Assembly: GCF_900105615.1 (NCBI RefSeq)
Contig: NZ_LT630003.1
Span: 1,860,001-1,924,000, forward strand
Origin: Lacrimispora sphenoides JCM 1415
Lineage (GTDB): Bacteria > Bacillota > Clostridia > Lachnospirales > Lachnospiraceae
Reading direction: 5' to 3'
DNA: 64,000 nucleotides
Each line of letters opens with the position of its first letter. The first letter of the stretch is position 1. Shown in pieces: positions 1-64,000 of this stretch. The translations under genes were made by a program, and so were the position numbers. Under the pieces are notes generated by a model. It was not told where the DNA came from. It saw nothing but the letters and a program-made list of their open reading frames with translations, and searched no databases.

Positions 1-1619
1 TCTTTGCCCACCGCAAACGCAATTTTGGAGGAATGTTTCTGGAAGCTGTCTGCCTCCAGAATATCCCGTAAGTATACCATTTGGTTTTCTTTATTGGGCA
101 CCTCGATACCCACCGCAGATTTTCCCGGGATAGGAGCTTCAATCCGGATATCAGCGGCTGCCAAGCTCAATTTGATGTCATCTGCCAGGCTTACGATCTT
201 ACTGACCTTTACCCCCTGCTCCGGATGAAGTTCATACCTGGTTACGGAGGGTCCGCAGCTTATATTGGTAACAGTAACCCCAACCCCGAAATTCTGAAGG
301 GTCCGCTGAAGCTTGATGGCAGTATCTTTGTATTCCCGGTCGGAAAATACCGCTGATTTTCCTTTTTTAAGCAGGGAGAGAGGCGGAAACTTATATTCCT
401 GTTTCACAATCTCCTGTTTTTGCTTGATTTCAAGGCTGACACTACCCCCGTCTTCCTTTGCTGCCTCTTCCCGTTTCTTTTCCAGTTTTTTCTGAAGAGC
501 TTCTGTATCCGTTTCTATTACCTTGCCGGAAGCGGTAACCACCTGTTTTGGCTCCTCAGGAATGGCAAAGGTATCATTTCCTTCCTCAGGATAGAAATCC
601 TCTTCCACAAACTCCAATTCCTTTAAGGTCTTGATCTCTTTCTTCATATATATGGAAGGTTCTTCCAGGGCCTCAGCAAACGGTGTCCCTTGCACATCGG
701 GGGCAAAGGGAACACTATCCTCATCATCTTCCAGCACAGGTGAAAAACTGCCCCGGAAAATATCAGCAGGATTGAGTTCGTCTTCTTCCACAGCAGTAAC
801 GGCAGACAGCCGTTTCGCCTGGACCATAATATCATCTGCAAGATTGTCAGGAGCTTCCTCAACCTGCTCTTCCACATAGCTTTCTTCCTGGGCTTCTTCT
901 AACTTCGTGGCCTCTAAATTGACTCCCCGAAGCTTTTTCTCTTCCAAAAGCTGTTTGCGGGCTTCCTGGCGCATGGCATGGACTTCCATATGCATGTCCA
1001 TATTTTCCCTGGCATGGCGGTATGCTTTTCCGCTTCCTTTTTTCACAATATCTACAAACGATTTCTCCGTAATGCAGACTAAAGATATGACAAGAAGGAC
1101 TCCTATCACCAGATAGGCTCCCACTACGCCGATTATGGAGGCAAGCCCTCCAGCCAGAAGGCCGCCTATAATGCCGCCTCCTATTCCGCTTACGGAAGCT
1201 TCAAAATAAATGTCGGCAAGTCCTATTCCCTCGCCGGCCTTTGCTCCAAAAAGGAGCTGTAAAAATCCACACAAAGAAACCAGCGCCAGAATAAAAGACG
1301 CCAGTTTAAAAGCAGCCCTGGGATTTCCCTGGTTGGAGATGTAAAACGCTGTTCCTGCAAACAGCAGCACAGGCGCGACATACCCCACACTTCCGAATAT
1401 GCCTAACTGTAAGCTCCGCAGAAAATCCCCGACCACGCCGCATAAATGAAAGTTGCTAAAAAACAGAATGGCCGCAGCCAAAAATGACATAATGATCACG
1501 ACTTCTGAATGGATAAATTCCGGTTCCGGTAAAATCACATTTTTTTTGGCGGCGGTATTTCTTGTTCTCCCGTTTTTTCCTTTTTTTGCTGTTGTACGTT
1601 TCTTCGTTGTCTCAGGCAC
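1..1619 (-). CDS. ftsK: DNA translocase FtsK/SpoIIIE, 5' part (truncated by window edge)
   Basis: This encodes the N-terminal 539 residues of a septal DNA pump, which moves chromosomal DNA through the closing division or sporulation septum. The start is a GTG at 1619 with an AAGGGGG ribosome site just upstream. A basic, Lys/Arg/Thr-rich leader of about 30 residues is followed by a hydrophobic block with about four membrane segments (roughly residues 38-175). A long, acidic, low-complexity linker comes next. The last readable residues (KIAFAVGK) match the stretch just ahead of the FtsK Walker A motif, so the ATPase motor and gamma domain lie outside the window. TepA follows the same neighbour pattern in Bacillus. 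Whether it is the vegetative or sporulation paralogue cannot be decided from this part. Confidence 0.9.
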   Translation of the reverse strand, partial: MPETTKKRTTAKKGKNGRTRNTAAKKNVILPEPEFIHSEVVIIMSFLAAAILFFSNFHLCGVVGDFLRSLQLGIFGSVGYVAPVLLFAGTAFYISNQGNPRAAFKLASFILALVSLCGFLQLLFGAKAGEGIGLADIYFEASVSGIGGGIIGGLLAGGLASIIGVVGAYLVIGVLLVISLVCITEKSFVDIVKKGSGKAYRHARENMDMHMEVHAMRQEARKQLLEEKKLRGVNLEATKLEEAQEESYVEEQVEEAPDNLADDIMVQAKRLSAVTAVEEDELNPADIFRGSFSPVLEDDEDSVPFAPDVQGTPFAEALEEPSIYMKKEIKTLKELEFVEEDFYPEEGNDTFAIPEEPKQVVTASGKVIETDTEALQKKLEKKREEAAKEDGGSVSLEIKQKQEIVKQEYKFPPLSLLKKGKSAVFSDREYKDTAIKLQRTLQNFGVGVTVTNISCGPSVTRYELHPEQGVKVSKIVSLADDIKLSLAAADIRIEAPIPGKSAVGIEVPNKENQMVYLRDILEADSFQKHSSKIAFAVGK

Positions 1620-1681
1620 AATAACTACCCCCTTCTATCCGTTGGTAACAGTATACAAAAAAATCGGGAGAATTGCAACGA

Positions 1682-2461
1682 TTAACGGGAAGCAGTTTCC
1701 ATCAGTTCATATAATTTTTTTAGAGCATCCTTGATTCCGCCCACTTCATTAATGAGTCCTTCTTTTACCGTTTCTTCGCCAACCAGCACGGTTCCCAAGT
1801 CTCTGGTAAGCATTTCCGTATTCAGCATAAGACGTTTTAACTGGTCGTAGGCGATCTCTGCGTGGGTGGAAACAAAGCTTAAGATCCGGTCCTGTATCAT
1901 TTCAAAATATTCATAAGTCTGGGAGGCGCCAATCACCATTCCTGTCATTCTTACGGGATGGACCATCATGGTTCCAGTGGGTACGATAAAGGAATAATCC
2001 GTGCAGACTGCTAAGGGAACTCCTATGGAATGGCTTCCACCAAGAACCAGGGATACGGTTGGGATGCTTAAGGAAGCGATCATCTCCGCTATCGCGAGGC
2101 CTGCATCCACGTCACCACCGGAGGTATTTAATAGAACCAAAAGCCCTTCCACGGAATCATCATCTTCAATCTCGGCCAGTTTCGGGAGGATATGATCGTA
2201 TTTTGTAGCTTTGCTGTTACCGGATAAATTCTCATGGCCTTCCACCTCTCCGATAATGGAAATCAGATGGATTTTCCGCTTGTTCGCATTATCATCCAGG
2301 GTCATCTGGCCATATTCTTCCAGCTTTTCATCCTCTTTTTGTTCTATATCCTTTTCCGTCTTTTTTTCATCAAGGTTTTCCTTGCGCGTATTGCCGTCAG
2401 GCCGATTCTGTCTTTCCTCCGGATCTTCGTTCTTCCCATTATTATGCTGATACTCTCTCAC
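1682..2461 (-). CDS. tepA: TepA/ClpP-like serine protease (translocation-enhancing protein family)
   Basis: A 259-residue member of the ClpP/crotonase-fold peptidases related to Bacillus TepA (YmfB), which has been linked to protein export and to germination-related degradation. The first 60 residues are very charged and probably disordered. The protease core carries NTSGGD (about 112-117), the likely nucleophile Ser145 in GGSHSIG and a probable catalytic His168 in MMVHP. I chose the GTG at 2461 because AGGAGG lies 8 bases ahead of it. The frame stays open another 53 codons upstream, but that part has no ribosome site and low-quality sequence. It lies directly upstream of ftsK on the same strand, the gene order seen in many Firmicutes. 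No hydrophobic anchor is visible. Confidence 0.85.
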   Translation of the reverse strand: MREYQHNNGKNEDPEERQNRPDGNTRKENLDEKKTEKDIEQKEDEKLEEYGQMTLDDNANKRKIHLISIIGEVEGHENLSGNSKATKYDHILPKLAEIEDDDSVEGLLVLLNTSGGDVDAGLAIAEMIASLSIPTVSLVLGGSHSIGVPLAVCTDYSFIVPTGTMMVHPVRMTGMVIGASQTYEYFEMIQDRILSFVSTHAEIAYDQLKRLMLNTEMLTRDLGTVLVGEETVKEGLINEVGGIKDALKKLYELMETASR

Positions 2462-2838
2462 CTTAAAAACCTCCTGTTTCACTGTTAATTTGGTAGTTTC
2501 ACTTTTCACTCTAACCCACGCGTTCCAGGCAGAATCTGTCTCTTTCCATGCTGCAATGGAATATTCATGGGGTATTTCCATATGATGTGGAGAAAACCAT
2601 AAAAATATGCTTCCTATCAATGCCAGTCTTCAACCTTACGCAATTACAATATTTTAATTGTGATTATAACAAGTTATTGACTTTGATACTTCCACATGGT
2701 AAACTACCAAACAACATAAATTAAGTCACATTCTTGCCAATGGAGGCAGCGCCGGAGTAATCCTTTTGCGCTGCTTTTCTATAAACAGATACCTGACTTT
2801 TTGGCTGTGGCTAAACTAAAAAAAGGAGAGATCGTCTC
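2462..2838. other. Intergenic region between tepA and gltA, with a weak hairpin
   Basis: This 377-base divergent region must hold the promoters of tepA (minus) and gltA (plus), but no convincing -35/-10 pair stands out. The only clear structure is a 7-bp inverted repeat, GCAGCGC at 2746-2752 with GCGCTGC at 2768-2774, followed by TTTTCT. It sits about 65 bases ahead of the citrate synthase start and could act as a weak attenuator. No coding ORF is supported here. Confidence 0.4.
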
Positions 2839-4182
2839 ATGAACAACTTTTTTATCGCTCAGACCTTTGGCAAATCCTCTAATTTCACGGATATTCCAAA
2901 CAATTTATTTAAGGAACACAATGTAAAAAAAGGGCTCCGCAACGAAGACGGCACCGGAGTACGGGTTGGCTTGACCCGCGTATCTGACGTAGTAGGCTAT
3001 GAAATCGAAGACGGAAAAAAGGTCAACGTTCCCGGTAAGCTCTATTACCGCGGTATTGAAATCGGCGACCTGGTAAACGGAAAGAATAATGAACGTTACG
3101 GTTTTGAAGAGACCTCATTTTTACTCCTTTTTGGCTATCTCCCCTCAAAGAAGGAATTAAGAGAGTTTACATCCACCCTTAGCCAGAACTACCATCTCCC
3201 TGATGAGTTTCTGGAAAAGAATATGCTCCGCACCCCTTCCCGCAATCTGATGAACAGCCTTCAGCAGAGCATCCTGGCTCTATACGATTATGATGAGGAG
3301 CCAGATAATGTGGATCCCTATGAGACACTTTTAAAGGGAATCAACATCATGGCAAAGCTTCCCTCTCTTTCCGTCTATGCATACCAGAGCAAGGTTCATT
3401 ACTATGAAAGAGACAGTCTGATCATACATTATCCAAAGCCGGAATATTCCATGGCAGAAAATATTCTCTACATGCTGCGCCGTGATGGGGTCTTTACCGA
3501 GCAGGAAGCGAATCTGCTGGATGTGATGCTGATGATCCACGCAGACCATGGCGGCGGAAACAACTCCACCTTTACCAATGTAGTCATATCTTCCACAGGA
3601 ACCGATATCTATTCGGCCATCTCCGCTTCCATCGGCTCCTTAAAAGGACCAAAGCACGGCGGCGCCAATATATGCTGCAGTGAAATGATCAAGGCCATTG
3701 AAAAGGAAATCGGTCTTAAGGCGACCGAAGTCCAGATGAAGGGAGTGATCCAGAAGATCCTCGCAAAAGATTTCTATGACAATTCCGGTCTTGTATACGG
3801 GCTTGGCCATGCAGTTTATACAGTTTCCGATCCAAGGGCGGATTTATTAAAGGTCTGCTGTGAAAAGCTTGCCAAACAGAAAAACAGGGAAGATGAATAT
3901 GAGTTCCTGACAAAATTTGAAAAGGTTGCCAAAGCATGCCTTGCGGGCAACGGAAAAACCCTGTCAAACAATGTAGACTTCTACAGTGGTTTCGCTTATA
4001 ATATGTTACAGATACCGGAAGATATGTATACGCCTTTGTTTGTCTGCTCCCGTATGGCAGGCTGGCTGGCACACAATATCGAAAACAAGCTGTACGACGG
4101 AAGAATCATGCGTCCGGCGACAAAATACGTAGGAGAAACTATTTCCTACAAAAAAAAGAGAGGAACGATAGCATATGGTTAA
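2839..4182 (+). CDS. gltA: Citrate synthase
   Basis: This 447-residue enzyme condenses acetyl-CoA and oxaloacetate to citrate, the first step of the oxidative TCA branch that supplies 2-oxoglutarate for glutamate in anaerobes. It shows the family active-site blocks: the His-rich HADHGGGN motif (around residue 234), the GLGHAVY motif (around 322) and an Asp in the NVDFYSG block near 379. AAGGAG lies ahead of the ATG at 2839. The 3' end overlaps the next gene by 8 bases (GCATATGGTTAA), so the two are translationally coupled. It is one of the longer citrate synthases (family usually 370-440). A 2-methylcitrate synthase role is possible, but the hydratase partner favours citrate synthesis. Confidence 0.93.
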
Positions 4183-6487
4183 ATTGTATGACGGCGGAGC
4201 TTATCTTGTACATGGAACGGAACTGGTTCCGGATCAGGAAGCAGAAAAAGTTGCTGCCCTTACAGGAAAAGCTGCAGATAAGGCTGAGGCAAAAAAAGGT
4301 ACCATCGCCTATTCCATTTTAAAGAATCACAACACTTCGGATCAAATGGATCATCTAAAGCTCCGTTTTGACTCCATGGCCTCCCACGACATTACATTTG
4401 TAGGAATTATCCAGACTGCCCGTGCATCAGGGCTTAAAGAATTTCCTATTCCATACATTATGACCAACTGTCATAACTCTTTATGCGCAGTTGGCGGTAC
4501 CATTAACGAGGATGATCACGTATTCGGACTTTCCGCTGCTAAAAAATACGGCGGGATCTTTGTTCCGCCTCATATTGCGGTCATCCATCAGTACATGCGG
4601 GAAATGATGGCCGGCTGCGGACGCATGATCCTCGGATCTGACAGCCATACCCGCTATGGCGCCCTGGGAACCATGGCCATCGGAGAAGGCGGCGGGGAAT
4701 TGGTAAAGCAGCTTCTTTGTGATACCTATGATGTGGCTTATCCCGGCGTTGTGGCCATTTATCTTACCGGAAGCCCTGCTCCATCTGTTGGTCCTCACGA
4801 TGTGGCCCTGGCCATTATCGGAGCGGTCTTTAAAAGCGGCTATGTAAAGAACAAAATCATGGAATTCGTAGGACCCGGTGTTTCTTCTATGGATACGGAC
4901 TATCGGAACGGTGTGGATGTTATGACAACGGAAACCACCTGCCTTTCCTCTATCTGGAGAACCGATGAGGACACAAAAGCCTATCTGGACCTTCATGGCC
5001 GGGGAGATGCCTACAAAGAATTGAACCCTGAAGAAGTTGCTTATTACGACGGAGTAGTATATGTGGACTTAAGCACCATTAAACCTATGATCGCACTGCC
5101 CTTCCACCCAAGCAATACCTATGAGATCGACGAATTAAATAATAACCTTGGAGACATTCTGCGCACTGTGGAACAAGAAGCAGAGCGCATTGTGGGAAGT
5201 TCCAAAGCAAACCTTTCCTTAACAGATAAGATCGCGGACGGAAAGCTGATGGTTCAGCAGGGAGTGATTGCAGGATGCGCCGGAGGAAACTACTCCAACG
5301 TTATGGCTGCGGCCAATATTCTGACCGGTAAAAACTGCGGAAATGACATCTTTAATTTATCTGTATACCCCTCCTCCCAGCCGGTTTATATGGATCTGGT
5401 GAAAAAGGGAGCCATCTCGGAACTGATGGCAGCCGGTGCAACTGTCCGGACGGCCTTCTGCGGCCCATGCTTTGGCGCAGGGGATACACCTTCCAACAAC
5501 TCCTTAAGCATCCGCCACACCACAAGAAACTTCCCCAACCGGGAAGGCTCCAAGCCAGGCAGCGGACAGATTTCCTGTGTCGCCCTTATGGATGCCCGCT
5601 CCATTGCTGCAACAGCGGCAAACGGCGGCTATCTCACATCTGCGGAAGGTTATGGAGAGGATTACCAGGTTCCTGCCTATGAATTCGATCCATCTTCCTA
5701 TGAGAGACGGGTATATCAGGGATTCGGAAAGGCTCAGCCTGAGGTACCCCTGATTTATGGTCCAAATATCAAGGACTGGCCGGCTATGAGTGCCTTAACG
5801 GATAACATCATATTACGAGTATGTTCAAAGATCATGGATCCGGTCACTACTACCGATGAACTGATCCCTTCCGGAGAAACCTCTTCCTACCGTTCCAACC
5901 CACTCGGACTTGCGGAATTTACCTTGTCCCGCCGCGATCCGGAATACGTGGAACGCTCAAAGAAAGTAAATGAGCTGGAGCAGGTAAGGAAAGCCGGTTC
6001 CTGTGCCTTAGAGGCTGACCGGTCACTGGAATCTGCATTTAAGGCCCTGGCCGCTTACTTAAACCAGCCGGAACTGAATGTAAGGGAAACAGAGATTGGA
6101 AGTATGATTTACGCAGTAAAGCCGGGTGATGGTTCTGCCCGTGAACAGGCAGCCAGCTGCCAGCGAGTCCTGGGCGGCTTAGCTAATATTGCAAAAGAGT
6201 ATGCGACCAAACGCTACCGTTCCAATGTTATGAACTGGGGAATGCTTCCCTTCCTTCTTGAGGCAGAGCCGGATTTTGAAGTAGGGGATTTTATCTATGT
6301 ACCTGGAATCCGCAAAGCTCTAGACGGAGATATGAACCACATTCCAGCTTACGTTGTGAAAAACGAAGAAGGAAATCCGATTCATGAGATAGAGCTGCAC
6401 ATTGCTGATATGACCCCGGAAGAGCGGGAAATCGTAAAAGCCGGATGTCTGATTAATTATAATAGAAACAAAAACCAACAGCAGTAA
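4175..6487 (+). CDS. Aconitase-family hydratase (YbhJ-like)
   Basis: A 770-residue [4Fe-4S] dehydratase of the aconitase superfamily, expected to isomerise citrate to isocitrate. The substrate-loop motif SDSHT lies near residue 154. Cluster-ligand cysteines fit the GCAGG block near residue 367 and the CGPC block near residue 429. The order of blocks and the length resemble the less-studied aconitase-like hydratases (Escherichia coli YbhJ type) more than AcnA or AcnB. It is translationally coupled to gltA, which supports a role on citrate. No isocitrate dehydrogenase is present in the window. A strong bidirectional terminator follows at 6493-6540. The substrate is inferred from context. Confidence 0.85.
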
Positions 6488-6492
6488 ATAAT

Positions 6493-6540
6493 ACCCCCGG
6501 ACATGGAACTGGTATAAAAGCCAGATTCCAATCCGGGGGT
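6493..6540. terminator. Bidirectional terminator between the hydratase and the ABC-importer operon
   Basis: The outer arms ACCCCCGGA (6493-6501) and TCCGGGGGT (6532-6540) enclose further nested pairing (TGGAA/TTCCA and CTGG/CCAG) around an 8-base loop. An A/T-rich tail lies on both sides. It separates two convergent transcription units. Confidence 0.9.
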
Positions 6541-6548
6541 TATATTTT

Positions 6549-7685
6549 TTATTTTAAGATTTTATCTACCTGTGTATCATCAAGAGTCACATGATAAAAC
6601 AGTTCGTAGAAGTCCTTTACTTCATGTTTTATATCAACGCCATACTGTTCAGGATATACAAGATTGCCCAGCCACAAAATCCCGATCATCCGGTTGACAG
6701 AAGGCGGACTGCTCATAAAGCTATATGGAACGGAAGGTATCTGAAAGACCTTCCCCTCTTTTACAGCATCTAATTCTCCCCAGACCTTATCTGTTGTTAT
6801 GGTTTGGTACAGGGCTTCAGAATCTGCGATGATAACATCCGGCTGCCACAGAAGAAGCTGTTCAAAGGATACTTCGCTTCCGCCGCCGCTTGATACCATT
6901 TCAACTTTAGCTGCATTTTCCGCTCCTATCTGCTCGATAACCCGGGCATGAATGGAACCCTCTGCATTGGTGTGAAGTCCATCATCTCCAACAGCGAAAT
7001 AAACCGATTTCTTTTCTGACAGCTGTTCCCTGGCTGTTTCAGACGTTTTCAGTATGTAATTGCAATCGTCCGCCAGTTTCTTTGCCTGATCGGTATCTCC
7101 GGTAAGCTCTCCCAGCTTCTCATAAGCAGAACTCATGGTATCTAAATCTGCCTCTATAAAGATGACTGGCATATTTAGTTGCTCCTGAAGGGCATCCATA
7201 TCTTCTTTTACACTTTTTTTCGCTTCTCCGATATCAATGATTGCATCAGGACTTTCTGCAATTAGAGCCTCCATGTTCAGATTTGCATTCTTCCCATAAA
7301 ATTGGCCGAATTTAGGAAGTGACCAATATTTTTCGTCAATGTACTGCTTTGCACCTTCGGAAAAATCAGAAGAAAGTCCGGACAGCTTATCCGGACAAAG
7401 AGTGTAAAGCACAATCTGTGCCAAAGGCCCGGAAGGAGCAATCTTTTTTATTTCCTTTGGCAGTGTAACTTCCCTTCCTGCTGAATCCGTGAATACTCTG
7501 GCGTCTGATTGCACCCCTGCTTCACCCGCTTTTTCTGTTTCTTCCTGCGTTTCTGTTTTTACAGATGCAGTTGACTCTGCCTGACTGGCAGGAACCTCCT
7601 TACCGCTTCCTTTTTGGCAGCCATTTGCCAGTACTGCAGCAGCAAGGAATGCAGCCAGTACCAGACCTTTTCTTATTTTTTTCAT
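6549..7685 (-). CDS. Fe-siderophore/B12-type ABC substrate-binding lipoprotein
   Basis: A 378-residue extracellular solute-binding protein of the BtuF/FepB (helical-backbone) class. A lipoprotein signal ends in LANGC with the lipidated cysteine at position 23. It is followed by a Ser/Glu/Thr-rich tether and then two Rossmann-like lobes starting around residue 65 (the FTDSAGREVTLP block is typical). A GGGGG ribosome site precedes the ATG. It is the last gene of the operon that also encodes the FecCD permease, the FepC-type ATPase, DUF364 and XdhC proteins. The family binds metal chelates such as ferric siderophores, cobalamin, haem, or molybdate/tungstate. The gene context here argues for a Mo/W-linked or other heavy-metal ligand. 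Confidence 0.85.
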   Translation of the reverse strand: MKKIRKGLVLAAFLAAAVLANGCQKGSGKEVPASQAESTASVKTETQEETEKAGEAGVQSDARVFTDSAGREVTLPKEIKKIAPSGPLAQIVLYTLCPDKLSGLSSDFSEGAKQYIDEKYWSLPKFGQFYGKNANLNMEALIAESPDAIIDIGEAKKSVKEDMDALQEQLNMPVIFIEADLDTMSSAYEKLGELTGDTDQAKKLADDCNYILKTSETAREQLSEKKSVYFAVGDDGLHTNAEGSIHARVIEQIGAENAAKVEMVSSGGGSEVSFEQLLLWQPDVIIADSEALYQTITTDKVWGELDAVKEGKVFQIPSVPYSFMSSPPSVNRMIGILWLGNLVYPEQYGVDIKHEVKDFYELFYHVTLDDTQVDKILK

Positions 7686-7724
7686 ATGATCCCCCTATTC
7701 TGTCGCTTTTGCGGCATATATTTA

Positions 7725-8471
7725 TTATTTAGAAAGCCTTACCGGCAATCCGGAACGGATTACCGCCTTGTGCTCACCTTTTTTCACTAATTCCTCTGTA
7801 AGCTTTTTATCCGTTATAAGAGTACCCGCTAACTCCCACACGCCAAAGTTAAAAAGATCAGGAGCGAGAGCCACGCTGGGTCCCACTAATATAACTTTGG
7901 CATTCCGCGACAGCTCTAAAAGTCTTGGAAGAGTTTTATTTACCAGGGTAAATCCAGTGATAAAAACATAGTCTCTGTCTGAAAGTATATATTCACAGGC
8001 ACTGTCCGGATAATCGCCTTCCATTGGATTGCGCTCCAGGATTACACAGGATTCTGCTTCTTTTAAAAATTCCTCTGCAAAGCAGAAATGTCCGATGGTC
8101 GCCACCTTTTTTCCTTTGATATCCTCTCGATAGGCCATAAAAGCATCTTCCTTTGACAGCTGTCTGATTGCACCTTCCTTTTCCAGCCTGCTGATCCGGT
8201 CCGGCTGATTATAATAGGCATTCACCGCTGCCGCACCGATGCTTGCTTCGGTAAAATTCCATGATTTTATCAGCCCAGCCGCTTCCTTCCATGACATATC
8301 CAGTATATTTTTTTCAGTCCTCCTAATGGTCTGAAGCGGATTTGTCGCAGCTGCACCGGTATATCCGCAGACAGTCACTGAAGTCCACTGGATTCCTACA
8401 AAATAATCTTCTATCTTTACATCATCTGGTATTGGATCTATCAGACGGTCATACATTTCCCACATATCCAT
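7725..8471 (-). CDS. DUF4213/DUF364 protein (putative heavy-metal chelation)
   Basis: A 248-residue cytosolic protein that matches the two-domain DUF4213-DUF364 layout: an enolase-N-like N-terminal part and a Rossmann-like C-terminal part (around 110-235, with VATIGHF and VILVGPS segments). The start at 8471 is set by the TGATG overlap with the upstream ATPase stop, with GGGGGAAGG as ribosome site, so the two are translationally coupled. The family is annotated as putative heavy-metal chelation from structure, and no biochemical role is firmly known. Genes of this family recur next to FecCD-type importers, suggesting handling of the imported metal or removal of it from its chelator. That function is inference. 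Confidence 0.8.
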   Translation of the reverse strand: MDMWEMYDRLIDPIPDDVKIEDYFVGIQWTSVTVCGYTGAAATNPLQTIRRTEKNILDMSWKEAAGLIKSWNFTEASIGAAAVNAYYNQPDRISRLEKEGAIRQLSKEDAFMAYREDIKGKKVATIGHFCFAEEFLKEAESCVILERNPMEGDYPDSACEYILSDRDYVFITGFTLVNKTLPRLLELSRNAKVILVGPSVALAPDLFNFGVWELAGTLITDKKLTEELVKKGEHKAVIRSGLPVRLSK

Positions 8472-9244
8472 CACCTTCCCCCAGGCATACACACCTTTTT
8501 TCCGCTTTTTAAATCCTCATAGATCTCAATAGGCACCTGGTATACGCCTTCCAAAAGCTCTTTTGTAAGGATCTTGTCCGGCTCGCCGAAAGCCGCTATC
8601 TTTCCTTCCATCATCACCAGCGCCTTATGGGCAAAATAAAAGACATGCTCCGGATTATGGGTGGATTGTACAATTAAATATCCCTTTTCTGACAGGGTCC
8701 GCAGTTCCTCCATAACCCGGATCTGGTTGCCATAATCCAAGCTGGAACATGGTTCATCCATAACCAGTATCTTTGCCTCCTGGGCGATGGCTCTTGCAAT
8801 CAGTACAAGCTGCTGTTCGCCGCCGCTGATCTGCCCAAATATACGGTCCTTTAGACCGGCAATCTTTAAAAGCTTCAGAGCATTCAATGCCCTTTCTTTT
8901 TCTTTCTGTCCCGGGCTTGCAAAGCGGGGCAGCGAGGCCGTCGTTCCCATTAACACCATATCCAGAACCGAAAAAGAGAATGCAGTATCATGGTTTTGGG
9001 GTATGTAGGCGATCCTTCCGGCCAATTCCCGTTCTGAGAAGTGCCGGCGTTCTGTTCCATCGATCAGAATCTCTCCATGGTACCCCTTTAGCAGACCTAA
9101 CATGCACCGAAAAAGCGTGCTCTTGCCTGCACCGTTTTTTCCAAGGACGCAGACCAGTTCTCCTTTGTTGAATGAAAAATTGATCCCCTTTAATACCGGA
9201 AAACAATGATATCCGAATTCCAGATCTTTTACTGTCAGCTCCAT
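8471..9244 (-). CDS. FepC-type ABC transporter ATPase
   Basis: A 257-residue nucleotide-binding subunit that powers import with the adjacent FecCD permease. Walker A is GKNGAGKST (about 35-43), the signature is ISGGEQQ, Walker B is ILVMDEP, and an H-loop histidine lies in STHNPEH. It is coupled by overlap to the DUF364 gene downstream, and a 12-base gap separates it from the permease upstream. Its closest functional class is ATPases for iron-siderophore, cobalamin or molybdate (MolC) uptake. Confidence 0.9.
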   Translation of the reverse strand: MELTVKDLEFGYHCFPVLKGINFSFNKGELVCVLGKNGAGKSTLFRCMLGLLKGYHGEILIDGTERRHFSERELAGRIAYIPQNHDTAFSFSVLDMVLMGTTASLPRFASPGQKEKERALNALKLLKIAGLKDRIFGQISGGEQQLVLIARAIAQEAKILVMDEPCSSLDYGNQIRVMEELRTLSEKGYLIVQSTHNPEHVFYFAHKALVMMEGKIAAFGEPDKILTKELLEGVYQVPIEIYEDLKSGKKVCMPGGR

Positions 9245-9256
9245 ACTTCCCCTCCT

Positions 9257-10273
9257 TTATAACCGGTTTCCTTCCCGCAAAATAAGATATAAAAAGAACG
9301 GAGCACCAATAAATGCAGTCAAAATACCGATAGGGATCTCACTGGTGGCCAAAAGCCTTGCAAAATTATCCACGATCAGCAGAAAGCTGCCGCCCATAAG
9401 CAGTGAGGCCGGCAATAGCCTGCGGTAGTCGCTTCCTACCAGCATTCTGGCAAAATGCGGGATTACCAGCCCTACCCAGCCGATATGTCCGCTTACTGAA
9501 ACTGCTGCTGAGGTAATTAAAGTTGCGCTGACTACAATGATAAAACGGAGCTTCTTAGCATTGATCCCCATGCTCTTCGCTTCATCTTCCCCAAGGCTTA
9601 AAACATTGATCCGCCACCGAAGAAGGTAAATCGGAATTATTCCTATGAGGATCCATGGTGCAGCAAACATAACGTCTTTCTGCCGGATGGATGCCAGGCT
9701 TCCCATAAGCCAATAGGTAATGACAGGAAGGGTGTTGGTCGGATCCGCCACCAGTTTTAAAAAAGAGACCGCTGCGGAAGCAAGAGAGCTCACCATCATG
9801 CCGGACAACACCAGTCCCAGCACGGGATTATACTTTACCCGGCTGCTGATGAGACAGACAATCCCTACCGCGCCAAGACCAAAAAGAAAAGCGTTTATTG
9901 TTACTCCGTTATAACCGAACGAAAAAAACAATCCCAGAGCAGCACCTAATCCCGCACCAGAAGATGCACCAAGAACATCCGGTGATACCATGGGATTTTT
10001 AAAGATCCCCTGATAAGCGGCGCCTGCACAGGACAATCCTCCTCCGATCAATGCAGCCATAAAAACTCTTGGCAGGCGGACCTGGAAAACAACCGTCTCT
10101 GCCTGGGCCGGCCAAGTGGATTTTATGGGAAAAATCCCAGAGAGAAGGATCTTTAAGAGCGTGTCAGGGTATACCGGGTACCGTCCAAGCAAAAAGGAGC
10201 AAAAAAAGCAGATAATAAATAAGAGCACGATGATTCCAAAACGTCTTTTATAGATCCAGTCCCTTTCTACCAT
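9257..10273 (-). CDS. FecCD/BtuC-family ABC transporter permease
   Basis: A 338-residue integral membrane protein with about ten hydrophobic helices and the FecCD-family blocks PRVFMAALIGGGLSCAGAAYQ and GHIGWVGLVIPHFAR, the latter being the coupling region. It forms the transmembrane pathway for a metal-chelate substrate with the ATPase and lipoprotein encoded downstream. Its start at 10273 overlaps the end of the NTPase gene by 26 bases, indicating tight operon coupling. Confidence 0.9.
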   Translation of the reverse strand: MVERDWIYKRRFGIIVLLFIICFFCSFLLGRYPVYPDTLLKILLSGIFPIKSTWPAQAETVVFQVRLPRVFMAALIGGGLSCAGAAYQGIFKNPMVSPDVLGASSGAGLGAALGLFFSFGYNGVTINAFLFGLGAVGIVCLISSRVKYNPVLGLVLSGMMVSSLASAAVSFLKLVADPTNTLPVITYWLMGSLASIRQKDVMFAAPWILIGIIPIYLLRWRINVLSLGEDEAKSMGINAKKLRFIIVVSATLITSAAVSVSGHIGWVGLVIPHFARMLVGSDYRRLLPASLLMGGSFLLIVDNFARLLATSEIPIGILTAFIGAPFFLYLILREGNRL

Positions 10274-10886
10274 GGGTTTCCTTTCCTTCCTTTTCCGTAC
10301 ATTCTCTCAAAAATTCCATAATTTCCGTCTGAATGTATTCTCTTTTTTCGCGTTCAAACGTAAGAATTCGTCCATTTGACCGTTTTACAAGCTTTTCTTC
10401 CAAATCCCGAAGAAGCTTGTCCGGGTCCGGCTCTGTGGGAACTCTGGTTCTCATGGCCTCCAGATTTTTCCGGCTTTTCATAACTCCGATGCAGGGCACC
10501 TGGCTATCAAGGCAGCAAAGAACCTCTTCCATAAATTCCGGTACAAAAAGTTCTATCCCTCCTATTTCATCCAAAAGGCAGAATTCTTTACGAGTGTAAG
10601 AACGAAGAATTTCTATTCCACCGGTTTTAAAGAACTGAAGATTTTTTTGAAATCCATGTTCAGTCCATTCGATAAAGACATTGGTCATTCCTTTTTTATA
10701 GGCAGCTGCCGGAATCCATTCTTCCTCTGCCGGGACCATACGAAATCCCATGGTCATCCCATCTTCATTTAACAAACGTTGGGAATAAAATCCTCCAACC
10801 ATTGGGTGCAAGGACTTTAAGCATTCAAAAAGCAGGGTTGTCTTGCCTTCTCCGGAATCACCTTTTAGAAATAAATATTTTCCCAT
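10248..10886 (-). CDS. P-loop NTPase of the THEP1/NTPase_1 type
   Basis: A 212-residue soluble protein with a Walker A motif near the N-terminus (GDSGEGKTT, residues 9-17) and a Walker B-like CLLDEIGGIE segment near residue 105. The layout matches small nucleoside-triphosphatases of the THEP1 family. Its stop and the XdhC stop/start region overlap by one base at 10886, and it overlaps the permease gene at its 3' end. Similar NTPases sit with molybdenum-hydroxylase maturation genes in anaerobes, which fits the neighbouring xdhC, but the physiological substrate is unknown. Confidence 0.75.
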   Translation of the reverse strand: MGKYLFLKGDSGEGKTTLLFECLKSLHPMVGGFYSQRLLNEDGMTMGFRMVPAEEEWIPAAAYKKGMTNVFIEWTEHGFQKNLQFFKTGGIEILRSYTRKEFCLLDEIGGIELFVPEFMEEVLCCLDSQVPCIGVMKSRKNLEAMRTRVPTEPDPDKLLRDLEEKLVKRSNGRILTFEREKREYIQTEIMEFLRECTEKEGKETHGRKGLDL

Positions 10887-11917
10887 TACTTTTTTCGCCC
10901 TTCCCGAAGAGCCCTAGTAGCAATTAGTTCTCCTGCCACGCTGATGGCAATTTCAGCGGGTGTTTCTGCGTAGATTTCCAAGCCGATGGGGCTGTGACAG
11001 CTGTCGATTTGTTCTCTGGTAACGCCGTCTGCCATAAGCTTTTCAGTCAACGTTTCCAGTTTCCTGCGGCTGCCAATCACACCGACGTAGCAGGCATTTT
11101 TCGTAAGGACCTGTCTCTGGACAACATAATCCGACTGATGCCCTCTGGTCATAACACAGACATAATCGCATTCCCTTAATTCGAGGGAATCAAAAATCCT
11201 TTCATAATCCCCAACAATAGTCCTCTCTGCCAGGGGAAACAGTGTTTTATTGGCAAACTCCGGCCGGTCATCAAAAACAGTACACCGGAATCCTACATGC
11301 GCCAGAACAGGCACCAATTCCTGTGCCACATGTCCGCCTCCAAAAATATAGACGCAGCCGGCCCGGACCAGAGGCTCACTGTAATACTTACGTTCACCAA
11401 AGTTTTTTTGAACCGCCTTATGTTGAAGAAGGATTTTTCTATCTTCTTCATCAATTCCCGTTATTCCAGTTAATCCCGCGGATTTACTGTAGATACCCAG
11501 CCCCCATGTGGTTTCGTTGGTAATATCCATAAACAGCCAGCTGTCTTCATCCTTGTTATAGGCTTCTTCTATCTTCCTGCATAAGTCCTTAAATTCCTGA
11601 TTTTCATGATCCAGATACTGGAAGTAAACCACTACATCACCACCGCAGATCATACCCAGATCAGCTACCTGCTCCTTTCCAAGTACAAAGCTGTGCATAT
11701 AGGAGGTCTTTTCCTCAATCGCTTTCTGTGACCGTTTAATGGACCGGTATTCCACCGCTCCGCCTCCGATGGTTCCTTCGGTGGTTCCATCCCGCCTTAC
11801 CAGCATATGGGATCCTGCACCTCTGGGAGTGGATCCAGAACTTGCAATAATGGTTACCAAAACCCCATCTTCGCCTTTTTCCAGCGTTTCTAGAACTGTT
11901 TTGAACAGCTTCCTCAT
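10886..11917 (-). CDS. xdhC: XdhC/CoxI-family molybdenum-enzyme maturation factor
   Basis: A 343-residue protein of the XdhC/CoxI family, whose members bind molybdenum cofactor, promote its sulfuration and deliver it to xanthine-dehydrogenase-type hydroxylases. The N-terminal XdhC/CoxI block contains GSTPRGAGSHML (about 29-40) and an internal GEWAG-like GGGAVEYR segment. The C-terminal Rossmann domain shows IFGGGHVAQEL and FDDRPEF. The ATG at 11917 lies inside the stop of the upstream 26-codon ORF (ATGA), which gives translational coupling. No molybdenum hydroxylase gene is present in the window, so the client enzyme must be elsewhere. Confidence 0.88.
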   Translation of the reverse strand: MRKLFKTVLETLEKGEDGVLVTIIASSGSTPRGAGSHMLVRRDGTTEGTIGGGAVEYRSIKRSQKAIEEKTSYMHSFVLGKEQVADLGMICGGDVVVYFQYLDHENQEFKDLCRKIEEAYNKDEDSWLFMDITNETTWGLGIYSKSAGLTGITGIDEEDRKILLQHKAVQKNFGERKYYSEPLVRAGCVYIFGGGHVAQELVPVLAHVGFRCTVFDDRPEFANKTLFPLAERTIVGDYERIFDSLELRECDYVCVMTRGHQSDYVVQRQVLTKNACYVGVIGSRRKLETLTEKLMADGVTREQIDSCHSPIGLEIYAETPAEIAISVAGELIATRALREGRKK

Positions 11918-11994
11918 TTCAATACCCCCTCAAAATATTTTATAAAACTGTAACATTTATGCCCTGCCGCAAAAATGACTGCACTTGTCTTCAT
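11914..11994 (-). pseudogene. 26-codon ORF resembling the N-terminus of a MocA/MobA nucleotidyltransferase
   Basis: A short ORF with an AGGTGG ribosome site 8 bases ahead of its ATG. It ends in TGA, overlapping the xdhC start as ATGA. The first eleven residues (MKTSAVIFAAG) match the start of MobA/MocA-type NTP transferases (VILAAG motif), after which similarity stops. MocA-like genes often neighbour xdhC. The most likely reading is a remnant left by an internal deletion, kept because it delivers ribosomes to xdhC. A functional leader peptide is the alternative. Confidence 0.5.
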
Positions 11995-12010
11995 ATCGGA
12001 TCCCACCTTT

Positions 12011-12036
12011 CCGTTATATTTTTAAAAATACAACGG
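12011..12036. promoter_or_regulatory. 13-bp-arm dyad in the leader of the xdhC operon
   Basis: A near-perfect palindrome (CCGTTATATTTTT paired with AAAAATACAACGG, one mismatch) lies between the -10 box at 12045-12050 and the first start codon at 11994. It could be a repressor operator or an RNA hairpin controlling the metal-uptake operon. Confidence 0.5.
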
Positions 12037-12044
12037 CTTTGTTT

Positions 12045-12073
12045 ATTATAATCCTTTTTCCAGAATTTGTAAA
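12045..12073 (-). promoter_or_regulatory. Sigma-A-type promoter of the xdhC/metal-uptake operon
   Basis: On the minus strand TTTACA (12068-12073) and TATAAT (12045-12050) are separated by exactly 17 bases. The dyad at 12011-12036 lies just downstream of it. Confidence 0.7.
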
Positions 12074-12094
12074 CCTGATAAAAGTAAAATACAA

Positions 12095-12151
12095 AAGGTC
12101 CCCGGATTGAAATTTAATCAAACATCAACTAAATTTCAATCCGGGGACCTT
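12095..12151. terminator. Perfect 22-bp hairpin terminator after the NlpC/P60 gene
   Basis: Arms at 12095-12116 and 12130-12151 are fully complementary around a 13-base loop, starting 4 bases after the stop codon of the NlpC/P60 gene. Read on the minus strand it is followed by a T-rich tail. Confidence 0.9.
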
Positions 12152-12154
12152 GTA

Positions 12155-13771
12155 TCAATCACCGATCATGTTACGGATTTTTACCGGTGTCCGGTAATTC
12201 CATGTGGAAATTTTAATACCGCTTCGTCTGCTTGCCGCATGGACGATCTGTCCGTTGCCGATATACATGGACACATGGTTAATGGTCCCTTTGCTGTCTG
12301 CATAATAGATCAGATCCCCAGGCCTCATTTCGCTGGATTTTACTGCCTTCCCCTTACCTGCCTGAGAGCCGGAATAATGAGGTAGTCCAATGCCAAAATG
12401 AGCATAAACAGACATGGTAAACCCAGAGCAGTCGGCTCCCTTCGTGAGGCTGGTTCCGCCCCATACATAAGGATTCCCCAAAAACTGCAGGGCATAATTG
12501 ACGATCTGCGCCCTAAATGATGCCTGGGCATTGGCTTTTTCCTCTAAAGGAGAAAATTTGATTGCCTCAGGAAGAGCATACCGGACATCAACGTAATCTG
12601 TGGATACATAGGCGCTGCTGTTTTCCTCCAGCTCGATCTGTATCCAGCCGTCAATCTGCTTTAAAACCGGATACCGCTCGTTATTTGATATCTGTGTCCA
12701 TATCTTTGATTCAGTGGAAGGCTCGGTCCTTGCGTTTAACATATCCGTGTTTACGATGGCCATCAGCTCTGCAACCTGCAAGGCCTCATCCTTTGCTGCC
12801 TGTCCTGTCAGGATATAATCGGACTTCACATAGCCGGTAATGTTACCGGACTGAATCTTATACCAGCCATCCGTCGTCTCTAAAATATTTCCTGCGGCCT
12901 TGCTTGGCATCTTTGCAATAATCTTGCCGTTTTCATTCGGCTCTTCTCTTACGTTCAAATAATTATCCACGTCGGAAATACCGATGTTCTTATAGAGATT
13001 AAATATCATGGCCTTTAGATCCAGTTTTCTGGCTTCATTCAGTCCATATTCCAATTTAACGTAATCCGCGGATAAATACCCGGCCGGGATCTGTACCCAG
13101 CCCTCAGTCTGGCCTAAGACCTCATACCGCTCATTGGAAAGCGCCTGGCCTACCACATCTGAACTGGTGGAGGGTTCCTTCCTGATATTCATGCTATCGG
13201 TCTGAACGATAGCTCTTAACTTCACCAGATCCATTGCTTTCTTTTTTGCGTCTTCCCCTGTTAAAACAAATTCGGAATTTATATATCCTTCAATCCCGCC
13301 GGAAGATATTTTGCACCAGCCGGATTCCGTATTCTCCAGGATATCGCAGGCACTGTCTCCCTGGAGTTTTCCGATTACATCCTCCTCGGTACCCGGCGCT
13401 TTTCTCACGTTTAAGTATCCTGATACCTGAATGATCCCTAAATTCTTGTAGGAATTTACAACCTTTTCTTTTTCGTCCTTTTCCTTTGCTGCCTGAGCTT
13501 CGGACTCGGCCTCTGCATTTATGCCTGCTGATTCCTCCAGTTTTATTGCTGTGGCCTCGGATCCTGTTGCAAGCCCTGCAGGTTTTGCAGAGAGGTGATT
13601 CTTCACCGCCATTCCCACTGCAGAAATAACTGCTACGCAGAGAACCGCTGTACCTCCCATTGCCAAAAGTTTCTTATAATCATTCTTACTGCGTTTTTTT
13701 CTTGCCTTATCCAAACGAATTATATAATCTTTTTTCTCGTTGTTATTTTCCATCCTGTACTTTCTCTCCAT
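12155..13771 (-). CDS. Membrane-anchored SH3b (x4) - NlpC/P60 peptidoglycan hydrolase
   Basis: A 538-residue cell-wall hydrolase. An N-terminal basic cytoplasmic segment precedes one membrane helix (about residues 38-58), then a charged linker. Four bacterial SH3 repeats (about 110-400) alternate in two types (A-B-A-B), each B unit holding a NERYxVL element. The C-terminal NlpC/P60 domain has the Cys in DCSGF, the His in NHVSMY and a further HAASR block, the expected catalytic triad region for cleaving gamma-D-Glu-diamino-acid bonds. Start choice is uncertain: the ATG at 13771 has a very close AGGA, while the ATG at 13753 has GGAGAG 10 bases ahead. The gene is monocistronic with a strong terminator. 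Confidence 0.9.
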   Translation of the reverse strand: MERKYRMENNNEKKDYIIRLDKARKKRSKNDYKKLLAMGGTAVLCVAVISAVGMAVKNHLSAKPAGLATGSEATAIKLEESAGINAEAESEAQAAKEKDEKEKVVNSYKNLGIIQVSGYLNVRKAPGTEEDVIGKLQGDSACDILENTESGWCKISSGGIEGYINSEFVLTGEDAKKKAMDLVKLRAIVQTDSMNIRKEPSTSSDVVGQALSNERYEVLGQTEGWVQIPAGYLSADYVKLEYGLNEARKLDLKAMIFNLYKNIGISDVDNYLNVREEPNENGKIIAKMPSKAAGNILETTDGWYKIQSGNITGYVKSDYILTGQAAKDEALQVAELMAIVNTDMLNARTEPSTESKIWTQISNNERYPVLKQIDGWIQIELEENSSAYVSTDYVDVRYALPEAIKFSPLEEKANAQASFRAQIVNYALQFLGNPYVWGGTSLTKGADCSGFTMSVYAHFGIGLPHYSGSQAGKGKAVKSSEMRPGDLIYYADSKGTINHVSMYIGNGQIVHAASRRSGIKISTWNYRTPVKIRNMIGD

Positions 13772-13956
13772 ATTCCTGTTTTCTAGCGGAAAGCCAATTC
13801 AGACTAAAAGTCTATCTGCCTAAGTATAGCATAAAATGTCATTATTTGCGATATAACCATAGCAAAAAATTATTAAGATTATGTTACATATATTAAGAAA
13901 GATACATCCGGAAAAGGCAGATTTGAATCATAAGCCTACAGGCATGAGAACAAAAA

Positions 13957-13994
13957 ACAGGACAGAAAACCCTATAAAAGGTTCCATGTCCTGT
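13957..13994 (-). terminator. Terminator of the Trp/Tyr-type ABC operon
   Basis: ACAGGACA (13957-13964) pairs with TGTCCTGT (13987-13994), with inner AACC/GGTT pairing. On the minus strand it is followed by a run of six T, just after the ATPase stop codon at 14006. Confidence 0.85.
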
Positions 13995-14005
13995 AATTTC
14001 AACGG

Positions 14006-14803
14006 CTATTTCGCCAGAATCATTCTGTCATTAGAAAATTCCTCACCGCTTGCCTCTTCGAATTTCTTAAGAAGATCCTCAACTTCCAGTTTCTTTTTTT
14101 CTTCCCCTGACACATCATATATGATGCGGCCTTCATGCATCATGACAAGCCTGTTGCCGATCTGGATCGCATCCTTCATGTTATGAGTGATCATAAGAGT
14201 CGTGAGATTTTGCTCTTTCACAATCTCCTGTGTAATTTCCAGAACCTTTTTAGCAGTTTTGGGGTCAAGTGCAGCGGTATGCTCATCAAGAAGAAGCAGT
14301 TTTGGCTTTTTTAAGGTCGCCATCAACAAGGTAAGCGCCTGTCTCTGGCCTCCGGAAAGAAGCCCGACCTTATTGGTCATACGGTCCTGAAGCCCAAGAC
14401 CCAGTTTTTTTAGCGCCTCATGGTAAAAAGCTTTTTCGCTGGTCTTAATTCCCCAGGCAAGGCCTCTTCCCTGTCCCCGCCGATAAGCCAACGCCATATT
14501 CTCCTGTATTTCCATTCCGGCGGCAGTTCCCAGCATAGGATCCTGGAATACCCTTCCGATATATTTAGCCCTTTTATATTCCGGGTCCCTGGAAATATTG
14601 ATCTCATCAATCTGGATCTTACCGGAATCAATCGGGTATACTCCTGCTATCATGTTTAACATTGTGGATTTCCCTGCTCCGTTACCGCCGATCACCGTAA
14701 CAAAGTCACCCTCATTCAGATGGAGGTCAATGCCATTCAATGCCTTTTTTTCATTGATGGTGTTCCTATTAAATGTTTTTCTGACATTCTTAATATACAG
14801 CAC
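14006..14803 (-). CDS. ABC transporter ATPase (TrpZ-type, COG1101)
   Basis: A 265-residue nucleotide-binding subunit. The start is a GTG at 14803 with GGAGGAG ahead of it, inside the end of the permease gene, whose stop is only 2 bases upstream. Walker A GGNGAGKST, signature LLSGGQRQ, Walker B LLLLDEHTAALD and an H-loop in ITHNM are present. With the permease and lipoprotein upstream it makes a complete importer of the class described in streptococci and clostridia for tryptophan or tyrosine. The amino-acid specificity is inferred from family only. Confidence 0.87.
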   Translation of the reverse strand: MLYIKNVRKTFNRNTINEKKALNGIDLHLNEGDFVTVIGGNGAGKSTMLNMIAGVYPIDSGKIQIDEINISRDPEYKRAKYIGRVFQDPMLGTAAGMEIQENMALAYRRGQGRGLAWGIKTSEKAFYHEALKKLGLGLQDRMTNKVGLLSGGQRQALTLLMATLKKPKLLLLDEHTAALDPKTAKKVLEITQEIVKEQNLTTLMITHNMKDAIQIGNRLVMMHEGRIIYDVSGEEKKKLEVEDLLKKFEEASGEEFSNDRMILAK

Positions 14804-14805
14804 GG

Positions 14806-15723
14806 TTATTCTCCTCCTTCTGTATAAGATTTCCTGATGCGCCATTTATTCACCATGACTGGCACGCAAAGCGCCACTGCAACGATCGCAGCCGACAAAA
14901 GCTTCATATCATTGGCATCCATACCCATTCTTAAAACCATGGCACGGATCACGAAATATATGACAGAACCCACGACTGCCGAGATAAGTTTACTTGCAAA
15001 GGAACGAAGTTTCCCCATCAGCACATCACCAATAACAATAGCCGCAAGGCCAATGACAATCGCACCGGTACCCATACCGATATCCGCGTATTTCTGGCTT
15101 TGACAGACCAGTCCTCCGGAAAGTCCTACAAGTCCGTTGCTGATGGTGAGGGCCAAAAGCTTTGTCCAGTTTGTATTGACGCCCTGAGCGCGTATCATTG
15201 CCTGATTATTCCCTGTAGCACGCATGGCACTGCCGATTTCTGTTCCAAAGAACCAGTAAAGAAAGAAAATCATTACGATAGCCAGGCCGATTCCGATGAT
15301 CATTGCGGCGGCCTGCTTGCTTAACCCGGTTACCGCTATGAATTTAGACATAATTGTATCAGTCTTTAAAAGCGGTACATTACTCTTTCCTCCCATAATC
15401 CGGAGATTTATGGACCAAAGACCGATCTGTGTCAGGATTCCTGCCAGTATCGCCGGTATTTCAAAGATCGTATGCAGCAACCCGGTCACTGCCCCGGCTG
15501 CCATCCCGGCCACTGCCGCAATCCCTAAGGCAATCCAGGGATCAACGTTAAAATTTAGTATCATAACGGCGCATACACAGCCGCCCATGGCAAAGCTTCC
15601 ATCTACCGTCAAATCGGCAATGTCCAATAGTTTGTAGGTAATGTAAACTCCTAAAACCATAATCCCCCATAAAACCCCCTGAACAACTGCATCCTGAAGG
15701 GATACCAACAAACCACTCATCAA
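14806..15723 (-). CDS. ABC transporter permease (TrpY-type, COG4120)
   Basis: A 305-residue permease of the branched-chain-amino-acid-type fold with about eight to nine hydrophobic helices. It sits between the binding protein and ATPase genes of the same importer. A 170-base spacer with two strong hairpins separates it from the binding-protein gene, whereas the ATPase follows within 2 bases. The family (COG4120) pairs with COG2984 binding proteins and COG1101 ATPases, as here. Confidence 0.87.
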   Translation of the reverse strand: MMSGLLVSLQDAVVQGVLWGIMVLGVYITYKLLDIADLTVDGSFAMGGCVCAVMILNFNVDPWIALGIAAVAGMAAGAVTGLLHTIFEIPAILAGILTQIGLWSINLRIMGGKSNVPLLKTDTIMSKFIAVTGLSKQAAAMIIGIGLAIVMIFFLYWFFGTEIGSAMRATGNNQAMIRAQGVNTNWTKLLALTISNGLVGLSGGLVCQSQKYADIGMGTGAIVIGLAAIVIGDVLMGKLRSFASKLISAVVGSVIYFVIRAMVLRMGMDANDMKLLSAAIVAVALCVPVMVNKWRIRKSYTEGGE

Positions 15724-15789
15724 TCATTCCTCCGCGTATTTTCTCGTTTCATATTTCCTGCAATGCCCAAAGGGCTTTCATAGACATAA

Positions 15790-15875
15790 ATGCCTTACAT
15801 AAAGAATGAAAGCCCATCCTTTATGTAAAGCATCTATGGCCGGCAGGCGGACCATTCAAACAGGTCCCGCCTGCC
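15790..15875 (-). promoter_or_regulatory. Two intercistronic hairpins between binding protein and permease
   Basis: One hairpin pairs 15790-15804 with 15819-15833, and a GC-rich one pairs 15842-15853 with 15863-15875 (one bulge). Neither is followed by a clean T-run on the minus strand. They probably protect the binding-protein mRNA end or attenuate read-through, so that the lipoprotein is made in excess over permease and ATPase. Confidence 0.65.
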
Positions 15876-15893
15876 GCTCATTTCTTAACCCCC

Positions 15894-16931
15894 TTATTTA
15901 AGGCTGGAAATATCAATTCCCAGGGTCTTTGCTGTTTCCTCATTGACAGTCAGCTTACACTTATCCAAAGGAAGGTATTCAATCGGCATCTTGGAGATAT
16001 CCGCACCCTCTGTCAGGATCTTTACAGCCTGCTGTCCGGTTAAGTAACCCAGTTCATAATAATCAATGCCATATGTAGCAAGACCGCCGGCATTTACCAT
16101 ACCTTCTTCTCCGCAGATTACCGGAATGCCGTTTTCATTCGCTACCATGCTCACGGTTGCCATACCTGCTGCAATGGTATTATCGGTAGGAGTATAAAGT
16201 GCATCTACTTTGCCTACCATGGAGGTAACAACCGTCTGGATCTCGTTGGAGTTGGATACGGTGTACTCTACCGCTGTCATGCCTTCCGCTTCAATTGCAT
16301 CTTTTGCCATCTTAGCCTGGATTTCAGAGTTGGATTCTGCAGAGCAGAAAAGAATACCCACGGTTTTTGCATCAGGGAGAATCTTTTTTAGGAGAGCTAT
16401 CTGCTCTTTTACAGGAGTTAAATCAGAGGTACCGCTTACATTTCCTCCTGGGTTATCGTTGCTCTCAACCAGATCAGATGATGCCGGATCAGTGACTGCT
16501 GTCAAAAGAATCGGGATATCGCTTGTGGCTCCTGCCACAGCCTGAGCCGCCGGTGTTGCGATCGCAAGGATCAAATCGTCGTTGTCATTAACCAGCTTGC
16601 TGGCAATGGTCTGGCACGTAGGCTGGTCACCGGAGGCGTTCTGCTGGTCAACGGTATAGTTAAGACCTGCATCATCAAGCGCCTGGATAAAGCCTTTATT
16701 GGAGGCGTCTAAGGCTGCATGCTGTACAAGCTGGAGAACCCCGATTTTATACTGCTTTCCATCCGCTGTCTTTTCTCCTGTGGATTCTGCTGCTTCACTT
16801 GTTTTTTCTGTTGCAGTCGTGGTTTCCGGAGCTGAGGTCGCCGTGTCTGGTGCTTTGCTGCCGCATGCTGTTAAGGACAACATCATGGCGCCGGCAAGAA
16901 CCAATGATAAAACATTTGCTGATTTCTTCAT
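15894..16931 (-). CDS. ABC substrate-binding lipoprotein (TrpX-type, COG2984)
   Basis: A 345-residue extracellular binding protein. The lipobox LTAC follows a short basic signal, and a Thr/Ala/Glu-rich tether links it to a two-lobed periplasmic-binding fold (KIGVLQLVQHAALD near the start of the domain). This is the COG2984 family, represented by the tryptophan/tyrosine binding protein TrpX. The ATG at 16931 with GGAGAG was chosen over an in-frame TTG 24 bases upstream. It is first in its operon, behind a good promoter. No T-box leader was found. Confidence 0.88.
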   Translation of the reverse strand: MKKSANVLSLVLAGAMMLSLTACGSKAPDTATSAPETTTATEKTSEAAESTGEKTADGKQYKIGVLQLVQHAALDASNKGFIQALDDAGLNYTVDQQNASGDQPTCQTIASKLVNDNDDLILAIATPAAQAVAGATSDIPILLTAVTDPASSDLVESNDNPGGNVSGTSDLTPVKEQIALLKKILPDAKTVGILFCSAESNSEIQAKMAKDAIEAEGMTAVEYTVSNSNEIQTVVTSMVGKVDALYTPTDNTIAAGMATVSMVANENGIPVICGEEGMVNAGGLATYGIDYYELGYLTGQQAVKILTEGADISKMPIEYLPLDKCKLTVNEETAKTLGIDISSLK

Positions 16932-16984
16932 AATCTTCTCTCCTCTTCCTTCCAAAATTTCGTCCTTTTTGGAACTTAATTCGT

Positions 16985-17013
16985 ATCATACTACAAAAAA
17001 GATTAGCCGTCAA
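16985..17013 (-). promoter_or_regulatory. Sigma-A-type promoter of the Trp/Tyr-type importer
   Basis: TTGACG (17008-17013) and TATGAT (16985-16990) on the minus strand with a 17-base spacer, about 55 bases ahead of the binding-protein start. Confidence 0.75.
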
Positions 17014-17110
17014 TTTTATTGCTTTAAATTTATGCGTTTTTAATGTGCTAAAGTACATTTTTGTAAAAAATGACGAAAGCTGGTCCCGCATTTCCTGTTC
17101 TAATCATTAA

Positions 17111-17142
17111 AAAAACCGGAGAATCAATGTTCTCCGGTTTTT
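17111..17142 (-). terminator. Terminator-like hairpin just upstream of the importer promoter
   Basis: AAAAACCGGAGAA (17111-17123) pairs with TTCTCCGGTTTTT (17130-17142) around a 6-base loop. It lies directly after the YitT stop codon and isolates that gene from the importer operon. Confidence 0.88.
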
Positions 17143-17143
17143 T

Positions 17144-18007
17144 TTAATTGGCAAGAAATCCTTTTCCTATTATTTCGCTGGAATTAGATATCAGTATAAA
17201 CGCTGTTGGTTCCACAGTACGTATATAATTTTTTAGCTTAAGTGCCTGTGAACGCTTCATGGTTGTCAGGATGACTGTCTTTTTATGATGGCTGAACGCG
17301 CCCTGTGCCTCATAAACCGTGGCACTCCGGTTAAGTCCATGAATGATATAATCACAGATGGGCCCCGGATCATCACAGATGATGCTGAAACACTTGCACA
17401 GATTAATGTTTTCGATAACATCGCCAATCACAAGGGATTTGGCTAATAAACCAAGGGAAGAGAATAACCCTGTCTCCGGTCCAAATACAAAGTAGGCCAT
17501 AATGACTCCTGTCACATCCACCAGCAAAAGCACGGTTCCAATATTAAGGCTGGTGTACCGTTTCAGAATCATGGCGATAATATCCGTTCCCCCGCTGGAA
17601 GCTCCGGTGTTAAAAAGGAGCGCAGAACCTACGCTTGGCAAAAGAATCGCAAAGATCAGTTCCAAAAGTGGTTCCCTGGTAAGAGGCCTTGTAATCGGAT
17701 ACAGCCGTTCCAAAAAGTAAAGAAATAGGGACATCATGAGGGTGGCGTAAACCGTTTTAATCCCAAAGCTCCGTCCCAGGAAGAGAAAGCCAGCCACCAG
17801 TAAAACTGTATTCACAATGGTTGTGAACTCACTGGCCGACCAATGGGTTAATGCACTGATTACCGTCGCAAACCCTGTGACACCTCCGAATGCAAAATTA
17901 TTGGGGAATTTGAAGAAATAAATCCCCACTACCATAATCCAGATACTGAACGTGATCAGTCCATACTCTGCAAGCGTTCTCAGTGTTTTGTTTTCTATCT
18001 GCTTCAT
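17144..18007 (-). CDS. YitT family membrane protein (DUF161-DUF2179)
   Basis: A 287-residue protein with about five to six membrane helices in the first 200 residues (YitT/DUF161 repeats, with the glycine-rich GGVTGFATV and GASSGGTDII motifs). A cytosolic DUF2179 domain follows (about 215-285). GGAGGGAG lies ahead of the ATG. Members are common in Firmicutes, but the transported substrate or signal is unknown. No functional partner is adjacent, and it is a single-gene unit between galT and the amino-acid importer. Confidence 0.88.
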   Translation of the reverse strand: MKQIENKTLRTLAEYGLITFSIWIMVVGIYFFKFPNNFAFGGVTGFATVISALTHWSASEFTTIVNTVLLVAGFLFLGRSFGIKTVYATLMMSLFLYFLERLYPITRPLTREPLLELIFAILLPSVGSALLFNTGASSGGTDIIAMILKRYTSLNIGTVLLLVDVTGVIMAYFVFGPETGLFSSLGLLAKSLVIGDVIENINLCKCFSIICDDPGPICDYIIHGLNRSATVYEAQGAFSHHKKTVILTTMKRSQALKLKNYIRTVEPTAFILISNSSEIIGKGFLAN

Positions 18008-18154
18008 GACTGTTTGTCTATCTCCCTCCGGCTCCTTTAAGCCGGTTCTGTACGTTTTTGAGTGAATTTATAGTTTCCTTTCACTCCCACTCGACTATAC
18101 CTCAAAGGGGCGGTAATTACAAACACAATTCCATCTGATATTCTCACAGTCTTT

Positions 18155-19672
18155 CTATTGTGAACAAGAAGTAAATCCGACACTGGCAAGGAACCGTCCA
18201 AATCCATTCCGTCCCTGCTCATCGCATTTGTATACGCCGGAATCCTCCAGAACCCGTTCAAATACCAGGCCAACTTCCTTCTTTAAAATTTCATCCACAT
18301 TATCTTTTGTCACTTCTTCATATTTTACAAGGAAAGCCTCCGCCCAATCTGCGTGCTTTTCAATGGCGTTTTCGTCTCTTATGCTTTTTCCTTCCACAAT
18401 GCACTGAGCCAGCAGGTTCAGCTCTTCCTTCAGCCTGGAAGGCAGGACAGCCAATCCCATGACTTCAATTAAGCCGATATTCTCTTTCTTGATATGATGC
18501 AGCTCCTGATGAGGGTGGTAAACTCCAAGAGGGAATTCTTCTGTGGTAATATTATTTCTTAAGACCAGATCAAGTTCGTATACGCCATCCCGCATTCTGG
18601 CAATAGGGGTGATGGTGTTGTGAGGCTCTCCGTCCGTTTCCGCAAAAATAAAGGCTTCCTCGTCCGTATAAGCCCTCCAGGCATCAAGAATCTTAGTTCC
18701 AAGGGCGATTAGGTCCTCCGGATTTTTGCTTCTGGTGCGCAGCACGGACATCGGCCATTTCACGATTCCGGCTTCCACTCCCTCAAAGCCTTCCAACCGG
18801 AAACATCTCTCCATAGGGGCCTTTGCCATGGCAAAATCATAATTTCCTCCCTGAAAATGGTCATGGGACAGGATGGATCCTCCTACAATGGGAAGATCTG
18901 CATTGGAACCAAGGAAGTAGTGAGGAAACATTTTGACAAAATCAAACAATTTTACAAAGGTATCTCTCTCTATCTTCATGGGAATATGCTTTCCGTTGAA
19001 AACGATACAGTGCTCGTTATAATAAACATAGGGGGAATACTGAAAGCCCCACTCACTGTTATTGATTTCAAGACGGATGATTCTGTGGTTATTTCTGGCC
19101 GGATGATTGGTCCTTCCGGCATAGCCCTCATTTTCCATACAAAGCTGGCATTTGGGATAACCACCTTGTTTTGCAAGCTTTGCTGCGGCAATCGCCTTTG
19201 GATCCTTCTCAGGCTTAGATAAATTCACCGTAATATCCAGGTCACCGTACTTGGTAGGGGTCACCCACCGCATATCCTTTTTAATCCGGTACCGCCTGAT
19301 ATAATCGGAATCCTGGCTCAGTTTATAATAATATCCTGTTGCAGCCTCAGGTGACTGGCCCTGATACAGCTCCCAGAATGTTTTTTCTATTTCGCTAGGT
19401 CTTGGCATCAGACAATTCATCAGTTTTGTATCAAACAAATCCCGGTATGTAACACTATCTTCTTCTATGATTCCGGCCTGGCATGCATAATCAAGTAATT
19501 CCTGCAAAACAGCTTCCAGATCTATATCTTCCGGTACTCCTTCTGACTCCTCATACTCGTCCATCATCATTACATCAAGGATTTGGTTAAGGGCATAATA
19601 CCGGTCCGCTTCCCCGATCAAGCCTGTGTTCCGTCCATACTGTACCAGTTTCTTAATTGCCTCGTAAATCAT
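18155..19672 (-). CDS. galT: Galactose-1-phosphate uridylyltransferase, Firmicutes type (GalT class II)
   Basis: A 505-residue enzyme of the Leloir pathway that swaps UMP between UDP-glucose and galactose-1-phosphate. Its length and sequence (for example the HDHFQGG and YHPHQELHHIKKENIGLIE blocks) match the class II GalT of Firmicutes, not the short class I enzyme. AGGAGG precedes the ATG at 19672. No galK or galE is adjacent, so the rest of the pathway must be elsewhere or the enzyme serves another sugar route such as galacto-N-biose use. Confidence 0.93.
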   Translation of the reverse strand: MIYEAIKKLVQYGRNTGLIGEADRYYALNQILDVMMMDEYEESEGVPEDIDLEAVLQELLDYACQAGIIEEDSVTYRDLFDTKLMNCLMPRPSEIEKTFWELYQGQSPEAATGYYYKLSQDSDYIRRYRIKKDMRWVTPTKYGDLDITVNLSKPEKDPKAIAAAKLAKQGGYPKCQLCMENEGYAGRTNHPARNNHRIIRLEINNSEWGFQYSPYVYYNEHCIVFNGKHIPMKIERDTFVKLFDFVKMFPHYFLGSNADLPIVGGSILSHDHFQGGNYDFAMAKAPMERCFRLEGFEGVEAGIVKWPMSVLRTRSKNPEDLIALGTKILDAWRAYTDEEAFIFAETDGEPHNTITPIARMRDGVYELDLVLRNNITTEEFPLGVYHPHQELHHIKKENIGLIEVMGLAVLPSRLKEELNLLAQCIVEGKSIRDENAIEKHADWAEAFLVKYEEVTKDNVDEILKKEVGLVFERVLEDSGVYKCDEQGRNGFGRFLASVGFTSCSQ

Positions 19673-19761
19673 TGTGATGTTCCTCCTGGTTTTTTTATCC
19701 TAATATACCTCTCCCATTATACATTTCCAAAAGCGGCAAAACAATATCCTATATTTTGTTT

Positions 19762-20277
19762 TTATTGCATTTTTTTTATAAAATTACTGATCCTGCTTAT
19801 AATCATGCCGCCCAGGATCCCTATGATAAGTCCGGCGGCTGTACCGGCGATCAAAAGAAAGGGTAGATAAAAGAATACTCCAGCCTGTTTGACCACAAGG
19901 GCAGCCACGCAAACCTGTCCGATGTTATGCCCCACGCCTCCAAGAATACTGATTCCCGTTGTGCCCATCCAGTTTTTTCTCTTGCAAAGAACCATTAGAA
20001 GCAGGCTTAAGCTCCAGCCTCCCAGGCTGTAGAGCATGGCAAACAAGTTTCCAAAGGTAAATCCGGTGAGAACGATCCGCAAAAGTGAAATGACAACCGT
20101 CCCGCCTGTCCCAACCGTATAGAGCCCCACAACCGTGACCAGATTGGCAAGCCCCAGCTTTACACCCGGTATTCCAAGGGAAATGGGAATCAGGGTTTCT
20201 ACGAAGCTGAGAACAAATGCCAGTGCAATCAGCATTCCGTACAACGCTGCCACATGTGCTGAATTTTTTACTTTCAT
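19762..20277 (-). CDS. Gx transporter family membrane protein
   Basis: A 171-residue very hydrophobic protein with about five helices and the family motifs GIPGVKLGLANLVT and GHNIGQ. The family (PF07456) was long mislabelled heptaprenyl diphosphate synthase component I and resembles small transporter or ECF-like membrane components. The ATG at 20277 with AAGGAGAG was preferred to an upstream in-frame start at 20307. It often sits with NusG-like and ApbE or polyprenyl-synthase genes, but none of those is adjacent here. The function is not established. Confidence 0.8.
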   Translation of the reverse strand: MKVKNSAHVAALYGMLIALAFVLSFVETLIPISLGIPGVKLGLANLVTVVGLYTVGTGGTVVISLLRIVLTGFTFGNLFAMLYSLGGWSLSLLLMVLCKRKNWMGTTGISILGGVGHNIGQVCVAALVVKQAGVFFYLPFLLIAGTAAGLIIGILGGMIISRISNFIKKMQ

Positions 20278-20344
20278 AAGAGCTCTCCTTTTTCCTGCAT
20301 TCAGCATTTATCTTATCACACTTTGGCATTTATGTAAAAGAAAA

Positions 20345-20386
20345 TCCCGGAGAGCATTCTCATTATTATGAAAGTGCTCTCCGGGA
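20345..20386. terminator. Terminator after degV
   Basis: TCCCGGAGAGCA (20345-20356) pairs with TGCTCTCCGGGA (20375-20386), 12 perfect base pairs, directly after the degV stop codon on the minus strand, with a T-rich tail. Confidence 0.9.
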
Positions 20387-20392
20387 CCAGAA

Positions 20393-21280
20393 CTAATCTG
20401 TTCTTTTATCACCCCAGAAAAATAATGCCACAGTACCAGGTCCGGTATGGGAGCCGATGACTGCACCAATGCTGTTTAACAGCACCTTTCCGGAAAGCTT
20501 TTGGAAGCGTTCCTCCACCAGGGCCGCTACTTCCCTGGCATCATTTTCACAGGCGGAATAGGAAAGAAAGCATTGGCCGCTATAATCTCTCCCGCCCTTT
20601 GCATGGGCTTCCATTGTGTTTATGATCTCCTGGATGGCCTTTTTCTTGGTACGGATCTTCTGCTTTGGAATCAAATGTCCCGTGTTGTCAATGCTCATGA
20701 GAGGGCAGATATTAAGCACCGTGCCAAGCATTGCGGATGTGGCTGAAATCCTGCCTCCCCGCTTAAAACTGGTCAAATCTGTGGAGAAAAACCAGTGATG
20801 CACGAATAATTTATTATTCTCGGTCCATTCGGCGGCCTCTTCCAGGGAAACCCCATTATCCCTTAAGTCTGCCACGGAATCGGTCAGAAGACCATAGCCG
20901 GAAGAAGCGCCCAGGGAGTCCACAATGACGATCTTTCTATCCGGATATCTGGAACTCATTTCCTCTCTGGCTACGCATGCAGAATTGTAGGTTCCTGAAA
21001 TACCGGATGAAAGAGTGAGGTGCAGTATATCCTTGCCTTCCTTTAAAAATGGTTCAAAAAAATCACAATATTCTTCCACATTTACCTGGGAAGTCACTGG
21101 GGTCGCGCCTTTGGCAATCCGGTCATAAAACTCAGGAAAGGGAATGCTCTGCCCTAAGTCATCCGGATAGGTAACGCCATCCATTGTATAGTGAAAACAC
21201 ACATAAGGAATCTGGCGCTGCTCAAAAAATTCCTTCTTCATATCTACCGTAGAACAGCAGGTTAAAATAAAACGTCCCAT
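20393..21280 (-). CDS. DegV family fatty-acid-binding protein
   Basis: A 295-residue two-domain DegV protein. The family binds a single fatty acid, and members of the FakB type present it to the kinase FakA. It shows the N-terminal ILTCCSTVDM region, the conserved TSQVNVEEY block (near residue 60), the LSSGISGTYNSA motif (about 90-101) and the C-terminal IGSHTGPGTVALFF motif. AGGAGG precedes the start. It stands alone between terminators, with no fakA nearby. Confidence 0.9.
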   Translation of the reverse strand: MGRFILTCCSTVDMKKEFFEQRQIPYVCFHYTMDGVTYPDDLGQSIPFPEFYDRIAKGATPVTSQVNVEEYCDFFEPFLKEGKDILHLTLSSGISGTYNSACVAREEMSSRYPDRKIVIVDSLGASSGYGLLTDSVADLRDNGVSLEEAAEWTENNKLFVHHWFFSTDLTSFKRGGRISATSAMLGTVLNICPLMSIDNTGHLIPKQKIRTKKKAIQEIINTMEAHAKGGRDYSGQCFLSYSACENDAREVAALVEERFQKLSGKVLLNSIGAVIGSHTGPGTVALFFWGDKRTD

Positions 21281-21317
21281 ATCTGCACACCTCCTATCAT
21301 TTACTGAATCAATATTA

Positions 21318-22718
21318 TCATATTTTCTCTTGAATTGGAATCTTTACCATAAATTCCGTTCCCATATCAAGCTCTGACCGAACGGTAATGGTCCCATGAT
21401 AGAAATTAACAATGTGTTTTACAATGGATAGTCCAAGGCCTGTTCCGCCCTGTTTCTTGCTCCGTCCTTTGTCTACCCGGTAAAAGCGTTCAAAGATACG
21501 GCTTAAGGATTCTTTTGGAATACCCATTCCATTATCCTTCACACGGATTATTACATTGCGGTCTTCTTCTGTCACCGTGACCCAAACTTCGCCACCAGGC
21601 TTATTGTATTTTACTGCGTTGCTTATGAGATTTCCAAATAGTTCCTTCATTTGCTGTCCATTGGCGTAAATACAAAGTGGTTTGCAATCCACATGGACAG
21701 TGACTTCATGGGATGCAGCCAGTGGTTTTAAAGATTCTACGATGTCGCCTACAAGAATGGACAGGCGCACATCATTTTTTAATACTTCTGCTTCTTTAGC
21801 CTCAAGCCGGGAGATCATAAGGATGTCATTGATGAGATGATTCATGTTGACCGCTTCCTTTTTGATGCGTCTTATGAAATCCATCTTTTGTTCTTCATCC
21901 TGAATGATCCCGCTTTCTAAAAGCTCCGCATAGCCCTGAACCGATGTGATCGGGGTTTTTAACTCATGGGAAGCATTACTAAAAAATTCCTGGCGAATTT
22001 GTTTTTCAAGCTCAATCTGGTTTAAATATTCTTTTACGTTCTTAGACATCTCCGTTGTCGTTTCCGCAATAATATTAATTTCCGGATACTGGTATTTTTC
22101 AAAAGAGAGATCTGTATAATCCCCGTTTACTTTTAACATCTCCTGAGAAATTTCTTTTAACGGCCTTGTAATGGATTTTGAAAAGCTGTCCGCCGAAAAC
22201 GCGGAATACATAATGGCCATCAGAAAGCTGAGCCAGATCGAAGGTAATAGAAGCATCAGGTATTCTTTCATGCCGGAATAGGGAATTGCCATACGAAGAA
22301 TATAATCCGCCCGTGAGGAGCGGATCGCTACATAAAGCATATTTACCTTAAGGGTCTTGGAATAGCGTCTGGCTGTGCCGGTTCCCTCCACAAGAGCCTC
22401 CTTCACTTCTTCCCTGTCCAAATGATTATCCAGGGAAGCGGCCGGTACATTCCCAGTATCGGCCACAATACTTCCATCCATGCGTATAATTGTAAAACGG
22501 CTCTCATTCTCACTAAGTGCCTGCTTTAAATCCCCTATTTCACCGGCAAGATTACTGGAATAATCCAGAATCTCATCCATAGCTCTTAAGGTGTATGTCA
22601 TGTCTTTTCTGGAATTTTTAAGCAATGCGCTGCTGGAAGCAATATAAAATACAGAACTGCTTAGTATCAGCACTACCAGAATGATCTGGATAAATTTTTT
22701 AAAGATCACGCTTCTCAT
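21318..22718 (-). CDS. phoR: Sensor histidine kinase, PhoR-like
   Basis: A 466-residue membrane kinase that likely senses phosphate status and phosphorylates the regulator encoded upstream. The ATG at 22718 follows GAGGG; an in-frame start 12 bases earlier lacks a site. A first helix (about 10-30), an extracellular sensor region with a PAS-like fold, a second helix (about 155-180), a HAMP-like linker, the H-box SHELKTP, the N-box NLISNAVKYN, and G-boxes GMGIP and GGTGLGLSI follow in order. It is the third gene of the Na/Pi cotransporter - regulator - kinase unit. Confidence 0.87.
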   Translation of the reverse strand: MRSVIFKKFIQIILVVLILSSSVFYIASSSALLKNSRKDMTYTLRAMDEILDYSSNLAGEIGDLKQALSENESRFTIIRMDGSIVADTGNVPAASLDNHLDREEVKEALVEGTGTARRYSKTLKVNMLYVAIRSSRADYILRMAIPYSGMKEYLMLLLPSIWLSFLMAIMYSAFSADSFSKSITRPLKEISQEMLKVNGDYTDLSFEKYQYPEINIIAETTTEMSKNVKEYLNQIELEKQIRQEFFSNASHELKTPITSVQGYAELLESGIIQDEEQKMDFIRRIKKEAVNMNHLINDILMISRLEAKEAEVLKNDVRLSILVGDIVESLKPLAASHEVTVHVDCKPLCIYANGQQMKELFGNLISNAVKYNKPGGEVWVTVTEEDRNVIIRVKDNGMGIPKESLSRIFERFYRVDKGRSKKQGGTGLGLSIVKHIVNFYHGTITVRSELDMGTEFMVKIPIQEKI

Positions 22719-22760
22719 AGATTCCCTCATTCTGCGGATACAGCCAGACGATTGTTTGTC

Positions 22761-23450
22761 CTACTCTTCCGTCTTAATAAAACGATAGCCTACGCCGCGG
22801 ATTGTCTTAATGCAGGAACCGCCGTTTTCTCCCAGCTTTTGCCGGAGCGTACGGATATGCATGTCCAGAGTCCTGGTCTCTCCATCGTAATCATACCCCC
22901 AGATGTGGTTTAAAAGCTCATCTCTGGTAACAACCTTATTATGGTTCTCCATTAAATACTGCAAAAGCTCAAACTCTTTTAACGTCAGTTCAACCTTAAC
23001 GCCGTCACAATAGACCTCTCTTGTTTTTTTATTTAAACTTAAGCAATATTGATTCAATTCGTTTGCGTTCGCCTCTCCCCTGGTGCTCCGCCGCAAAAGG
23101 CTCCGGATTCTGGCTGCCAGTTCCATGACTCCAAATGGCTTTGTCATGTAGTCGTCAGCTCCGCCGTCAAGTCCTGCCACCTTATCAAACTCCCTGTCTT
23201 TCGCGGTAAGAATAAGAATGGGAATATCTTTTAAAGACTCATTTTTCCGAATCCTGCGAATGGCTGTCAGTCCGTCCATACCTGGAAGCATCAGATCAAA
23301 CACAGCCAGTGCCGGTTTATCTGATTCAATATGCCTTAAGGCATCTTCCGCCATCTCAAAAGCGGATACTTCATAGCCAAAACCTTCCAGGGCAATTTTA
23401 ATTAAGTCCCTGATGTTGTCATCGTCTTCAATTACATAGATACGTTCCAT
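22761..23450 (-). CDS. phoB: OmpR/PhoB-family response regulator
   Basis: A 229-residue transcription factor with a receiver domain (acidic D9/D10, phospho-acceptor D52 in FDLMLPG, Lys in YMTKPF) and a C-terminal winged helix (about 130-225, ending TIRGVGYRF). It lies between the Na/Pi cotransporter gene and the PhoR-like kinase gene. PhoB-type heptamer repeats stand in front of the cotransporter gene, so it probably activates this unit under phosphate limitation. The PhoB assignment rests on that context. Confidence 0.87.
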   Translation of the reverse strand: MERIYVIEDDDNIRDLIKIALEGFGYEVSAFEMAEDALRHIESDKPALAVFDLMLPGMDGLTAIRRIRKNESLKDIPILILTAKDREFDKVAGLDGGADDYMTKPFGVMELAARIRSLLRRSTRGEANANELNQYCLSLNKKTREVYCDGVKVELTLKEFELLQYLMENHNKVVTRDELLNHIWGYDYDGETRTLDMHIRTLRQKLGENGGSCIKTIRGVGYRFIKTEE

Positions 23451-23472
23451 ATATTCTCCTTTCCTTTTTCCT

Positions 23473-23514
23473 GCCCAAGCTTTTTGGGCATAGAGGAATG
23501 CCCGCAGGGCGTTC
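23473..23514 (-). promoter_or_regulatory. Intercistronic hairpin pair between Na/Pi cotransporter and phoB
   Basis: GCCCAA (23473-23478) pairs with TTGGGC (23484-23489), and GAATGCCC (23496-23503) pairs with GGGCGTTC (23507-23514). There is no good T-run, so it is more likely an mRNA-stability or partial attenuation element than a full terminator. Confidence 0.5.
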
Positions 23515-23537
23515 TTATTTCCCGCCCACGCTTTCTG

Positions 23538-25193
23538 TTACATTTCATCCCTCACGTAGCCGGCGATATTATGGGCATGGTCTGAAATACGTTCCAGATT
23601 GCTCAGTGCGTCCAAAAAGATAATTCCATTTTCCGGTTTACATGTCTGAGCGGATAAACGTTCGATATGACGTTCTCTTAATTCCTCCTCCAGGCTGTCC
23701 ACACGTTCTTCGCTCTGAATCACTGCGCGGACCTCTGACATGTCTCCAGTTTCCCTGGCTTTTATGGCATGCTCCAAAGAGGATCGGACTTCCTTAAGCA
23801 TTTCCTTGATTTCATTTTCTGCACCATTTGAAAAAATTATGTTCCGGTTGGATTTTTCTATTGCCAGCTCAGATAAGTTCTCACAATGATCGCTGACCCG
23901 TTCAAAGTCACTGATTGTATAAAATAAGTTTTTAACCAGAAGATGCTGCTCCTCATTTAAGGACTGGTTATTAAGTTTTATCAGATAATCTGTGAGTATC
24001 TTTTCATAATCATTGATTTTCTGTTCCATTTTTTCCACCAGCTTTGCCTCTGCTTTGTTGTTGCCAAGAAGAGCCGCCGCCGCAAGATCTAAGTTTTCCA
24101 TGGCAGCATATCCCATACTTACAACTTCATGATTCACATTCTCGATAGCAAAGGAAGGGGTTTCTAAAATTCTTTCATCCAGGTGACGTTTCATCTGGGT
24201 ATCAGAATCAATCGGTGATTCTTTCTGATCTTCCCGTACAAGCAGACCGGAAGCCTTTACCAAAAGCCCGGCAAAGGGGAATAAAATAATGGTATTGCTC
24301 ACATTAAATATCGTATGGAAGATGGATATTCCCACACTGCTGATCCGTGAAGCCGCGAAAACCGGATTCAGTTTAAACACGACAAACATGACGCAGCCGA
24401 AAATGATTGCACCCACCACATTAAAAAGAAGATGAATGACAGCGGCACGCTTTGCGGTTTTGTTAGCTCCCACGCTGGAAAGCAGGGCGGTAACACAGGT
24501 ACCGATATTTTGTCCCAAAGTGATAAATATCGCAGACTGCCAGTTTACGATACCGTTGAGAGCCAGTGTCTGCAGAATTCCTACAGATGCTGAGGAGCTT
24601 TGAATGATACCGGTAACAACAAGGCCCGCTAAAATTCCAAGAATAGGATTTCTTCCTAAAACGGAAAAGGCCTGGCTGAAAATAGGTGCGTTCCGGTAAG
24701 GCGTAATGGAGTCTGACATGAAGGAAAGTCCTATAAACAGAACACCAAAGCCTACCAGAATTTCTCCAACCTGTTTTTTCTTCCCGCTTCCGGTAAAAAG
24801 GCTTAAAACAGCGCCCACGCCTACCAGTGCAGGAGCAAAAAACTCGGGTTTCATCATCTCTCCCCATTCACTCATGGATACAATCCAGCTGGTGACGGTG
24901 GTTCCGATGTTAGCACCCATTATAATACCAACAGCCTGCTGCAGATTGATGATCCCGGCGTTTACAAAGCCTACCACCATGACTGTGGTGGCCGAGCTGC
25001 TCTGAATGATGGCAGTAATTCCGGTTCCCAAAAGCACACCCATGAGCCGGTTGCTGGTAAGGACTCCTAAAAGCTGCTGCATTTTATGACCTGCTGATTT
25101 TTGCAGCCCATCAGCCATAGCATCCATTCCATAAAGGAACATTCCCAGTCCCCCGATGAATTTAAATAGCATTTGTAAATCTGCGATTGACAT
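23538..25193 (-). CDS. Na/Pi cotransporter family protein with C-terminal PhoU-like domain
   Basis: A 551-residue sodium-dependent phosphate transporter. Two inverted Na/Pi-cotransport repeats occupy about residues 10-310, each with a QSSSATT/QSSSASV signature. A cytosolic PhoU-like helical domain (about 345-545) follows, with conserved Glu/Asp/Arg helices. GGAGG precedes the ATG. It is first in the unit with the PhoB/PhoR-like genes and has a PHO-box-like repeat array in its promoter. Members of the family can also export phosphate (YjbB type). The regulation inferred here favours uptake or homeostasis under phosphate stress. Confidence 0.9.
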   Translation of the reverse strand: MSIADLQMLFKFIGGLGMFLYGMDAMADGLQKSAGHKMQQLLGVLTSNRLMGVLLGTGITAIIQSSSATTVMVVGFVNAGIINLQQAVGIIMGANIGTTVTSWIVSMSEWGEMMKPEFFAPALVGVGAVLSLFTGSGKKKQVGEILVGFGVLFIGLSFMSDSITPYRNAPIFSQAFSVLGRNPILGILAGLVVTGIIQSSSASVGILQTLALNGIVNWQSAIFITLGQNIGTCVTALLSSVGANKTAKRAAVIHLLFNVVGAIIFGCVMFVVFKLNPVFAASRISSVGISIFHTIFNVSNTIILFPFAGLLVKASGLLVREDQKESPIDSDTQMKRHLDERILETPSFAIENVNHEVVSMGYAAMENLDLAAAALLGNNKAEAKLVEKMEQKINDYEKILTDYLIKLNNQSLNEEQHLLVKNLFYTISDFERVSDHCENLSELAIEKSNRNIIFSNGAENEIKEMLKEVRSSLEHAIKARETGDMSEVRAVIQSEERVDSLEEELRERHIERLSAQTCKPENGIIFLDALSNLERISDHAHNIAGYVRDEM

Positions 25194-25232
25194 AGCATCC
25201 TCCGTTTTTCATGATAATACATTTTTGTAAAT

Positions 25233-25286
25233 ACTATATCAAATCTATGTAAAGTAAAATGCACATAAATGTAAAATTTATGTAAA
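25233..25286 (-). promoter_or_regulatory. PHO-box-like heptamer repeats and -10 box of the Na/Pi cotransporter
   Basis: On the minus strand TTTACAT occurs at 25280-25286, 25269-25275 and 25247-25253, spaced 11 and 22 bases, i.e. in phase with an 11-bp repeat. A fourth copy lies off-phase at 25298-25304. The array ends 8 bases from a TATAGT -10 box (25233-25238), and no good -35 is present. This is the layout of a PhoB/PhoP-activated promoter. Confidence 0.7.
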
Positions 25287-25294
25287 TTCTTGTC

Positions 25295-26287
25295 TTAATG
25301 TAAAATTTCTTTGTAGACACGAAGGACATTTCCATAAAAGACTGCCTCAATTTCGCTTTCCGAAAATCCTTCTTTTTTCATATAAACTTCCAATAGGGGT
25401 AAGTCTTCCGGAGATTTCATTTCCAAATTTCCCCCGATGCCGTCAAAATCCGATCCAAGTCCAATACACTGGATGCCTCCCACCTTTTTCATATGCTTCA
25501 TATGTAAAACCATATCTTCCACCCGGCTTAAGGCTCCTTCCCCCTTCTTCCAGTCATGAAGAAAATCAGCGCAATAATTGATTCCGGTCACGCCGCCTCG
25601 TTCCGAAAGCTTTCTAATCATATCGTCCGTTAAGTTTCTTGGGTTGGAGGCAATGGCTCTTGCATTGGAATGGCTGGCCACAAATGGCTTTTCCGTATAC
25701 CGGAACATATCTTCTATCCCGGCATCCGACAAATGGGAGACATCGATAACCATTCCCAGCCGTTCCATCTCCTGAACAAATTCGATTCCCTTTTCCGTAA
25801 GCCCATGCTCCATCTCCGGTTCAAAAAAGGCCTCTCCGTTTTCCTCCCAGATCCGGTTGGGATGCCCCAGTTCATTTTTATAGTTCCATGTAAGGGTGGC
25901 CATCCGGACTCCCAGACGGTAAAAACTTCTTAAGAATGCCAGTTCTCCCTGGCAGACGCCTCCTTCTTCTATGGTAAGCATGGCAGACATCTTTCCATTC
26001 TTCCGGTTTTCTTCAATATCCCTGTAGCTTTTTACAATACCTATGATATCTTCGTATTTCTCCAGCTCCGTATAAAATAGGTCAACAAGCTTCATACAAT
26101 ATTCAAACGGATGCTCCTGCCTGGCGAGATTTGTATACAAAGCAAAGTTCTGTAAGCAATAATCGCCTTTTTTCATTCGCTCCAAGTCAATATGACAGTC
26201 ATTTTTTAAGATGGAAAAGACCTTTCCCTCTTCCCTCCGGTAAAAAAGCTCTGAAATGGTATCACAATGCATATCAACAACTTTCAT
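25295..26287 (-). CDS. Membrane dipeptidase (peptidase M19)
   Basis: A 330-residue zinc dipeptidase of the renal-dipeptidase family. The metal-binding HCDT motif is at residues 7-10, a bridging Glu lies in the LTIEEGG block, and metal or substrate histidines lie in VIDVSHLSD and VASHSNARA, with a C-terminal GLGSDFDG motif. No signal peptide is seen, so the enzyme is cytosolic here. AAAGGGAAG precedes the ATG. It probably cleaves dipeptides with L- or D-residues at the second position. It is a single-gene unit. Confidence 0.92.
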   Translation of the reverse strand: MKVVDMHCDTISELFYRREEGKVFSILKNDCHIDLERMKKGDYCLQNFALYTNLARQEHPFEYCMKLVDLFYTELEKYEDIIGIVKSYRDIEENRKNGKMSAMLTIEEGGVCQGELAFLRSFYRLGVRMATLTWNYKNELGHPNRIWEENGEAFFEPEMEHGLTEKGIEFVQEMERLGMVIDVSHLSDAGIEDMFRYTEKPFVASHSNARAIASNPRNLTDDMIRKLSERGGVTGINYCADFLHDWKKGEGALSRVEDMVLHMKHMKKVGGIQCIGLGSDFDGIGGNLEMKSPEDLPLLEVYMKKEGFSESEIEAVFYGNVLRVYKEILH

Positions 26288-26330
26288 AATTTCTTCCCTT
26301 TCTCTTAATTCACTGAAATTACTCTACGCA

Positions 26331-26362
26331 AAAGGAGCAGCCCAAAAATGAGCTACTCCTTT
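26331..26362. terminator. Terminator between the MacB-type permease and the dipeptidase gene
   Basis: AAAGGAG-AGC pairs with GCT-CTCCTTT (26331-26340 with 26351-26362, with small bulges). It lies downstream of the permease stop codon on the minus strand. Confidence 0.7.
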
Positions 26363-26419
26363 GGTAACTATGCAAATAGTAACACCAATATGATATATTT
26401 GCAAGAAAATATTAGATAT

Positions 26420-27604
26420 TTACTCGCTGCGCAGAGCGTCAATAGGATTCAAAGCAGCAGCCCTTCTGGCAGGCATATAGCCAAATAAAAGGCCGATCCC
26501 CACGGATACGCTGAAGGAAACCATGACGGCACCGGGTGTTGGTGTGGCATTCATTCCCATAGCAGTTCCAATGATGGTAGTTGCCACGGAGCCCACCAGG
26601 ATACCAACAACCCCGCCAAGAGAGCTGGTAACTGCGGCCTCTATTACAAACTGCTGCATGATGTTGCGTTTTTTTGCCCCCAGTGCCTTCCTGATTCCGA
26701 TTTCTCTGGTACGTTCCGTTACGGACACCAGCATGATATTCATAACTCCAACTCCGGCAACTAAAAGGGAGATCCCGGCGATTCCGCCAAGCATCATGGA
26801 CATCATGGACATCATGGAATTTAAAGAGTTTAAAAGCTCACTCATAGCAGTAATGCGGTATAAGTCTTCATCCTTGAAAATCCCATAAAGAAAGGTATTG
26901 ATGGCCTCTTTGGCCTCTGCGGAGTGGTCCATGTCGGCAGTAGCAAAGACATAACTGTTTATGTCTGCAGTGTTGTTCAACTTGGCGGAACTGCTGTAGG
27001 GAAGGTACAAAACGTCGTCTGAACCGCCGGCCTTTAGCTCATCCTCATCCTGTCTGGATACCACACCAATAATCTGGTATGCATAACCGTTTATTTTTAT
27101 GGTCTGTCCAATGGCTTCTTCTGCTCCTCCATATAATTCCCAAGCCACATAATAACCTGCAACACAAACTTTTTGTCTGGATAGGACATCGGAATATTGG
27201 AGGAACCGCCCTGAATCCAGGGTCTGATCCTTCATTTCCAGATATTCTTCGCTGACACCGGATACCGTAGTATTGGTCAGGGATTCCGTACCGTTTTTTA
27301 GGGTAGAGGACAAGGAAACCTTTGGCGTCATCTGAGAAAAAAGATTTTTGTTGTCTTCATAAAACTGATACATCTGATCCACGGTTACGGACCTGGATGA
27401 AAGATTGGTTACGTTCACATTGATCTGGTTGGTACCCATGCTGGTAAATTGTTCCGTCATATAGGACATTTGTCCGTTTACAAGACTCACCAGAATGATA
27501 ACCGATGCCACGCCGATAATGATTCCAAGCATGGTGAGAAAGGAACGCATCTTATTACCCCAGATGCTCTTTAAAGCCATTTTAAAGGATTGCAGAATAT
27601 TCAT
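26420..27604 (-). CDS. MacB/FtsX-type ABC transporter permease
   Basis: A 394-residue permease with one N-terminal helix (about 20-42), a large extracellular MacB-PCD domain (about 45-250) and three C-terminal helices (from about 275), including the TREIGIRKALGAKKRNI motif of the FtsX family. It overlaps the ATPase gene by 23 bases. A 9-base in-frame tandem repeat encodes an MMSMMSMM run at the start of the second helix. With the ATPase and adaptor it forms a MacAB-like mechanotransmission exporter, probably for peptides, antibiotics or envelope compounds. Confidence 0.9.
   Translation of the reverse strand: MNILQSFKMALKSIWGNKMRSFLTMLGIIIGVASVIILVSLVNGQMSYMTEQFTSMGTNQINVNVTNLSSRSVTVDQMYQFYEDNKNLFSQMTPKVSLSSTLKNGTESLTNTTVSGVSEEYLEMKDQTLDSGRFLQYSDVLSRQKVCVAGYYVAWELYGGAEEAIGQTIKINGYAYQIIGVVSRQDEDELKAGGSDDVLYLPYSSSAKLNNTADINSYVFATADMDHSAEAKEAINTFLYGIFKDEDLYRITAMSELLNSLNSMMSMMSMMLGGIAGISLLVAGVGVMNIMLVSVTERTREIGIRKALGAKKRNIMQQFVIEAAVTSSLGGVVGILVGSVATTIIGTAMGMNATPTPGAVMVSFSVSVGIGLLFGYMPARRAAALNPIDALRSE
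26792..26818 (-). repeat. Three 9-bp tandem units inside the MacB-type permease
   Basis: The unit ATCATGGAC is repeated about three times on the plus strand, encoding Met-Ser-Met repeats on the coding strand. It could change copy number by slippage without breaking the reading frame. Confidence 0.7.
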
Positions 27605-28289
27605 TTACGTCTCCATCGAAATTAATTTTACCATCGTGTACCCGGATCACCCGCCTGGCTTCCTTTGCAATGGCGCTGTCATGGGTGATCATGACGATGG
27701 TATTTCCCTCATCGTTCAGCTTTTTTAAGAAATTAAGGACTTCCCGGCTGGTTTTTGAATCCAGAGCCCCCGTAGGCTCATCGGCCAGAATCAGGGAGGG
27801 ATCTCCTGCCAGCGCCCTTGCAATGGAAACCCTCTGCTGCTGGCCTCCGGAAAGCTGATTGGGAAAATTTTTCCACTTTTCCGCCAGGCCAACCCGTTCC
27901 AGAGAGGCCATGGCCCGTTTGTTCCGTTCATTGGTTCCTGCCCCTGCATATAACAGGGGCAGTTCCACATTTTCAAGAAGATTCAGTCTGGGAAGCAGAT
28001 TGTACTGCTGGAAGATAAAGCCAATCATCTTATTCCGTATCCCGGCCAGCTGGTTATCCGACATCCTGCCCACATCCTCACCGCCCAGAAGATATTCTCC
28101 TGACGTGGGAACATCCAGTGCGCCTATAATATTCATGAGCGTGGATTTTCCGCTTCCCGACTTTCCTACAATAGCCACGAATTCCCCGTGGCAGATGGTC
28201 AAAGACACGCCGTTGTTTGCACGGACCTCCTCCTCTCCCATCTGGTATATTTTATAGATATCTTTTAATTCAATCAAGGTATTTTCCAA
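27582..28289 (-). CDS. MacB/LolD-type ABC transporter ATPase
   Basis: A 235-residue ATPase with Walker A GKSGSGKST, Q-loop FQQYNLLPRL, signature LSGGQQQR, Walker B ILADEPTGALD and H-loop MITHD, all typical of the MacB/LolD/FtsE-like group. It lies between the adaptor gene (23 bases upstream) and the permease gene (overlapping). It drives conformational cycling of the permease. Confidence 0.93.
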   Translation of the reverse strand: MENTLIELKDIYKIYQMGEEEVRANNGVSLTICHGEFVAIVGKSGSGKSTLMNIIGALDVPTSGEYLLGGEDVGRMSDNQLAGIRNKMIGFIFQQYNLLPRLNLLENVELPLLYAGAGTNERNKRAMASLERVGLAEKWKNFPNQLSGGQQQRVSIARALAGDPSLILADEPTGALDSKTSREVLNFLKKLNDEGNTIVMITHDSAIAKEARRVIRVHDGKINFDGDVNEYSAIL

Positions 28290-28312
28290 GCTATATAACC
28301 TCCTTGCGGCCC

Positions 28313-30073
28313 TTATGGCTGACGGACGCCGCTGCCGGAACCGCCGCTGCTGCCTTCACTGCGGTACCTGACTCCAGAACCGGAACCTGAGCCGCCTGGG
28401 CCTACATTTATGCCGCCCATGCCTCCCGGCATCACAACATTCATTGATGTGCCTACAGTAGTTTGTGCAACGTAAACCTCCTGATTCTCTTCCAATCCGC
28501 TGTTAATTTCCACATAATCATCATTGATCAGGCCTGTGGTAACTTCTACCGCCCGAAAGCCTGCCGGAATGTTCCCCTGAGGCTCCTTCACCGAATCATC
28601 CTTTACATAGACCTGATTTCCCCGCATAAGCGCATCGGCCGGTACGGCAAGGACATCGGCCGCTTTATCCAAAATGATTACCCCATCTACGTTCATGCCT
28701 GGGAGAAGCTCATCCATACCATCGTTTAAGGTGATAGTAACAGGATAATTGGTGACCCCGTTGGAAGTAGAGCTTTCCAGGCTTACATTGGTAACTGTGC
28801 CGGAAAAGGTTTTACCAGGTACGGCATCGGCAGTAATATTCACCTCCTGGCCTACTTTCACGGACTTGACATCCAATTCATCCACAGACATTTTAAACGT
28901 ATAGCCCGACATATCGTATATGACTGCCAGGGTTGTGCTTCCGCTGGAGCTTTTGGTGATCTTATCTCCCGCTTTCACGGTTTTTGTAATGACCTTTCCG
29001 GATATAGGTGCGGTAATGGTATAGTTATCATAAGTATTCTCGGTACTCTCCAGTTTGCTTTTTGCTCCTTCCAGAGTTTCCTGGGCCTTTTCCATCGTAT
29101 CTTTATATGTGCGAAGCAGTTTATCCGCAGACTTGCTTTCCATTGTAAATAGAGGAGTTCCCTTCGTTACATAATCACCTTCATGCACCAGCAGGGTTCC
29201 TACCTCCACGTTGGAGGATAAGTCCGCTTTCATGGTCGACTCAAGCTTGGGTTCAAATGTTGCTTCCACACTGCACACATAATCGCCTATCGCTGCCGTA
29301 GCCGGGGTATCCGTGGTAAGACCGCCTGGATTTGTAACTTCAATGGTGACATAACGAACGATACGCCCTCCAGTTAAGGTTACATCCATATTGCTGACAG
29401 AAGTGACTGCACCCTGAATCTGCTCTCCTGTATCGGTAAGGGTAAGAACCGCCGCCTGTCCGGCCGTTATCTGGGCTGCCTCTCCGGAGAGGAATGGAAG
29501 CTTGATCTTCATGGTTTTATCATCATAAACAGAGGCAATTTCCGTATTGTTTCCTACTTTATCACCTTCCTTAATGGAAAGCGATTTTATGTACCCGCTC
29601 TCTGTGGATTTATAGGTATTTCCGCTGTAATCACCTAAAGCAGAATTGTAATCATCCAGCGCAGTTTGATAATTTTCCTGAGCTCTGGACAGGGAGTTGT
29701 TCACCGATGTCATCTCCGATTCCATGGATGATGTATCGATCCGGTAGAGGATCTGTCCCTTTTCTACCTCGTCTCCCTCTTCAAAATCTGCTGCAATGAC
29801 TTCTCCTTCCACCAAAGAGGTAATGTCATAGGTATTCTGAGGAGAAATGGTTCCAGAGGAGGATAGCTCAGAAACAATGTCCTGCTTCGTAACTTTTGCA
29901 GTTCTTATGCTCTTTGATTCGGCGGATGCTTCCTTTGATTTTTTAAAGCTTGCCGCCGCCATCACTCCTGCCAGCACCGCAAGGATTATGATAAGAAGGA
30001 TCAAAATCTTTTTTCCCTTTATCCGTCCTTTTCTTTTTTCTTTTGAAAATAATTTCTGAATGACTTTTTTCAT
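28313..30073 (-). CDS. MacA/HlyD-type efflux adaptor
   Basis: A 586-residue membrane-anchored adaptor. One N-terminal helix (about 24-44) follows a very basic start. A biotinyl-lipoyl hybrid motif (EEGDEVEKGQILYRID, about 98-113), a short coiled coil (about 115-150), a second lipoyl half and barrel-like domains come next. The C-terminus is a Gly/Ser-rich tail with Met-Gly-Gly runs. In this one-membrane organism it has no TolC partner, so it probably acts as a wall-spanning chaperone of the exporter. AGGAG precedes the ATG. Confidence 0.88.
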   Translation of the reverse strand: MKKVIQKLFSKEKRKGRIKGKKILILLIIILAVLAGVMAAASFKKSKEASAESKSIRTAKVTKQDIVSELSSSGTISPQNTYDITSLVEGEVIAADFEEGDEVEKGQILYRIDTSSMESEMTSVNNSLSRAQENYQTALDDYNSALGDYSGNTYKSTESGYIKSLSIKEGDKVGNNTEIASVYDDKTMKIKLPFLSGEAAQITAGQAAVLTLTDTGEQIQGAVTSVSNMDVTLTGGRIVRYVTIEVTNPGGLTTDTPATAAIGDYVCSVEATFEPKLESTMKADLSSNVEVGTLLVHEGDYVTKGTPLFTMESKSADKLLRTYKDTMEKAQETLEGAKSKLESTENTYDNYTITAPISGKVITKTVKAGDKITKSSSGSTTLAVIYDMSGYTFKMSVDELDVKSVKVGQEVNITADAVPGKTFSGTVTNVSLESSTSNGVTNYPVTITLNDGMDELLPGMNVDGVIILDKAADVLAVPADALMRGNQVYVKDDSVKEPQGNIPAGFRAVEVTTGLINDDYVEINSGLEENQEVYVAQTTVGTSMNVVMPGGMGGINVGPGGSGSGSGVRYRSEGSSGGSGSGVRQP

Positions 30074-30095
30074 TCCGGCTTCTCCTGTTAATCTT

Positions 30096-31184
30096 CTATT
30101 CTATATAATCAATGACAGTCCGGGTTTCATTTCCATCGTTATCTACAGACAGGGTATAGACCAGATTCACGGTATCACCTACCCGTAGATCCCCATAGGA
30201 AGAAAATGCAAACTTCATCTCAGTGCTGGTAAGCTCGTAGGTGTTGCCGTCATCCAGTATGATTGCTCCCGGTGTCATTAAATCCGAAGAATCATAAACA
30301 ACGTTTGTGATTTCCCCAAATACGGCGGAGCGTCCGTTTTCATTTTCGTTTCCAATGGTATAAAGCCACACGGTTTTAGAAATGGTATGATAATATACCA
30401 GAACTCCGTCTTCGCTTTCCAAGGAAACATCAATTGCATTGCTGGAATTATTAACAGGTTCTCCATCAAGATAAATATTGGCTTCACTAAGCTTAAAAGG
30501 TAATATGGATTTGAGCCTGCTGCTGCTTTTTGCGATCTTCGGTCCCTTGATACTGTTGTCGACCATTGAAAACGGATCGATCTCCCCATCACTGGTCAAT
30601 TCGCAGTTTAAGCTTTTTCCAAACATGGTTCCAGATTTCGTATCTGTTTTTAACAAATTATAAAACAGGTTGATGCAGTCTTCTTTATTTAAGACTTCCA
30701 AAGCCTCTTTATTCAGATTTTCATCCAGTTCCAGAAAATGATATTTGGAAAGCCTGGAACCGGTCTGGTCACCGGTAAAGTCAGAATTTGCATAGCCCAA
30801 AAGTCCTAAAACTCCTTTTACCCCTTCCTGAAGTGTTATGGAATCGTCTGGTTTAAAATTTCCTCCTAAATATCCGTTCATCCACCCCTGTTCCGCTGCA
30901 ATCCTGATTTGGGCTGCATATTCATGGTTTCTTGGAACATCGGCAAATACGGAAGTGTTACTGGTCTTGCCGGCCGTGCTTCGATAGGAGGATGCATTTA
31001 CCAGCATGCTGGCAAATTCTCCCCGCGTCACCGACAGATTCAGATTCCCGGTGTTCATGATTCCCGAAACTCCGACTACCTTTTTCCTTAAATCAAAACT
31101 ACTTGATGCCTCAGTTATCATAGGGCTGACTGCCGTCGCGGCCATTACAAAAGCCAGGGAAGCCGCTATTTTACGTCCGTTCAT
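30096..31184 (-). CDS. Secreted S-layer-homology (SLH) domain protein
   Basis: A 362-residue exported protein. A signal peptide (cleavage near residue 29, after TEA) is followed by SLH-type repeats (about 40-190; the TRGEFASMLVNA and FADVPRNHEYAAQIRIAAEQGWMNG-like blocks, the second only partly matching). A beta-rich C-terminal region of unknown fold completes it. The ATG at 31184 with GAGGAG was chosen over an in-frame TTG at 31208. It heads the operon with the MacAB-like exporter and may hold the exporter to the wall or monitor envelope state. It is divergent from the two-component genes at 31521. Confidence 0.82.
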   Translation of the reverse strand: MNGRKIAASLAFVMAATAVSPMITEASSSFDLRKKVVGVSGIMNTGNLNLSVTRGEFASMLVNASSYRSTAGKTSNTSVFADVPRNHEYAAQIRIAAEQGWMNGYLGGNFKPDDSITLQEGVKGVLGLLGYANSDFTGDQTGSRLSKYHFLELDENLNKEALEVLNKEDCINLFYNLLKTDTKSGTMFGKSLNCELTSDGEIDPFSMVDNSIKGPKIAKSSSRLKSILPFKLSEANIYLDGEPVNNSSNAIDVSLESEDGVLVYYHTISKTVWLYTIGNENENGRSAVFGEITNVVYDSSDLMTPGAIILDDGNTYELTSTEMKFAFSSYGDLRVGDTVNLVYTLSVDNDGNETRTVIDYIE

Positions 31185-31520
31185 CCAGTTTCTCCTCTCA
31201 TCATTCAAATCTGAAGCTTATTTTAACAGGCGCTTATGTCTGTTTTGTGACAGTAAGCTGAAATTAACCTGAAACTTGGTATTTCTGACGAAAAGTTCCT
31301 TGTATTCTTTATACCATAGCAGACCCTGGGTATGGTATTTCAGCTTATTTTAAGCTTAAACCCTTATGATTAAGCTTAGAAAATTTCTTAACTGCCGCGG
31401 CACCCCAATGAATAAGCGGGCAAATTCGTACGCACAAAAATGTAAGATTGCCTAACAGGCAGTCTCAGCTTATAATAGATGACAACAGGTTCATAATAAT
31501 AAGTATAGGAGAATCGAATC
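31185..31520. promoter_or_regulatory. Divergent control region with phased repeats between SLH operon and response regulator
   Basis: This 336-base gap has no ORF but dense repeats. CTGAAA occurs at 31258-31263 and 31269-31274 (11-bp phase). AGCTTA occurs at 31342-31347 and 31353-31358 (11-bp phase) and again at 31373-31378. AGCTTATTTTAA occurs near 31215 and 31342. A dyad pairs ATACCATA (31311-31318) with TATGGTAT (31331-31338). These look like OmpR-family binding sites. A promoter TTGCCT-17-TATAAT (31448-31476) serves the plus-strand regulator. Confidence 0.6.
31448..31476 (+). promoter_or_regulatory. Promoter of the response regulator gene
   Basis: TTGCCT (31448-31453), 17-base spacer, TATAAT (31471-31476), 45 bases ahead of the ATG at 31521. 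Confidence 0.65.
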
Positions 31521-32195
31521 ATGAAGGTATTGATTGTAGAAGACGAAGTAAGGCTGGCCGATGCTTTGGGACAGATTATGAAGGAACAACATTACCAGGC
31601 TGATATTGTGTATAATGGTACTGACGGTTTGTCCTGCGGTCTTTCCGGGGAATATGACGTCATTGTTTTAGATGTCATGCTGCCGGGAGAAAATGGTTTT
31701 CAAGTGGTGAAAAAGCTGAGAGAGGCCCGCATCCAGACTCCTGTTCTCTTGCTGACCGCACGGGATGACATTCAGGATAAGGTAACCGGACTTGACAGAG
31801 GAGCTGATGACTATATGACAAAGCCCTTTATACCGGAAGAGCTGTTAGCCCGCATCAGGGCTCTCTCCCGCCGTCAGGGAGAAGTAATCGTAGAAGAAAT
31901 GAAATTCGGAGACTTGACACTTTCTCTCTCTGGCAATGATTTATGCTGCGGCACCAAATCCATTCATCTTGGATATAAGGAATTTGAAGTGTTAAAGATC
32001 CTTATGAGCAATTCCGGAAGGATCGTTTCAAAGGAAACTCTCATCTCAAGGGTATGGGGCAGCGATTCCGACGCAGAGGACAATAATGTTGAGGCTTATA
32101 TTTCCTTTTTACGCAAAAAGCTGAATTTTGTGGGTTCAAGGGTGGAAATCAGCACTCTCCGAAAGGTCGGATACCGCCTGGAGGAAACAACATGA
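31521..32195 (+). CDS. OmpR-family response regulator
   Basis: A 224-residue regulator with receiver acidic residues E7/D8, phospho-acceptor D51 in LDVMLPG, conserved Lys in YMTKPF and a C-terminal winged helix ending TLRKVGYRLEE. Its stop overlaps the kinase start (ATGA). It is divergent from the SLH-exporter operon with phased repeats between them, so it likely controls that operon in response to envelope stress or antimicrobial peptides. Confidence 0.92.
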   Translation: MKVLIVEDEVRLADALGQIMKEQHYQADIVYNGTDGLSCGLSGEYDVIVLDVMLPGENGFQVVKKLREARIQTPVLLLTARDDIQDKVTGLDRGADDYMTKPFIPEELLARIRALSRRQGEVIVEEMKFGDLTLSLSGNDLCCGTKSIHLGYKEFEVLKILMSNSGRIVSKETLISRVWGSDSDAEDNNVEAYISFLRKKLNFVGSRVEISTLRKVGYRLEETT

Positions 32196-33460
32196 TAAAA
32201 AAATTAAGAAGACGGTTTGTTTTAGTTAACATGATTTTTGTAATAACCATTCTTTCCGCTGTTCTTGGTATCTTTTACTACGCCAATTTTAAACGCATCG
32301 AGCGGCAGACCGTCATGGCTCTTTACCAGGCCGTCGACCGAAACCAGCCGGACCATCTGCCGGATAAGGTAGAAATCACCCGCAGACCTCAAAGGAACCT
32401 GCCGCCTCTTGTCCCTATTTTCGTGGTTAATTTAAACAACCGCAACTCCATAGAAAACATAAGGGAAAACAATTTAACGGTTACCAGGGAGCTGGCTTCC
32501 ACCCTGGTGGAGCTGGCAAAAGCGAATGACTCTTCCCAGGGGGAACTTAAGGATTATTCTCTTCGCTACCTTAAAGTTTCTTCCATAGAGGGTACGAAAA
32601 TAGTATTTGCAGACCAAAGATATGAACGGGATAATTTAAAAGCCCTCCTGATCAATTGTCTGCTGATCTTTCTTGCGGCGGTTTTTCTTTTTTTGATCCT
32701 GAGTATTTTCCTTTCCCGTCTGGCGTTAAGGCCTGTGGAAACCGCATGGCGGATGCAAAACCAGTTCATTGCCGATGCATCCCATGAACTTAAGACACCT
32801 CTTACTGTAATTCTGGCCAATTTACAGATTCTTTCCCTTCATAAGGAATGCACCATCATGGATCAGCAGAAATGGCTGAACAACACAAAAGAAGAGGCAG
32901 AACGCATGAAGCAGCTTGTGGAAGAACTGCTCTTTTTGGCCCGCTCCGATACTGGGGCCGTCCAGGCCTCCCAGATGGCAATGGCTCCTCTTGATTTCAG
33001 TGACATCGTATTAAACGGTGTCCTGCTTTTTGAATCCGTTGCCTTTGAAAATAAGGTGAACCTGGAAAATAAAATTGATACCGGTATTATCCTGGAAGGC
33101 TGGGAAGTCCAGCTAAAGCAGGTAATCAACATCCTGCTGGACAATGCCTGCAAATACGCTGGTAAACATGGTTCCGTATCTGTCAGCTTAAAAAAATCCA
33201 CCCATAATGCCGTCTTGACCGTTCAAAATACGGGAGACCCTATTCCCGAAAAGGAGCAGATCCATGTCTTTGAACGGTTTTACCGGACGGATGAATCAAG
33301 AGCCCGTAAGGATGGAGGCTATGGACTTGGCCTTTCCATTGCAAAGACCATTGTTGACCACCATAAGGGAAGGATTAACCTGACCAGCAGCCTTGAAACA
33401 GGAACTATTTTTACTGTCAGCTTTCCCCTCTCTTCCCGCCAGCACATAAACAGAACATAA
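32192..33460 (+). CDS. Sensor histidine kinase
   Basis: A 422-residue membrane kinase with two helices (about 10-30 and 150-172) bordering an extracytoplasmic sensor of about 120 residues. The H-box is ADASHELKTPLT, followed by N-box NILLDNACKYA, a divergent G1 box (NTGDPIP) and G2 GGYGLGLSI. It is translationally coupled to its regulator. The signal is unknown. Confidence 0.92.
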   Translation: MIKKLRRRFVLVNMIFVITILSAVLGIFYYANFKRIERQTVMALYQAVDRNQPDHLPDKVEITRRPQRNLPPLVPIFVVNLNNRNSIENIRENNLTVTRELASTLVELAKANDSSQGELKDYSLRYLKVSSIEGTKIVFADQRYERDNLKALLINCLLIFLAAVFLFLILSIFLSRLALRPVETAWRMQNQFIADASHELKTPLTVILANLQILSLHKECTIMDQQKWLNNTKEEAERMKQLVEELLFLARSDTGAVQASQMAMAPLDFSDIVLNGVLLFESVAFENKVNLENKIDTGIILEGWEVQLKQVINILLDNACKYAGKHGSVSVSLKKSTHNAVLTVQNTGDPIPEKEQIHVFERFYRTDESRARKDGGYGLGLSIAKTIVDHHKGRINLTSSLETGTIFTVSFPLSSRQHINRT

Positions 33461-33464
33461 AAAA

Positions 33465-33497
33465 GGAGCAATTGCAGGTTTTTACCTCAATTGCTCC
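33465..33497. terminator. Bidirectional terminator between convergent kinase and alarmone-synthetase genes
   Basis: GGAGCAATTG (33465-33474) pairs with CAATTGCTCC (33488-33497), with inner AGGT/ACCT pairing and a T4 loop. It lies between two convergent genes with an A-run on one side. Confidence 0.88.
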
Positions 33498-33507
33498 CTT
33501 CTCTTAT

Positions 33508-34218
33508 TTATTTAGAAACTGCAATTCCATGATCCTCAATTCTCTTTCTGATACCCAGCATTCTTTCGTCGGTCTGTGCGATCACATCCGCACACTCCCG
33601 CAGTTCTTCGCTGATTTCCTGGGAATACTCTTCCACTTCTTTTTTATATTTTAATTGGTGGTCCAGACTGGCCCAGAAATCCATGGCAATGGTACGGATC
33701 TGGACCTCTGCCCTCATCCATTTTTTCTGGTCGGAAAAGAACACGGGGATCTCTACGATCATATGATAGCTGCGGTAACCATTTTTTTTGGGGTGGCGGA
33801 TGTAATCCTTAATGGCAATGATATGTACATCATCCTGGCGGGCCAGCATATCTGCCACAGCATAAATATCATCAAGGAACGAGCAGATCACGCGGATTCC
33901 TGCAACATCATCCAGATTTTCCATCATGGATTCCAGGGAAACCGGCAGCCCTCTGCGCTGCAGCTTTTCCACAATGCTGATGGGCTTCTTTACTCTTGAT
34001 TTAACCATTTCAATTGGGTTTCTGGAGTTCCTGACTGACAGTTCATCATTTAGGACCTCCAGCTTTGTCTTGATCTCCCGGATGGCACAGGTATACATCA
34101 TCATAGCTTCCTGAAACTGGTATGCCTGCTTCATAAGCGGGTCCGGAACCTGAACCAGATTGGGAACATTCACAATGGACTGGTTCAATTCACTATTGGG
34201 GTTCATGCTAATATTCAT
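33508..34218 (-). CDS. Small alarmone synthetase (RelA/SpoT-domain GTP pyrophosphokinase)
   Basis: A 236-residue single-domain (p)ppGpp synthetase of the YjbM/YwaC (RelP/RelQ) type, with no hydrolase or TGS domain. The ATP- and GTP-binding region includes SRVKKP, DDVAGIRVICSF, KDYIRHPKKNGYRSYH and the EVQIRTIAMDFWASL motif. It makes stringent-response alarmone. The genes upstream (mrp, HAD) are on the same strand but separate units. Confidence 0.92.
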   Translation of the reverse strand: MNISMNPNSELNQSIVNVPNLVQVPDPLMKQAYQFQEAMMMYTCAIREIKTKLEVLNDELSVRNSRNPIEMVKSRVKKPISIVEKLQRRGLPVSLESMMENLDDVAGIRVICSFLDDIYAVADMLARQDDVHIIAIKDYIRHPKKNGYRSYHMIVEIPVFFSDQKKWMRAEVQIRTIAMDFWASLDHQLKYKKEVEEYSQEISEELRECADVIAQTDERMLGIRKRIEDHGIAVSK

Positions 34219-34244
34219 TCTTATCCCTCGAAACTTACATTACT

Positions 34245-35081
34245 TTAAGCTTTCTCTGCTGCCGAAACTGCCTCGTTAAGCCAGTTCACCTCTAAATACT
34301 CGACCGTACCGCCATCCACTGCGGCTGCGATCTGTGGATCAATGGGGATTTTAGCCAGAACAGTAAGACCATTCACTTTGGCTGCTTCATCCACGCGGCT
34401 CTCCCCAAATACTGAAATCTGCTTTCCACAGTCCGGGCAATTCAAATAACTCATGTTTTCCACCAGTCCCAGAATCGGTATGTTCATCTTTTTCGCCATA
34501 TTTACCGCTTTTTCAACAATCATGGTAACCAGCTCCTGAGGAGAGGTGACAATGATAATTCCGTCCACAGGAAGGGACTGGAACACGGTTAAGGGCACAT
34601 CTCCGGTTCCCGGAGGCATGTCCACGAACATGTAGTCAATATTATCCCATAGGGCCTCCTGCCAGAACTGTTTCACAGCTCCTGCAATGACCGGCCCCCG
34701 CCAGATGACAGGATCCGTCTCATGATCCAGAATCAGATTCGCTGACATCACTTCAATTCCTGTTGCCGTGGTAGCCGGGATCATAAGGCCATTAGGCGTC
34801 ATGCCCACACCGTAATCCGAAAGGCCAAAGGCCTTTGGAATGGAAGGGCCGGTGATATCCGCATCAAGGATTGCCGTTTTATAACCTTTCCCGTTCATAC
34901 CTACAGCCATCAGGGACGTTACCAGGGATTTACCCACGCCGCCCTTTCCGCTTACAACCCCAATTACCTTTTTTACTGTGCTGGCAGGGTTAAGGGGTTC
35001 TAAAAAACTTACCTGTTCCTCTCGGCTGCCGCAGTTCTCCTGGCAGGTATTACAATTATGAGTACAATTTACCTCACTCAT
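34245..35081 (-). CDS. Mrp/NBP35-family P-loop ATPase (Fe-S carrier)
   Basis: A 278-residue ApbC/Mrp ATPase that assembles and transfers [4Fe-4S] clusters. An N-terminal Cys-rich segment (CNTCQENC) precedes the deviant Walker A GKGGVGKS, the switch DMPPGTGD and a C-terminal CPDC that bridges the cluster in the dimer. AGGAGG precedes the ATG. It overlaps the end of the HAD gene by 8 bases. It could serve iron-sulfur enzymes such as the hydratase and the hydrogenase in this window, but is more likely a general carrier. Confidence 0.92.
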   Translation of the reverse strand: MSEVNCTHNCNTCQENCGSREEQVSFLEPLNPASTVKKVIGVVSGKGGVGKSLVTSLMAVGMNGKGYKTAILDADITGPSIPKAFGLSDYGVGMTPNGLMIPATTATGIEVMSANLILDHETDPVIWRGPVIAGAVKQFWQEALWDNIDYMFVDMPPGTGDVPLTVFQSLPVDGIIIVTSPQELVTMIVEKAVNMAKKMNIPILGLVENMSYLNCPDCGKQISVFGESRVDEAAKVNGLTVLAKIPIDPQIAAAVDGGTVEYLEVNWLNEAVSAAEKA

Positions 35082-35892
35082 TGATGATTCCTCCTAATGA
35101 ATTATAGTCTAATATATGGAAGACGGCTTTTTTTAAGCCATCTGTTTCTATCGAATCCGTAACATAACCGGCTGCACTCTTTACCTCGTCAGAGGCATTT
35201 CCCATGGCAATTCCAAGGCCCGCACCGGTTATCATGGAAATATCATTATTGCCGTCGCCAATGGCAGCCATCTCACCGGCAGAAAAGCCGTAATGCTCTG
35301 CCATCTTCATGATCCCGTTCCACTTACTTCCGCCTGCGGGAATCACATCACAGCCCATTTCGTCATGCCAGCGCATGAACTCGCAGCCGCAAAGATACTT
35401 CTTCAGCTTCTGCTCCATGTCGTAGGATACATAAGGTATTATCTGGTAAATACGCTGGTTTTTGGCCCGTTCTACATTAAAAACCGGAGGAATCCTGGTT
35501 CCGATATCCGACTGGACCTTTTCCACCACATGATTCACCATATTGATGTACATGCGGTCCCCTTCCATAAACATGCAGGGAAATGGCTCTTCCTCCAAAA
35601 GCATTAAAGTTCTCTCAACTTCACCAGGATCTATGGGAAGATCATAAATGATCCTGTCTCCGCAATAGCAATACTGGCCGTTTAGCGTCACATAGCCGTC
35701 AAAGGGAATTCCCTCCAGAAGGTTTTCTTCTTCCATTTCAAGCTTATGGCGCCCCGTTGCAATAAACAGCAGGATTCCTGCCTTTCTGGCTTCCAAAAGT
35801 GCCTCTTTTGTACTGTCCGGAATCCGTTTTGTTTGAAAATCCCGAAGCGTTCCATCAATATCAAAAAAAATGGCCTTTATCTTCTTTTCCAC
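35074..35892 (-). CDS. HAD-family (Cof-type) phosphatase
   Basis: A phosphatase of about 272 residues, of the Cof/HAD IIB class. Motif I DIDGTL near the start, motif II in LFIATGR, and C-terminal motifs KWNGI and GDGNNDISM are seen, with a cap domain between. The likely start is GTG at 35892 (AGAAGG about 11 bases ahead); an in-frame TTG at 35913 is also possible. Substrates of this family are sugar phosphates, FMN or other small phosphates. It is coupled to mrp by overlap. Confidence 0.85.
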   Translation of the reverse strand: MEKKIKAIFFDIDGTLRDFQTKRIPDSTKEALLEARKAGILLFIATGRHKLEMEEENLLEGIPFDGYVTLNGQYCYCGDRIIYDLPIDPGEVERTLMLLEEEPFPCMFMEGDRMYINMVNHVVEKVQSDIGTRIPPVFNVERAKNQRIYQIIPYVSYDMEQKLKKYLCGCEFMRWHDEMGCDVIPAGGSKWNGIMKMAEHYGFSAGEMAAIGDGNNDISMITGAGLGIAMGNASDEVKSAAGYVTDSIETDGLKKAVFHILDYNSLGGIINE

Positions 35893-36050
35893 TTTTCCAT
35901 CATTCCTTCTCAATCTGATTATTCTTATCTGTGCCCGTCACAACATGCAAACACTTAAGATTATAATATATCTTATCTGAACTTGCAACGCAAAGGAAGA
36001 TAAAAGGAGGTTGCAGTGTCGCAGATTGCAAATATCCGATTGACTTGGCA

Positions 36051-36088
36051 AAAGGCCTGTGCCGTCATCAATGACGCTACAGGCCTTT
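36051..36088. terminator. Terminator downstream of folT
   Basis: AAAGGCCTGT (36051-36060) pairs with ACAGGCCTTT (36079-36088), with inner CGTCAT/ATGACG pairing. It lies just downstream of the folT stop codon on the minus strand. Confidence 0.85.
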
Positions 36089-36093
36089 GTTTT

Positions 36094-36666
36094 TTATTTT
36101 GTTCCCGCAGTCCAAACATTACGGATAGTTTTAAAAACCCCCATGGTATCCAGCGCTTTTGACATGGAATAAAAAATCATGGAATCAATCGGCCACATGA
36201 CCAGGTTTTTAAGTGCCCTTGCCGGAAGAAGTACCATAAAGCCCTTTCCGTACAGGATAGAAAGACACATGGTATTAAGTATTACGTTACATACCAGCAT
36301 GACTAAAAGCTTGGAAACCAGGACTCTTCTTAAGGTGATCGGCTTTCTGTAATACATGCAGCCATACATGATACCTGCCAGAACAGTTACCAGGGTCAGT
36401 CCCGGAAAAAATGCTCCCGTAGGCTTTAAGAGGTATTTAAGCACATCCATACTTCCGGAAAAAAGGCCTCCTACTACCGGGCCAAACAGGTATGAAACCA
36501 TTCCATTGGGAATGGAAGAAAAACTGATCCGGATGTAATTTCCCATGTTAATGGAAAACATGCCCAAAACAATTGCTACTGCGCCAAACATGGCGGCTGT
36601 GGTAATGGTTCTTACAGACTTCAGCTCTCTGTAAGAATCGGTGAACAAAGTGACGAATTTTTTCAT
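36094..36666 (-). CDS. folT: Folate-family ECF transporter S component
   Basis: A 190-residue integral membrane substrate-capture protein with about six helices. It binds folate or tetrahydrofolate precursors and uses the shared ECF energising module encoded elsewhere. The ATG at 36666 with GGAGG is the clear start; an open frame upstream runs through the riboswitch and is not coding. The THF riboswitch directly upstream identifies the ligand class. The N-terminal TAAMFGAVAIVLGMF-type block is typical of S components. Confidence 0.9.
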   Translation of the reverse strand: MKKFVTLFTDSYRELKSVRTITTAAMFGAVAIVLGMFSINMGNYIRISFSSIPNGMVSYLFGPVVGGLFSGSMDVLKYLLKPTGAFFPGLTLVTVLAGIMYGCMYYRKPITLRRVLVSKLLVMLVCNVILNTMCLSILYGKGFMVLLPARALKNLVMWPIDSMIFYSMSKALDTMGVFKTIRNVWTAGTK

Positions 36667-36727
36667 AAAAAATACCTCCTTTGCAGACCTCTGACTACAA
36701 CCGGAGATAATATTCCTATCTTCTGAT

Positions 36728-36824
36728 GCAGCGGGATGCGACCGGTGTACCGCAAGAAAATCTTTTCGTCCGGCTGACAACTCCCTGTTCAGCTGGCACT
36801 TAACGCACACGGGTCTACTCTGCG
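36728..36824 (-). ncRNA. THF (tetrahydrofolate) riboswitch upstream of folT
   Basis: On the minus strand the conserved THF-I elements occur in order: GAGTAGA, GCGTTAAGTG, GGGAGTTGTC, then GGTCGCATCCCGCT, closed by GCAG/CTGC pairing. The spacing and position directly ahead of folT match known THF riboswitches. Control is probably translational, because the folT ribosome site lies about 50 bases downstream next to a CAGAGGTCTG element and no T-run terminator is present. Confidence 0.88.
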
Positions 36825-36859
36825 ACTATTAAATTGTATTTTGTAACGCCATCAGTATA

Positions 36860-37411
36860 TCATAGATTTCCTGGAAAGCAAATATTTTTTTTAGATTTTC
36901 TTCCTTTCTCCACTATGGAATGAACAAAAAAAGCGATCAAAACGCCAAGAATCAGCCCTCCCAGTACATCGGTGGGAAAATGAACAAACAGATACATTCT
37001 GGAAAAACCGATAAGCGCTGCCAGTATCAGGGCCGCAGTTCCCCATTTCCGATTGTAAAGCCAGATGCTAACAGCTCCTTCAAAGGATGCCAGGGTATGC
37101 CCGGAGGGGAAGGAATAGTCTCTTGGATTATGAATTAAAAGGGGCACGCTGCTGTCGATCCAACAAGGCCTTTCTCTGGCAATCACGTTCTTAAGGAACG
37201 TATTTCCAACCAAAAAGCCGGCTGCCAGGGATAAAATAACACAAAGTCCCACAATTCTTGTCTTTTTAAAACACAGCAAAATAACTCCGGTGAGGATCCA
37301 GAAAATCCCGTGATCTCCCAGACTGGTTATCTCCTTCATAAGCACATCCAGCCAGGGAGTATGTAACGATTGTAAAAAATACAGAATACCAAATTCCGTA
37401 CCAGCCATCAT
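36860..37411 (-). CDS. PAP2-family phosphatase
   Basis: A 183-residue membrane phosphatase with about five to six helices and the three PAP2 signature blocks: KNVIARERP, PSGHT and SRMYLFVHFPTDVLGG. It likely dephosphorylates undecaprenyl pyrophosphate or phosphatidic/phosphatidylglycerol phosphate on the outer face of the membrane. An AAGGAG site precedes the ATG. It is a single gene. Confidence 0.92.
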   Translation of the reverse strand: MMAGTEFGILYFLQSLHTPWLDVLMKEITSLGDHGIFWILTGVILLCFKKTRIVGLCVILSLAAGFLVGNTFLKNVIARERPCWIDSSVPLLIHNPRDYSFPSGHTLASFEGAVSIWLYNRKWGTAALILAALIGFSRMYLFVHFPTDVLGGLILGVLIAFFVHSIVEKGRKSKKNICFPGNL

Positions 37412-37449
37412 GATTTTTTACTCCTTTTCATTCATGCGTCTATTATACC

Positions 37450-37516
37450 AAGCAATGAGCCAACCACCACCTTAGCGGCATTTGGTGAATGCAGAGAAAT
37501 ATTAGGCACTAGTATC
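37450..37516. repeat. Intergenic repeat element, copy 1
   Basis: AAGCAATGAGCCA starts this 67-base stretch, followed by GGCATT, GG-GAATGC (able to form a GCATT/AATGC hairpin) and CTAGTATC. The same ordered blocks occur at 62788-62848. Function unknown. Confidence 0.45.
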
Positions 37517-37576
37517 TATTATACATTGTTCTCCTTAAATTTACCAACAAAAAAATCGCCATGATAATAAAACCAT

Positions 37577-37605
37577 TTGACAAGCCCTAAATTTAAGTTT
37601 AGGAT
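37577..37605 (+). promoter_or_regulatory. lrgA promoter with internal operator dyad
   Basis: TTGACA (37577-37582), 17-base spacer, TAGGAT (37600-37605). A perfect dyad CCTAAA-N6-TTTAGG (37586-37603) fills the spacer and overlaps the -10, the place expected for a repressor operator. Confidence 0.65.
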
Positions 37606-37650
37606 AAACCATAGTTGAAAAGTCAGGAAGGACACTAAGGAGGCTATTTA

Positions 37651-38022
37651 ATGAAATACATCAGACAATTCACTATAATTCTATTTATATCTCTGGCAGG
37701 AGAAATCATACATCTGCTGGTTCCTCTTCCGGTTCCCGCAAGCATCTATGGTCTATTGATCATGCTGATCGGGTTAAGGAAGAAATGGATTCCATTGGAG
37801 GCAGTCGAGGAAGTCAGCATATTTCTCATAGACATCATGCCATTGATGTTTATTCCGGCGGCCGTCGGACTTCTGGATTCCTGGGGAGTACTTCGCCCCA
37901 TTTTAGTTCCTTTTCTGGTCATCACCCTGCTTTCCACAATCATCGTGATGGTAATTACCGGAAAAGTGACCCAGCTATTTATTAAAAACAACAGAAATGG
38001 AAAGGCAGAAAAAAATGAGTAA
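37651..38022 (+). CDS. lrgA: CidA/LrgA-family holin-like protein
   Basis: A 123-residue membrane protein with four hydrophobic helices and the family motif LVPLPVPASIYGLLIM. CidA/LrgA proteins act with LrgB in control of murein hydrolases and, in several Firmicutes, as pyruvate transporters. AAGGAGG precedes the ATG. The 3' end overlaps the lrgB start by 8 bases. Confidence 0.88.
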   Translation: MKYIRQFTIILFISLAGEIIHLLVPLPVPASIYGLLIMLIGLRKKWIPLEAVEEVSIFLIDIMPLMFIPAAVGLLDSWGVLRPILVPFLVITLLSTIIVMVITGKVTQLFIKNNRNGKAEKNE

Positions 38023-38707
38023 TACAGTAAGTGATTTTTTGTTTTTTGGTGCAGTGCTCAGTCTCTTAAGCTATGAGCTGGGACTCCGTTTAAAGAAAAA
38101 ATTCAAATGGGCTATCTTCAACCCTCTTTTAATATCCATCTGTATTGTCATGGTATTTCTGTCTGTATTTCATATTGATTATGAGGTGTACGATAAAAGC
38201 GCCAAATACATCAGTTATCTTTTAACGCCGGCCACCATTTGCCTGGCAATCCCTCTTTACCGCCAGATGGAACTGCTTAAGAAGCATTCCAAAGCCATTA
38301 TAGCCGGAACCCTGACCGGGGTTTTCACCACAATGACCACCGTACTGCTTCTGGCTCTGGTCTTTGGTTTAAATCATCAGGAGTATGTTACATTTCTGCC
38401 AAAGTCCATTACCACAGCCATTGCAATGGGAATTACGGAGGAAATGAAGGGATATGTGACCATAACGGTAGCCAGCATCATCATAACCGGCATCCAGGGA
38501 AGTATCATTGCGGAAGCTGTGTGCAAGATATTTAAAATTACGGACCCTATTGCCAAGGGCATTGCCATCGGTTCCGCTTCCCATGCCGTGGGAACTACAA
38601 AAGCCTTGGAAATGGGGGAAATCGAAGGGGCTATGAGCAGCCTTGCCATAGCAACCTCCGGACTTTGTACCGTTATATTTGCTTCTGTATTCTCTGGCTT
38701 CCTGTAA
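38015..38707 (+). CDS. lrgB: LrgB-family membrane protein
   Basis: A 230-residue membrane protein with about seven helices and the LrgB motifs PKSITTAIAMGITEE and GSASHAVGTTKALEMGE. I prefer the ATG at 38015 (AAGG ahead, 8-base overlap with lrgA) to the one at 37997. It forms the partner of LrgA. No LytTR-type regulator is adjacent. Confidence 0.9.
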   Translation: MSNTVSDFLFFGAVLSLLSYELGLRLKKKFKWAIFNPLLISICIVMVFLSVFHIDYEVYDKSAKYISYLLTPATICLAIPLYRQMELLKKHSKAIIAGTLTGVFTTMTTVLLLALVFGLNHQEYVTFLPKSITTAIAMGITEEMKGYVTITVASIIITGIQGSIIAEAVCKIFKITDPIAKGIAIGSASHAVGTTKALEMGEIEGAMSSLAIATSGLCTVIFASVFSGFL

Positions 38708-38758
38708 TATCCTCTCCCATCCCAAAGAGTTCTGCTTGAGAAGGGATTGACTTGCAAA

Positions 38759-38817
38759 GATAACAGGAGGTTAAAAAGCTGATTTCAAAAGTTATGCTTT
38801 TCAAACCTCCTGTTATC
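38759..38817. terminator. Bidirectional terminator between lrgB and the methylase gene
   Basis: A perfect 14-bp pairing of 38759-38772 with 38804-38817 encloses a 31-base loop between two convergent genes. Confidence 0.85.
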
Positions 38818-38846
38818 TGATCTGTTAATTCTATATTTGATTAACC

Positions 38847-40007
38847 CTAAAGCATCTGAAGAATCTCCTCCAGACCAAAGCTTTTATCCGTCCGGAATAT
38901 TCGTTCCATTTCATTGAGGTTCACATCCGAATGCTCTGCCTCTCGGGAAAACCGGTGGGACAGATGAACAAATTCCTTAAAATCCAGGCTGCTGTCATTT
39001 CTTTTAAAAGCAGCCTGGGCTATTTCCTGAATAAGAATAGTGCTCACTGCGGCAAGCTTTACTTTCACATAGGGTTGTTCGTCATAAACAGCTCCGCAGA
39101 AATAGGTGAAGATAAAGTATACCATAAGCTGTTCGTTCCACTGCGCCCATTGACGCTTACGGCCTTCATCCTCCATTAAATACCGGTGAAAAGCTTTCCT
39201 GTTATCCTCATAGCTTTCTGCGCCGGCATCAAACAATATCCTTTTAAGAGTACCCAAATATTGTGGCCAGCTCTCATTAAGTACTTCAAGCTTCCCAAAC
39301 AGAGAAAACCACTTCTTCATCTTTTCATAACGGATCCTGTCTTCTATCCTGCGAACAGCCATTTTCTTTTCTACCATCTCGGCTCCGGCCGTCCCTTGAT
39401 ACCGTTTCATCAATTCATCCAGCTCATATAATTTCTCCTCATTGATTCTACGTTGCATATCATGAGAAAACCCCAGTGCCATGGCAGTGCGCAGACTGCA
39501 ATCCATGTCCCGGTTTTGCAGGAAGGATAAAATCAGGTCCCTTGCATCCATAAGCTTGGTAAACAATAAAAAATCAAAATCAGGATAGGACTCCTCCCTT
39601 TCATCCTCTTTTGTAAGAAAACGGACAGGTTCTTCACAGCCAAGAATCAGACCGGAAGCTTCCTCACAGGATAAGGACAGAGAAATTTCCCTGACCCCTT
39701 CGTATTCTTCTATATGCCTTGGATAATCCCGGCAGGTTTTGCAAAGCATTCCCGGGCCGGCTTCTTTATAGATATCGCATAGATTGTCCTTATTTAGGAA
39801 CGCGCACCGGCCGTCACACTGCTTAAAGGAGCCATTTTTCCAGTCAATCCACTGATTAAGCCTTCTGCCAAAAGCATCCTTTCGCATTTGGTATCGTCTC
39901 TTAGTATGATCATCGATCATGATGGCCCAGCCTGCACAGCAGGTATCCGGGCACTCTCCGGCCACACAGCGGAATTTATTATAATAATGAGGTATTGTAT
40001 ACTGCAT
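38847..40007 (-). CDS. Flagellin lysine-N-methylase (FliB/YkgJ-type) family protein
   Basis: A 386-residue protein with an N-terminal CxxxxCPDTCC cluster (CVAGECPDTCC) and further cysteines in CDGRCAFL, CDIY and CKTCRDYPR, the family pattern for a bound metal cluster. Known members methylate flagellin lysines. The ATG at 40007 with AGGAG was chosen; the frame extends upstream without a site. No flagellar gene is in the window, so the target is uncertain. Confidence 0.8.
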   Translation of the reverse strand: MQYTIPHYYNKFRCVAGECPDTCCAGWAIMIDDHTKRRYQMRKDAFGRRLNQWIDWKNGSFKQCDGRCAFLNKDNLCDIYKEAGPGMLCKTCRDYPRHIEEYEGVREISLSLSCEEASGLILGCEEPVRFLTKEDEREESYPDFDFLLFTKLMDARDLILSFLQNRDMDCSLRTAMALGFSHDMQRRINEEKLYELDELMKRYQGTAGAEMVEKKMAVRRIEDRIRYEKMKKWFSLFGKLEVLNESWPQYLGTLKRILFDAGAESYEDNRKAFHRYLMEDEGRKRQWAQWNEQLMVYFIFTYFCGAVYDEQPYVKVKLAAVSTILIQEIAQAAFKRNDSSLDFKEFVHLSHRFSREAEHSDVNLNEMERIFRTDKSFGLEEILQML

Positions 40008-40049
40008 AAATGATTGCTCCTGTTTTTGATAACGATTATACCGCAAATA

Positions 40050-40091
40050 AAAATGGGGTGCAACCCATTTAAATGAGCGGAACCCCATTTT
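40050..40091. terminator. Terminator after ytaF
   Basis: AAAATGGGGT (40050-40059) pairs with ACCCCATTTT (40082-40091), immediately downstream of the ytaF stop on the minus strand. Confidence 0.75.
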
Positions 40092-40100
40092 AAAATCAGA

Positions 40101-40721
40101 TTATAATTTCCCAAATGCCAGGAACAAAAACAGTATACCGCTGACCCAGGTCAAATCCCAGCCTTTTAATGCTGCAATCTTATGCCCCAGAAATAGGCCG
40201 ATATACATGACGGCAGTACCCACAACCATGGCGGAAAGGGCCGTAAGCCCCGGTGGAATCATCAGAAATCCGGATAAAGCTCCAGCTACCAGACTGTCCA
40301 AGGACATGGCCAGGGAAAACATGATGGTTTCCTTCCAGGACAGAGACTTCGAGTGATCCCAGTCTGCCGCCAAAGGATTCCCGTATATATTTATGATGAT
40401 GCTCAGGCCGGAAATAGAGAATGTAAGATTCTTTTGAACATTTACATGGTTGTTAATATATTTTTTAATGGTATAATCCAGAAGCTTTATTACGCCCAGA
40501 AGAAACAGGCAGGAAAATGCAACCCCTTTTGCAAAACTTTCCGGTACCAATCCGCTGATCACGCTTCCAAATATAAGAGCAGCTCCCAGACAGCCGCTGC
40601 AAATCAAATTTACTGCGATAACCTTTCCGCAGGAGATCTTCAGACGGTTGGCCCCGTAGGCAATGCTGGCAACAAAGGTGTCGGTGCAAAGCGCCAGCAC
40701 AAGAATTAATATATCACGCAT
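40101..40721 (-). CDS. ytaF: YtaF/MntP-like sporulation membrane protein
   Basis: A 206-residue membrane protein of six helices arranged as two related halves (LALCTDTFVASIAYG and FSLAMSLDSLVAGALSG), the Asp-containing repeats of MntP/YtaF proteins. YtaF is associated with sporulation in Bacillus, and MntP exports manganese. The phenotype here cannot be told from sequence. It is a single-gene unit ending in a terminator. Confidence 0.82.
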   Translation of the reverse strand: MRDILILVLALCTDTFVASIAYGANRLKISCGKVIAVNLICSGCLGAALIFGSVISGLVPESFAKGVAFSCLFLLGVIKLLDYTIKKYINNHVNVQKNLTFSISGLSIIINIYGNPLAADWDHSKSLSWKETIMFSLAMSLDSLVAGALSGFLMIPPGLTALSAMVVGTAVMYIGLFLGHKIAALKGWDLTWVSGILFLFLAFGKL

Positions 40722-40815
40722 ATCCTGGCAAACTTACCTTTTTATTTTAATATATTCATTCATGGCCTGTCTGGGACCCCGGAAGCGATCGAATTACCAC
40801 CCCTATACAAGAATA

Positions 40816-40849
40816 AAAAAGCAGGGGCTGAAATTTGCCCCTGCTTTTT
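40816..40849. terminator. Terminator of the PTS operon
   Basis: AAAAAGCAGGGGC (40816-40828) pairs with GCCCCTGCTTTTT (40837-40849) around an 8-base loop, just after the IIBC stop codon on the minus strand. Confidence 0.92.
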
Positions 40850-40858
40850 GCCTGTTAA

Positions 40859-42295
40859 TTACTGGCACAGCTTCTTAAATTCATCTGCAACAAACTGCAC
40901 CTGGGTTCCTACGATGACCTGTACGCTGGTCTTACCTGGTCTGATGACACCGGCAACGCCTGCGGATTTGATCTTCTTTTCGTCTACCAGAGTATAATCT
41001 ATGATCTCCAGTCTTAATCTTGTAATACAGTTATCAATGCTGGTGATGTTATTCTTACCGCCAAGTCCTTCCAGAAGAATGGAAGCAACTGCCGTATAGT
41101 CATTATTAGAAAGAGTGACTGTGTTTTCATCTACATCATCATCTTCCCGTCCCGGAGTCTTAAAGTTAAACATTAAGATTGCAAGGCGGAATACGAAGTA
41201 GTAAACAGCTGCATAAACAAGGCCCAGCGGGATAATAAGCAGCGGATTTACAGCCATAGGAGCCTTAAAGCTCAAGAACCAGTCAACGAAACCTGCACTG
41301 AAGTTAAAGCCTGCACGTACGGGAAGCAGGGCGCAGATCGTTAAGGAAATACCTGTTAAAATTGCATGGATTAAGTAAAGGCCTGGAGCAAGGAACATAA
41401 AAGCGAATTCCAGAGGTTCCGTTACGCCTGTAAAGAAGGAACAAACTGCTGCTGCAAGCAATAAACCATATGCATTTTTCTTTTTACCAGGTTTTGCGGT
41501 ATGATACATAGCCAAAGCTGCGGCCGGAAGACCGAACATCATAACCGGGAAAAATCCTGTCATGTACTGACCTGTCTGGCCCAGGACACCATTTCCTGAC
41601 CAGAAATTACCAAGGTCGTTTACTCCTGCAACGTCAAACCAGAATACGGAGTTCAGTGCGTGATGGAGACCTACCGGGATCAGAAGACGGTTGAAGAAAC
41701 CATAAATACCAGCTCCTATTGCGCCCAATCCCAGGATGCCCTTACCAAATGCAACCAATCCTGAATATACAACCGGCCATATAAAGAATAAAACAAGGCA
41801 GGCTACCAAAGAAACAAGTGCGGTGACAATGGCAACAGACCGCTTGCCGCTGAAGAATGCCAACGCATCAGGAAGCTTGGTATTCTTAAACCTGTTGTAG
41901 CAGCTGGAACCGATAATACCGGATACGATACCGATAAACTGGTTTCCAATCTTACCAAAAGCAGGATTTACTTCGCTGACATCAATTCCTTTCAGCATGG
42001 CAACCACTCCAGGTGAAAGAATCGTCTGAATCATCAGCCAGGAAACAATGGCTGCAAGTGCTGCGGTACCCTCATGGTCATCTGCCATACCAACGCCTAC
42101 ACCGATTGCAAACAGAACTGCCATGTTATCGATGATGGCGCCTCCTGCCTTAATTAAAAAGGCAGCAATGGCACTGTTAGCCCCCCAGCCGGTGGGGTCA
42201 ATCCAGTAACCAATTCCCATCAGGATGCCTGCCGCAGGCAAACATGCCACCGGAAGCATCAATGACTTACCTAGTTTTTGCAAATACTTCATCAT
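40859..42295 (-). CDS. PTS glucose/N-acetylglucosamine-family EIIBC
   Basis: A 478-residue sugar permease-phosphotransferase. An EIIC domain with about ten helices (about 10-370; PAAGILMGIGYW near the start, GVTEPLEFAFMF at the substrate loop) is followed by an EIIB domain (about 400-478) with the phosphorylated Cys in DNCITRLR. The ATG at 42295 with AAAGGGG is chosen. The start of EIIC resembles NagE/PtsG types. IIA and an HPr-like protein are encoded separately upstream in the same operon. Glucose or N-acetylglucosamine is the likely substrate. Confidence 0.9.
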   Translation of the reverse strand: MMKYLQKLGKSLMLPVACLPAAGILMGIGYWIDPTGWGANSAIAAFLIKAGGAIIDNMAVLFAIGVGVGMADDHEGTAALAAIVSWLMIQTILSPGVVAMLKGIDVSEVNPAFGKIGNQFIGIVSGIIGSSCYNRFKNTKLPDALAFFSGKRSVAIVTALVSLVACLVLFFIWPVVYSGLVAFGKGILGLGAIGAGIYGFFNRLLIPVGLHHALNSVFWFDVAGVNDLGNFWSGNGVLGQTGQYMTGFFPVMMFGLPAAALAMYHTAKPGKKKNAYGLLLAAAVCSFFTGVTEPLEFAFMFLAPGLYLIHAILTGISLTICALLPVRAGFNFSAGFVDWFLSFKAPMAVNPLLIIPLGLVYAAVYYFVFRLAILMFNFKTPGREDDDVDENTVTLSNNDYTAVASILLEGLGGKNNITSIDNCITRLRLEIIDYTLVDEKKIKSAGVAGVIRPGKTSVQVIVGTQVQFVADEFKKLCQ

Positions 42296-42366
42296 AATAA
42301 AGAAACCCCTTTCTTTTTGTCCTACTGGACATTTTTTATCCATTCCTGCTGCCAAGCAGGTTCAGA

Positions 42367-42621
42367 TCACATTTCTTCCAAAACGGTGCAAAGCGCGGTC
42401 ATGGCCGCCGCCTCATCCTCTCCGTCAAACCGGAATCGGATGATGCTTCCTCTTTTGGCTCCAAGCCCCATTAATGCCAAAAGGCTTTTACAATCCGCTT
42501 TGTCTGATTCCCACTGGGCTTCTATGCTGCACGAATATTTCCTTGCTTCCATAAAGATCATGGAAGCCGGCCTGGCATGAAGTCCCAGGGGATCTTTTAA
42601 TTCATACAAATACTCCCTCAT
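42367..42621 (-). CDS. HPr-family phosphocarrier protein
   Basis: An 84-residue HPr with active-site His15 in GLHARPAS and the regulatory Ser46 in CKSLLALMGLG, the site used by HPr kinase in Firmicutes. The start at 42621 follows the IIA stop by 8 bases. General HPr (ptsH) is normally with ptsI, so this operon-borne copy may be a dedicated paralogue for the adjacent transporter. Key residues are intact, so it should work in both transfer and regulation. Confidence 0.88.
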   Translation of the reverse strand: MREYLYELKDPLGLHARPASMIFMEARKYSCSIEAQWESDKADCKSLLALMGLGAKRGSIIRFRFDGEDEAAAMTALCTVLEEM

Positions 42622-42629
42622 TTTAATAC

Positions 42630-43124
42630 CTATAATTCGATGATTGGTTCCAGTTCCTTTACCTGCATCCCTGTATGGCATACCATATCCGGATAATTCG
42701 GCGTATTACAGACGATAACCGGAGTAATCACCTCATATCCTGCTTCCTTTATGGCTGCCATGTCAAATTCAAGAAGAAGCTCCCCAGCTTTCACTTTGTC
42801 TCCTTGCTTTTTATGAGCAGTATAATGCTCCCCTTTTAAATTGACCGTATCAAGTCCAACATGGACAATGATCTCAGCGCCTTCCGGAGTCGTAATGCTT
42901 ACAGCATGCTTTGTCTCAAACACCACTGTCAGGATTCCGTCGGCCGGAGCCACAATTCTACCTTTAGCCGGAATAATGGCGACACCTTTTCCAAGGATCT
43001 CCTGGCTGAATGTGGGATCATTCACTTCACTTAAGGGTACTACTGATCCTTCAACCGGGGCCAGAATTTTTTCTCTTTCTTTTTCTCCCCCTCCACCGAA
43101 TATTTTTTTTAATGAATCAAACAT
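42630..43124 (-). CDS. crr: PTS glucose-family EIIA (Crr-like)
   Basis: A 164-residue soluble phosphotransfer protein with the active His88 in IVHVGLDTV and the partner His73 in TKHAVS, as in EIIA-Glc. It accepts phosphate from HPr and passes it to EIIB. AAAGGAG precedes the ATG. It lies between the antiterminator gene and the HPr-like gene. Confidence 0.93.
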   Translation of the reverse strand: MFDSLKKIFGGGGEKEREKILAPVEGSVVPLSEVNDPTFSQEILGKGVAIIPAKGRIVAPADGILTVVFETKHAVSITTPEGAEIIVHVGLDTVNLKGEHYTAHKKQGDKVKAGELLLEFDMAAIKEAGYEVITPVIVCNTPNYPDMVCHTGMQVKELEPIIEL

Positions 43125-43143
43125 ATCATGATTCTCCTTTCTG

Positions 43144-43971
43144 CTATAGCCTCATTCTCTTGATGTGAACCGCCAGATATGCGGTCTCTTCTTCCGTTAC
43201 ATCGTGATGGTATGTTTCCATGATATAATCCTTAATTTTTAAACTGCACCTATATTCCTCCGGGTACATCTCGGATATCAAATGGTTAAATTCAACATTC
43301 CCGCTGTTTAACAGCTCCTTTGTAACGATTCTTTGTGCCAGAAACCTTAAATGGGTAACAAACCGCTGATAATTTAAAGACATTTCATCAGGTTCCATTG
43401 AAAAATATTCTTTCACAATCCCTACGGTATTCTGGATCAGGTTTGTGATATCAATGGTATCACGCATGGCGGTATTAAATTCCGCATTGACGATGTGAAA
43501 TGCAATGAATCCCGCCTCGTCAACAGGAAGGGATATTCCTATCCTCCGCTCAATTAATGCGATGGCGTATTCACCGATTAAGTATTCCTCTTTGTAAAAG
43601 GTTTTTATCTCATTAAGCAGAGGGTTTGAAAATTTCATCTTCTGCTTAAATCGGTGAATGGCAAAATTGATGTGGTCCGTCAGCGTTATGTATATGTTTT
43701 GATTAAGACTCCTGTTTAATACGCTTTTCGCGTAATTTATGATTTCCGTAGAAACCTGGATGTGTTCAAGGGGAAGGTTCACCAGCAATTCTTTAAATTT
43801 GTCAACATTGTTCTGGCTGTCCAGACGGAATACTTTTTCAACTGCGCTCTCCGGAATCTCTTTTCCCGGCTTCATACCGAAACCGATTCCCCTGCCCATG
43901 ACTATAATTTCTTTTCCATCCGGCTCCAGCGCACTGACAATATTGTTATTGATTATTTTGTCAATTTTCAT
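43144..43971 (-). CDS. BglG/LicT-family transcriptional antiterminator
   Basis: A 275-residue RNA-binding antiterminator. The CAT domain (1-55; MKIDKIINNNIVSA, GRGIGF) binds the RAT hairpin, and two PRD domains follow (about 70-165 and 175-275) with the histidines that are phosphorylated by HPr or EIIB. The ATG at 43971 is chosen; an in-frame start 42 bases earlier lies in the terminator. The leader carries the matching RAT and terminator, so it controls its own operon. Confidence 0.92.
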   Translation of the reverse strand: MKIDKIINNNIVSALEPDGKEIIVMGRGIGFGMKPGKEIPESAVEKVFRLDSQNNVDKFKELLVNLPLEHIQVSTEIINYAKSVLNRSLNQNIYITLTDHINFAIHRFKQKMKFSNPLLNEIKTFYKEEYLIGEYAIALIERRIGISLPVDEAGFIAFHIVNAEFNTAMRDTIDITNLIQNTVGIVKEYFSMEPDEMSLNYQRFVTHLRFLAQRIVTKELLNSGNVEFNHLISEMYPEEYRCSLKIKDYIMETYHHDVTEEETAYLAVHIKRMRL

Positions 43972-43994
43972 ACAATGTCCCATCCTATAAAATA

Positions 43995-44074
43995 AAAAAC
44001 CAACTTCGACCACGAAAATAAAATTTCATTTTCCATAATCAAAATTGGTTTTGCCTGCTTTCCAGTAACAATCC
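43995..44074 (-). promoter_or_regulatory. RAT antiterminator overlapping a leader terminator
   Basis: On the minus strand, 44046-44074 is a 29-base LicT/SacY-type ribonucleic antiterminator (GGATTGTTACTG then GCAGGCAAAACC). Its 3' end overlaps the left arm of a long hairpin (43995-44050; ACCAA/TTGGT outer, GAAAAT/ATTTTC inner) followed by a T-run. Binding of the antiterminator protein to the RAT would prevent termination. Confidence 0.88.
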
Positions 44075-44095
44075 ACTTTATATATCCTTGCTATA

Positions 44096-44123
44096 ACTAT
44101 ACCAGTTATTTCAAAAAAGTCAA
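44096..44123 (-). promoter_or_regulatory. Promoter of the PTS operon
   Basis: TTGACT (44118-44123), 16-base spacer and TATAGT (44096-44101) on the minus strand. Transcription would begin just upstream of the RAT element. Confidence 0.7.
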
Positions 44124-44189
44124 CAAAATTTTATACATTATTTATATTTTTTATAATTCCTCGATTTTTCAGCCTAAATCCTCTCTCCT

Positions 44190-45062
44190 TTAATTTCCCG
44201 AAGGATCAAAAGCATCTCTTAAAGCGTCTCCGATGAAATTAATACTGACGACCAGCAATATGATCATCAGTCCCGGCGGTACCCACAACCATGGCTTGGA
44301 AGTGAGGATGGAGATGGATTGAGCTCCGTTTAACATATTGCCAAGGCTGGACTGTGGCGGTTGAATTCCCATACCAAGAAAGCTTAGGGCTGCTTCATCT
44401 AACATCGATATGGCGATAACCGAAGTCGCATATACCAGAATGGGTGCGACCGTATTGGGAAGTATCTCAGAAAACAGGATATAACGCTTTGGCATTCCTG
44501 CGACGCGGTCCCCCTGAATAAAATTCATCTCCCGGATGGATAAAACATTCCCTCTGACCAGCCGGGCAATTCCGGGCCAATCAACAAAACCGAGAATCAG
44601 AATAATATTTAAAAGGCCCGGGCGAAAAATCGCGGCAGAAACTAATACAAGCAGGATATAAGGGAAGGACATGACCATATCAGTAAACCGCATGATAACC
44701 ATATCAAGGATTCCTCCGAAGAACCCGGATACCAGGCCCAAAACCACACCCACAACCGTGGATACAGCAGTAGCGGCAAATCCTACCAACAATGAGATTC
44801 GGATGGCGTACAGCATTCTGCTTAATACATCCCTTCCCACCTGGTCGGTTCCAAGCAGATGCTTTATGGAAGGCGGATCGCTGAATCCACCGACCACCTT
44901 ATTCGGGTCATAAGGCGAAAGAACCGGCGCCAGCAGCGCACATAGGAGGATTATAGCCAGGAACACGGTGCTGGCCACAGCCAATTTGTGTTTTAAGAAC
45001 CGCCTCATTACCGTATTGCGGTATGCATTATCTTCACTGATTATTGTTTTATCTCTATTCAT
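44190..45062 (-). CDS. Oligopeptide ABC permease, OppC/DppC type
   Basis: A 290-residue permease with an N-terminal OppC leader, about six helices and the EAA-type loop (GDRVAGMPKRYILFSEILPNT-like, partly divergent). It pairs with the OppB-type subunit encoded just upstream (16-base gap). It is the last gene of the operon, and no clear terminator is visible behind it. Confidence 0.9.
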   Translation of the reverse strand: MNRDKTIISEDNAYRNTVMRRFLKHKLAVASTVFLAIILLCALLAPVLSPYDPNKVVGGFSDPPSIKHLLGTDQVGRDVLSRMLYAIRISLLVGFAATAVSTVVGVVLGLVSGFFGGILDMVIMRFTDMVMSFPYILLVLVSAAIFRPGLLNIILILGFVDWPGIARLVRGNVLSIREMNFIQGDRVAGMPKRYILFSEILPNTVAPILVYATSVIAISMLDEAALSFLGMGIQPPQSSLGNMLNGAQSISILTSKPWLWVPPGLMIILLVVSINFIGDALRDAFDPSGN

Positions 45063-45078
45063 ACTTTTTCTCCTGCTT

Positions 45079-46023
45079 TTAATACGTAATCGTCGGATCT
45101 ACCAGTGCGTAGATGATATCTGTCAGCAGGTTTGCCACCAGAACAACAATGGCGGACATCAGACAGACGCCCATAATGACCGGATAATCTCTGCTGATAA
45201 TTGCACTCATGGTCATCATGCCGAGCCCTGGCCAGGAAAATACCTGTTCTATGATGATGGCTCCGCCAAACAAGATCGGTATATGCATCCCGAATACAGT
45301 AATGACCGGAATTAACGCATTGCGAAGCGCATGCTTATTAATCACCAGAAAGCGGCCAATTCCCTTTGCCCTTGCCGTTCGCAGATAATCCATCCGTAGT
45401 ATCTCAAGCATGGCGCTGCGGATATAACGGATATTTGTCCCCGCCATGGAGGTCGCCAATACAATCACAGGCATGATCATATGCCTGAGGACATCAATGG
45501 CACTTTTCTGCGCTCCCAGGGTATACATACCGCTGGAGGGCAGCCAGCCAAGCCTGACGGTAAAAAGATAAATCAGCACCAATGCCAGGAAAAAACTGGG
45601 GACACTGCTTCCAAGAAAGGATAGTGTAACTACAGTATAGTCCTGGGGTGTATATTTGTGGACTGCGCTGTAGATTCCCGCCGGTACCGCAATCAGCATA
45701 CTGACAAATAACGAGACGGACATGAGCAGTAACGTTGGTCCGATATAGGCTTTAATCATTTGGCTTACCGGCTGGAAACTCTTCATGGAATATCCCATGT
45801 TGCCCTGAAGAAGATTTGTCAGCCAGATCCAGTATTGTACATAGACAGGCTTATTAAGGCCTAGTGCAATTCTTTTCGTTTCGATGGCCGCCTCGGACAC
45901 TCTGGGGCCCTGGAGCAGTTCCAATGGACTTCCTACCATAGTCATGATCAGAAAATCGATTACGGTTATGCCTATCAGGACCGGGATAGCGATAAGAATA
46001 CGCTTGATAATATATTTAAGCAT
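45079..46023 (-). CDS. Oligopeptide ABC permease, OppB/DppB type
   Basis: A 314-residue permease with about six helices and the coupling-loop motif RTARAKGIGRFLVINKHALRN. The ATG at 46023 is favoured by an AAAGGAGG site 6 bases ahead, inside the end of the oppF gene. The substrates of the family include peptides, nickel and glycosides. The binding protein here is of the general peptide type. Confidence 0.9.
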   Translation of the reverse strand: MLKYIIKRILIAIPVLIGITVIDFLIMTMVGSPLELLQGPRVSEAAIETKRIALGLNKPVYVQYWIWLTNLLQGNMGYSMKSFQPVSQMIKAYIGPTLLLMSVSLFVSMLIAVPAGIYSAVHKYTPQDYTVVTLSFLGSSVPSFFLALVLIYLFTVRLGWLPSSGMYTLGAQKSAIDVLRHMIMPVIVLATSMAGTNIRYIRSAMLEILRMDYLRTARAKGIGRFLVINKHALRNALIPVITVFGMHIPILFGGAIIIEQVFSWPGLGMMTMSAIISRDYPVIMGVCLMSAIVVLVANLLTDIIYALVDPTITY

Positions 46024-47035
46024 CCGCACCCTCCTTTGGCCGTTTACCCAGGGTCAGCACCGGACAGGCCGCCAGGTGCCCGCTTCCTGGCTGGACCTGG
46101 ATCAGCGCCGGTTCCGATCGTTTGCATTCCTCTATGGCATAGGGACACCGGCTGTGAAAATGACAGCCGGAAGGAAGATCCTTATTGGAAGGCAGTTCCC
46201 CCTGCAATATTACTCTTTTTCTGCCTCTGGCCTCAGGATCGGGAATCGGTGCTGCACTGCATAATGCCTGAGTATAAGGATGCACCGGATTATCAAACAG
46301 TTCCTTTGCATCCGCAAGCTCCACAATTTTCCCAAGATACATGACGGCAATCCGGTCACTGATGTATTTGACCGCATCCAGACCGTGGCCAATAAACAGA
46401 TAGGTAAGCTTTAGCTCCTTTTGCAGATCACGAAGCAGATTAAGAATCTGAGCCTGTATTGATACATCAAGGGCGCTGACCGGCTCATCACAGATGACCA
46501 GCCTGGGGTTAAGAGACAGTGCTCTTGCAATCCCAATCCTTTGCCGTTGCCCGCCGGAGAACTCATGAGGATAACGCCCTTTCGTATTCTTCGGAAGCCC
46601 CACCATATCAAGCAGGCGGTCAACCTCCCTATGGACATTCTGTTTAGTAGTGACGCCATGATACAGCATTGGATAGGATAGAGTTTCAAAAATACGTTTT
46701 TTCGGATTAAGGGAGGTATAAGGATCCTGAAACACCATCTGTATCTGGGTGCGGATTTGCCTCATTCCAGCCGCCGACCGGTCCGTGAACGGCTGTCCTT
46801 CATAGATAATGCTGCCCTCTGTGGGAGTTTCTAACGCTGCCAGCTGCCGCCCTATGGTTGATTTGCCACAGCCGGATTCACCTACCAGTCCCAGAGTTTC
46901 TCCCGGATATAGTTCAAAATCCACACCATTCACAGCATGGATGAACCCAACTGTATGTGGAATAATACCGTCGCGAACCGGATAATATTTTTTTAATCCC
47001 TTTATCTCTGCCAGAGGTTGTCGTTCCTTTTGCAT
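46016..47035 (-). CDS. Oligopeptide ABC ATPase, OppF type
   Basis: A 339-residue ATPase with Walker [10 protein letters not shown], signature FSGGQRQR, Walker [13 protein letters not shown] and a C-terminal Opp-specific extension with the CPYAIEEC cysteine block, a possible Fe-S site seen in this class. It overlaps oppB by 8 bases and follows oppD with a 3-base gap. Confidence 0.92.
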
Positions 47036-47038
47036 TTG

Positions 47039-48040
47039 TTAATTCCTTCCTGACGCCTGCGTCTTCTTCTCCCGGATTTCTTCTGCCCGCCAGCATCTTA
47101 CCCCGTGACTATCTTCTATTTCAACCAGACTTTGCTCCAGATCACAGCCATCGGCCATATATGGGCAGCGGTTTGCAAAGCGGCAGCCGGTGATCTCACC
47201 GTAATGCTCTGGAACAGTACCCTTAATCGTCAGCAGTTCTCTCTCCTCTTTATCTCTGATACTGGGAATGGATTTCAACAGAGCCTGTGTATAAGGGTGT
47301 CCCGGCTTTTTAAACAAATCGAGAACGCCTGCCTCCTCCACAATCTGTCCGGCATACATAACCATAACCCGGTCCGCCATTTCAGCAACCAGTCCCATGT
47401 CATGGGTAATTAAAATGATTGACATATGAAGCTCTTCACGTAAGTTCCTTAAGAGTTCCATAATCTGTGCCTGAATCGTAACATCCAGCGCAGTGGTTGG
47501 CTCATCCGCAATGAGAAGCTTCGGATCACAGGCAAGCGCCATGGCGATCATTGCCCGTTGCCGCATTCCTCCAGACAGTGTATGCGGATATTTGTTCATA
47601 ATAGAAGAAGGATCCGGAAGCCCCACCTTATCCAGGAGGAGCAGTGCCCGTTCCTTCGCTGTTTTCCTGTCCAGGTTCATATGAATTCGCATAGCTTCCA
47701 TGATCTGGTTCCCAATGGTGAATAACGGATTTAAGCTGGCCATGGCATCCTGAAAGATCATGGTCATCTTACTTCCGCGAATACGGTCCAATTCCTCCTC
47801 CGGCAGATGAAGCAGCTCCTGCCCGTCAAAGACCACCTTGCCTCCTGTGATTTTACCATTTTCTCCAAGCAGACCCATGACCGACAGAAGCGTAACGCTC
47901 TTGCCGGAGCCGGATTCCCCAACGATGCACAGGATCTCACCTTGATTTACATGAAGGCTGACCCTGTCTAGGCATTTGATATCTCCGGCACCGGTAGAGA
48001 ACGCCATTTCCAACGAATCTACTTCCAGCAGCGGTGTCAT
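47039..48040 (-). CDS. Oligopeptide ABC ATPase, OppD/DppD type
   Basis: A 333-residue ATPase with Walker A GESGSGKS, signature LSGGMRQR, Walker B LLIADEPTTALD and the C-terminal oligopeptide domain with a CPYMADGC block. The ATG at 48040 overlaps the stop of the binding-protein gene (ATGA); an in-frame ATG at 48055 is also possible. It works as a heterodimer with the OppF-type subunit. Confidence 0.9.
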   Translation of the reverse strand: MTPLLEVDSLEMAFSTGAGDIKCLDRVSLHVNQGEILCIVGESGSGKSVTLLSVMGLLGENGKITGGKVVFDGQELLHLPEEELDRIRGSKMTMIFQDAMASLNPLFTIGNQIMEAMRIHMNLDRKTAKERALLLLDKVGLPDPSSIMNKYPHTLSGGMRQRAMIAMALACDPKLLIADEPTTALDVTIQAQIMELLRNLREELHMSIILITHDMGLVAEMADRVMVMYAGQIVEEAGVLDLFKKPGHPYTQALLKSIPSIRDKEERELLTIKGTVPEHYGEITGCRFANRCPYMADGCDLEQSLVEIEDSHGVRCWRAEEIREKKTQASGRN

Positions 48041-49719
48041 TGTGTCACATCCCATTGGTGGATATTATTAAAAGAGCCATATACATCCGGCGTTGCATTC
48101 TCCACTCTTTTATTCACAGCTCCGATTGCACTTATGATATAGGCAGAAATCATTGGGGCCTCCTGCTGCATGACGGTATCGATCTTTCGATATTCCTTCT
48201 TGATTTCACTAATGTCACTGGTAGCCTGGGTTGCCGCCAGGGCCTGTGTTACGGTATCATTCACATAGCCGGTCCAACCGTCCGCAGATAATAACCAGTT
48301 AACGTCCGGATAAGGATCTACCGGTGCATAGGTATACTGCACTGCCAGCAAATCAAAATCCTTACTTCCCGCTTTGGTCATTAAGCTGGATAAGTCCACG
48401 GTTGTCACCTGAATCTTAAGTCCGATTTCCTGCAGCTTCGCAGCGATATAATCTGCGGCCTGGCAGAAAGTGGAATCTCCACTGTTTACATAGAAGTTCA
48501 ATGTCCTTGAAGCATCCCAGCCGTCTGCGGCTGCCTGGGCGACTAATTCCTTTGCTTTTTCCGGATCGTAAACAGTGGGCGTCAGTCCCTCATCATAGAA
48601 AGGTCCCGCACTGGACAGGAAACCGTCAACCACTTCGCCTTTTCCGTTTAAAAGCCCTGTTATTATGGATGGGCGGTCAATTCCATAAAGAATCGCCTGA
48701 CGGATGCGGGGATCCGTAACCGTGGTGGTATTAAAAAAGATCGACTGGTTGATAACAGGAGCACCATAGTTGACCGTCACATTCGCAAGGGCTTCTACGC
48801 TGGCATAATCCTCCTGCAGGATGTTGCCGGTGGTCTGCTGCACAAAATCAATCTCTCCTGATTGCAGCCCGGTCAGTAATTGTGCCGCAGGTACGATCTT
48901 GATATTTAACCTGTTAATCTTTGGAGCGCCCTTCCAGTATGTATCATTTGCCTCATAGGACACATAATGCTGCAAATCAACGGAAGTGATGCGGTAGGGT
49001 CCGTTAACTACCGTCGGAGCGTTGAACCAGTCATAACCTGCCAGGTCCTCATCCGCTACACTCTCAAGAACATGTTTGGGCAGTGTCAGTATATAGCGTC
49101 CATATGTATTCTGGAAGGTGGTAAGAGCCATCTGATATTTGGTCGTGAATTCGACGGTTTTATTGTCGATTGCCTTAACACCGGATATCTCCGTCGCTCC
49201 CGCCTCCGAAAAACCATCGTCGCCCACGCCTTCAATGGCATAGAGCGCCATGCTTGCATTGGCACGGACAGGGCTTGACAGCTTAAGAACGGTGTATACG
49301 ACGTCATCTGCAGTTACTGCCTGACCGTCGGACCAGCTTGCGTTCGGATCAATATTCACTGTAAAATGAATATTGTCCTCCGTAGTAATAGAAGAAGCCA
49401 GCATACCCTCAAACTCCAGATTTCTGTTTAATTCAACAAGAGGCAGGAATTCCAATGCCGTGGAGGTCTTCATGATCTCAGTTGCATCCATCAACAGAGG
49501 GTTGACGCTGCTGATAGAATCGGTCATTCCAATATTAACGATCTTATCCTCCGTACTCTCACCTTTTGCGGAATTATCCTCTGCCGCATTTCCCTTAGCC
49601 GGATTCTCAGCTCCCGGATTGGAATTTGGTTTTGCACAGGCCGCAAGAGATACTACCATGCCGAAAACAAGCATGGATCCAATTACCTTATGCAGTTTTT
49701 GAAAGACTACTTTTTTCAT
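48037..49719 (-). CDS. Oligopeptide-binding lipoprotein, family 5 (OppA/DppA type)
   Basis: A 560-residue extracellular binding protein. The lipobox LAAC puts the lipidated cysteine at 28. An Asn/Ala/Glu-rich tether follows, then the family 5 fold with NPLLMDATE near the start and the SDGQAVTADDVVYT motif. It is first in the operon with a good promoter. It captures peptides, or possibly nickel chelates, for the downstream permeases and ATPases. Confidence 0.92.
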   Translation of the reverse strand: MKKVVFQKLHKVIGSMLVFGMVVSLAACAKPNSNPGAENPAKGNAAEDNSAKGESTEDKIVNIGMTDSISSVNPLLMDATEIMKTSTALEFLPLVELNRNLEFEGMLASSITTEDNIHFTVNIDPNASWSDGQAVTADDVVYTVLKLSSPVRANASMALYAIEGVGDDGFSEAGATEISGVKAIDNKTVEFTTKYQMALTTFQNTYGRYILTLPKHVLESVADEDLAGYDWFNAPTVVNGPYRITSVDLQHYVSYEANDTYWKGAPKINRLNIKIVPAAQLLTGLQSGEIDFVQQTTGNILQEDYASVEALANVTVNYGAPVINQSIFFNTTTVTDPRIRQAILYGIDRPSIITGLLNGKGEVVDGFLSSAGPFYDEGLTPTVYDPEKAKELVAQAAADGWDASRTLNFYVNSGDSTFCQAADYIAAKLQEIGLKIQVTTVDLSSLMTKAGSKDFDLLAVQYTYAPVDPYPDVNWLLSADGWTGYVNDTVTQALAATQATSDISEIKKEYRKIDTVMQQEAPMISAYIISAIGAVNKRVENATPDVYGSFNNIHQWDVTQ

Positions 49720-50021
49720 AATTGTCCTCCTCCTTAAATAAACATAATTTTCTCAGATATTTGTCCTGCGCATTGTACGCATTTCTTATATTAAAGAATA
49801 CATATATGTTTAGTATGAAATATCCTTTTTTACATAGTATTATGATTTTGTTTTTTTGTCAACCATATTAATCACAATCTGCAGCAAGTCCTTATAAGAA
49901 CACCCTAACCGCCTTACACACTGCTTCATGACAGCAAAGAAGTCCGGAACGCCCTGTTTATCGGGCCTCCCAGACTTTTTACTCAACCATCAGAGATGGG
50001 ATAATTTAATAATGCTTCTTT
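49720..50021 (-). promoter_or_regulatory. Region between sigK 3' half and the peptide importer; oppA promoter and sigK terminator
   Basis: This 302-base gap holds the oppA promoter: TTGACA (49857-49862), 17-base spacer, TACTAT (49834-49839). It also holds a hairpin (49940-49977; AAGTC/GACTT and GCCC/GGGC) that should end sigK transcription. The long A/T-rich leader of about 115 bases shows no ORF. Confidence 0.75.
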
Positions 50022-50387
50022 TTAAATACAATTCTTTTTAAGTTCGTCTCTCAACCGCTCCAAAGCCTTTTTTTCCAGCCTGGATACGTAGGATCTGGAG
50101 ATTCCCATGACATCCGCGATCTCCCGCTGCGTATACTCTTTTCCTCCATGCAGACCGTACCTCATTCCGATTATGGTTTTTTCATTTTCCTTAAGACAAC
50201 TGTCAAAGGCCTCATACAGTTCCTTAATATCCTGTTTTAAAATAATAGATTCCAGAGTCTCCTTATTTTCCATTTCAATGACATCTACTAAACTTACAGT
50301 CTCTCCATCCTTGTCTACGCCGATGGGTTCAAACAAAGAAACCTCTTTTGAATATTTCTTGTTCGCACGAAGAAGCATTAGGATTTC
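50022..50387 (-). CDS. sigK: sigK 3' half: sigma-K regions 3-4 (interrupted gene)
   Basis: This encodes the C-terminal 121 residues of the late mother-cell sigma factor sigma-K. Readable blocks are EILMLLRANKK at the junction, SLFEPIG, the region 3-4 linker and the region 4.2 helix-turn-helix YTQREIADVMGISRSYVSRLEKKAL. It has no start codon or ribosome site of its own. The open frame continues upstream to 50519 only as an out-of-frame shadow of the recombinase gene. It becomes a working gene only when joined to 56268-56534 by excision of the intervening 5,880 bp. The recombinase stop codon (50386-50388) overlaps its first bases. Confidence 0.93.
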   Translation of the reverse strand, partial: EILMLLRANKKYSKEVSLFEPIGVDKDGETVSLVDVIEMENKETLESIILKQDIKELYEAFDSCLKENEKTIIGMRYGLHGGKEYTQREIADVMGISRSYVSRLEKKALERLRDELKKNCI

Positions 50388-50390
50388 ATT
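50379..50390 (-). other. Attachment site (recombinase end) of the sigK element
   Basis: Plus-strand TAGGATTTCATT shares 10 of 12 bases with 56259-56270 (TAGGATACCATT). Exchange within CATT (AATG on the coding strand) restores the conserved Glu codon of sigma-K. Confidence 0.8.
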
Positions 50391-52071
50391 TGCTAGAGTC
50401 ACCTTGCGGCTCTGGTAATTCAGGCACCTTCGAGCCAAACAGGTACAGATGAACATTCTCTCCATCCCATATGACCTTATCCACAAATGTACGGACTGCC
50501 GCCCGTCTTTGCCGGACATCCATAAGGCCGATCACCTGTTGAAAGGAAGACAGGGTCTGCTTAATGAACTGTAATTCTGTATCGGAAAGCTCTTTATTTT
50601 CTGTGTTAAGGGAAAGCTCCCATAACCGCCGCTCCATTTCCCCTTTTCTTTTATGGAGTCCTTCGATTTGCTGTATGATATATCCTTCTGCCCCGGTTCC
50701 TCCGGCTTTTCCAAGGGAGGCCGCCAGTCCGGTTATTTCTCCTTCCATATTCTTCAGTTCATCCTTTAAACGGGATATATCCCATTCCGCTTCCTCCTTG
50801 CTTTCTTCCACTGCCTTTTTGCTCCGGCAAAGCTGCTTTTGAAATTCACTCCAATCCACAGATATCTTTTTGATTTCCTCCAAGACCATCTGATCCAGCA
50901 TATTTCCATTAACATTCTTCATTCCGCAGCATTTCATACGACTTTTTTCCTTCATGGTGCATAAATAAGAATAGATCTGTTCCCCTTCGTCATTGTACCG
51001 GCCGGACAGCTTTGGCCGCATATAACCGCCGCAGCCGCCGCAAAAGAGGATTCCAGACAGCAACGCCACATTACTGCGGGGTTTCCGGTAATTTTTTGAT
51101 TTATTCTGGTCCAGCTGCAGCTGAACCTTGACCCACATGGAGCCAGAAATCACTCCTTTATGCTTTCCAACTGCCACGATCCATTCTTCCATATCTTTCA
51201 ACTCGTGAGTTTTTCCGGCCCTTTGAAGGGTACGGTTATACGCAATCACCCCATGGTTTCCGTCAAAGGCTTCTCTTTCTGCAAAAAGATCCACGTTCTT
51301 TTCCCTTAAATACTCATAGGCTTCCTGATCTGCAATCATATAAACCGGATTGGTCAATATTCCTTTTATCGCAAAACGGCTGAATAAGCGGCCATATTTT
51401 GTCCTATGACCATTCTGGAGCAAATAGGTTTCCGTCTGAGTCAGCGATCCTGTCTCTAAGAATTTTTCGTAAATCACCTTGATTAGATTTGCCTCATCCG
51501 GAATCATCTTAAGCTTAAATGCTTTTTTCACCTTCCCGTCTATGGTCACAGAGGACACGCTCTCCGACGTATAACCCGTAGGAGTATTTCCTCCCAGCCA
51601 TCTTCCGCTTTTGGAGAGCTCCAGCATATTATCCCGGATGCGTTCCGCGATTGTCTCTCTCTCCAACTGAGAGAAAACAGAAGCAATGTACATCATGGCC
51701 CGCCCCATGGGAGAGGATGTGTCAAATTGCTCTTTTATGGAGATAAAGGAAATATGAAGTTCATTAAGCTCTTCAATCAGATTTGCAAAATCACCGATAT
51801 TACGGCTTATCCGGTCAAGACGGTAGCATACCACCGCCGTAAATTTCTTCTTTTTTGCTTCCTGCATCATGACTTTAAACTGAGGCCGTTCAAGGTTTCC
51901 TCCGGAGAACCCCTCATCCTCATATACACAGGCGCTGTCAACGAAACACGCTCCATAATGTGTGGTAATGTATTGTCTGCACAGCTCGATCTGGTTTCCG
52001 ATGCTCTCTCCTTTTCCGGTAAATTTTGATTTTCTTGAATAAATTGCAAACCGCTCTTTCCCGGCTTCCAC
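50386..52071 (-). CDS. spoIVCA: Large serine recombinase (SpoIVCA-like), excises the sigK element
   Basis: A 561-residue site-specific recombinase. The resolvase domain (about 7-150) has the nucleophilic Ser12 in YSRKS and the Arg-rich RLDRISRN block (about 83-90). A recombinase domain (about 165-290), a zinc-ribbon (CGGCGGYM with later CC pair, about 350-400), a coiled coil (about 415-500) and a C-terminal tail follow. GTG at 52071 with AAGGAGG 9 bases ahead is the start. Its last codons end in the attachment site, and its TGA lies in the core. This fits the Bacillus SpoIVCA and Clostridioides difficile SpoIVCA group that reassemble sigK in the mother cell. Confidence 0.92.
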   Translation of the reverse strand: MEAGKERFAIYSRKSKFTGKGESIGNQIELCRQYITTHYGACFVDSACVYEDEGFSGGNLERPQFKVMMQEAKKKKFTAVVCYRLDRISRNIGDFANLIEELNELHISFISIKEQFDTSSPMGRAMMYIASVFSQLERETIAERIRDNMLELSKSGRWLGGNTPTGYTSESVSSVTIDGKVKKAFKLKMIPDEANLIKVIYEKFLETGSLTQTETYLLQNGHRTKYGRLFSRFAIKGILTNPVYMIADQEAYEYLREKNVDLFAEREAFDGNHGVIAYNRTLQRAGKTHELKDMEEWIVAVGKHKGVISGSMWVKVQLQLDQNKSKNYRKPRSNVALLSGILFCGGCGGYMRPKLSGRYNDEGEQIYSYLCTMKEKSRMKCCGMKNVNGNMLDQMVLEEIKKISVDWSEFQKQLCRSKKAVEESKEEAEWDISRLKDELKNMEGEITGLAASLGKAGGTGAEGYIIQQIEGLHKRKGEMERRLWELSLNTENKELSDTELQFIKQTLSSFQQVIGLMDVRQRRAAVRTFVDKVIWDGENVHLYLFGSKVPELPEPQGDSSK

Positions 52072-52126
52072 TTAGCCCTTCCTCCTTACTAAAGCATAAT
52101 GCTGCGTTTTGCCCCTTTAATCCTAA

Positions 52127-52156
52127 ACATAGAGGACATGGGAGGCAACATACATT
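52127..52156 (+). promoter_or_regulatory. Sigma-E-like promoter ahead of the 53-codon ORF
   Basis: An ACATA -35-like element (52127-52131) lies 17 bases ahead of CATACATT (52149-52156), close to the sigma-E -10 consensus CATACAAT. This would place expression in the mother cell. The -35 match is partial. Confidence 0.35.
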
Positions 52157-52184
52157 ATAATAACAGTCTATATCAGGTCCGTTT

Positions 52185-52346
52185 ATGAATATGATCGTAT
52201 ATCAGCCCAAAACAGAAGAAGACAGAAAAGAATTGAGAAAAAAAGCTGCACTCCTGCATAGTCAGGCTGTCCTTCAATATATCCAGCAGCTTTCCTGCCC
52301 GAATGACCAAAAACAGGCTCTTATGGAAGAGCTTCACACAACCTGA
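52185..52346 (+). CDS. Small 53-residue protein, candidate recombination directionality factor
   Basis: A 53-codon ORF divergent from the recombinase gene, 113 bases away, overlapping the 3' end of the hydrogenase large-subunit gene by 13 bases. The product is short, charged and predicted helical (EEDRKELRKKAALLHSQAV is its core). No family is recognised. In Clostridioides difficile a small skin-encoded protein acts as directionality factor for sigK excision, and position and size here suggest the same role. The ribosome site (AGGT) is weak, and a second ATG lies at 52191. It may be a chance ORF, but its sequence looks coding. Confidence 0.45.
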   Translation: MNMIVYQPKTEEDRKELRKKAALLHSQAVLQYIQQLSCPNDQKQALMEELHTT

Positions 52347-53710
52347 ATTGTATTCATATACTTCCCGCTTAAGAAAACATGAGTAGCGCAGGACACGCAG
52401 GGATCAAAAGACCGTATGATCCTTCCGATTTCCACAGGCTCTGTTACATCTTTTACAGGTGCCCCCATCAGTGCCTGTTCTCCGGTTCCCTTCATTCCAT
52501 TTGTCTGTGTTGACAGATTCCACGCAGACGGGGTTATGATCTGGTAAAAGGCTATCTTACTGTTGTCAATATACAGCCAATGGCCCAGGGCTCCCCGTGT
52601 CGTATCCACCAGTCCTTTTCCCGATGCCTGAACAGGAATCTCATACTCCCTCTGCATGGATACTCCCGGGATCAGATGATCGATAAGGGTCTGCATAATT
52701 TCCACAATTTTCTTAGCTTCCAGCACTCTTGCAATGGTCCGGTCCATGGCAGAGATCCCGTTTCTGTACTCGCCGGAGAGCCACTGCCTTGCCAACGGCC
52801 CTACCTCATAAGGGATATTATTGTATCTCGGCGCTTTTATCCAGGAATATGCCTGGGGTTTATTTCTGTCCGGTTCATCATTTTCGTTGAACCAGGCGTA
52901 TTCGTCTTCCTGAGTTATAAGGGCAGGATCAAAGGGGGATGTCTGTCCATTAGAATAAACCAGAGGATCCACATAGAGCGTTCCTAAATTTTTATAATGG
53001 TTAAAGCTCCCATAGGAAAGTAAGTTGCCGTAGCCTCCGCCGTAATGATAATACTCCGGATAAAAGGTTCCGATTGTGTATACGTCCGGAACCATTTTTT
53101 CAATGATAAACTGTCCAATGTCATATAGGATAGATTTTATGGTAATGATCTTATCTGCTGAGATCGGCGAAGTGATCCCTCCAATGAATATTCCGTGATT
53201 ATGAGGAACTTTTCCTCCAAGAATGGCCAGCATCTGATGCGCAGCCCTGCTGAACTGAAGGGATTCAAAGTAATCGTTTACCATTTTATCGTTTATGTCC
53301 TTTGGAAGCCTGTAATCATTGTGATCGGTCTTAAACAGCGGATAATCCTCAGGAAGCTTTACAAAATCCGGCAAGGTAAACTGGTAAAAATGTCTTAAAT
53401 GATTTTGAAGGAACTCGCAGGCATGAAGAAGGTCCCTTAAATACCTTCCCTGCTCAGAGGGGACAATGTTCAATGCTTCTTCCAGGGCAAGAGCAGAAGC
53501 CATGGAATGTGCGGTTGAACAGATACCGCAGATGCGCTGTGTAAAATAAACAGCATCAAAAGGACTTCTGCCCTGAAGCATTTTTTCAAATCCACGGAAC
53601 ATCAGGCCTCTCATTTTAGCATCCACCACTGACCGTTCTTCAATATCGGCATCAATTTCCATGAAGCCGCTGATACGGGTCACAGGATTAATGGTTATTC
53701 TCTCCGCCAT
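52334..53710 (-). CDS. [NiFe] hydrogenase large subunit (precursor)
   Basis: A 458-residue catalytic subunit that binds the Ni-Fe(CN)2CO centre and splits or forms H2. The L1 motif RICGICSTAHS puts nickel ligands at C61 and C64. The L2 motif DPCVSCATH gives C438, C441 and H444. Fourteen residues follow H444, the C-terminal extension normally removed by an endopeptidase after cofactor insertion, matching the protease gene of the same operon. GGGG lies ahead of the ATG, and the small-subunit stop is 2 bases upstream. All ligands are intact, so it should be functional if Hyp proteins encoded elsewhere supply the cofactor. Confidence 0.95.
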   Translation of the reverse strand: MAERITINPVTRISGFMEIDADIEERSVVDAKMRGLMFRGFEKMLQGRSPFDAVYFTQRICGICSTAHSMASALALEEALNIVPSEQGRYLRDLLHACEFLQNHLRHFYQFTLPDFVKLPEDYPLFKTDHNDYRLPKDINDKMVNDYFESLQFSRAAHQMLAILGGKVPHNHGIFIGGITSPISADKIITIKSILYDIGQFIIEKMVPDVYTIGTFYPEYYHYGGGYGNLLSYGSFNHYKNLGTLYVDPLVYSNGQTSPFDPALITQEDEYAWFNENDEPDRNKPQAYSWIKAPRYNNIPYEVGPLARQWLSGEYRNGISAMDRTIARVLEAKKIVEIMQTLIDHLIPGVSMQREYEIPVQASGKGLVDTTRGALGHWLYIDNSKIAFYQIITPSAWNLSTQTNGMKGTGEQALMGAPVKDVTEPVEIGRIIRSFDPCVSCATHVFLSGKYMNTIQVV

Positions 53711-53712
53711 AT

Positions 53713-54687
53713 TTACTCCCCTCTCATGGTGTCATAGGTGATAAAAGGCTCCATTGCATCAGGAAATCCAAACTGAGCACAGCCGATGCAGGGCGAATCG
53801 CCTCCTATGGGCCAGTTGACATGCCCGTTCCATTGGCGAATGGGGCAGTCGATCTGGGTAACCGGACCTTTACAGCCCATCATAAACATACAGGTTTCCT
53901 GTCCGAGCTTCGTTGCAAAGATGCCGCTGTCAAAATATGATCTCCTTGGACATCTGTCGTGAATGGTAATGCTGTAAAACATCAAGGGACGGTCCCTGCT
54001 ATCAAGCGGGGGTTCCCCATATAATATCAGATATGCCAAAGTGCCCATAAACCAGTCCGGATGACATGGACAGCCTGTTAATTTAATCACTTTTCTCTGC
54101 AAAACCTCCTGCACTCCCACACACTGAGTCGGATTGGGCCTTGCCGCCGACACGCCTCCGTGGGAAGCGCAGGCTCCCACGGCAATCACATGGGCCGCCT
54201 GTTCTCCCAGTCTTTTAACCGCCTCATATCCGGTAATCTCCCTGCCGTTGTGCCGGCCGATGACGTTATAAGAACCATTGTCTTTTAAAGATACTGCACC
54301 TTCCACAGCAAGGATATAATCACTGCCTATCACATCGAACAACTGATCCATGGCCTTGCTTCCATAAGAATTCATCAGGCTGTTGCTGTATATAAAATTG
54401 GTCATTTGAGTGAGCAGATACTTAAAATCCGGATTTTGCCCGTCCAAAAGGGAGATGGTATTACCAGTGCAGCCATTTAATTCAAGCCAGACAAGATTCC
54501 GCTTTTGCCGCGTCTCACCGGCGATTTCATCCCTTACCCTGTTCACAAGACTTTCCGTTGTTTTCAGCCTGCTTTCCTGATAAGGACATTCAAAGCTTCC
54601 GTAATCCAAATGTTTCACCAACTTTACTCTGTAGCCAAATAGCCGATGATCGGTAATCTGGTCAGGACCAATGCTCCCGGATGACAT
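53713..54687 (-). CDS. [NiFe] hydrogenase small subunit, without Tat signal
   Basis: A 324-residue electron-transfer subunit. Cluster-ligand motifs in order are LNGCTGN, GACASHGG, GCPCHPDW (proximal/distal ligands), a CPRRSYFDSG block, CMFMMGCKGP and CIGCAQFGFPD. The arrangement resembles the uptake-type small subunits, with three Fe-S clusters. There is no N-terminal twin-arginine signal, so the enzyme should stay in the cytoplasm, and no C-terminal membrane helix is seen. The ATG at 54687 overlaps the cytochrome b5-like gene by 64 bases with a poor ribosome site. A GTG at 54618 just after that gene's stop is an alternative giving 301 residues. Confidence 0.92.
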   Translation of the reverse strand: MSSGSIGPDQITDHRLFGYRVKLVKHLDYGSFECPYQESRLKTTESLVNRVRDEIAGETRQKRNLVWLELNGCTGNTISLLDGQNPDFKYLLTQMTNFIYSNSLMNSYGSKAMDQLFDVIGSDYILAVEGAVSLKDNGSYNVIGRHNGREITGYEAVKRLGEQAAHVIAVGACASHGGVSAARPNPTQCVGVQEVLQRKVIKLTGCPCHPDWFMGTLAYLILYGEPPLDSRDRPLMFYSITIHDRCPRRSYFDSGIFATKLGQETCMFMMGCKGPVTQIDCPIRQWNGHVNWPIGGDSPCIGCAQFGFPDAMEPFITYDTMRGE

Positions 54688-55094
54688 GTTGCAAAATTAA
54701 CTGATAAATCATTTCCGGGATTAAGACCAAAATGGCTGTCTCCTTTCCAGACGGAATTATTTGTCACGTCATACACCACTCCGTTTACCGCTACATAAGC
54801 CGGAGCTCCGTTTTTTCCATTGTATCGGGATAACTCTTCCAGGGTAAAGTATCTTGGAACTTCCTCCTCAGCTTGATTTGCATGGATGTTCTGATATGGA
54901 TACTGTGTTTCTTCCATATCCGCTTGATTTGACTGGCTAAAATATTTGATATGACTTTCCAGCATAAACACTTCACTGCTCAAATGATCCAACACAACGC
55001 TATTGTTGTACTGGTTGGAATGAAGTCTCTCTATATCCTCGTTCATGTGCTTGATGCAGTTCCCGATATAATTCAAAAACATATTTAATTCCAT
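54624..55094 (-). CDS. Cytochrome b5-like heme-binding domain protein
   Basis: A 156-residue soluble protein. The first 75 residues are a helical, polar segment of no known family. Residues 82-155 form a cytochrome b5-like domain (FTLEELSRYNG, AYVAVNGVVYDVT) with probable axial ligands His121 (GDSHFG) and His138 (CHPG). GGGAGG 7 bases ahead sets the start at 55094. Sitting between maturation and structural hydrogenase genes, it is a plausible electron acceptor or donor for the small subunit in place of a membrane cytochrome b. That role is inference. Confidence 0.82.
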   Translation of the reverse strand: MELNMFLNYIGNCIKHMNEDIERLHSNQYNNSVVLDHLSSEVFMLESHIKYFSQSNQADMEETQYPYQNIHANQAEEEVPRYFTLEELSRYNGKNGAPAYVAVNGVVYDVTNNSVWKGDSHFGLNPGNDLSVNFATCHPGALVLTRLPIIGYLATE

Positions 55095-55160
55095 GAAATA
55101 ACCTCCCATAATAAAATACTGAATGATTGATATTTTTACCGGACAACAGTCAGGCCTTTC

Positions 55161-55418
55161 TCATTGCGATATCTCACCTTCAATTTCATCTATAACCGCA
55201 GTAAGCGGCTCTATTTCCCGTTTAAGAACCTGTATGTTTGTCCAGTCTCCAATCAGCGTATTATTTCTTTCTGAAAAATAGTCACGGATGCTGTCTTCAC
55301 TTATATGGCTGTTTGTATGTACTGTAATTGTCAAATAAAAAATCTTCTCAATGAAATTCTCCCCGCATATTTCGACAATTGCTTCATATATATTCTGATT
55401 TAGGAACGTATCATGCAT
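55161..55418 (-). CDS. Hydrogenase-operon protein of unknown function (85 residues)
   Basis: An 85-residue acidic protein with a predicted beta-alpha-beta pattern (FYLTITVHTN, then a helix, then IQVLKREIEPL). It has only one cysteine and no CxxC, so it is not HypA or HypC. It overlaps the protease gene by 8 bases and has GGAGG, so it is translated with it. Its fixed place between the maturation protease and the cytochrome gene suggests an accessory role in hydrogenase assembly or electron transfer. I do not recognise a family. Confidence 0.75.
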   Translation of the reverse strand: MHDTFLNQNIYEAIVEICGENFIEKIFYLTITVHTNSHISEDSIRDYFSERNNTLIGDWTNIQVLKREIEPLTAVIDEIEGEISQ

Positions 55419-55872
55419 TAGTGATTTCCTCCGATATGATTTTTTTTATTGCGCATTCAATTACCCTGCAGATCTGGGGCAGTTTATCCCTTAAAACAGT
55501 GCTTAGTTCCTGGCCAAAGCCGATTTCGCAGATTTCTATGCCCATCAGGTACCCTTTAAATGGACAGCCATATAGCTTCATGAGTTCCACCATACTCAAA
55601 TCATGCTGCATGGAGAATAAGGAAGGCTGTGACATCACATCTTCAAGGCTGGTCAGATGAACGCTTCCCGGCTCCGCTCCAGAAGAAAGTGCATCAAGGA
55701 TGAAAATAAAGTCACCCTTATCTAGTAAATAAAAGCAGTTTTGAAAATCGGTTTCACCAATGATCACATGAATATCCTGGCGGATCAGCCGGTCTTCCAA
55801 GATTTCGGCAGCTTTAATTGCTATGGCGTCATCCTTCATAAAACGATTGCCGATAGCAACTAACTTCACCAT
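55411..55872 (-). CDS. Hydrogenase maturation endopeptidase (HyaD/HybD family, M52)
   Basis: A 153-residue protease that cleaves the C-terminal extension of the hydrogenase large subunit. Nickel-sensing residues align with the family: acidic D15 in the N-terminal GNRFMKDDA loop (usually Glu), D60 in ILDALSSG and H90 in MQHDLS. AAGGGGG precedes the ATG. It is the first gene of the five-gene hydrogenase operon and matches the 14-residue extension of the large subunit. Confidence 0.9.
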   Translation of the reverse strand: MVKLVAIGNRFMKDDAIAIKAAEILEDRLIRQDIHVIIGETDFQNCFYLLDKGDFIFILDALSSGAEPGSVHLTSLEDVMSQPSLFSMQHDLSMVELMKLYGCPFKGYLMGIEICEIGFGQELSTVLRDKLPQICRVIECAIKKIISEEITNA

Positions 55873-55907
55873 ACCCTTGCCCCCTTCTCAAAATTGTTAT
55901 TTATCAA

Positions 55908-55935
55908 TATATATGTTGGACAAATTTAAATATTC
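55908..55935 (-). promoter_or_regulatory. Sigma-E-like promoter of the hydrogenase operon
   Basis: On the minus strand GAATATT (55929-55935), 13-base spacer, CATATATA (55908-55915). The -35 and spacing fit sigma-E well; the -10 keeps the CATA half only. No better sigma-A pair is visible in the gap 55873-56020. Confidence 0.4.
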
Positions 55936-56020
55936 TTTTCCGGGGGATTATTGGCGGAAAGGTAACTGCATTTCTGATTCATGACTGAAAAATATGGATG
56001 ATTATGCTTTGCTCACATAA

Positions 56021-56179
56021 ACTTTAGATATTGCAAAGCAGAATTCAACTGCAGCCGGGGAGGTCAACCGGTCTATGGAGGAGGAAGCCGATGTGTTAGA
56101 AGAGATTACAGCTTCCAGCGACATTTTATCCGGTCTCGCCGAAGATTTACATGATATGATCTTAGAATTTAATATATAA
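56021..56179 (+). pseudogene. Methyl-accepting chemotaxis protein, 3' remnant
   Basis: An open stretch of 52 codons ending in TAA encodes the last part of a chemotaxis receptor signalling domain (IAKQNSTAAGEVNRSM, EEITASSDILSGLAEDLHDM). It begins abruptly after a stop codon with no start or ribosome site, and no upstream receptor sequence is seen in other frames. It is the decayed tail of a larger gene, left inside the element on the opposite strand to the cargo. Confidence 0.7.
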
Positions 56180-56184
56180 ACGTC

Positions 56185-56229
56185 AGGAACCGGTGTATGC
56201 TCTGCTGCTGCAGGCATACACCGGTTCCT
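56185..56229. terminator. Hairpin after the chemotaxis-receptor remnant
   Basis: A perfect 16-bp pairing of 56185-56200 with 56214-56229 around a 13-base loop. It sits 6 bases after the remnant's stop and 30 bases from the attachment site. It may also stop read-through from sigK into the element in unexcised DNA. Confidence 0.85.
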
Positions 56230-56258
56230 TGCTTTCGCCTCGTATGGAGCCGCTATGA

Positions 56259-56270
56259 TAGGATACCATT
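56259..56270 (-). other. Attachment site (sigK 5' end) of the sigK element
   Basis: TAGGATACCATT on the plus strand matches 50379-50390 at 10 of 12 positions. Unexcised, the sigK frame runs on for GILS and stops at 56253-56255. Confidence 0.8.
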
Positions 56271-56534
56271 CTCCACACACTTGGCCGCATAAGTGGCTAG
56301 TCTGGAGCCTCTGTCCGGGTGAAAGGTATTGACGGCTTTTATAAGTCCTATGGTACCTACGGAAAGAAGATCTTCCATATCATAATCTGTATTCTGATAT
56401 TTTTTTGCCACATGTGCCACCAGACGCATATTTCGCTCGATGAGTGTGGCTCTCGCCTCCTGATCCCCTTCCTGGTATCGTTCCAGACACTCTCGTTCTT
56501 CTCGCGCAGTTAAAGGTTTGGGAAAAGTTTTCAA
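56268..56534 (-). CDS. sigK: sigK 5' half: sigma-K region 2 (interrupted gene)
   Basis: This encodes residues 1-89 of sigma-K: TFPKPL at the start, core-binding and -10 recognition region 2 (RLVAHVAKKY, EDLLSVGTIGLIKAVNTF, RLATYAAKCVEN). The start is TTG at 56534 with AAGGTGG 6 bases ahead. In the unexcised state it ends four codons later (56253). Alignment by eye with Bacillus sigma-K starts after the usual pro-sequence of about 20-25 residues, so no inhibitory membrane pro-peptide is encoded. A CATAAAAT box (56564-56571) upstream could be a sigma-E -10. Confidence 0.93.
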
Positions 56535-56632
56535 AGAAAGCCACCTTAAACTTACTTACTCTCATTTTATGCCGGCCTTCTCTTTAAAGTGCTTTTACAA
56601 AAAATATAGGCTGGTACTTATTTTCCTTTCCA

Positions 56633-57811
56633 TTAATGATGGAACAGACGAAGCCCTGTAAAAGCCATGGCCATCCCATAATGGTCACAGGTTTCAATTA
56701 CCTGGTCATCACGGACCGATCCCCCAGGCTGGGCCACGTACTTTACACCGCTTCTGTATGCCCGGTCAATGTTATCGCCAAATGGGAAGAAAGCATCAGA
56801 TCCCAGAGAAACCTCAGTCAGCCGACTAAGCCAGGCCTTCTTTTCTTCTCCTGTAAATACGGCTGGCTTTACCCTGAAAATATTTTCCCATCTGCCGTCA
56901 GCAATGACATCCATATAATCTTCTCCAATGTAGACATCAATGGCGTTGTCCAGGTCCGCACGGCTGATGCCATCCACAAACGGCAGCTCCAAGACCTGTG
57001 GCGCCTGGCGAAGAAACCAGTTATCCGCTTTATTTCCAGCCAGCCTTGTGCAGTGGATGCGGGACTGCTGACCAGCCCCGATCCCAATCGCTTGTCCGCC
57101 CTTTGCGAAACAGACAGAATTGGACTGGGTATATTTTAAAGTAATAAGGGAAATAATCAGGTCAATTTTTGCTGATGGAGGGATATCCTGGTTTTTTGTC
57201 ACCACATTCTTTAAAAGATCCTCATGAATCACCTCTTCATTTCTTCCCTGCTCAAACATAATTCCAAAAACCTGTTTTCTCTCAAGCGGCTCCGGCTGGT
57301 AATCCGGGTCAATTTGAATGATGTTGTAATTGCCGTTTTTCTTTGACTTTAAGATTTCCAGGGCTTCCGGTTCATACCCTGGGGCGATAACGCCGTCCGA
57401 CACTTCCCGTTTGATTATTCTGGCAGTATCCGTATCACAGATATCCGACAGGGAAATGAAGTCTCCGAAAGAAGACATACGGTCAGCACCTCTTGCCCTT
57501 GCATAGGCACAGGCCAGGGGGGAAATCCCTTCCATATCCTCTACCCTGTAAATCTTTGCAAGAATCCGGTCAAGAGGCAGTCCCACTGCGGCTCCGGCCG
57601 GAGACACATGTTTAAAAGAAGCCGCCGCAGGAAGGCCGGTTGCTTCCTTTAATTCTTTTACCAGCTGCCAGCCATGAAAGGCATCCAGGAAATTGATATA
57701 TCCCGGCCGGCCGCTTAGGACCTTAATTGGAAGCTCTTTCCCATCTGGCATAAAAATCCTTGAGGGCTTCTGATTCGGGTTACAGCCATATTTTAATTCC
57801 AGCTCGTTCAT
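56633..57811 (-). CDS. AICAR formyltransferase (stand-alone PurH C-terminal type)
   Basis: A 392-residue enzyme that formylates AICAR to FAICAR in purine synthesis using 10-formyl-THF. It corresponds to the transformylase half of PurH, with the [15 protein letters not shown] and [22 protein letters not shown] motifs that carry the catalytic Lys-His and substrate loop. The ATG at 57811 follows AGGAG. The cyclohydrolase half is a separate gene upstream of the PurO type. Both are controlled by the ZTP riboswitch, which senses the substrate ZMP/ZTP. Confidence 0.92.
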
Positions 57812-57825
57812 CTTTTGTACTCCTG

Positions 57826-58539
57826 TCATTGATTTTTATTTACAATCCGGGTTTCATAAGCTCCGGATTCTATGTCAATATATCTTACAAAGAGAGAAAT
57901 CTTATTCTCCTCATGGAGGCTTTCCCATAGCATGGCAGTAAATTCATCCAATTCATCAAGGGTCGCTGCCAGTTTTGGTTCCCCTTCAAAGCTTGGCAAT
58001 GGACTTCCATCATGCATATAGGTATGAATGAAATGGGCTTCACCTGCCTCCGGATTATCATAGGCAAAGGTATAACGGTTGCAGGAGTCCGGATTCCCAT
58101 GATTGCTCTTTATGATGGACATGGCGTAGTTGAAGCGCCCGCCTTCTATATGCATGATCCCGGAAATACGGGGCGTATAATTAGGACTATCCGGTTCAAA
58201 TTCCCGGCAACGTAAGGACTGTTCAAACGTCAGCTGTATATCCATTCCCTCGTAAATGGTATCGGTTTGATCTCCGTTTGTCACGATAGTCTTATTCCCC
58301 ATAACCCGCACCGGAGCGTAAATAATAAGGCTGGGGTCTGTGACCTTTGAGGGATCAAAGGCCTGGGTACGGATTCCTTCCCCTTCCTCTACGAATACGC
58401 GGTTACGGCTGTTGTCGCTTCTTCCCATAATAAAATAAGCGGCAACCGCCTTTGTTCCATCCGGTGTTTTTCCCATAATAATGCCTCTTCCCGGATAGGA
58501 ATTACTCTTTAAATCGTCTTGTAAAGAAATCAAACTCAT
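57826..58539 (-). CDS. IMP cyclohydrolase, PurO-like
   Basis: A 237-residue protein of the archaeal-type IMP cyclohydrolase family (PF07826), closing FAICAR to IMP, the last step of purine synthesis. The start at 58539 with AGGAG was chosen; the open frame upstream runs into the riboswitch leader. Motifs include YPGRGI near the start and a central [26 protein letters not shown] stretch (only part quoted). It is followed within 14 bases by the AICAR formyltransferase gene, so the two split genes replace the fused PurH. Confidence 0.88.
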
Positions 58540-58599
58540 CAGATCTGGTCTCCTTTCTGAATGAAACACAATGAACTCATTTGGCTCGTTGCTCACGCA

Positions 58600-58636
58600 A
58601 AAAACCGCCTGGGCATCCCATAGGGTGCCCAGGCGG
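58600..58636 (-). terminator. ZTP-riboswitch terminator
   Basis: Minus-strand stem with arms at about 58604-58617 and 58623-58636 (CCGCCTGGGC/GCCCAGGCGG) followed by six T. Its upstream arm is the conserved CCGCCTGGGCA of the ZTP aptamer, so ligand binding should block the terminator. Confidence 0.88.
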
Positions 58637-58700
58637 TCGGCTTTTTACGTATCGTGCTCCCCGTGGTAGAAATCCACTTATCCGCCAGTCGCACGTACCT
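58622..58700 (-). ncRNA. ZTP (pfl) riboswitch upstream of the purine genes
   Basis: On the minus strand the pfl/ZTP consensus is clear: GTGCGACTGGCGG, a small stem, ACCACGGGGAGCACG, then GCCGACCGCCTGGGCA. It sits directly ahead of the cyclohydrolase and AICAR formyltransferase genes. ZTP/ZMP accumulates when 10-formyl-THF is short, so the switch turns these genes on when their substrate builds up. Confidence 0.92.
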
Positions 58701-58821
58701 TGTACATCATCATATAATATTCTCTGAAAAAAAGCAACCCTCTTTTTTAACCGAATCAAGTAAGTCCCTTACTTCAAATGCGAAAAGCATTAAGTATGGG
58801 TGGGGACTTGCTTTTCATTAG

Positions 58822-60183
58822 TTATTCATTCCTTATGGCTGCAAGAGGACTTAACTTCATGGCTCTTAGGGCAGGGAAAAATCCTGCGGCCATTCCTACA
58901 AAAACAGCAAAACCAACGGCTGTTAGGGAAAGCCAGGGAGGAATCCTGGAAAGATCGCCAGGCATATTTGACATAAAACGGCCCGAAAGGAACCTGTTAA
59001 TAAGGAATGAAACCCCATAGCTGAACAGGATTCCCGTTATGCCTCCTAAAAATCCGATAAAGCCTGACTCCAGCAGGAACATGTTCCTGATATTGTTCAT
59101 ATCGCAGCCAAGGACCTTTAAGATTCCGATTTCCTTTGTTCTTTCGTAAATGGACATCATCATGGTATTGGCGATACCAATTGCCGCTACAAACAGGGAT
59201 ACTGCTCCGATTCCTCCCAAAAGAGCCTGAACCATCTTGGCCTGCTTCTGAGACTGCTCCAGCCACTCCATGTTGCTGTTGGCCTGAAAGCCCATATCTG
59301 TAATCGCTTTTTGTACCGCTGTTACATTGTTCATATCATCAACTTCCACAACCGCCTGCTGATAAATAAAATAGTTGTAGGGTTTTCCCTTTTTATTGGT
59401 TGGCTGGTTTGGAATGGGTTTCTTTTTAAAAATCTGTTTTAACTGGGCCTTTAGCGCATCTAAATCCACATAAACGCTATAACTGTAGTTATTCCAATCC
59501 TCCGGCCCGCCTTCCACCAGGCCGGCCGTTGGTATGAGATACTTTTTGGGCGGTTTGACGGTTGCCCCGCCTTCCCCAGTTCCCCCGTTTTGGGACTGAT
59601 AATAGGCATCCATATCAAAAATCACAAACATAGGCCTATTTATAAAATCAATGTCAGGAATGCTGGAGGGATCATCATAATAGTTGTTACGATTGCTTTT
59701 AGGGTTGCTGAAATTCCTGGCAACCATATTCCCTACAATCATCTGTAAGTCTCTTTTTCCCGCTTCTGGAATTTGCCCTTCCTTTAAGGGAATATTTTTC
59801 ATATACTCCTGGGTGACACCGATCAGGTTGATATATGCCTGGTAAGCCCCCTGAGTCATCAAAACACTGGTTTCCAGAAGGGGGGAAGCAGTATTCACAT
59901 GATCAATCCGTTCAAACTGTGCAATCACATCATCCGTCATGTAATTAGGATCCTTGCTGCTTTCATTTCCTCCCCACATGGCATTGGAATATACGGAAAC
60001 TTCCGTAAGGCTTCCATAGGAAGCGATCTGTTCCATGGTAAGTTCATTAAAGCCGATCCCCAAAGACACCATGACAACAATGGAAGCCGTACCGATCAAA
60101 ACTCCCAGAACCGTTAAAAATGTCCTTAGCTTCCTGCGTCTTAAGTTATTTACACTCATGGAAAGCAAATCGCTAAATTTCAT
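58822..60183 (-). CDS. MacB/FtsX-type ABC permease (second system)
   Basis: A 453-residue permease with an N-terminal helix (about 20-42), a large extracellular domain (about 45-310) and three C-terminal helices with the family motif YERTKEIGILKVLGCDMNNI. It overlaps the end of the exported accessory gene by 11 bases. Unlike the system at 26420-30073, no HlyD adaptor is encoded; the accessory protein takes its place. Confidence 0.9.
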   Translation of the reverse strand: MKFSDLLSMSVNNLRRRKLRTFLTVLGVLIGTASIVVMVSLGIGFNELTMEQIASYGSLTEVSVYSNAMWGGNESSKDPNYMTDDVIAQFERIDHVNTASPLLETSVLMTQGAYQAYINLIGVTQEYMKNIPLKEGQIPEAGKRDLQMIVGNMVARNFSNPKSNRNNYYDDPSSIPDIDFINRPMFVIFDMDAYYQSQNGGTGEGGATVKPPKKYLIPTAGLVEGGPEDWNNYSYSVYVDLDALKAQLKQIFKKKPIPNQPTNKKGKPYNYFIYQQAVVEVDDMNNVTAVQKAITDMGFQANSNMEWLEQSQKQAKMVQALLGGIGAVSLFVAAIGIANTMMMSIYERTKEIGILKVLGCDMNNIRNMFLLESGFIGFLGGITGILFSYGVSFLINRFLSGRFMSNMPGDLSRIPPWLSLTAVGFAVFVGMAAGFFPALRAMKLSPLAAIRNE

Positions 60184-62017
60184 TGTCTTTTTCCTCTTCT
60201 AGTTCTTCCAGTGCTTCCTTTTTCTTTTTACGTCTTTTAAGCACATATACGGTTCCAATGGTTCCTATCACCAGGACGGCAATCACCGCTGGAATGATGA
60301 TCTTTCCATATTTAGAAGTACCTTCCGGCTCTGTTACTGCCGGAAATTCTCCTGATCCATCCATTCCGGGATCTAGGTCCTCCTGCTCTGTTACCGTTAA
60401 ACTTATCTCTTTTTCAACGGGATCGCTGACTACCCCGTTTTCATCCTCATAGGTGATCATAATCTTAATTTTTCCATCATCCGTGGTAGGCGCTGTTCCG
60501 CTGATCATGGCATCCACATTTCCAGACTCTCCTGGCTTTATATTTCCTACATAGCTGTTGGTCTGCTGGATGGAATCTCCCACAAATGCCACCATTACAT
60601 TGTAGAGGAGGACTTTTCCCGTGTTATTGATGGGAAACATCACATTTGTCTCTGAACCTACGGAAATCATATCCGGCATTACCTCGATCGTTCCCGTGTT
60701 CAACCTGGAAACCTGCTTAACAGGAATGTTTACCGTCACCTTTTCTTCTGCGTTTTTAAATTCAGGGCTGTCGTACTTTTCGTTGATAGTGATGGCATAG
60801 GTTCTTTGATCCACCCATGCTCCCGCCCGAAGCTTTAACTTTATATCCGTTGTCTGGCCTGCGGGAAGAGAATTCACAACAATCGATGAGGAACCGGAAT
60901 CCATGGTAAATACCGCGCTGTCTGTAACTTTTTCTGATTCCAGGTTAAAGAGGAGGTTGCTTGCCGCCACGTTTTCGGAGGCGTTCTTCATATGGAGGAT
61001 CATTTCAAATTCCTCCCCGGCATAAACTGTCTCCGGGTTCGTCTGGAACCCATCTACAATGATTCTTGCCTTTGTTCTGTCATTGGCATTGAAATCACCG
61101 GTCTCCTCTTCCTTGTCTTTATTCTGAACCTTGACATAGAAGGTCTCTTCCGCTTTCTGGATATCTCCGTCCGAGCTGTCACGGTATTCAATGGTAAAGG
61201 TGATAGGATAGTATCCGCTGTAAACATCCTTGCGGATATTCATGCTGTAGGGAATCTCTACCGTTTCACCACCGCCCATGCGGTCATAATGCCTGGTGTA
61301 GTTTCCATCGTTAATATCAAAGGGGAACTTTGTGCTGTCCTGGTCCAGCTTCATACGGACATTCACATCAAAAGCCGTAACTTGTGAGGCATTGCGGACG
61401 TTCATATTAAAATTCATGGTTTGGGGATAGATGCCAAAAGGCGTATTCTGGTTTTCGCCCAGTTCAAACTGGATCGTCCCTTCATCCTTCCCGGATTCCG
61501 TGGTTGATGAGGATTTTGTGATCCAGATATTGACCTTTTCGTAGCTGGAATGGGCACCGTCATCCTTTTTTGATGCATCCGTTACGACTTCCAAAGGTAC
61601 CAGGTAATAGCCCTCTGCAATATCTCTTCGAACCCTTCCAGTAAGAGAAATACTCTTAGATGACCCGCTCTTTACTGTTCCCAGCTTTTTGTTGTCAAAA
61701 GTACTGGAAGTGATCTCAAAAGGAAAGACTGATCCAGTATATTTCGAATCTTCATCTGCGTCTTCCGTTGCCCGGTACTCCTGTTCCGCCAGATCCCGGT
61801 CAAACCTCACGGCCACATTGTTTAAATCATTGCCGCTATTATTCGTAAAAACCATATTAATGGTAACGTTTTCCCCGGTCTTTCCTGATGGAGTCTTCTT
61901 AACATCTATGTAAGTGTTTTTGCTTAGGTCATACTGGGCAAAAGCCGCACCGGGCATGGCTCCTATGATCATAAAGGCCGCAAGCAGCCATAAAATCCCT
62001 TTCCTAACCTTCTTCAT
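60173..62017 (-). CDS. Large exported, membrane-anchored CARDB-like accessory protein of an ABC system
   Basis: A 614-residue exported protein. The ATG at 62017 with GGAGG follows the ATPase gene; a longer in-frame start lies upstream. A signal peptide (cleavage after AFA, about residue 27) is followed by a series of beta-sandwich domains of the CARDB/alpha-mannosidase-like type (TPSGKTGENVTINMVF and similar repeats). A C-terminal helix (about 575-595) and a short charged tail complete it. It lies between the ATPase and permease genes with overlaps on both sides, so it is a dedicated extracellular partner. Function unknown; it may present cargo or span the wall. Confidence 0.8.
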   Translation of the reverse strand: MKKVRKGILWLLAAFMIIGAMPGAAFAQYDLSKNTYIDVKKTPSGKTGENVTINMVFTNNSGNDLNNVAVRFDRDLAEQEYRATEDADEDSKYTGSVFPFEITSSTFDNKKLGTVKSGSSKSISLTGRVRRDIAEGYYLVPLEVVTDASKKDDGAHSSYEKVNIWITKSSSTTESGKDEGTIQFELGENQNTPFGIYPQTMNFNMNVRNASQVTAFDVNVRMKLDQDSTKFPFDINDGNYTRHYDRMGGGETVEIPYSMNIRKDVYSGYYPITFTIEYRDSSDGDIQKAEETFYVKVQNKDKEEETGDFNANDRTKARIIVDGFQTNPETVYAGEEFEMILHMKNASENVAASNLLFNLESEKVTDSAVFTMDSGSSSIVVNSLPAGQTTDIKLKLRAGAWVDQRTYAITINEKYDSPEFKNAEEKVTVNIPVKQVSRLNTGTIEVMPDMISVGSETNVMFPINNTGKVLLYNVMVAFVGDSIQQTNSYVGNIKPGESGNVDAMISGTAPTTDDGKIKIMITYEDENGVVSDPVEKEISLTVTEQEDLDPGMDGSGEFPAVTEPEGTSKYGKIIIPAVIAVLVIGTIGTVYVLKRRKKKKEALEELEEEKDNEI

Positions 62018-62768
62018 ATCCCATGTCCTCCTTCGTAACCTCATGATGCTGTTCCTCATGATGCTGTTCTTCGATTTTAACAATCTTTCCATCTACTATA
62101 TGGAATTGTCTGTCTGCAAACTTTGCAATATAATTATCATGTGTAACCATGACCAGAGTCTGATTCTGCTCCCGAACGATTTTCTGCATTAAACTTAAAA
62201 TTTCCCTGGTGGTCTTGGAATCTAAGTTTCCAGTTGGCTCATCCGCAAAGATGATCTTAGGATCCACTGCTAAAGCTCTTGCAATGCCGACTCTCTGCTG
62301 CTGACCTCCTGACATCTCATTGGCCATATGCTTCATCTGTTTCTCAAGCCCCACCAGCTTTATGTATTCCTTTGCCTTTTCATTTCTTGTTTTCTTCGGC
62401 ACTCCCCGAAATGACAGAGGCATAGCCACATTCTCCACCGCATTCATAGTCTGTAAAAGATTATAGGACTGAAAAATAAAACCCACGTGCTTTCTGCGGA
62501 ATGATACCAGCTGATTTTCCGAAAGCTTTTCTATATGGTTCCCGCCAATGACAATCTCTCCCTTTGACGGCTTCTCAAGGCCGGCCAACATATTTAAGAG
62601 AGTGGATTTACCGGAACCGGAGGGGCCCACGATCGCACAGAACTCTCCCTTATATATAGTAAAGTCCACGCCGTTTAACGCATAGACCTTTGTGTTTCCC
62701 ACTTTGTACACCTTGTAGAGATTCTTGACCTGAATCATAGGTGACTTTTTTTCCGCCAAAACAGACAC
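62004..62768 (-). CDS. MacB/LolD-type ABC ATPase with acidic-histidine tail
   Basis: A 254-residue ATPase with Walker A GPSGSGKST, Q-loop FQSYNLLQTM, signature MSGGQQQR, Walker B IFADEPTGNLD and H-loop VTHDN. A C-terminal tail follows with two copies of a five-residue His-rich unit (EQHHE), encoded by a 15-bp tandem repeat. It overlaps the accessory gene by 14 bases. Confidence 0.92.
   Translation of the reverse strand: MSVLAEKKSPMIQVKNLYKVYKVGNTKVYALNGVDFTIYKGEFCAIVGPSGSGKSTLLNMLAGLEKPSKGEIVIGGNHIEKLSENQLVSFRRKHVGFIFQSYNLLQTMNAVENVAMPLSFRGVPKKTRNEKAKEYIKLVGLEKQMKHMANEMSGGQQQRVGIARALAVDPKIIFADEPTGNLDSKTTREILSLMQKIVREQNQTLVMVTHDNYIAKFADRQFHIVDGKIVKIEEQHHEEQHHEVTKEDMGYEEG
62040..62069 (-). repeat. 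Two perfect 15-bp tandem repeats in the ATPase tail
   Basis: CTCATGATGCTGTTC occurs twice in tandem on the plus strand, adding an in-frame EQHHE duplication to the C-terminus. Confidence 0.9.
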
Positions 62769-63104
62769 CCCCTTTCTTTATTTTTGCAAGCAATGAGCCA
62801 GGCACAGGAATACAGGCATTCTTTTATCTGGCGAATGCTGCTAGTGTCAACGATATTGTACCTGTTGCAGGACACTTGACTTTGCATACACATTATACAA
62901 CAAGATATTTCCATCGGTCATTCTTTATTTTCTTACGCTTCCTTAAATATTCCTTACAGGAGGGAAGCTGTTAATTTCTGGAAAAATAGCATACGAAAAG
63001 ATTATATCATAAATTTAAAAAAAGTGTGGAAATTTTCTTACGGATACTGTATAATAGATGGGATAGAATTTTAGACCATAATTTAGTGGATAAAGGAGAT
63101 TCTT
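62769..63104. promoter_or_regulatory. Divergent region upstream of pyrB, with repeat element copy 2
   Basis: This 336-base gap separates the ATPase (minus) from pyrB (plus). It contains copy 2 of the intergenic element at 62788-62848 (AAGCAATGAGCCA, GGCATT, GGCGAATGC, CTAGTGTC). It also contains a pyrB promoter with a clean TATAAT at 63050-63055 and a weak TGGAAA -35 at 63027-63032. No ORF or PyrR-type attenuator was recognised. Confidence 0.6.
62788..62848. repeat. Intergenic repeat element, copy 2
   Basis: It shares with 37450-37516 the 13-base block AAGCAATGAGCCA and then GGCATT, GG-GAATGC and CTAGT-TC in the same order, including a GCATT/AATGC hairpin. Confidence 0.45.
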
Positions 63105-64000
63105 ATGAGACATTTACTTAACCCGTTAGACTTTAGTGTGGAAGAGACAGGACAACTCTTAGACCTGGCGAAAGATATCGAAGAAAATCTTCCAAAATAT
63201 TCTCATGTATGCGATGGAAAAAAATTAGCGACATTATTTTATGAGCCAAGTACAAGAACTCGTTTGAGTTTCGAGGCTGCCATGTTAAATCTGGGCGGCA
63301 GTGTACTAGGCTTTTCTTCTGCCGACTCCAGTTCTGCCGCAAAAGGAGAAAGTGTTGCTGATACCATTCGGGTTCTCTCCTGCTACGCAGACATATGTGC
63401 CATGAGACATCCAAAGGAAGGGGCTCCACTGGTAGCTGCCAACCATTCCAGCATACCGGTCATCAATGCCGGTGACGGAGGCCACCAGCATCCGACCCAG
63501 ACCCTTACTGATCTGCTTTCCATCAATTCTTTAAAAGGCCGTTTGAATGATCTGACCATTGGCCTCTGTGGCGACTTAAAATTTGGCCGCACGGTTCACT
63601 CTCTGATTAATGCTCTTGTACGTTACGAAAACATCAAATTCATCTTAATTTCCCCTCCAGAGTTACGGGTGCCTGAATACATCCGAGAAGATGTACTGAA
63701 AGCCAACAACATTGAATTTGTAGAAATGGACAGCCTTGACGATGCCATGCCTTCTCTTGATATCCTCTATATGACCCGCGTTCAGAAGGAACGCTTCTTC
63801 AATGAGGAAGATTACATCCGTTTGAAAGACTGCTACATTCTGGACAAAAAGAAAATGAAGCTGGCGAAAGAAGATATGTATGTTCTTCACCCTCTTCCAA
63901 GAGTCAACGAAATCTCAGTGGAGGTTGACGAGGATCCCCGAGCCGCCTACTTTAAGCAGGCACAGTACGGCGTGTATGTGCGTATGGCTCTTATCATGAC
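63105..64000 (+). CDS. pyrB: Aspartate carbamoyltransferase catalytic subunit, 5' part
   Basis: About 298 residues are visible of an enzyme normally of about 305; the gene runs off the window. It makes carbamoyl-aspartate in pyrimidine synthesis. The carbamoyl-phosphate motif [12 protein letters not shown] (about 46-57), the [12 protein letters not shown] motif (about 124-135), GDLKFGRT and the PLPRVNE motif (about 265) are all intact. AAAGGAG precedes the ATG at 63105. The catalytic chain is of the class that can bind a PyrI regulatory chain; that gene is not visible. Confidence 0.95.

What the first reader, a model, noticed from the sequence alone, without database searches (positions are those of the whole stretch)
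50022..56534. A compact sigK-intervening element whose cargo is a [NiFe] hydrogenase operon
The window contains both halves of sigma-K in the same orientation, 5,880 bp apart. The 5' half (56268-56534) ends at KCVEN and the 3' half (50022-50387) begins EILMLLRANKK. Joining them gives an uninterrupted 210-residue sigma factor, as in Bacillus and Clostridioides difficile, where a skin element is cut out in the mother cell. The interval encodes a large serine recombinase adjacent to the junction. The cargo is not prophage but a complete five-gene [NiFe] hydrogenase unit with all Ni ligands intact. Programmed excision would remove the hydrogenase from the mother-cell chromosome while the spore chromosome keeps it. 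Skin elements are established knowledge; a hydrogenase cargo is, to my knowledge, not described.
Basis: partly seen in the sequence, partly recalled or inferred. Interest (0 to 1): 0.96.

Follow-up and report, generated by a model that had tools for sequence, protein, structure and literature searches.

The report
Hydrogenase-carrying element splitting sigK
In Lacrimispora bacteria the late sporulation gene sigK is cut in two by a small element that carries a recombinase and a hydrogenase gene set, and this element is likely cut out of the mother cell's DNA during spore formation, which would rejoin the gene and discard the hydrogenase from that cell alone.

Summary
sigK is split by a 5,880-bp element with a serine recombinase and a [NiFe] hydrogenase operon; the 5.3-Mb one-contig genome has no second sigK. 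It is no assembly error: 0 of 25 Lacrimispora genomes shows an uninterrupted sigK, and all 17 with this hydrogenase carry it in the element. Of 150 family genomes, 93 list an uninterrupted sigK; one besides ours is split. Both sigK parts, recombinase and hydrogenase are under purifying selection. Rejoining leaves traces: a public 210-aa SigK equals the joined parts of one split-sigK species after the start codon, and one draft's contigs stop exactly at the 5-bp core.

New: (1) an antisense 53-62-aa gene beside the recombinase in 19 of 19 complete elements, behind a sigma-E-like promoter in 18: the likely directionality factor; (2) the hydrogenase operon has a sigma-E-like motif in 10 of 10 sigK-resident loci but 1 of 10 others, so it is probably a mother-cell hydrogenase whose gene is then discarded; (3) cargo varies between elements; (4) in four relatives a second serine-recombinase element cuts sigK into three pieces. 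Excision timing and expression remain untested.

The parts
56253..56534 (-). 5' part of sigK (TTG start; coding up to KCVEN, then G-I-L-S and stop beyond attL)
   Evidence: (TIGR02846 positions 24-114)
56267..56270 (-). attL core AATG (shared with attR); predicted crossover here
   Evidence: contig ends in G007 and G017; junction residue E in P0039
56247..56252 (-). CGGCTC, inner arm of attL; inverted partner of GAGCCG in attR
55910..55935 (-). sigma-E-like promoter (GAATATT - CATATA) of the hydrogenase operon (predicted)
55411..55872 (-). hydrogenase maturation protease (HycI/HupD type)
55161..55418 (-). 85-aa hydrogenase-associated protein of unknown role
   Evidence: no family; also beside homologous hydrogenases outside sigK
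54624..55109 (-). cytochrome-b5-like heme/steroid-binding domain protein; kept in all 19 complete elements
53713..54621 (-). [NiFe] hydrogenase small subunit, no twin-arginine signal seen by eye
52334..53710 (-). [NiFe] hydrogenase large subunit
52185..52346 (+). antisense 53-aa ORF, predicted recombination directionality factor
   Evidence: two-helix model
52127..52154 (+). sigma-E-like promoter (ACATA - 17 nt - CATACA) of the 53-aa ORF (predicted)
   Evidence: 18 of 19 elements
50386..52071 (-). large serine recombinase; its TGA stop overlaps the attR core
50407..50412 (-). GAGCCG, inner arm of attR
   Evidence: (GAGCCG or a one-base variant in 19 of 19 elements)
50387..50390 (-). attR core AATG
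50022..50387 (-). 3' part of sigK (EILMLLR...)
   Evidence: TIGR02846 positions 112-226

Best explanation
This is a compact sigK-intervening (skin-like) element without phage structural genes whose cargo is a [NiFe] hydrogenase operon, and it is likely excised in the mother cell during sporulation by its large serine recombinase together with a predicted 53-aa directionality factor. Likely steps: (1) in growing cells sigK is split and silent, and because the match starts at model position 24 (no pro-sequence seen), rejoining would be its main checkpoint. (2) After asymmetric division sigma-E would transcribe the hydrogenase operon and the antisense 53-aa ORF from conserved sigma-E-like promoters in the mother cell. 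(3) The small protein would turn the recombinase to excision: crossover in AATG joins KCVEN to EILMLLR and releases a 5,880-bp circle. (4) Sigma-K would then run the late programme; the terminal mother cell would have used and lost the hydrogenase gene from its chromosome while the forespore keeps the whole element. Shown: the split, the genes, their conservation, the joined protein in public data, and contig breaks at the core. Inferred: recombinase and small-protein roles, cell type, timing, and hydrogenase expression. The confidence given is for the first sentence; step 2 for the hydrogenase is weaker (see the section on the most novel reading).
For: Same break across the genus: both parts on one contig in 19 of 25 genomes, on different contigs in 3 (G007, G015, G017), only the 5' part listed in 2 (G001, G016), none in 1 (G010, 67% complete); uninterrupted in 0 of 25. 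Of 150 family genomes, 93 list a near full-length sigK match in one piece (5 of these with one stop flagged in the match), plus G151 interrupted only by masked bases; G000 and G049 are split, 10 give weaker hits only, 44 none. NG86 dN/dS, 15 pairs, saturated ones without value: sigK5 0.00-0.04, sigK3 0.00-0.05, recombinase 0.05-0.12, small ORF 0.02-0.28, hydL 0.05-0.11. P0039 (210 aa, 22.2-kb contig) equals G018's two parts apart from the TTG initiator, and has E where G018's attL reads G, placing the crossover in AATG. G007: sigK5 contig end, element contig start and end, and sigK3 contig start all stop at AATGA, as expected if attL, attR, attB and attP all occur in the reads. Small ORF: 19 of 19 complete elements; its promoter motif 18 of 19. 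ATA-N-CATA motif upstream of the protease gene: 10 of 10 sigK-resident loci, 1 of 10 others. hypF, hypD and hypE-like genes elsewhere in the genome. C. difficile precedents: an RDF under sigma-E/SpoIIID and a sigma-K without pro-sequence (PMC5025042, passages), and a sigma-E-activated, SpoIIID-repressed hydrogenase (PMC3789822, passages).
Against: No assembled attB or attP in 25 genus genomes and no attP in viral contigs. P0039's source is not named; it could come from a strain that lacks the element. The sigma-E motifs are consensus matches chosen after seeing alignments; the loose form occurs 16 times in the 64 kb, both strands; L054-L056 lack the second motif and L047 the first. The 10 sigK-resident loci are kin, so they are not 10 independent tests. 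The hydrogenase is dispensable: absent from 5 of 19 complete elements, and G020's large subunit has an in-frame TGA. G017, 82% complete, has hydL but no hypD found. The small protein has no family and no fold match. In G049, which has the same type of recombinase and att motif, a pattern search found no homologue of the small ORF.
Confidence: 0.8

Rival explanations
1. A sigK element that works like skin, but with the hydrogenase as an ordinary vegetative passenger: sigK is merely a safe, vertically inherited landing site and excision has nothing to do with hydrogenase use.
For: Other cargo (alpha-galactosidase) has by eye a TATAAT upstream in 4 of 4 elements looked at; cargo turns over and the hydrogenase is missing from 5 of 19 complete elements.
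Against: The sigma-E-like motif is upstream of the protease gene in 10 of 10 sigK-resident loci and 1 of 10 homologous operons elsewhere; in the 2.7-kb elements L046 and L047 a similar motif precedes the remaining cytochrome-b5 gene.
Confidence: 0.35
2. The element is fixed and no longer excised; sigK is a pseudogene or its parts act separately, and the lineage makes spores another way or not at all.
For: No assembled attB in 25 genomes.
Against: Both parts have dN/dS of at most 0.05 where measurable, with 97-100% (5' part) and 91-100% (3' part) identity to the window's in 18 loci; recombinase and att motifs are conserved; joined SigK proteins exist; contigs break at the core in G007 and G017.
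Confidence: 0.06
3. Excision works, but the 53-aa antisense ORF is not the directionality factor; the cytochrome-b5-domain protein, the only other cargo gene present in every complete element, or a host protein does that.
For: The cytochrome-b5 protein is in 19 of 19 complete elements, even those without hydrogenase; no homologue of the small ORF was found in G049 by a pattern search.
Against: The cytochrome-b5 protein is also found beside homologous hydrogenases far from any sigK, so it likely came with the hydrogenase; the small ORF resembles known RDFs in size, closeness to the recombinase and sigma-E-like control (PMC5025042, PMC6957869, passages).
Confidence: 0.25
4. Assembly or binning error placed a hydrogenase cluster between the two parts of sigK.
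For: None found.
Against: One-contig genome; 13 further genomes have both sigK parts around the hydrogenase on one contig, at 76-99% identity of the large subunit, and 3 more have it linked to the recombinase.
Confidence: 0.01

Closest known systems
skinCd of Clostridioides difficile (CD1231 recombinase, CD1234 RDF)
   Same: Interrupts sigK; large serine recombinase; small sigma-E-controlled RDF inside the element; sigma-K without pro-sequence (PMC5025042, passages).
   Different: skinCd is prophage-like with 19 genes; here 2.7-11.5 kb, without phage structural genes found in the window's element, with metabolic cargo. CD1234 was not compared by sequence.
skin of Bacillus subtilis (SpoIVCA, Skr)
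   Same: sigK rejoined by a large serine recombinase; Skr is a 64-aa RDF next to the recombinase gene, under sigma-E (PMC6957869, passages).
   Different: Defective prophage; skr overlaps the start of spoIVCA in the same direction, here the small ORF is antisense and upstream. PMC5025042 says skinBs and skinCd integrated independently.
gin element in gerE of Bacillus cereus ATCC10987
   Same: Non-phage gene-intervening element, serine recombinase GirC plus extra factor GirX, predicted AA crossover (PMC5595907, abstract and Discussion read).
   Different: Target is gerE; three recombinases; hydrogenase not mentioned in what I read. The second sigK element in G002, G015, G022 and G023 also has three.
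Clostridial [NiFe] hydrogenases with RICGICSTAH and DPCxSCATH motifs
   Same: Same motifs; the C. beijerinckii cluster peaks in stationary phase (PMC6362236, passages); homologues with the cytochrome-b5 gene in many Bacillota.
   Different: 70 of the 80 homologous loci held are not beside this recombinase or a matching sigK part; 1 of the 10 non-sigK loci with the protease gene upstream has the sigma-E-like motif.

Membership tests
sigK-intervening (skin) element | Element lies inside the sigK coding sequence, both parts in one orientation, joinable to one ORF | tested here: met
sigK-intervening (skin) element | Encodes a site-specific recombinase next to a junction | tested here: met
   serine recombinase ending in attR
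sigK-intervening (skin) element | Short shared core with inverted arms at both ends; precise joined product exists | tested here: met
   AATG core and GAGCCG/CGGCTC arms; joined SigK P0039 equals G018's parts; no joined form found for the window's own strain
sigK-intervening (skin) element | Excision confined to the mother cell during sporulation | not testable with these tools
   needs wet-lab timing
sigK-intervening (skin) element | RDF under mother-cell control | tested here: inconclusive
   candidate ORF with sigma-E-like promoter; activity untested
prophage-like skin | Phage genes beyond the recombinase inside the element | tested here: not met
   PHROGs on 7 proteins: only the recombinase has a named phage function (integrase); the two hydrogenase subunits match families of unknown function, four proteins none
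Group 1 [NiFe] hydrogenase | Both Ni-binding CxxC motifs in the large subunit | tested here: met
   RICGIC, DPCVSCATH invariant in 12 of 12 rows
Group 1 [NiFe] hydrogenase | Small subunit with Fe-S domain and C-terminal domain | tested here: met
   PF01058, PF14720; one proximal-cluster Cys position is Asn
Group 1 [NiFe] hydrogenase | Twin-arginine export signal on the small subunit (usual in the group; recalled) | tested here: not met
   N-terminus read by eye, no RRxFxK; so likely cytoplasmic
Group 1 [NiFe] hydrogenase | Maturation genes available | tested here: met
   protease in operon; hypD, hypF and a hypE-like gene elsewhere in the genome

The most novel reading that the evidence does not exclude
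Lacrimispora has made a disposable metabolic gene set: a hydrogenase cluster captured by a sigK element was rewired to a sigma-E promoter, so it is made only in the mother cell in the interval before its own gene is cut out, and the same sigma factor fires both the enzyme and the excision switch. Some relatives stack a second, distinct serine-recombinase element in the same gene, so that sigma-K needs two successive excisions.
Probability: 0.42. Interest if true: 0.88.

Novelty: new variant of a known kind. Interest (0 to 1): 0.78.

Why it matters
It would show that programmed DNA excision in spore formers is not only a relic of phages but a genus-wide vehicle for host metabolic genes, and that a cell doomed to die can carry enzymes whose genes it then discards. 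It gives a compact natural excision system (recombinase, 53-aa candidate directionality factor, att sites) shared by a genus, with intact-sigK outgroups for comparison, and four genomes in which sigK is in three pieces. It makes the question of what skin elements are good for testable: compare hydrogenase-bearing, hydrogenase-free and doubly interrupted species. In the open-access library, searches showed among their listed titles and abstract starts (capped lists) no paper on a hydrogenase in a sigK element or on split sigK in Lacrimispora; (sigK with NiFe hydrogenase) found 0 papers. Most subscription papers are not held.

Tried and rejected
Assembled empty site or circle: attB and attP patterns in 25 genus genomes, 0 matches each (the attB pattern does not cover every codon variant, and the attP pattern only elements with ATAGCAAATG, which leaves out the window's own CTAGCAAATG); attP in viral contigs, 0. 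P0039 sought in viral contigs and plasmids: only sigma factors at most 52% identical among the rows listed, so its contig was not recovered. Cytochrome-b5 protein as directionality factor: considered because it is universal in the elements; set behind the small ORF because it also occurs beside hydrogenases far from sigK. Sigma-70 scan of the element: 17 sites against 13.4 expected, uninformative. Foldseek of the small protein: nothing at E <= 0.001. hypD as a proof of hydrogenase use: only partly informative, since G001, G002, G022 and G023 have hypD without hydL.

Rows dropped: the recombinase tree had 22 genus rows and G049; G001, G010 and G016 were not given. Its large-subunit tree had 17 sigK-resident and 16 of the 70 other fetched rows. 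In one search, 67 of the 80 fetched loci were examined (20 with the protease gene upstream, 47 with the cytochrome-b5 gene first, of which 3 had the motif, 1.28 expected); 13 lacked the gene order or enough upstream sequence. Expectations there came from single-base shuffles. Of 5,034 proteins, the 120 listed were seen. In one search my attL regular expression was mis-spaced and matched 0 of 19; attL is taken from the printed rows.
Full report
Observation. The window lies in a one-contig 5.3-Mb genome. Seven of the ten named sigK-linked loci are called Lacrimispora, so I take the genus as Lacrimispora, family Lachnospiraceae. sigK is in two parts on the minus strand with a 5,880-bp element between them. 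Reading from sigK5 to sigK3 the element holds: maturation protease, 85-aa protein, cytochrome-b5-domain protein, hydrogenase small subunit, large subunit, then an antisense 53-aa ORF, then the serine recombinase running into attR. No other sigK was found in the genome; the only full-length hit is SigE behind a SpoIIGA-like ORF.

Genus survey. The joined protein was used against 25 genus genomes. Both parts are on one contig in 19, on separate contigs in 3, only the 5' part is listed in 2, none in 1 (67% complete). No genome shows an uninterrupted sigK. Element sizes run from 2.66 to 11.5 kb. Of the 19 complete elements (window plus L039-L056), 14 carry the hydrogenase; 5 (G002, G011, G012, G022, G023) do not, yet keep recombinase and cytochrome-b5 gene. 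The large subunit occurs once in each of 17 of 25 genomes. All 17 copies belong to a sigK element: 14 between both sigK parts, G015 and G017 beside one part and the recombinase, and G007 on an element contig with the recombinase.

Outside the genus. Of 150 family genomes, 93 list a near full-length sigK match in one piece (5 with one stop flagged in the match), and G151 is interrupted only by masked bases. G000 and G049 are split; 10 gave weaker hits that I did not resolve; 44 gave none. G049, another genus, has a 5.1-kb element with the same att motif and a 54%-identical recombinase, but its cargo is a response regulator (by eye), a histidine kinase and an exported protein without Pfam match.

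Selection. NG86 dN/dS over 15 pairs (saturated pairs gave no value): sigK5 0.00-0.04, sigK3 0.00-0.05, recombinase 0.05-0.12, small ORF 0.02-0.28, hydL 0.05-0.11, hydS 0.04-0.12; protease (0.13-0.29) and cytochrome-b5 protein (0.04-0.49) are looser. A dead sigK would not look like this.

Rejoining. attL reads GAGAATGGTATCCTATCATAGCGGCTC and attR GAGCCGCAAGGTGACTCTAGCAAATGAAATCC. The arms GAGCCG and CGGCTC would form a 46-bp dyad in the circle centred near AATG (counted by hand). A protein search with the joined SigK gave P0039 (210 aa, on a 22.2-kb contig, source not shown). It equals G018's 5' part apart from the TTG initiator and all 121 residues of its 3' part, while G018's own sigK is split. 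At the junction it has E, coded by attR, where G018's attL codes G; so the crossover lies in AATG, not in the neighbouring ATCCTA. P0073 is a joined relative, not identical, of the G002 group. The contigs of G007 (element contig 7,842 bp, L. defluvii) stop at AATGA at all four ends that meet at the core, which is what an assembly graph holding attL, attR, attB and attP would give. In G017 one contig ends at the same place with a 99-bp overlap to the next. The other fragmented genomes (G001, G015, G016) break elsewhere. These are traces, not timing, and P0039 may come from an element-free strain. No assembled attB or attP was found in 25 genomes.

Candidate directionality factor. An antisense ORF of 53-62 aa upstream of the recombinase is in 19 of 19 complete elements; a database search gave 38 proteins without precomputed Pfam domain. 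AlphaFold gives two helices, pLDDT 87; no solved fold matched. ACATA-17-CATACA with GGACA inside precedes it in 18 of 19. C. difficile sigma-E promoters have ATA at -35 and a -10 like that of sigma-K (PMC3789822, passages; the CATA form of the -10 is recalled). Known RDFs in sigK elements are 72 aa (CD1234) and 64 aa (Skr), sigma-E controlled (PMC5025042, PMC6957869, passages). The role here is inferred.

Hydrogenase regulation. Upstream of the protease gene, GAATATT-13-CATATA is the only exact match of that pattern in the window, 0.02 expected, with the caution that the pattern was chosen after seeing the alignment. A looser form is in 10 of 10 sigK-resident loci and 1 of 10 homologous operons elsewhere; the ten are kin. 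In two hydrogenase-free minimal elements a similar motif precedes the cytochrome-b5 gene; L054-L056 lack it. The loose motif occurs 16 times in the whole window, so only placement and conservation count. C. difficile has a hydrogenase under sigma-E that SpoIIID represses (PMC3789822, passages), and a C. beijerinckii cluster with the same large-subunit motifs peaks in stationary phase (PMC6362236, passages).

Origin. The sigK-resident large subunits form one side of a branch (support 81/96, 79% of bootstrap trees). G019 branches first among them and has hypF, hypC, hypD and a hypE-like gene inside its element, in the place of a 4-5 kb gap seen in several of the nearest non-sigK clusters (their gap was not annotated). 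So one capture of a whole cluster, with later loss or relocation of hyp genes, is likely. The window's genome has hypF, hypD and a hypE-like gene about 580 kb away; hypD is in 21 of 25 genus genomes, 16 of the 17 with hydL.

A second interruption. In G002, G015, G022 and G023 the sigK 3' part is cut again after GISRSY; the last 22 residues lie 7.0-8.4 kb further on, directly after three serine recombinases. In between lie a polysaccharide deacetylase and a BNR-repeat protein, Pfam-checked in G002's L159 only. The two species groups lie apart in the recombinase tree. The window's own sigK is intact there.

Verdict. A real, genus-wide sigK element with hydrogenase cargo and no phage structural genes found in the window's copy; a new variant of a known kind. 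Excision is likely; its control and the use of the hydrogenase are predicted.

Noticed in passing
L159, L160, L161, L162 (G002, G023, G015, G022): sigK is in three pieces: a second element of 7.0-8.4 kb after GISRSY with three tandem serine recombinases and, checked in L159, polysaccharide deacetylase and BNR protein genes.
   Followed up: partly
window 50386-50390 (-): The recombinase's TGA stop overlaps the attR core; in this genome's circle the frame would read on for at least 55 residues, while relatives whose attL reads AATGA would keep the stop.
   Followed up: partly
window 56253-56534 against 50022-50387: The 5' part of sigK has much lower synonymous divergence than the 3' part (for example window-L043 0.25 against 1.25), as if the DNA itself were constrained.
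   Followed up: no
window 53713-54621 and L058-L136: The small subunit reads GC-x-GN where the solved 1frv chain has CTGC; all 48 of 80 loci whose motif was printed share the Asn.
   Followed up: partly
L045, L048, L053, L054, L056: These elements also carry an alpha-galactosidase-like gene at the sigK5 end (Pfam checked in L045 and L053), by eye behind TATAAT in the four looked at; L048 adds an AraC-type regulator.
   Followed up: partly
L148 and L153 (G049): In another genus a 5.1-kb sigK element with the same att motif carries a two-component system and an exported protein without Pfam match.
   Followed up: partly
L041 (G020) and L051 (G024): G020's large subunit has an in-frame TGA and G024's recombinase has a frame break; not mended.
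   Followed up: no
window about 56002-56180 (+): By eye, the tail of a methyl-accepting chemotaxis protein gene remains next to attL, also in L042: perhaps a remnant of older cargo.
   Followed up: no
window about 56560-56620 (-): The block upstream of sigK5 is strongly conserved in the 21 rows aligned, with CAC-17-CATAAAAT in the window resembling a mother-cell promoter.
   Followed up: no
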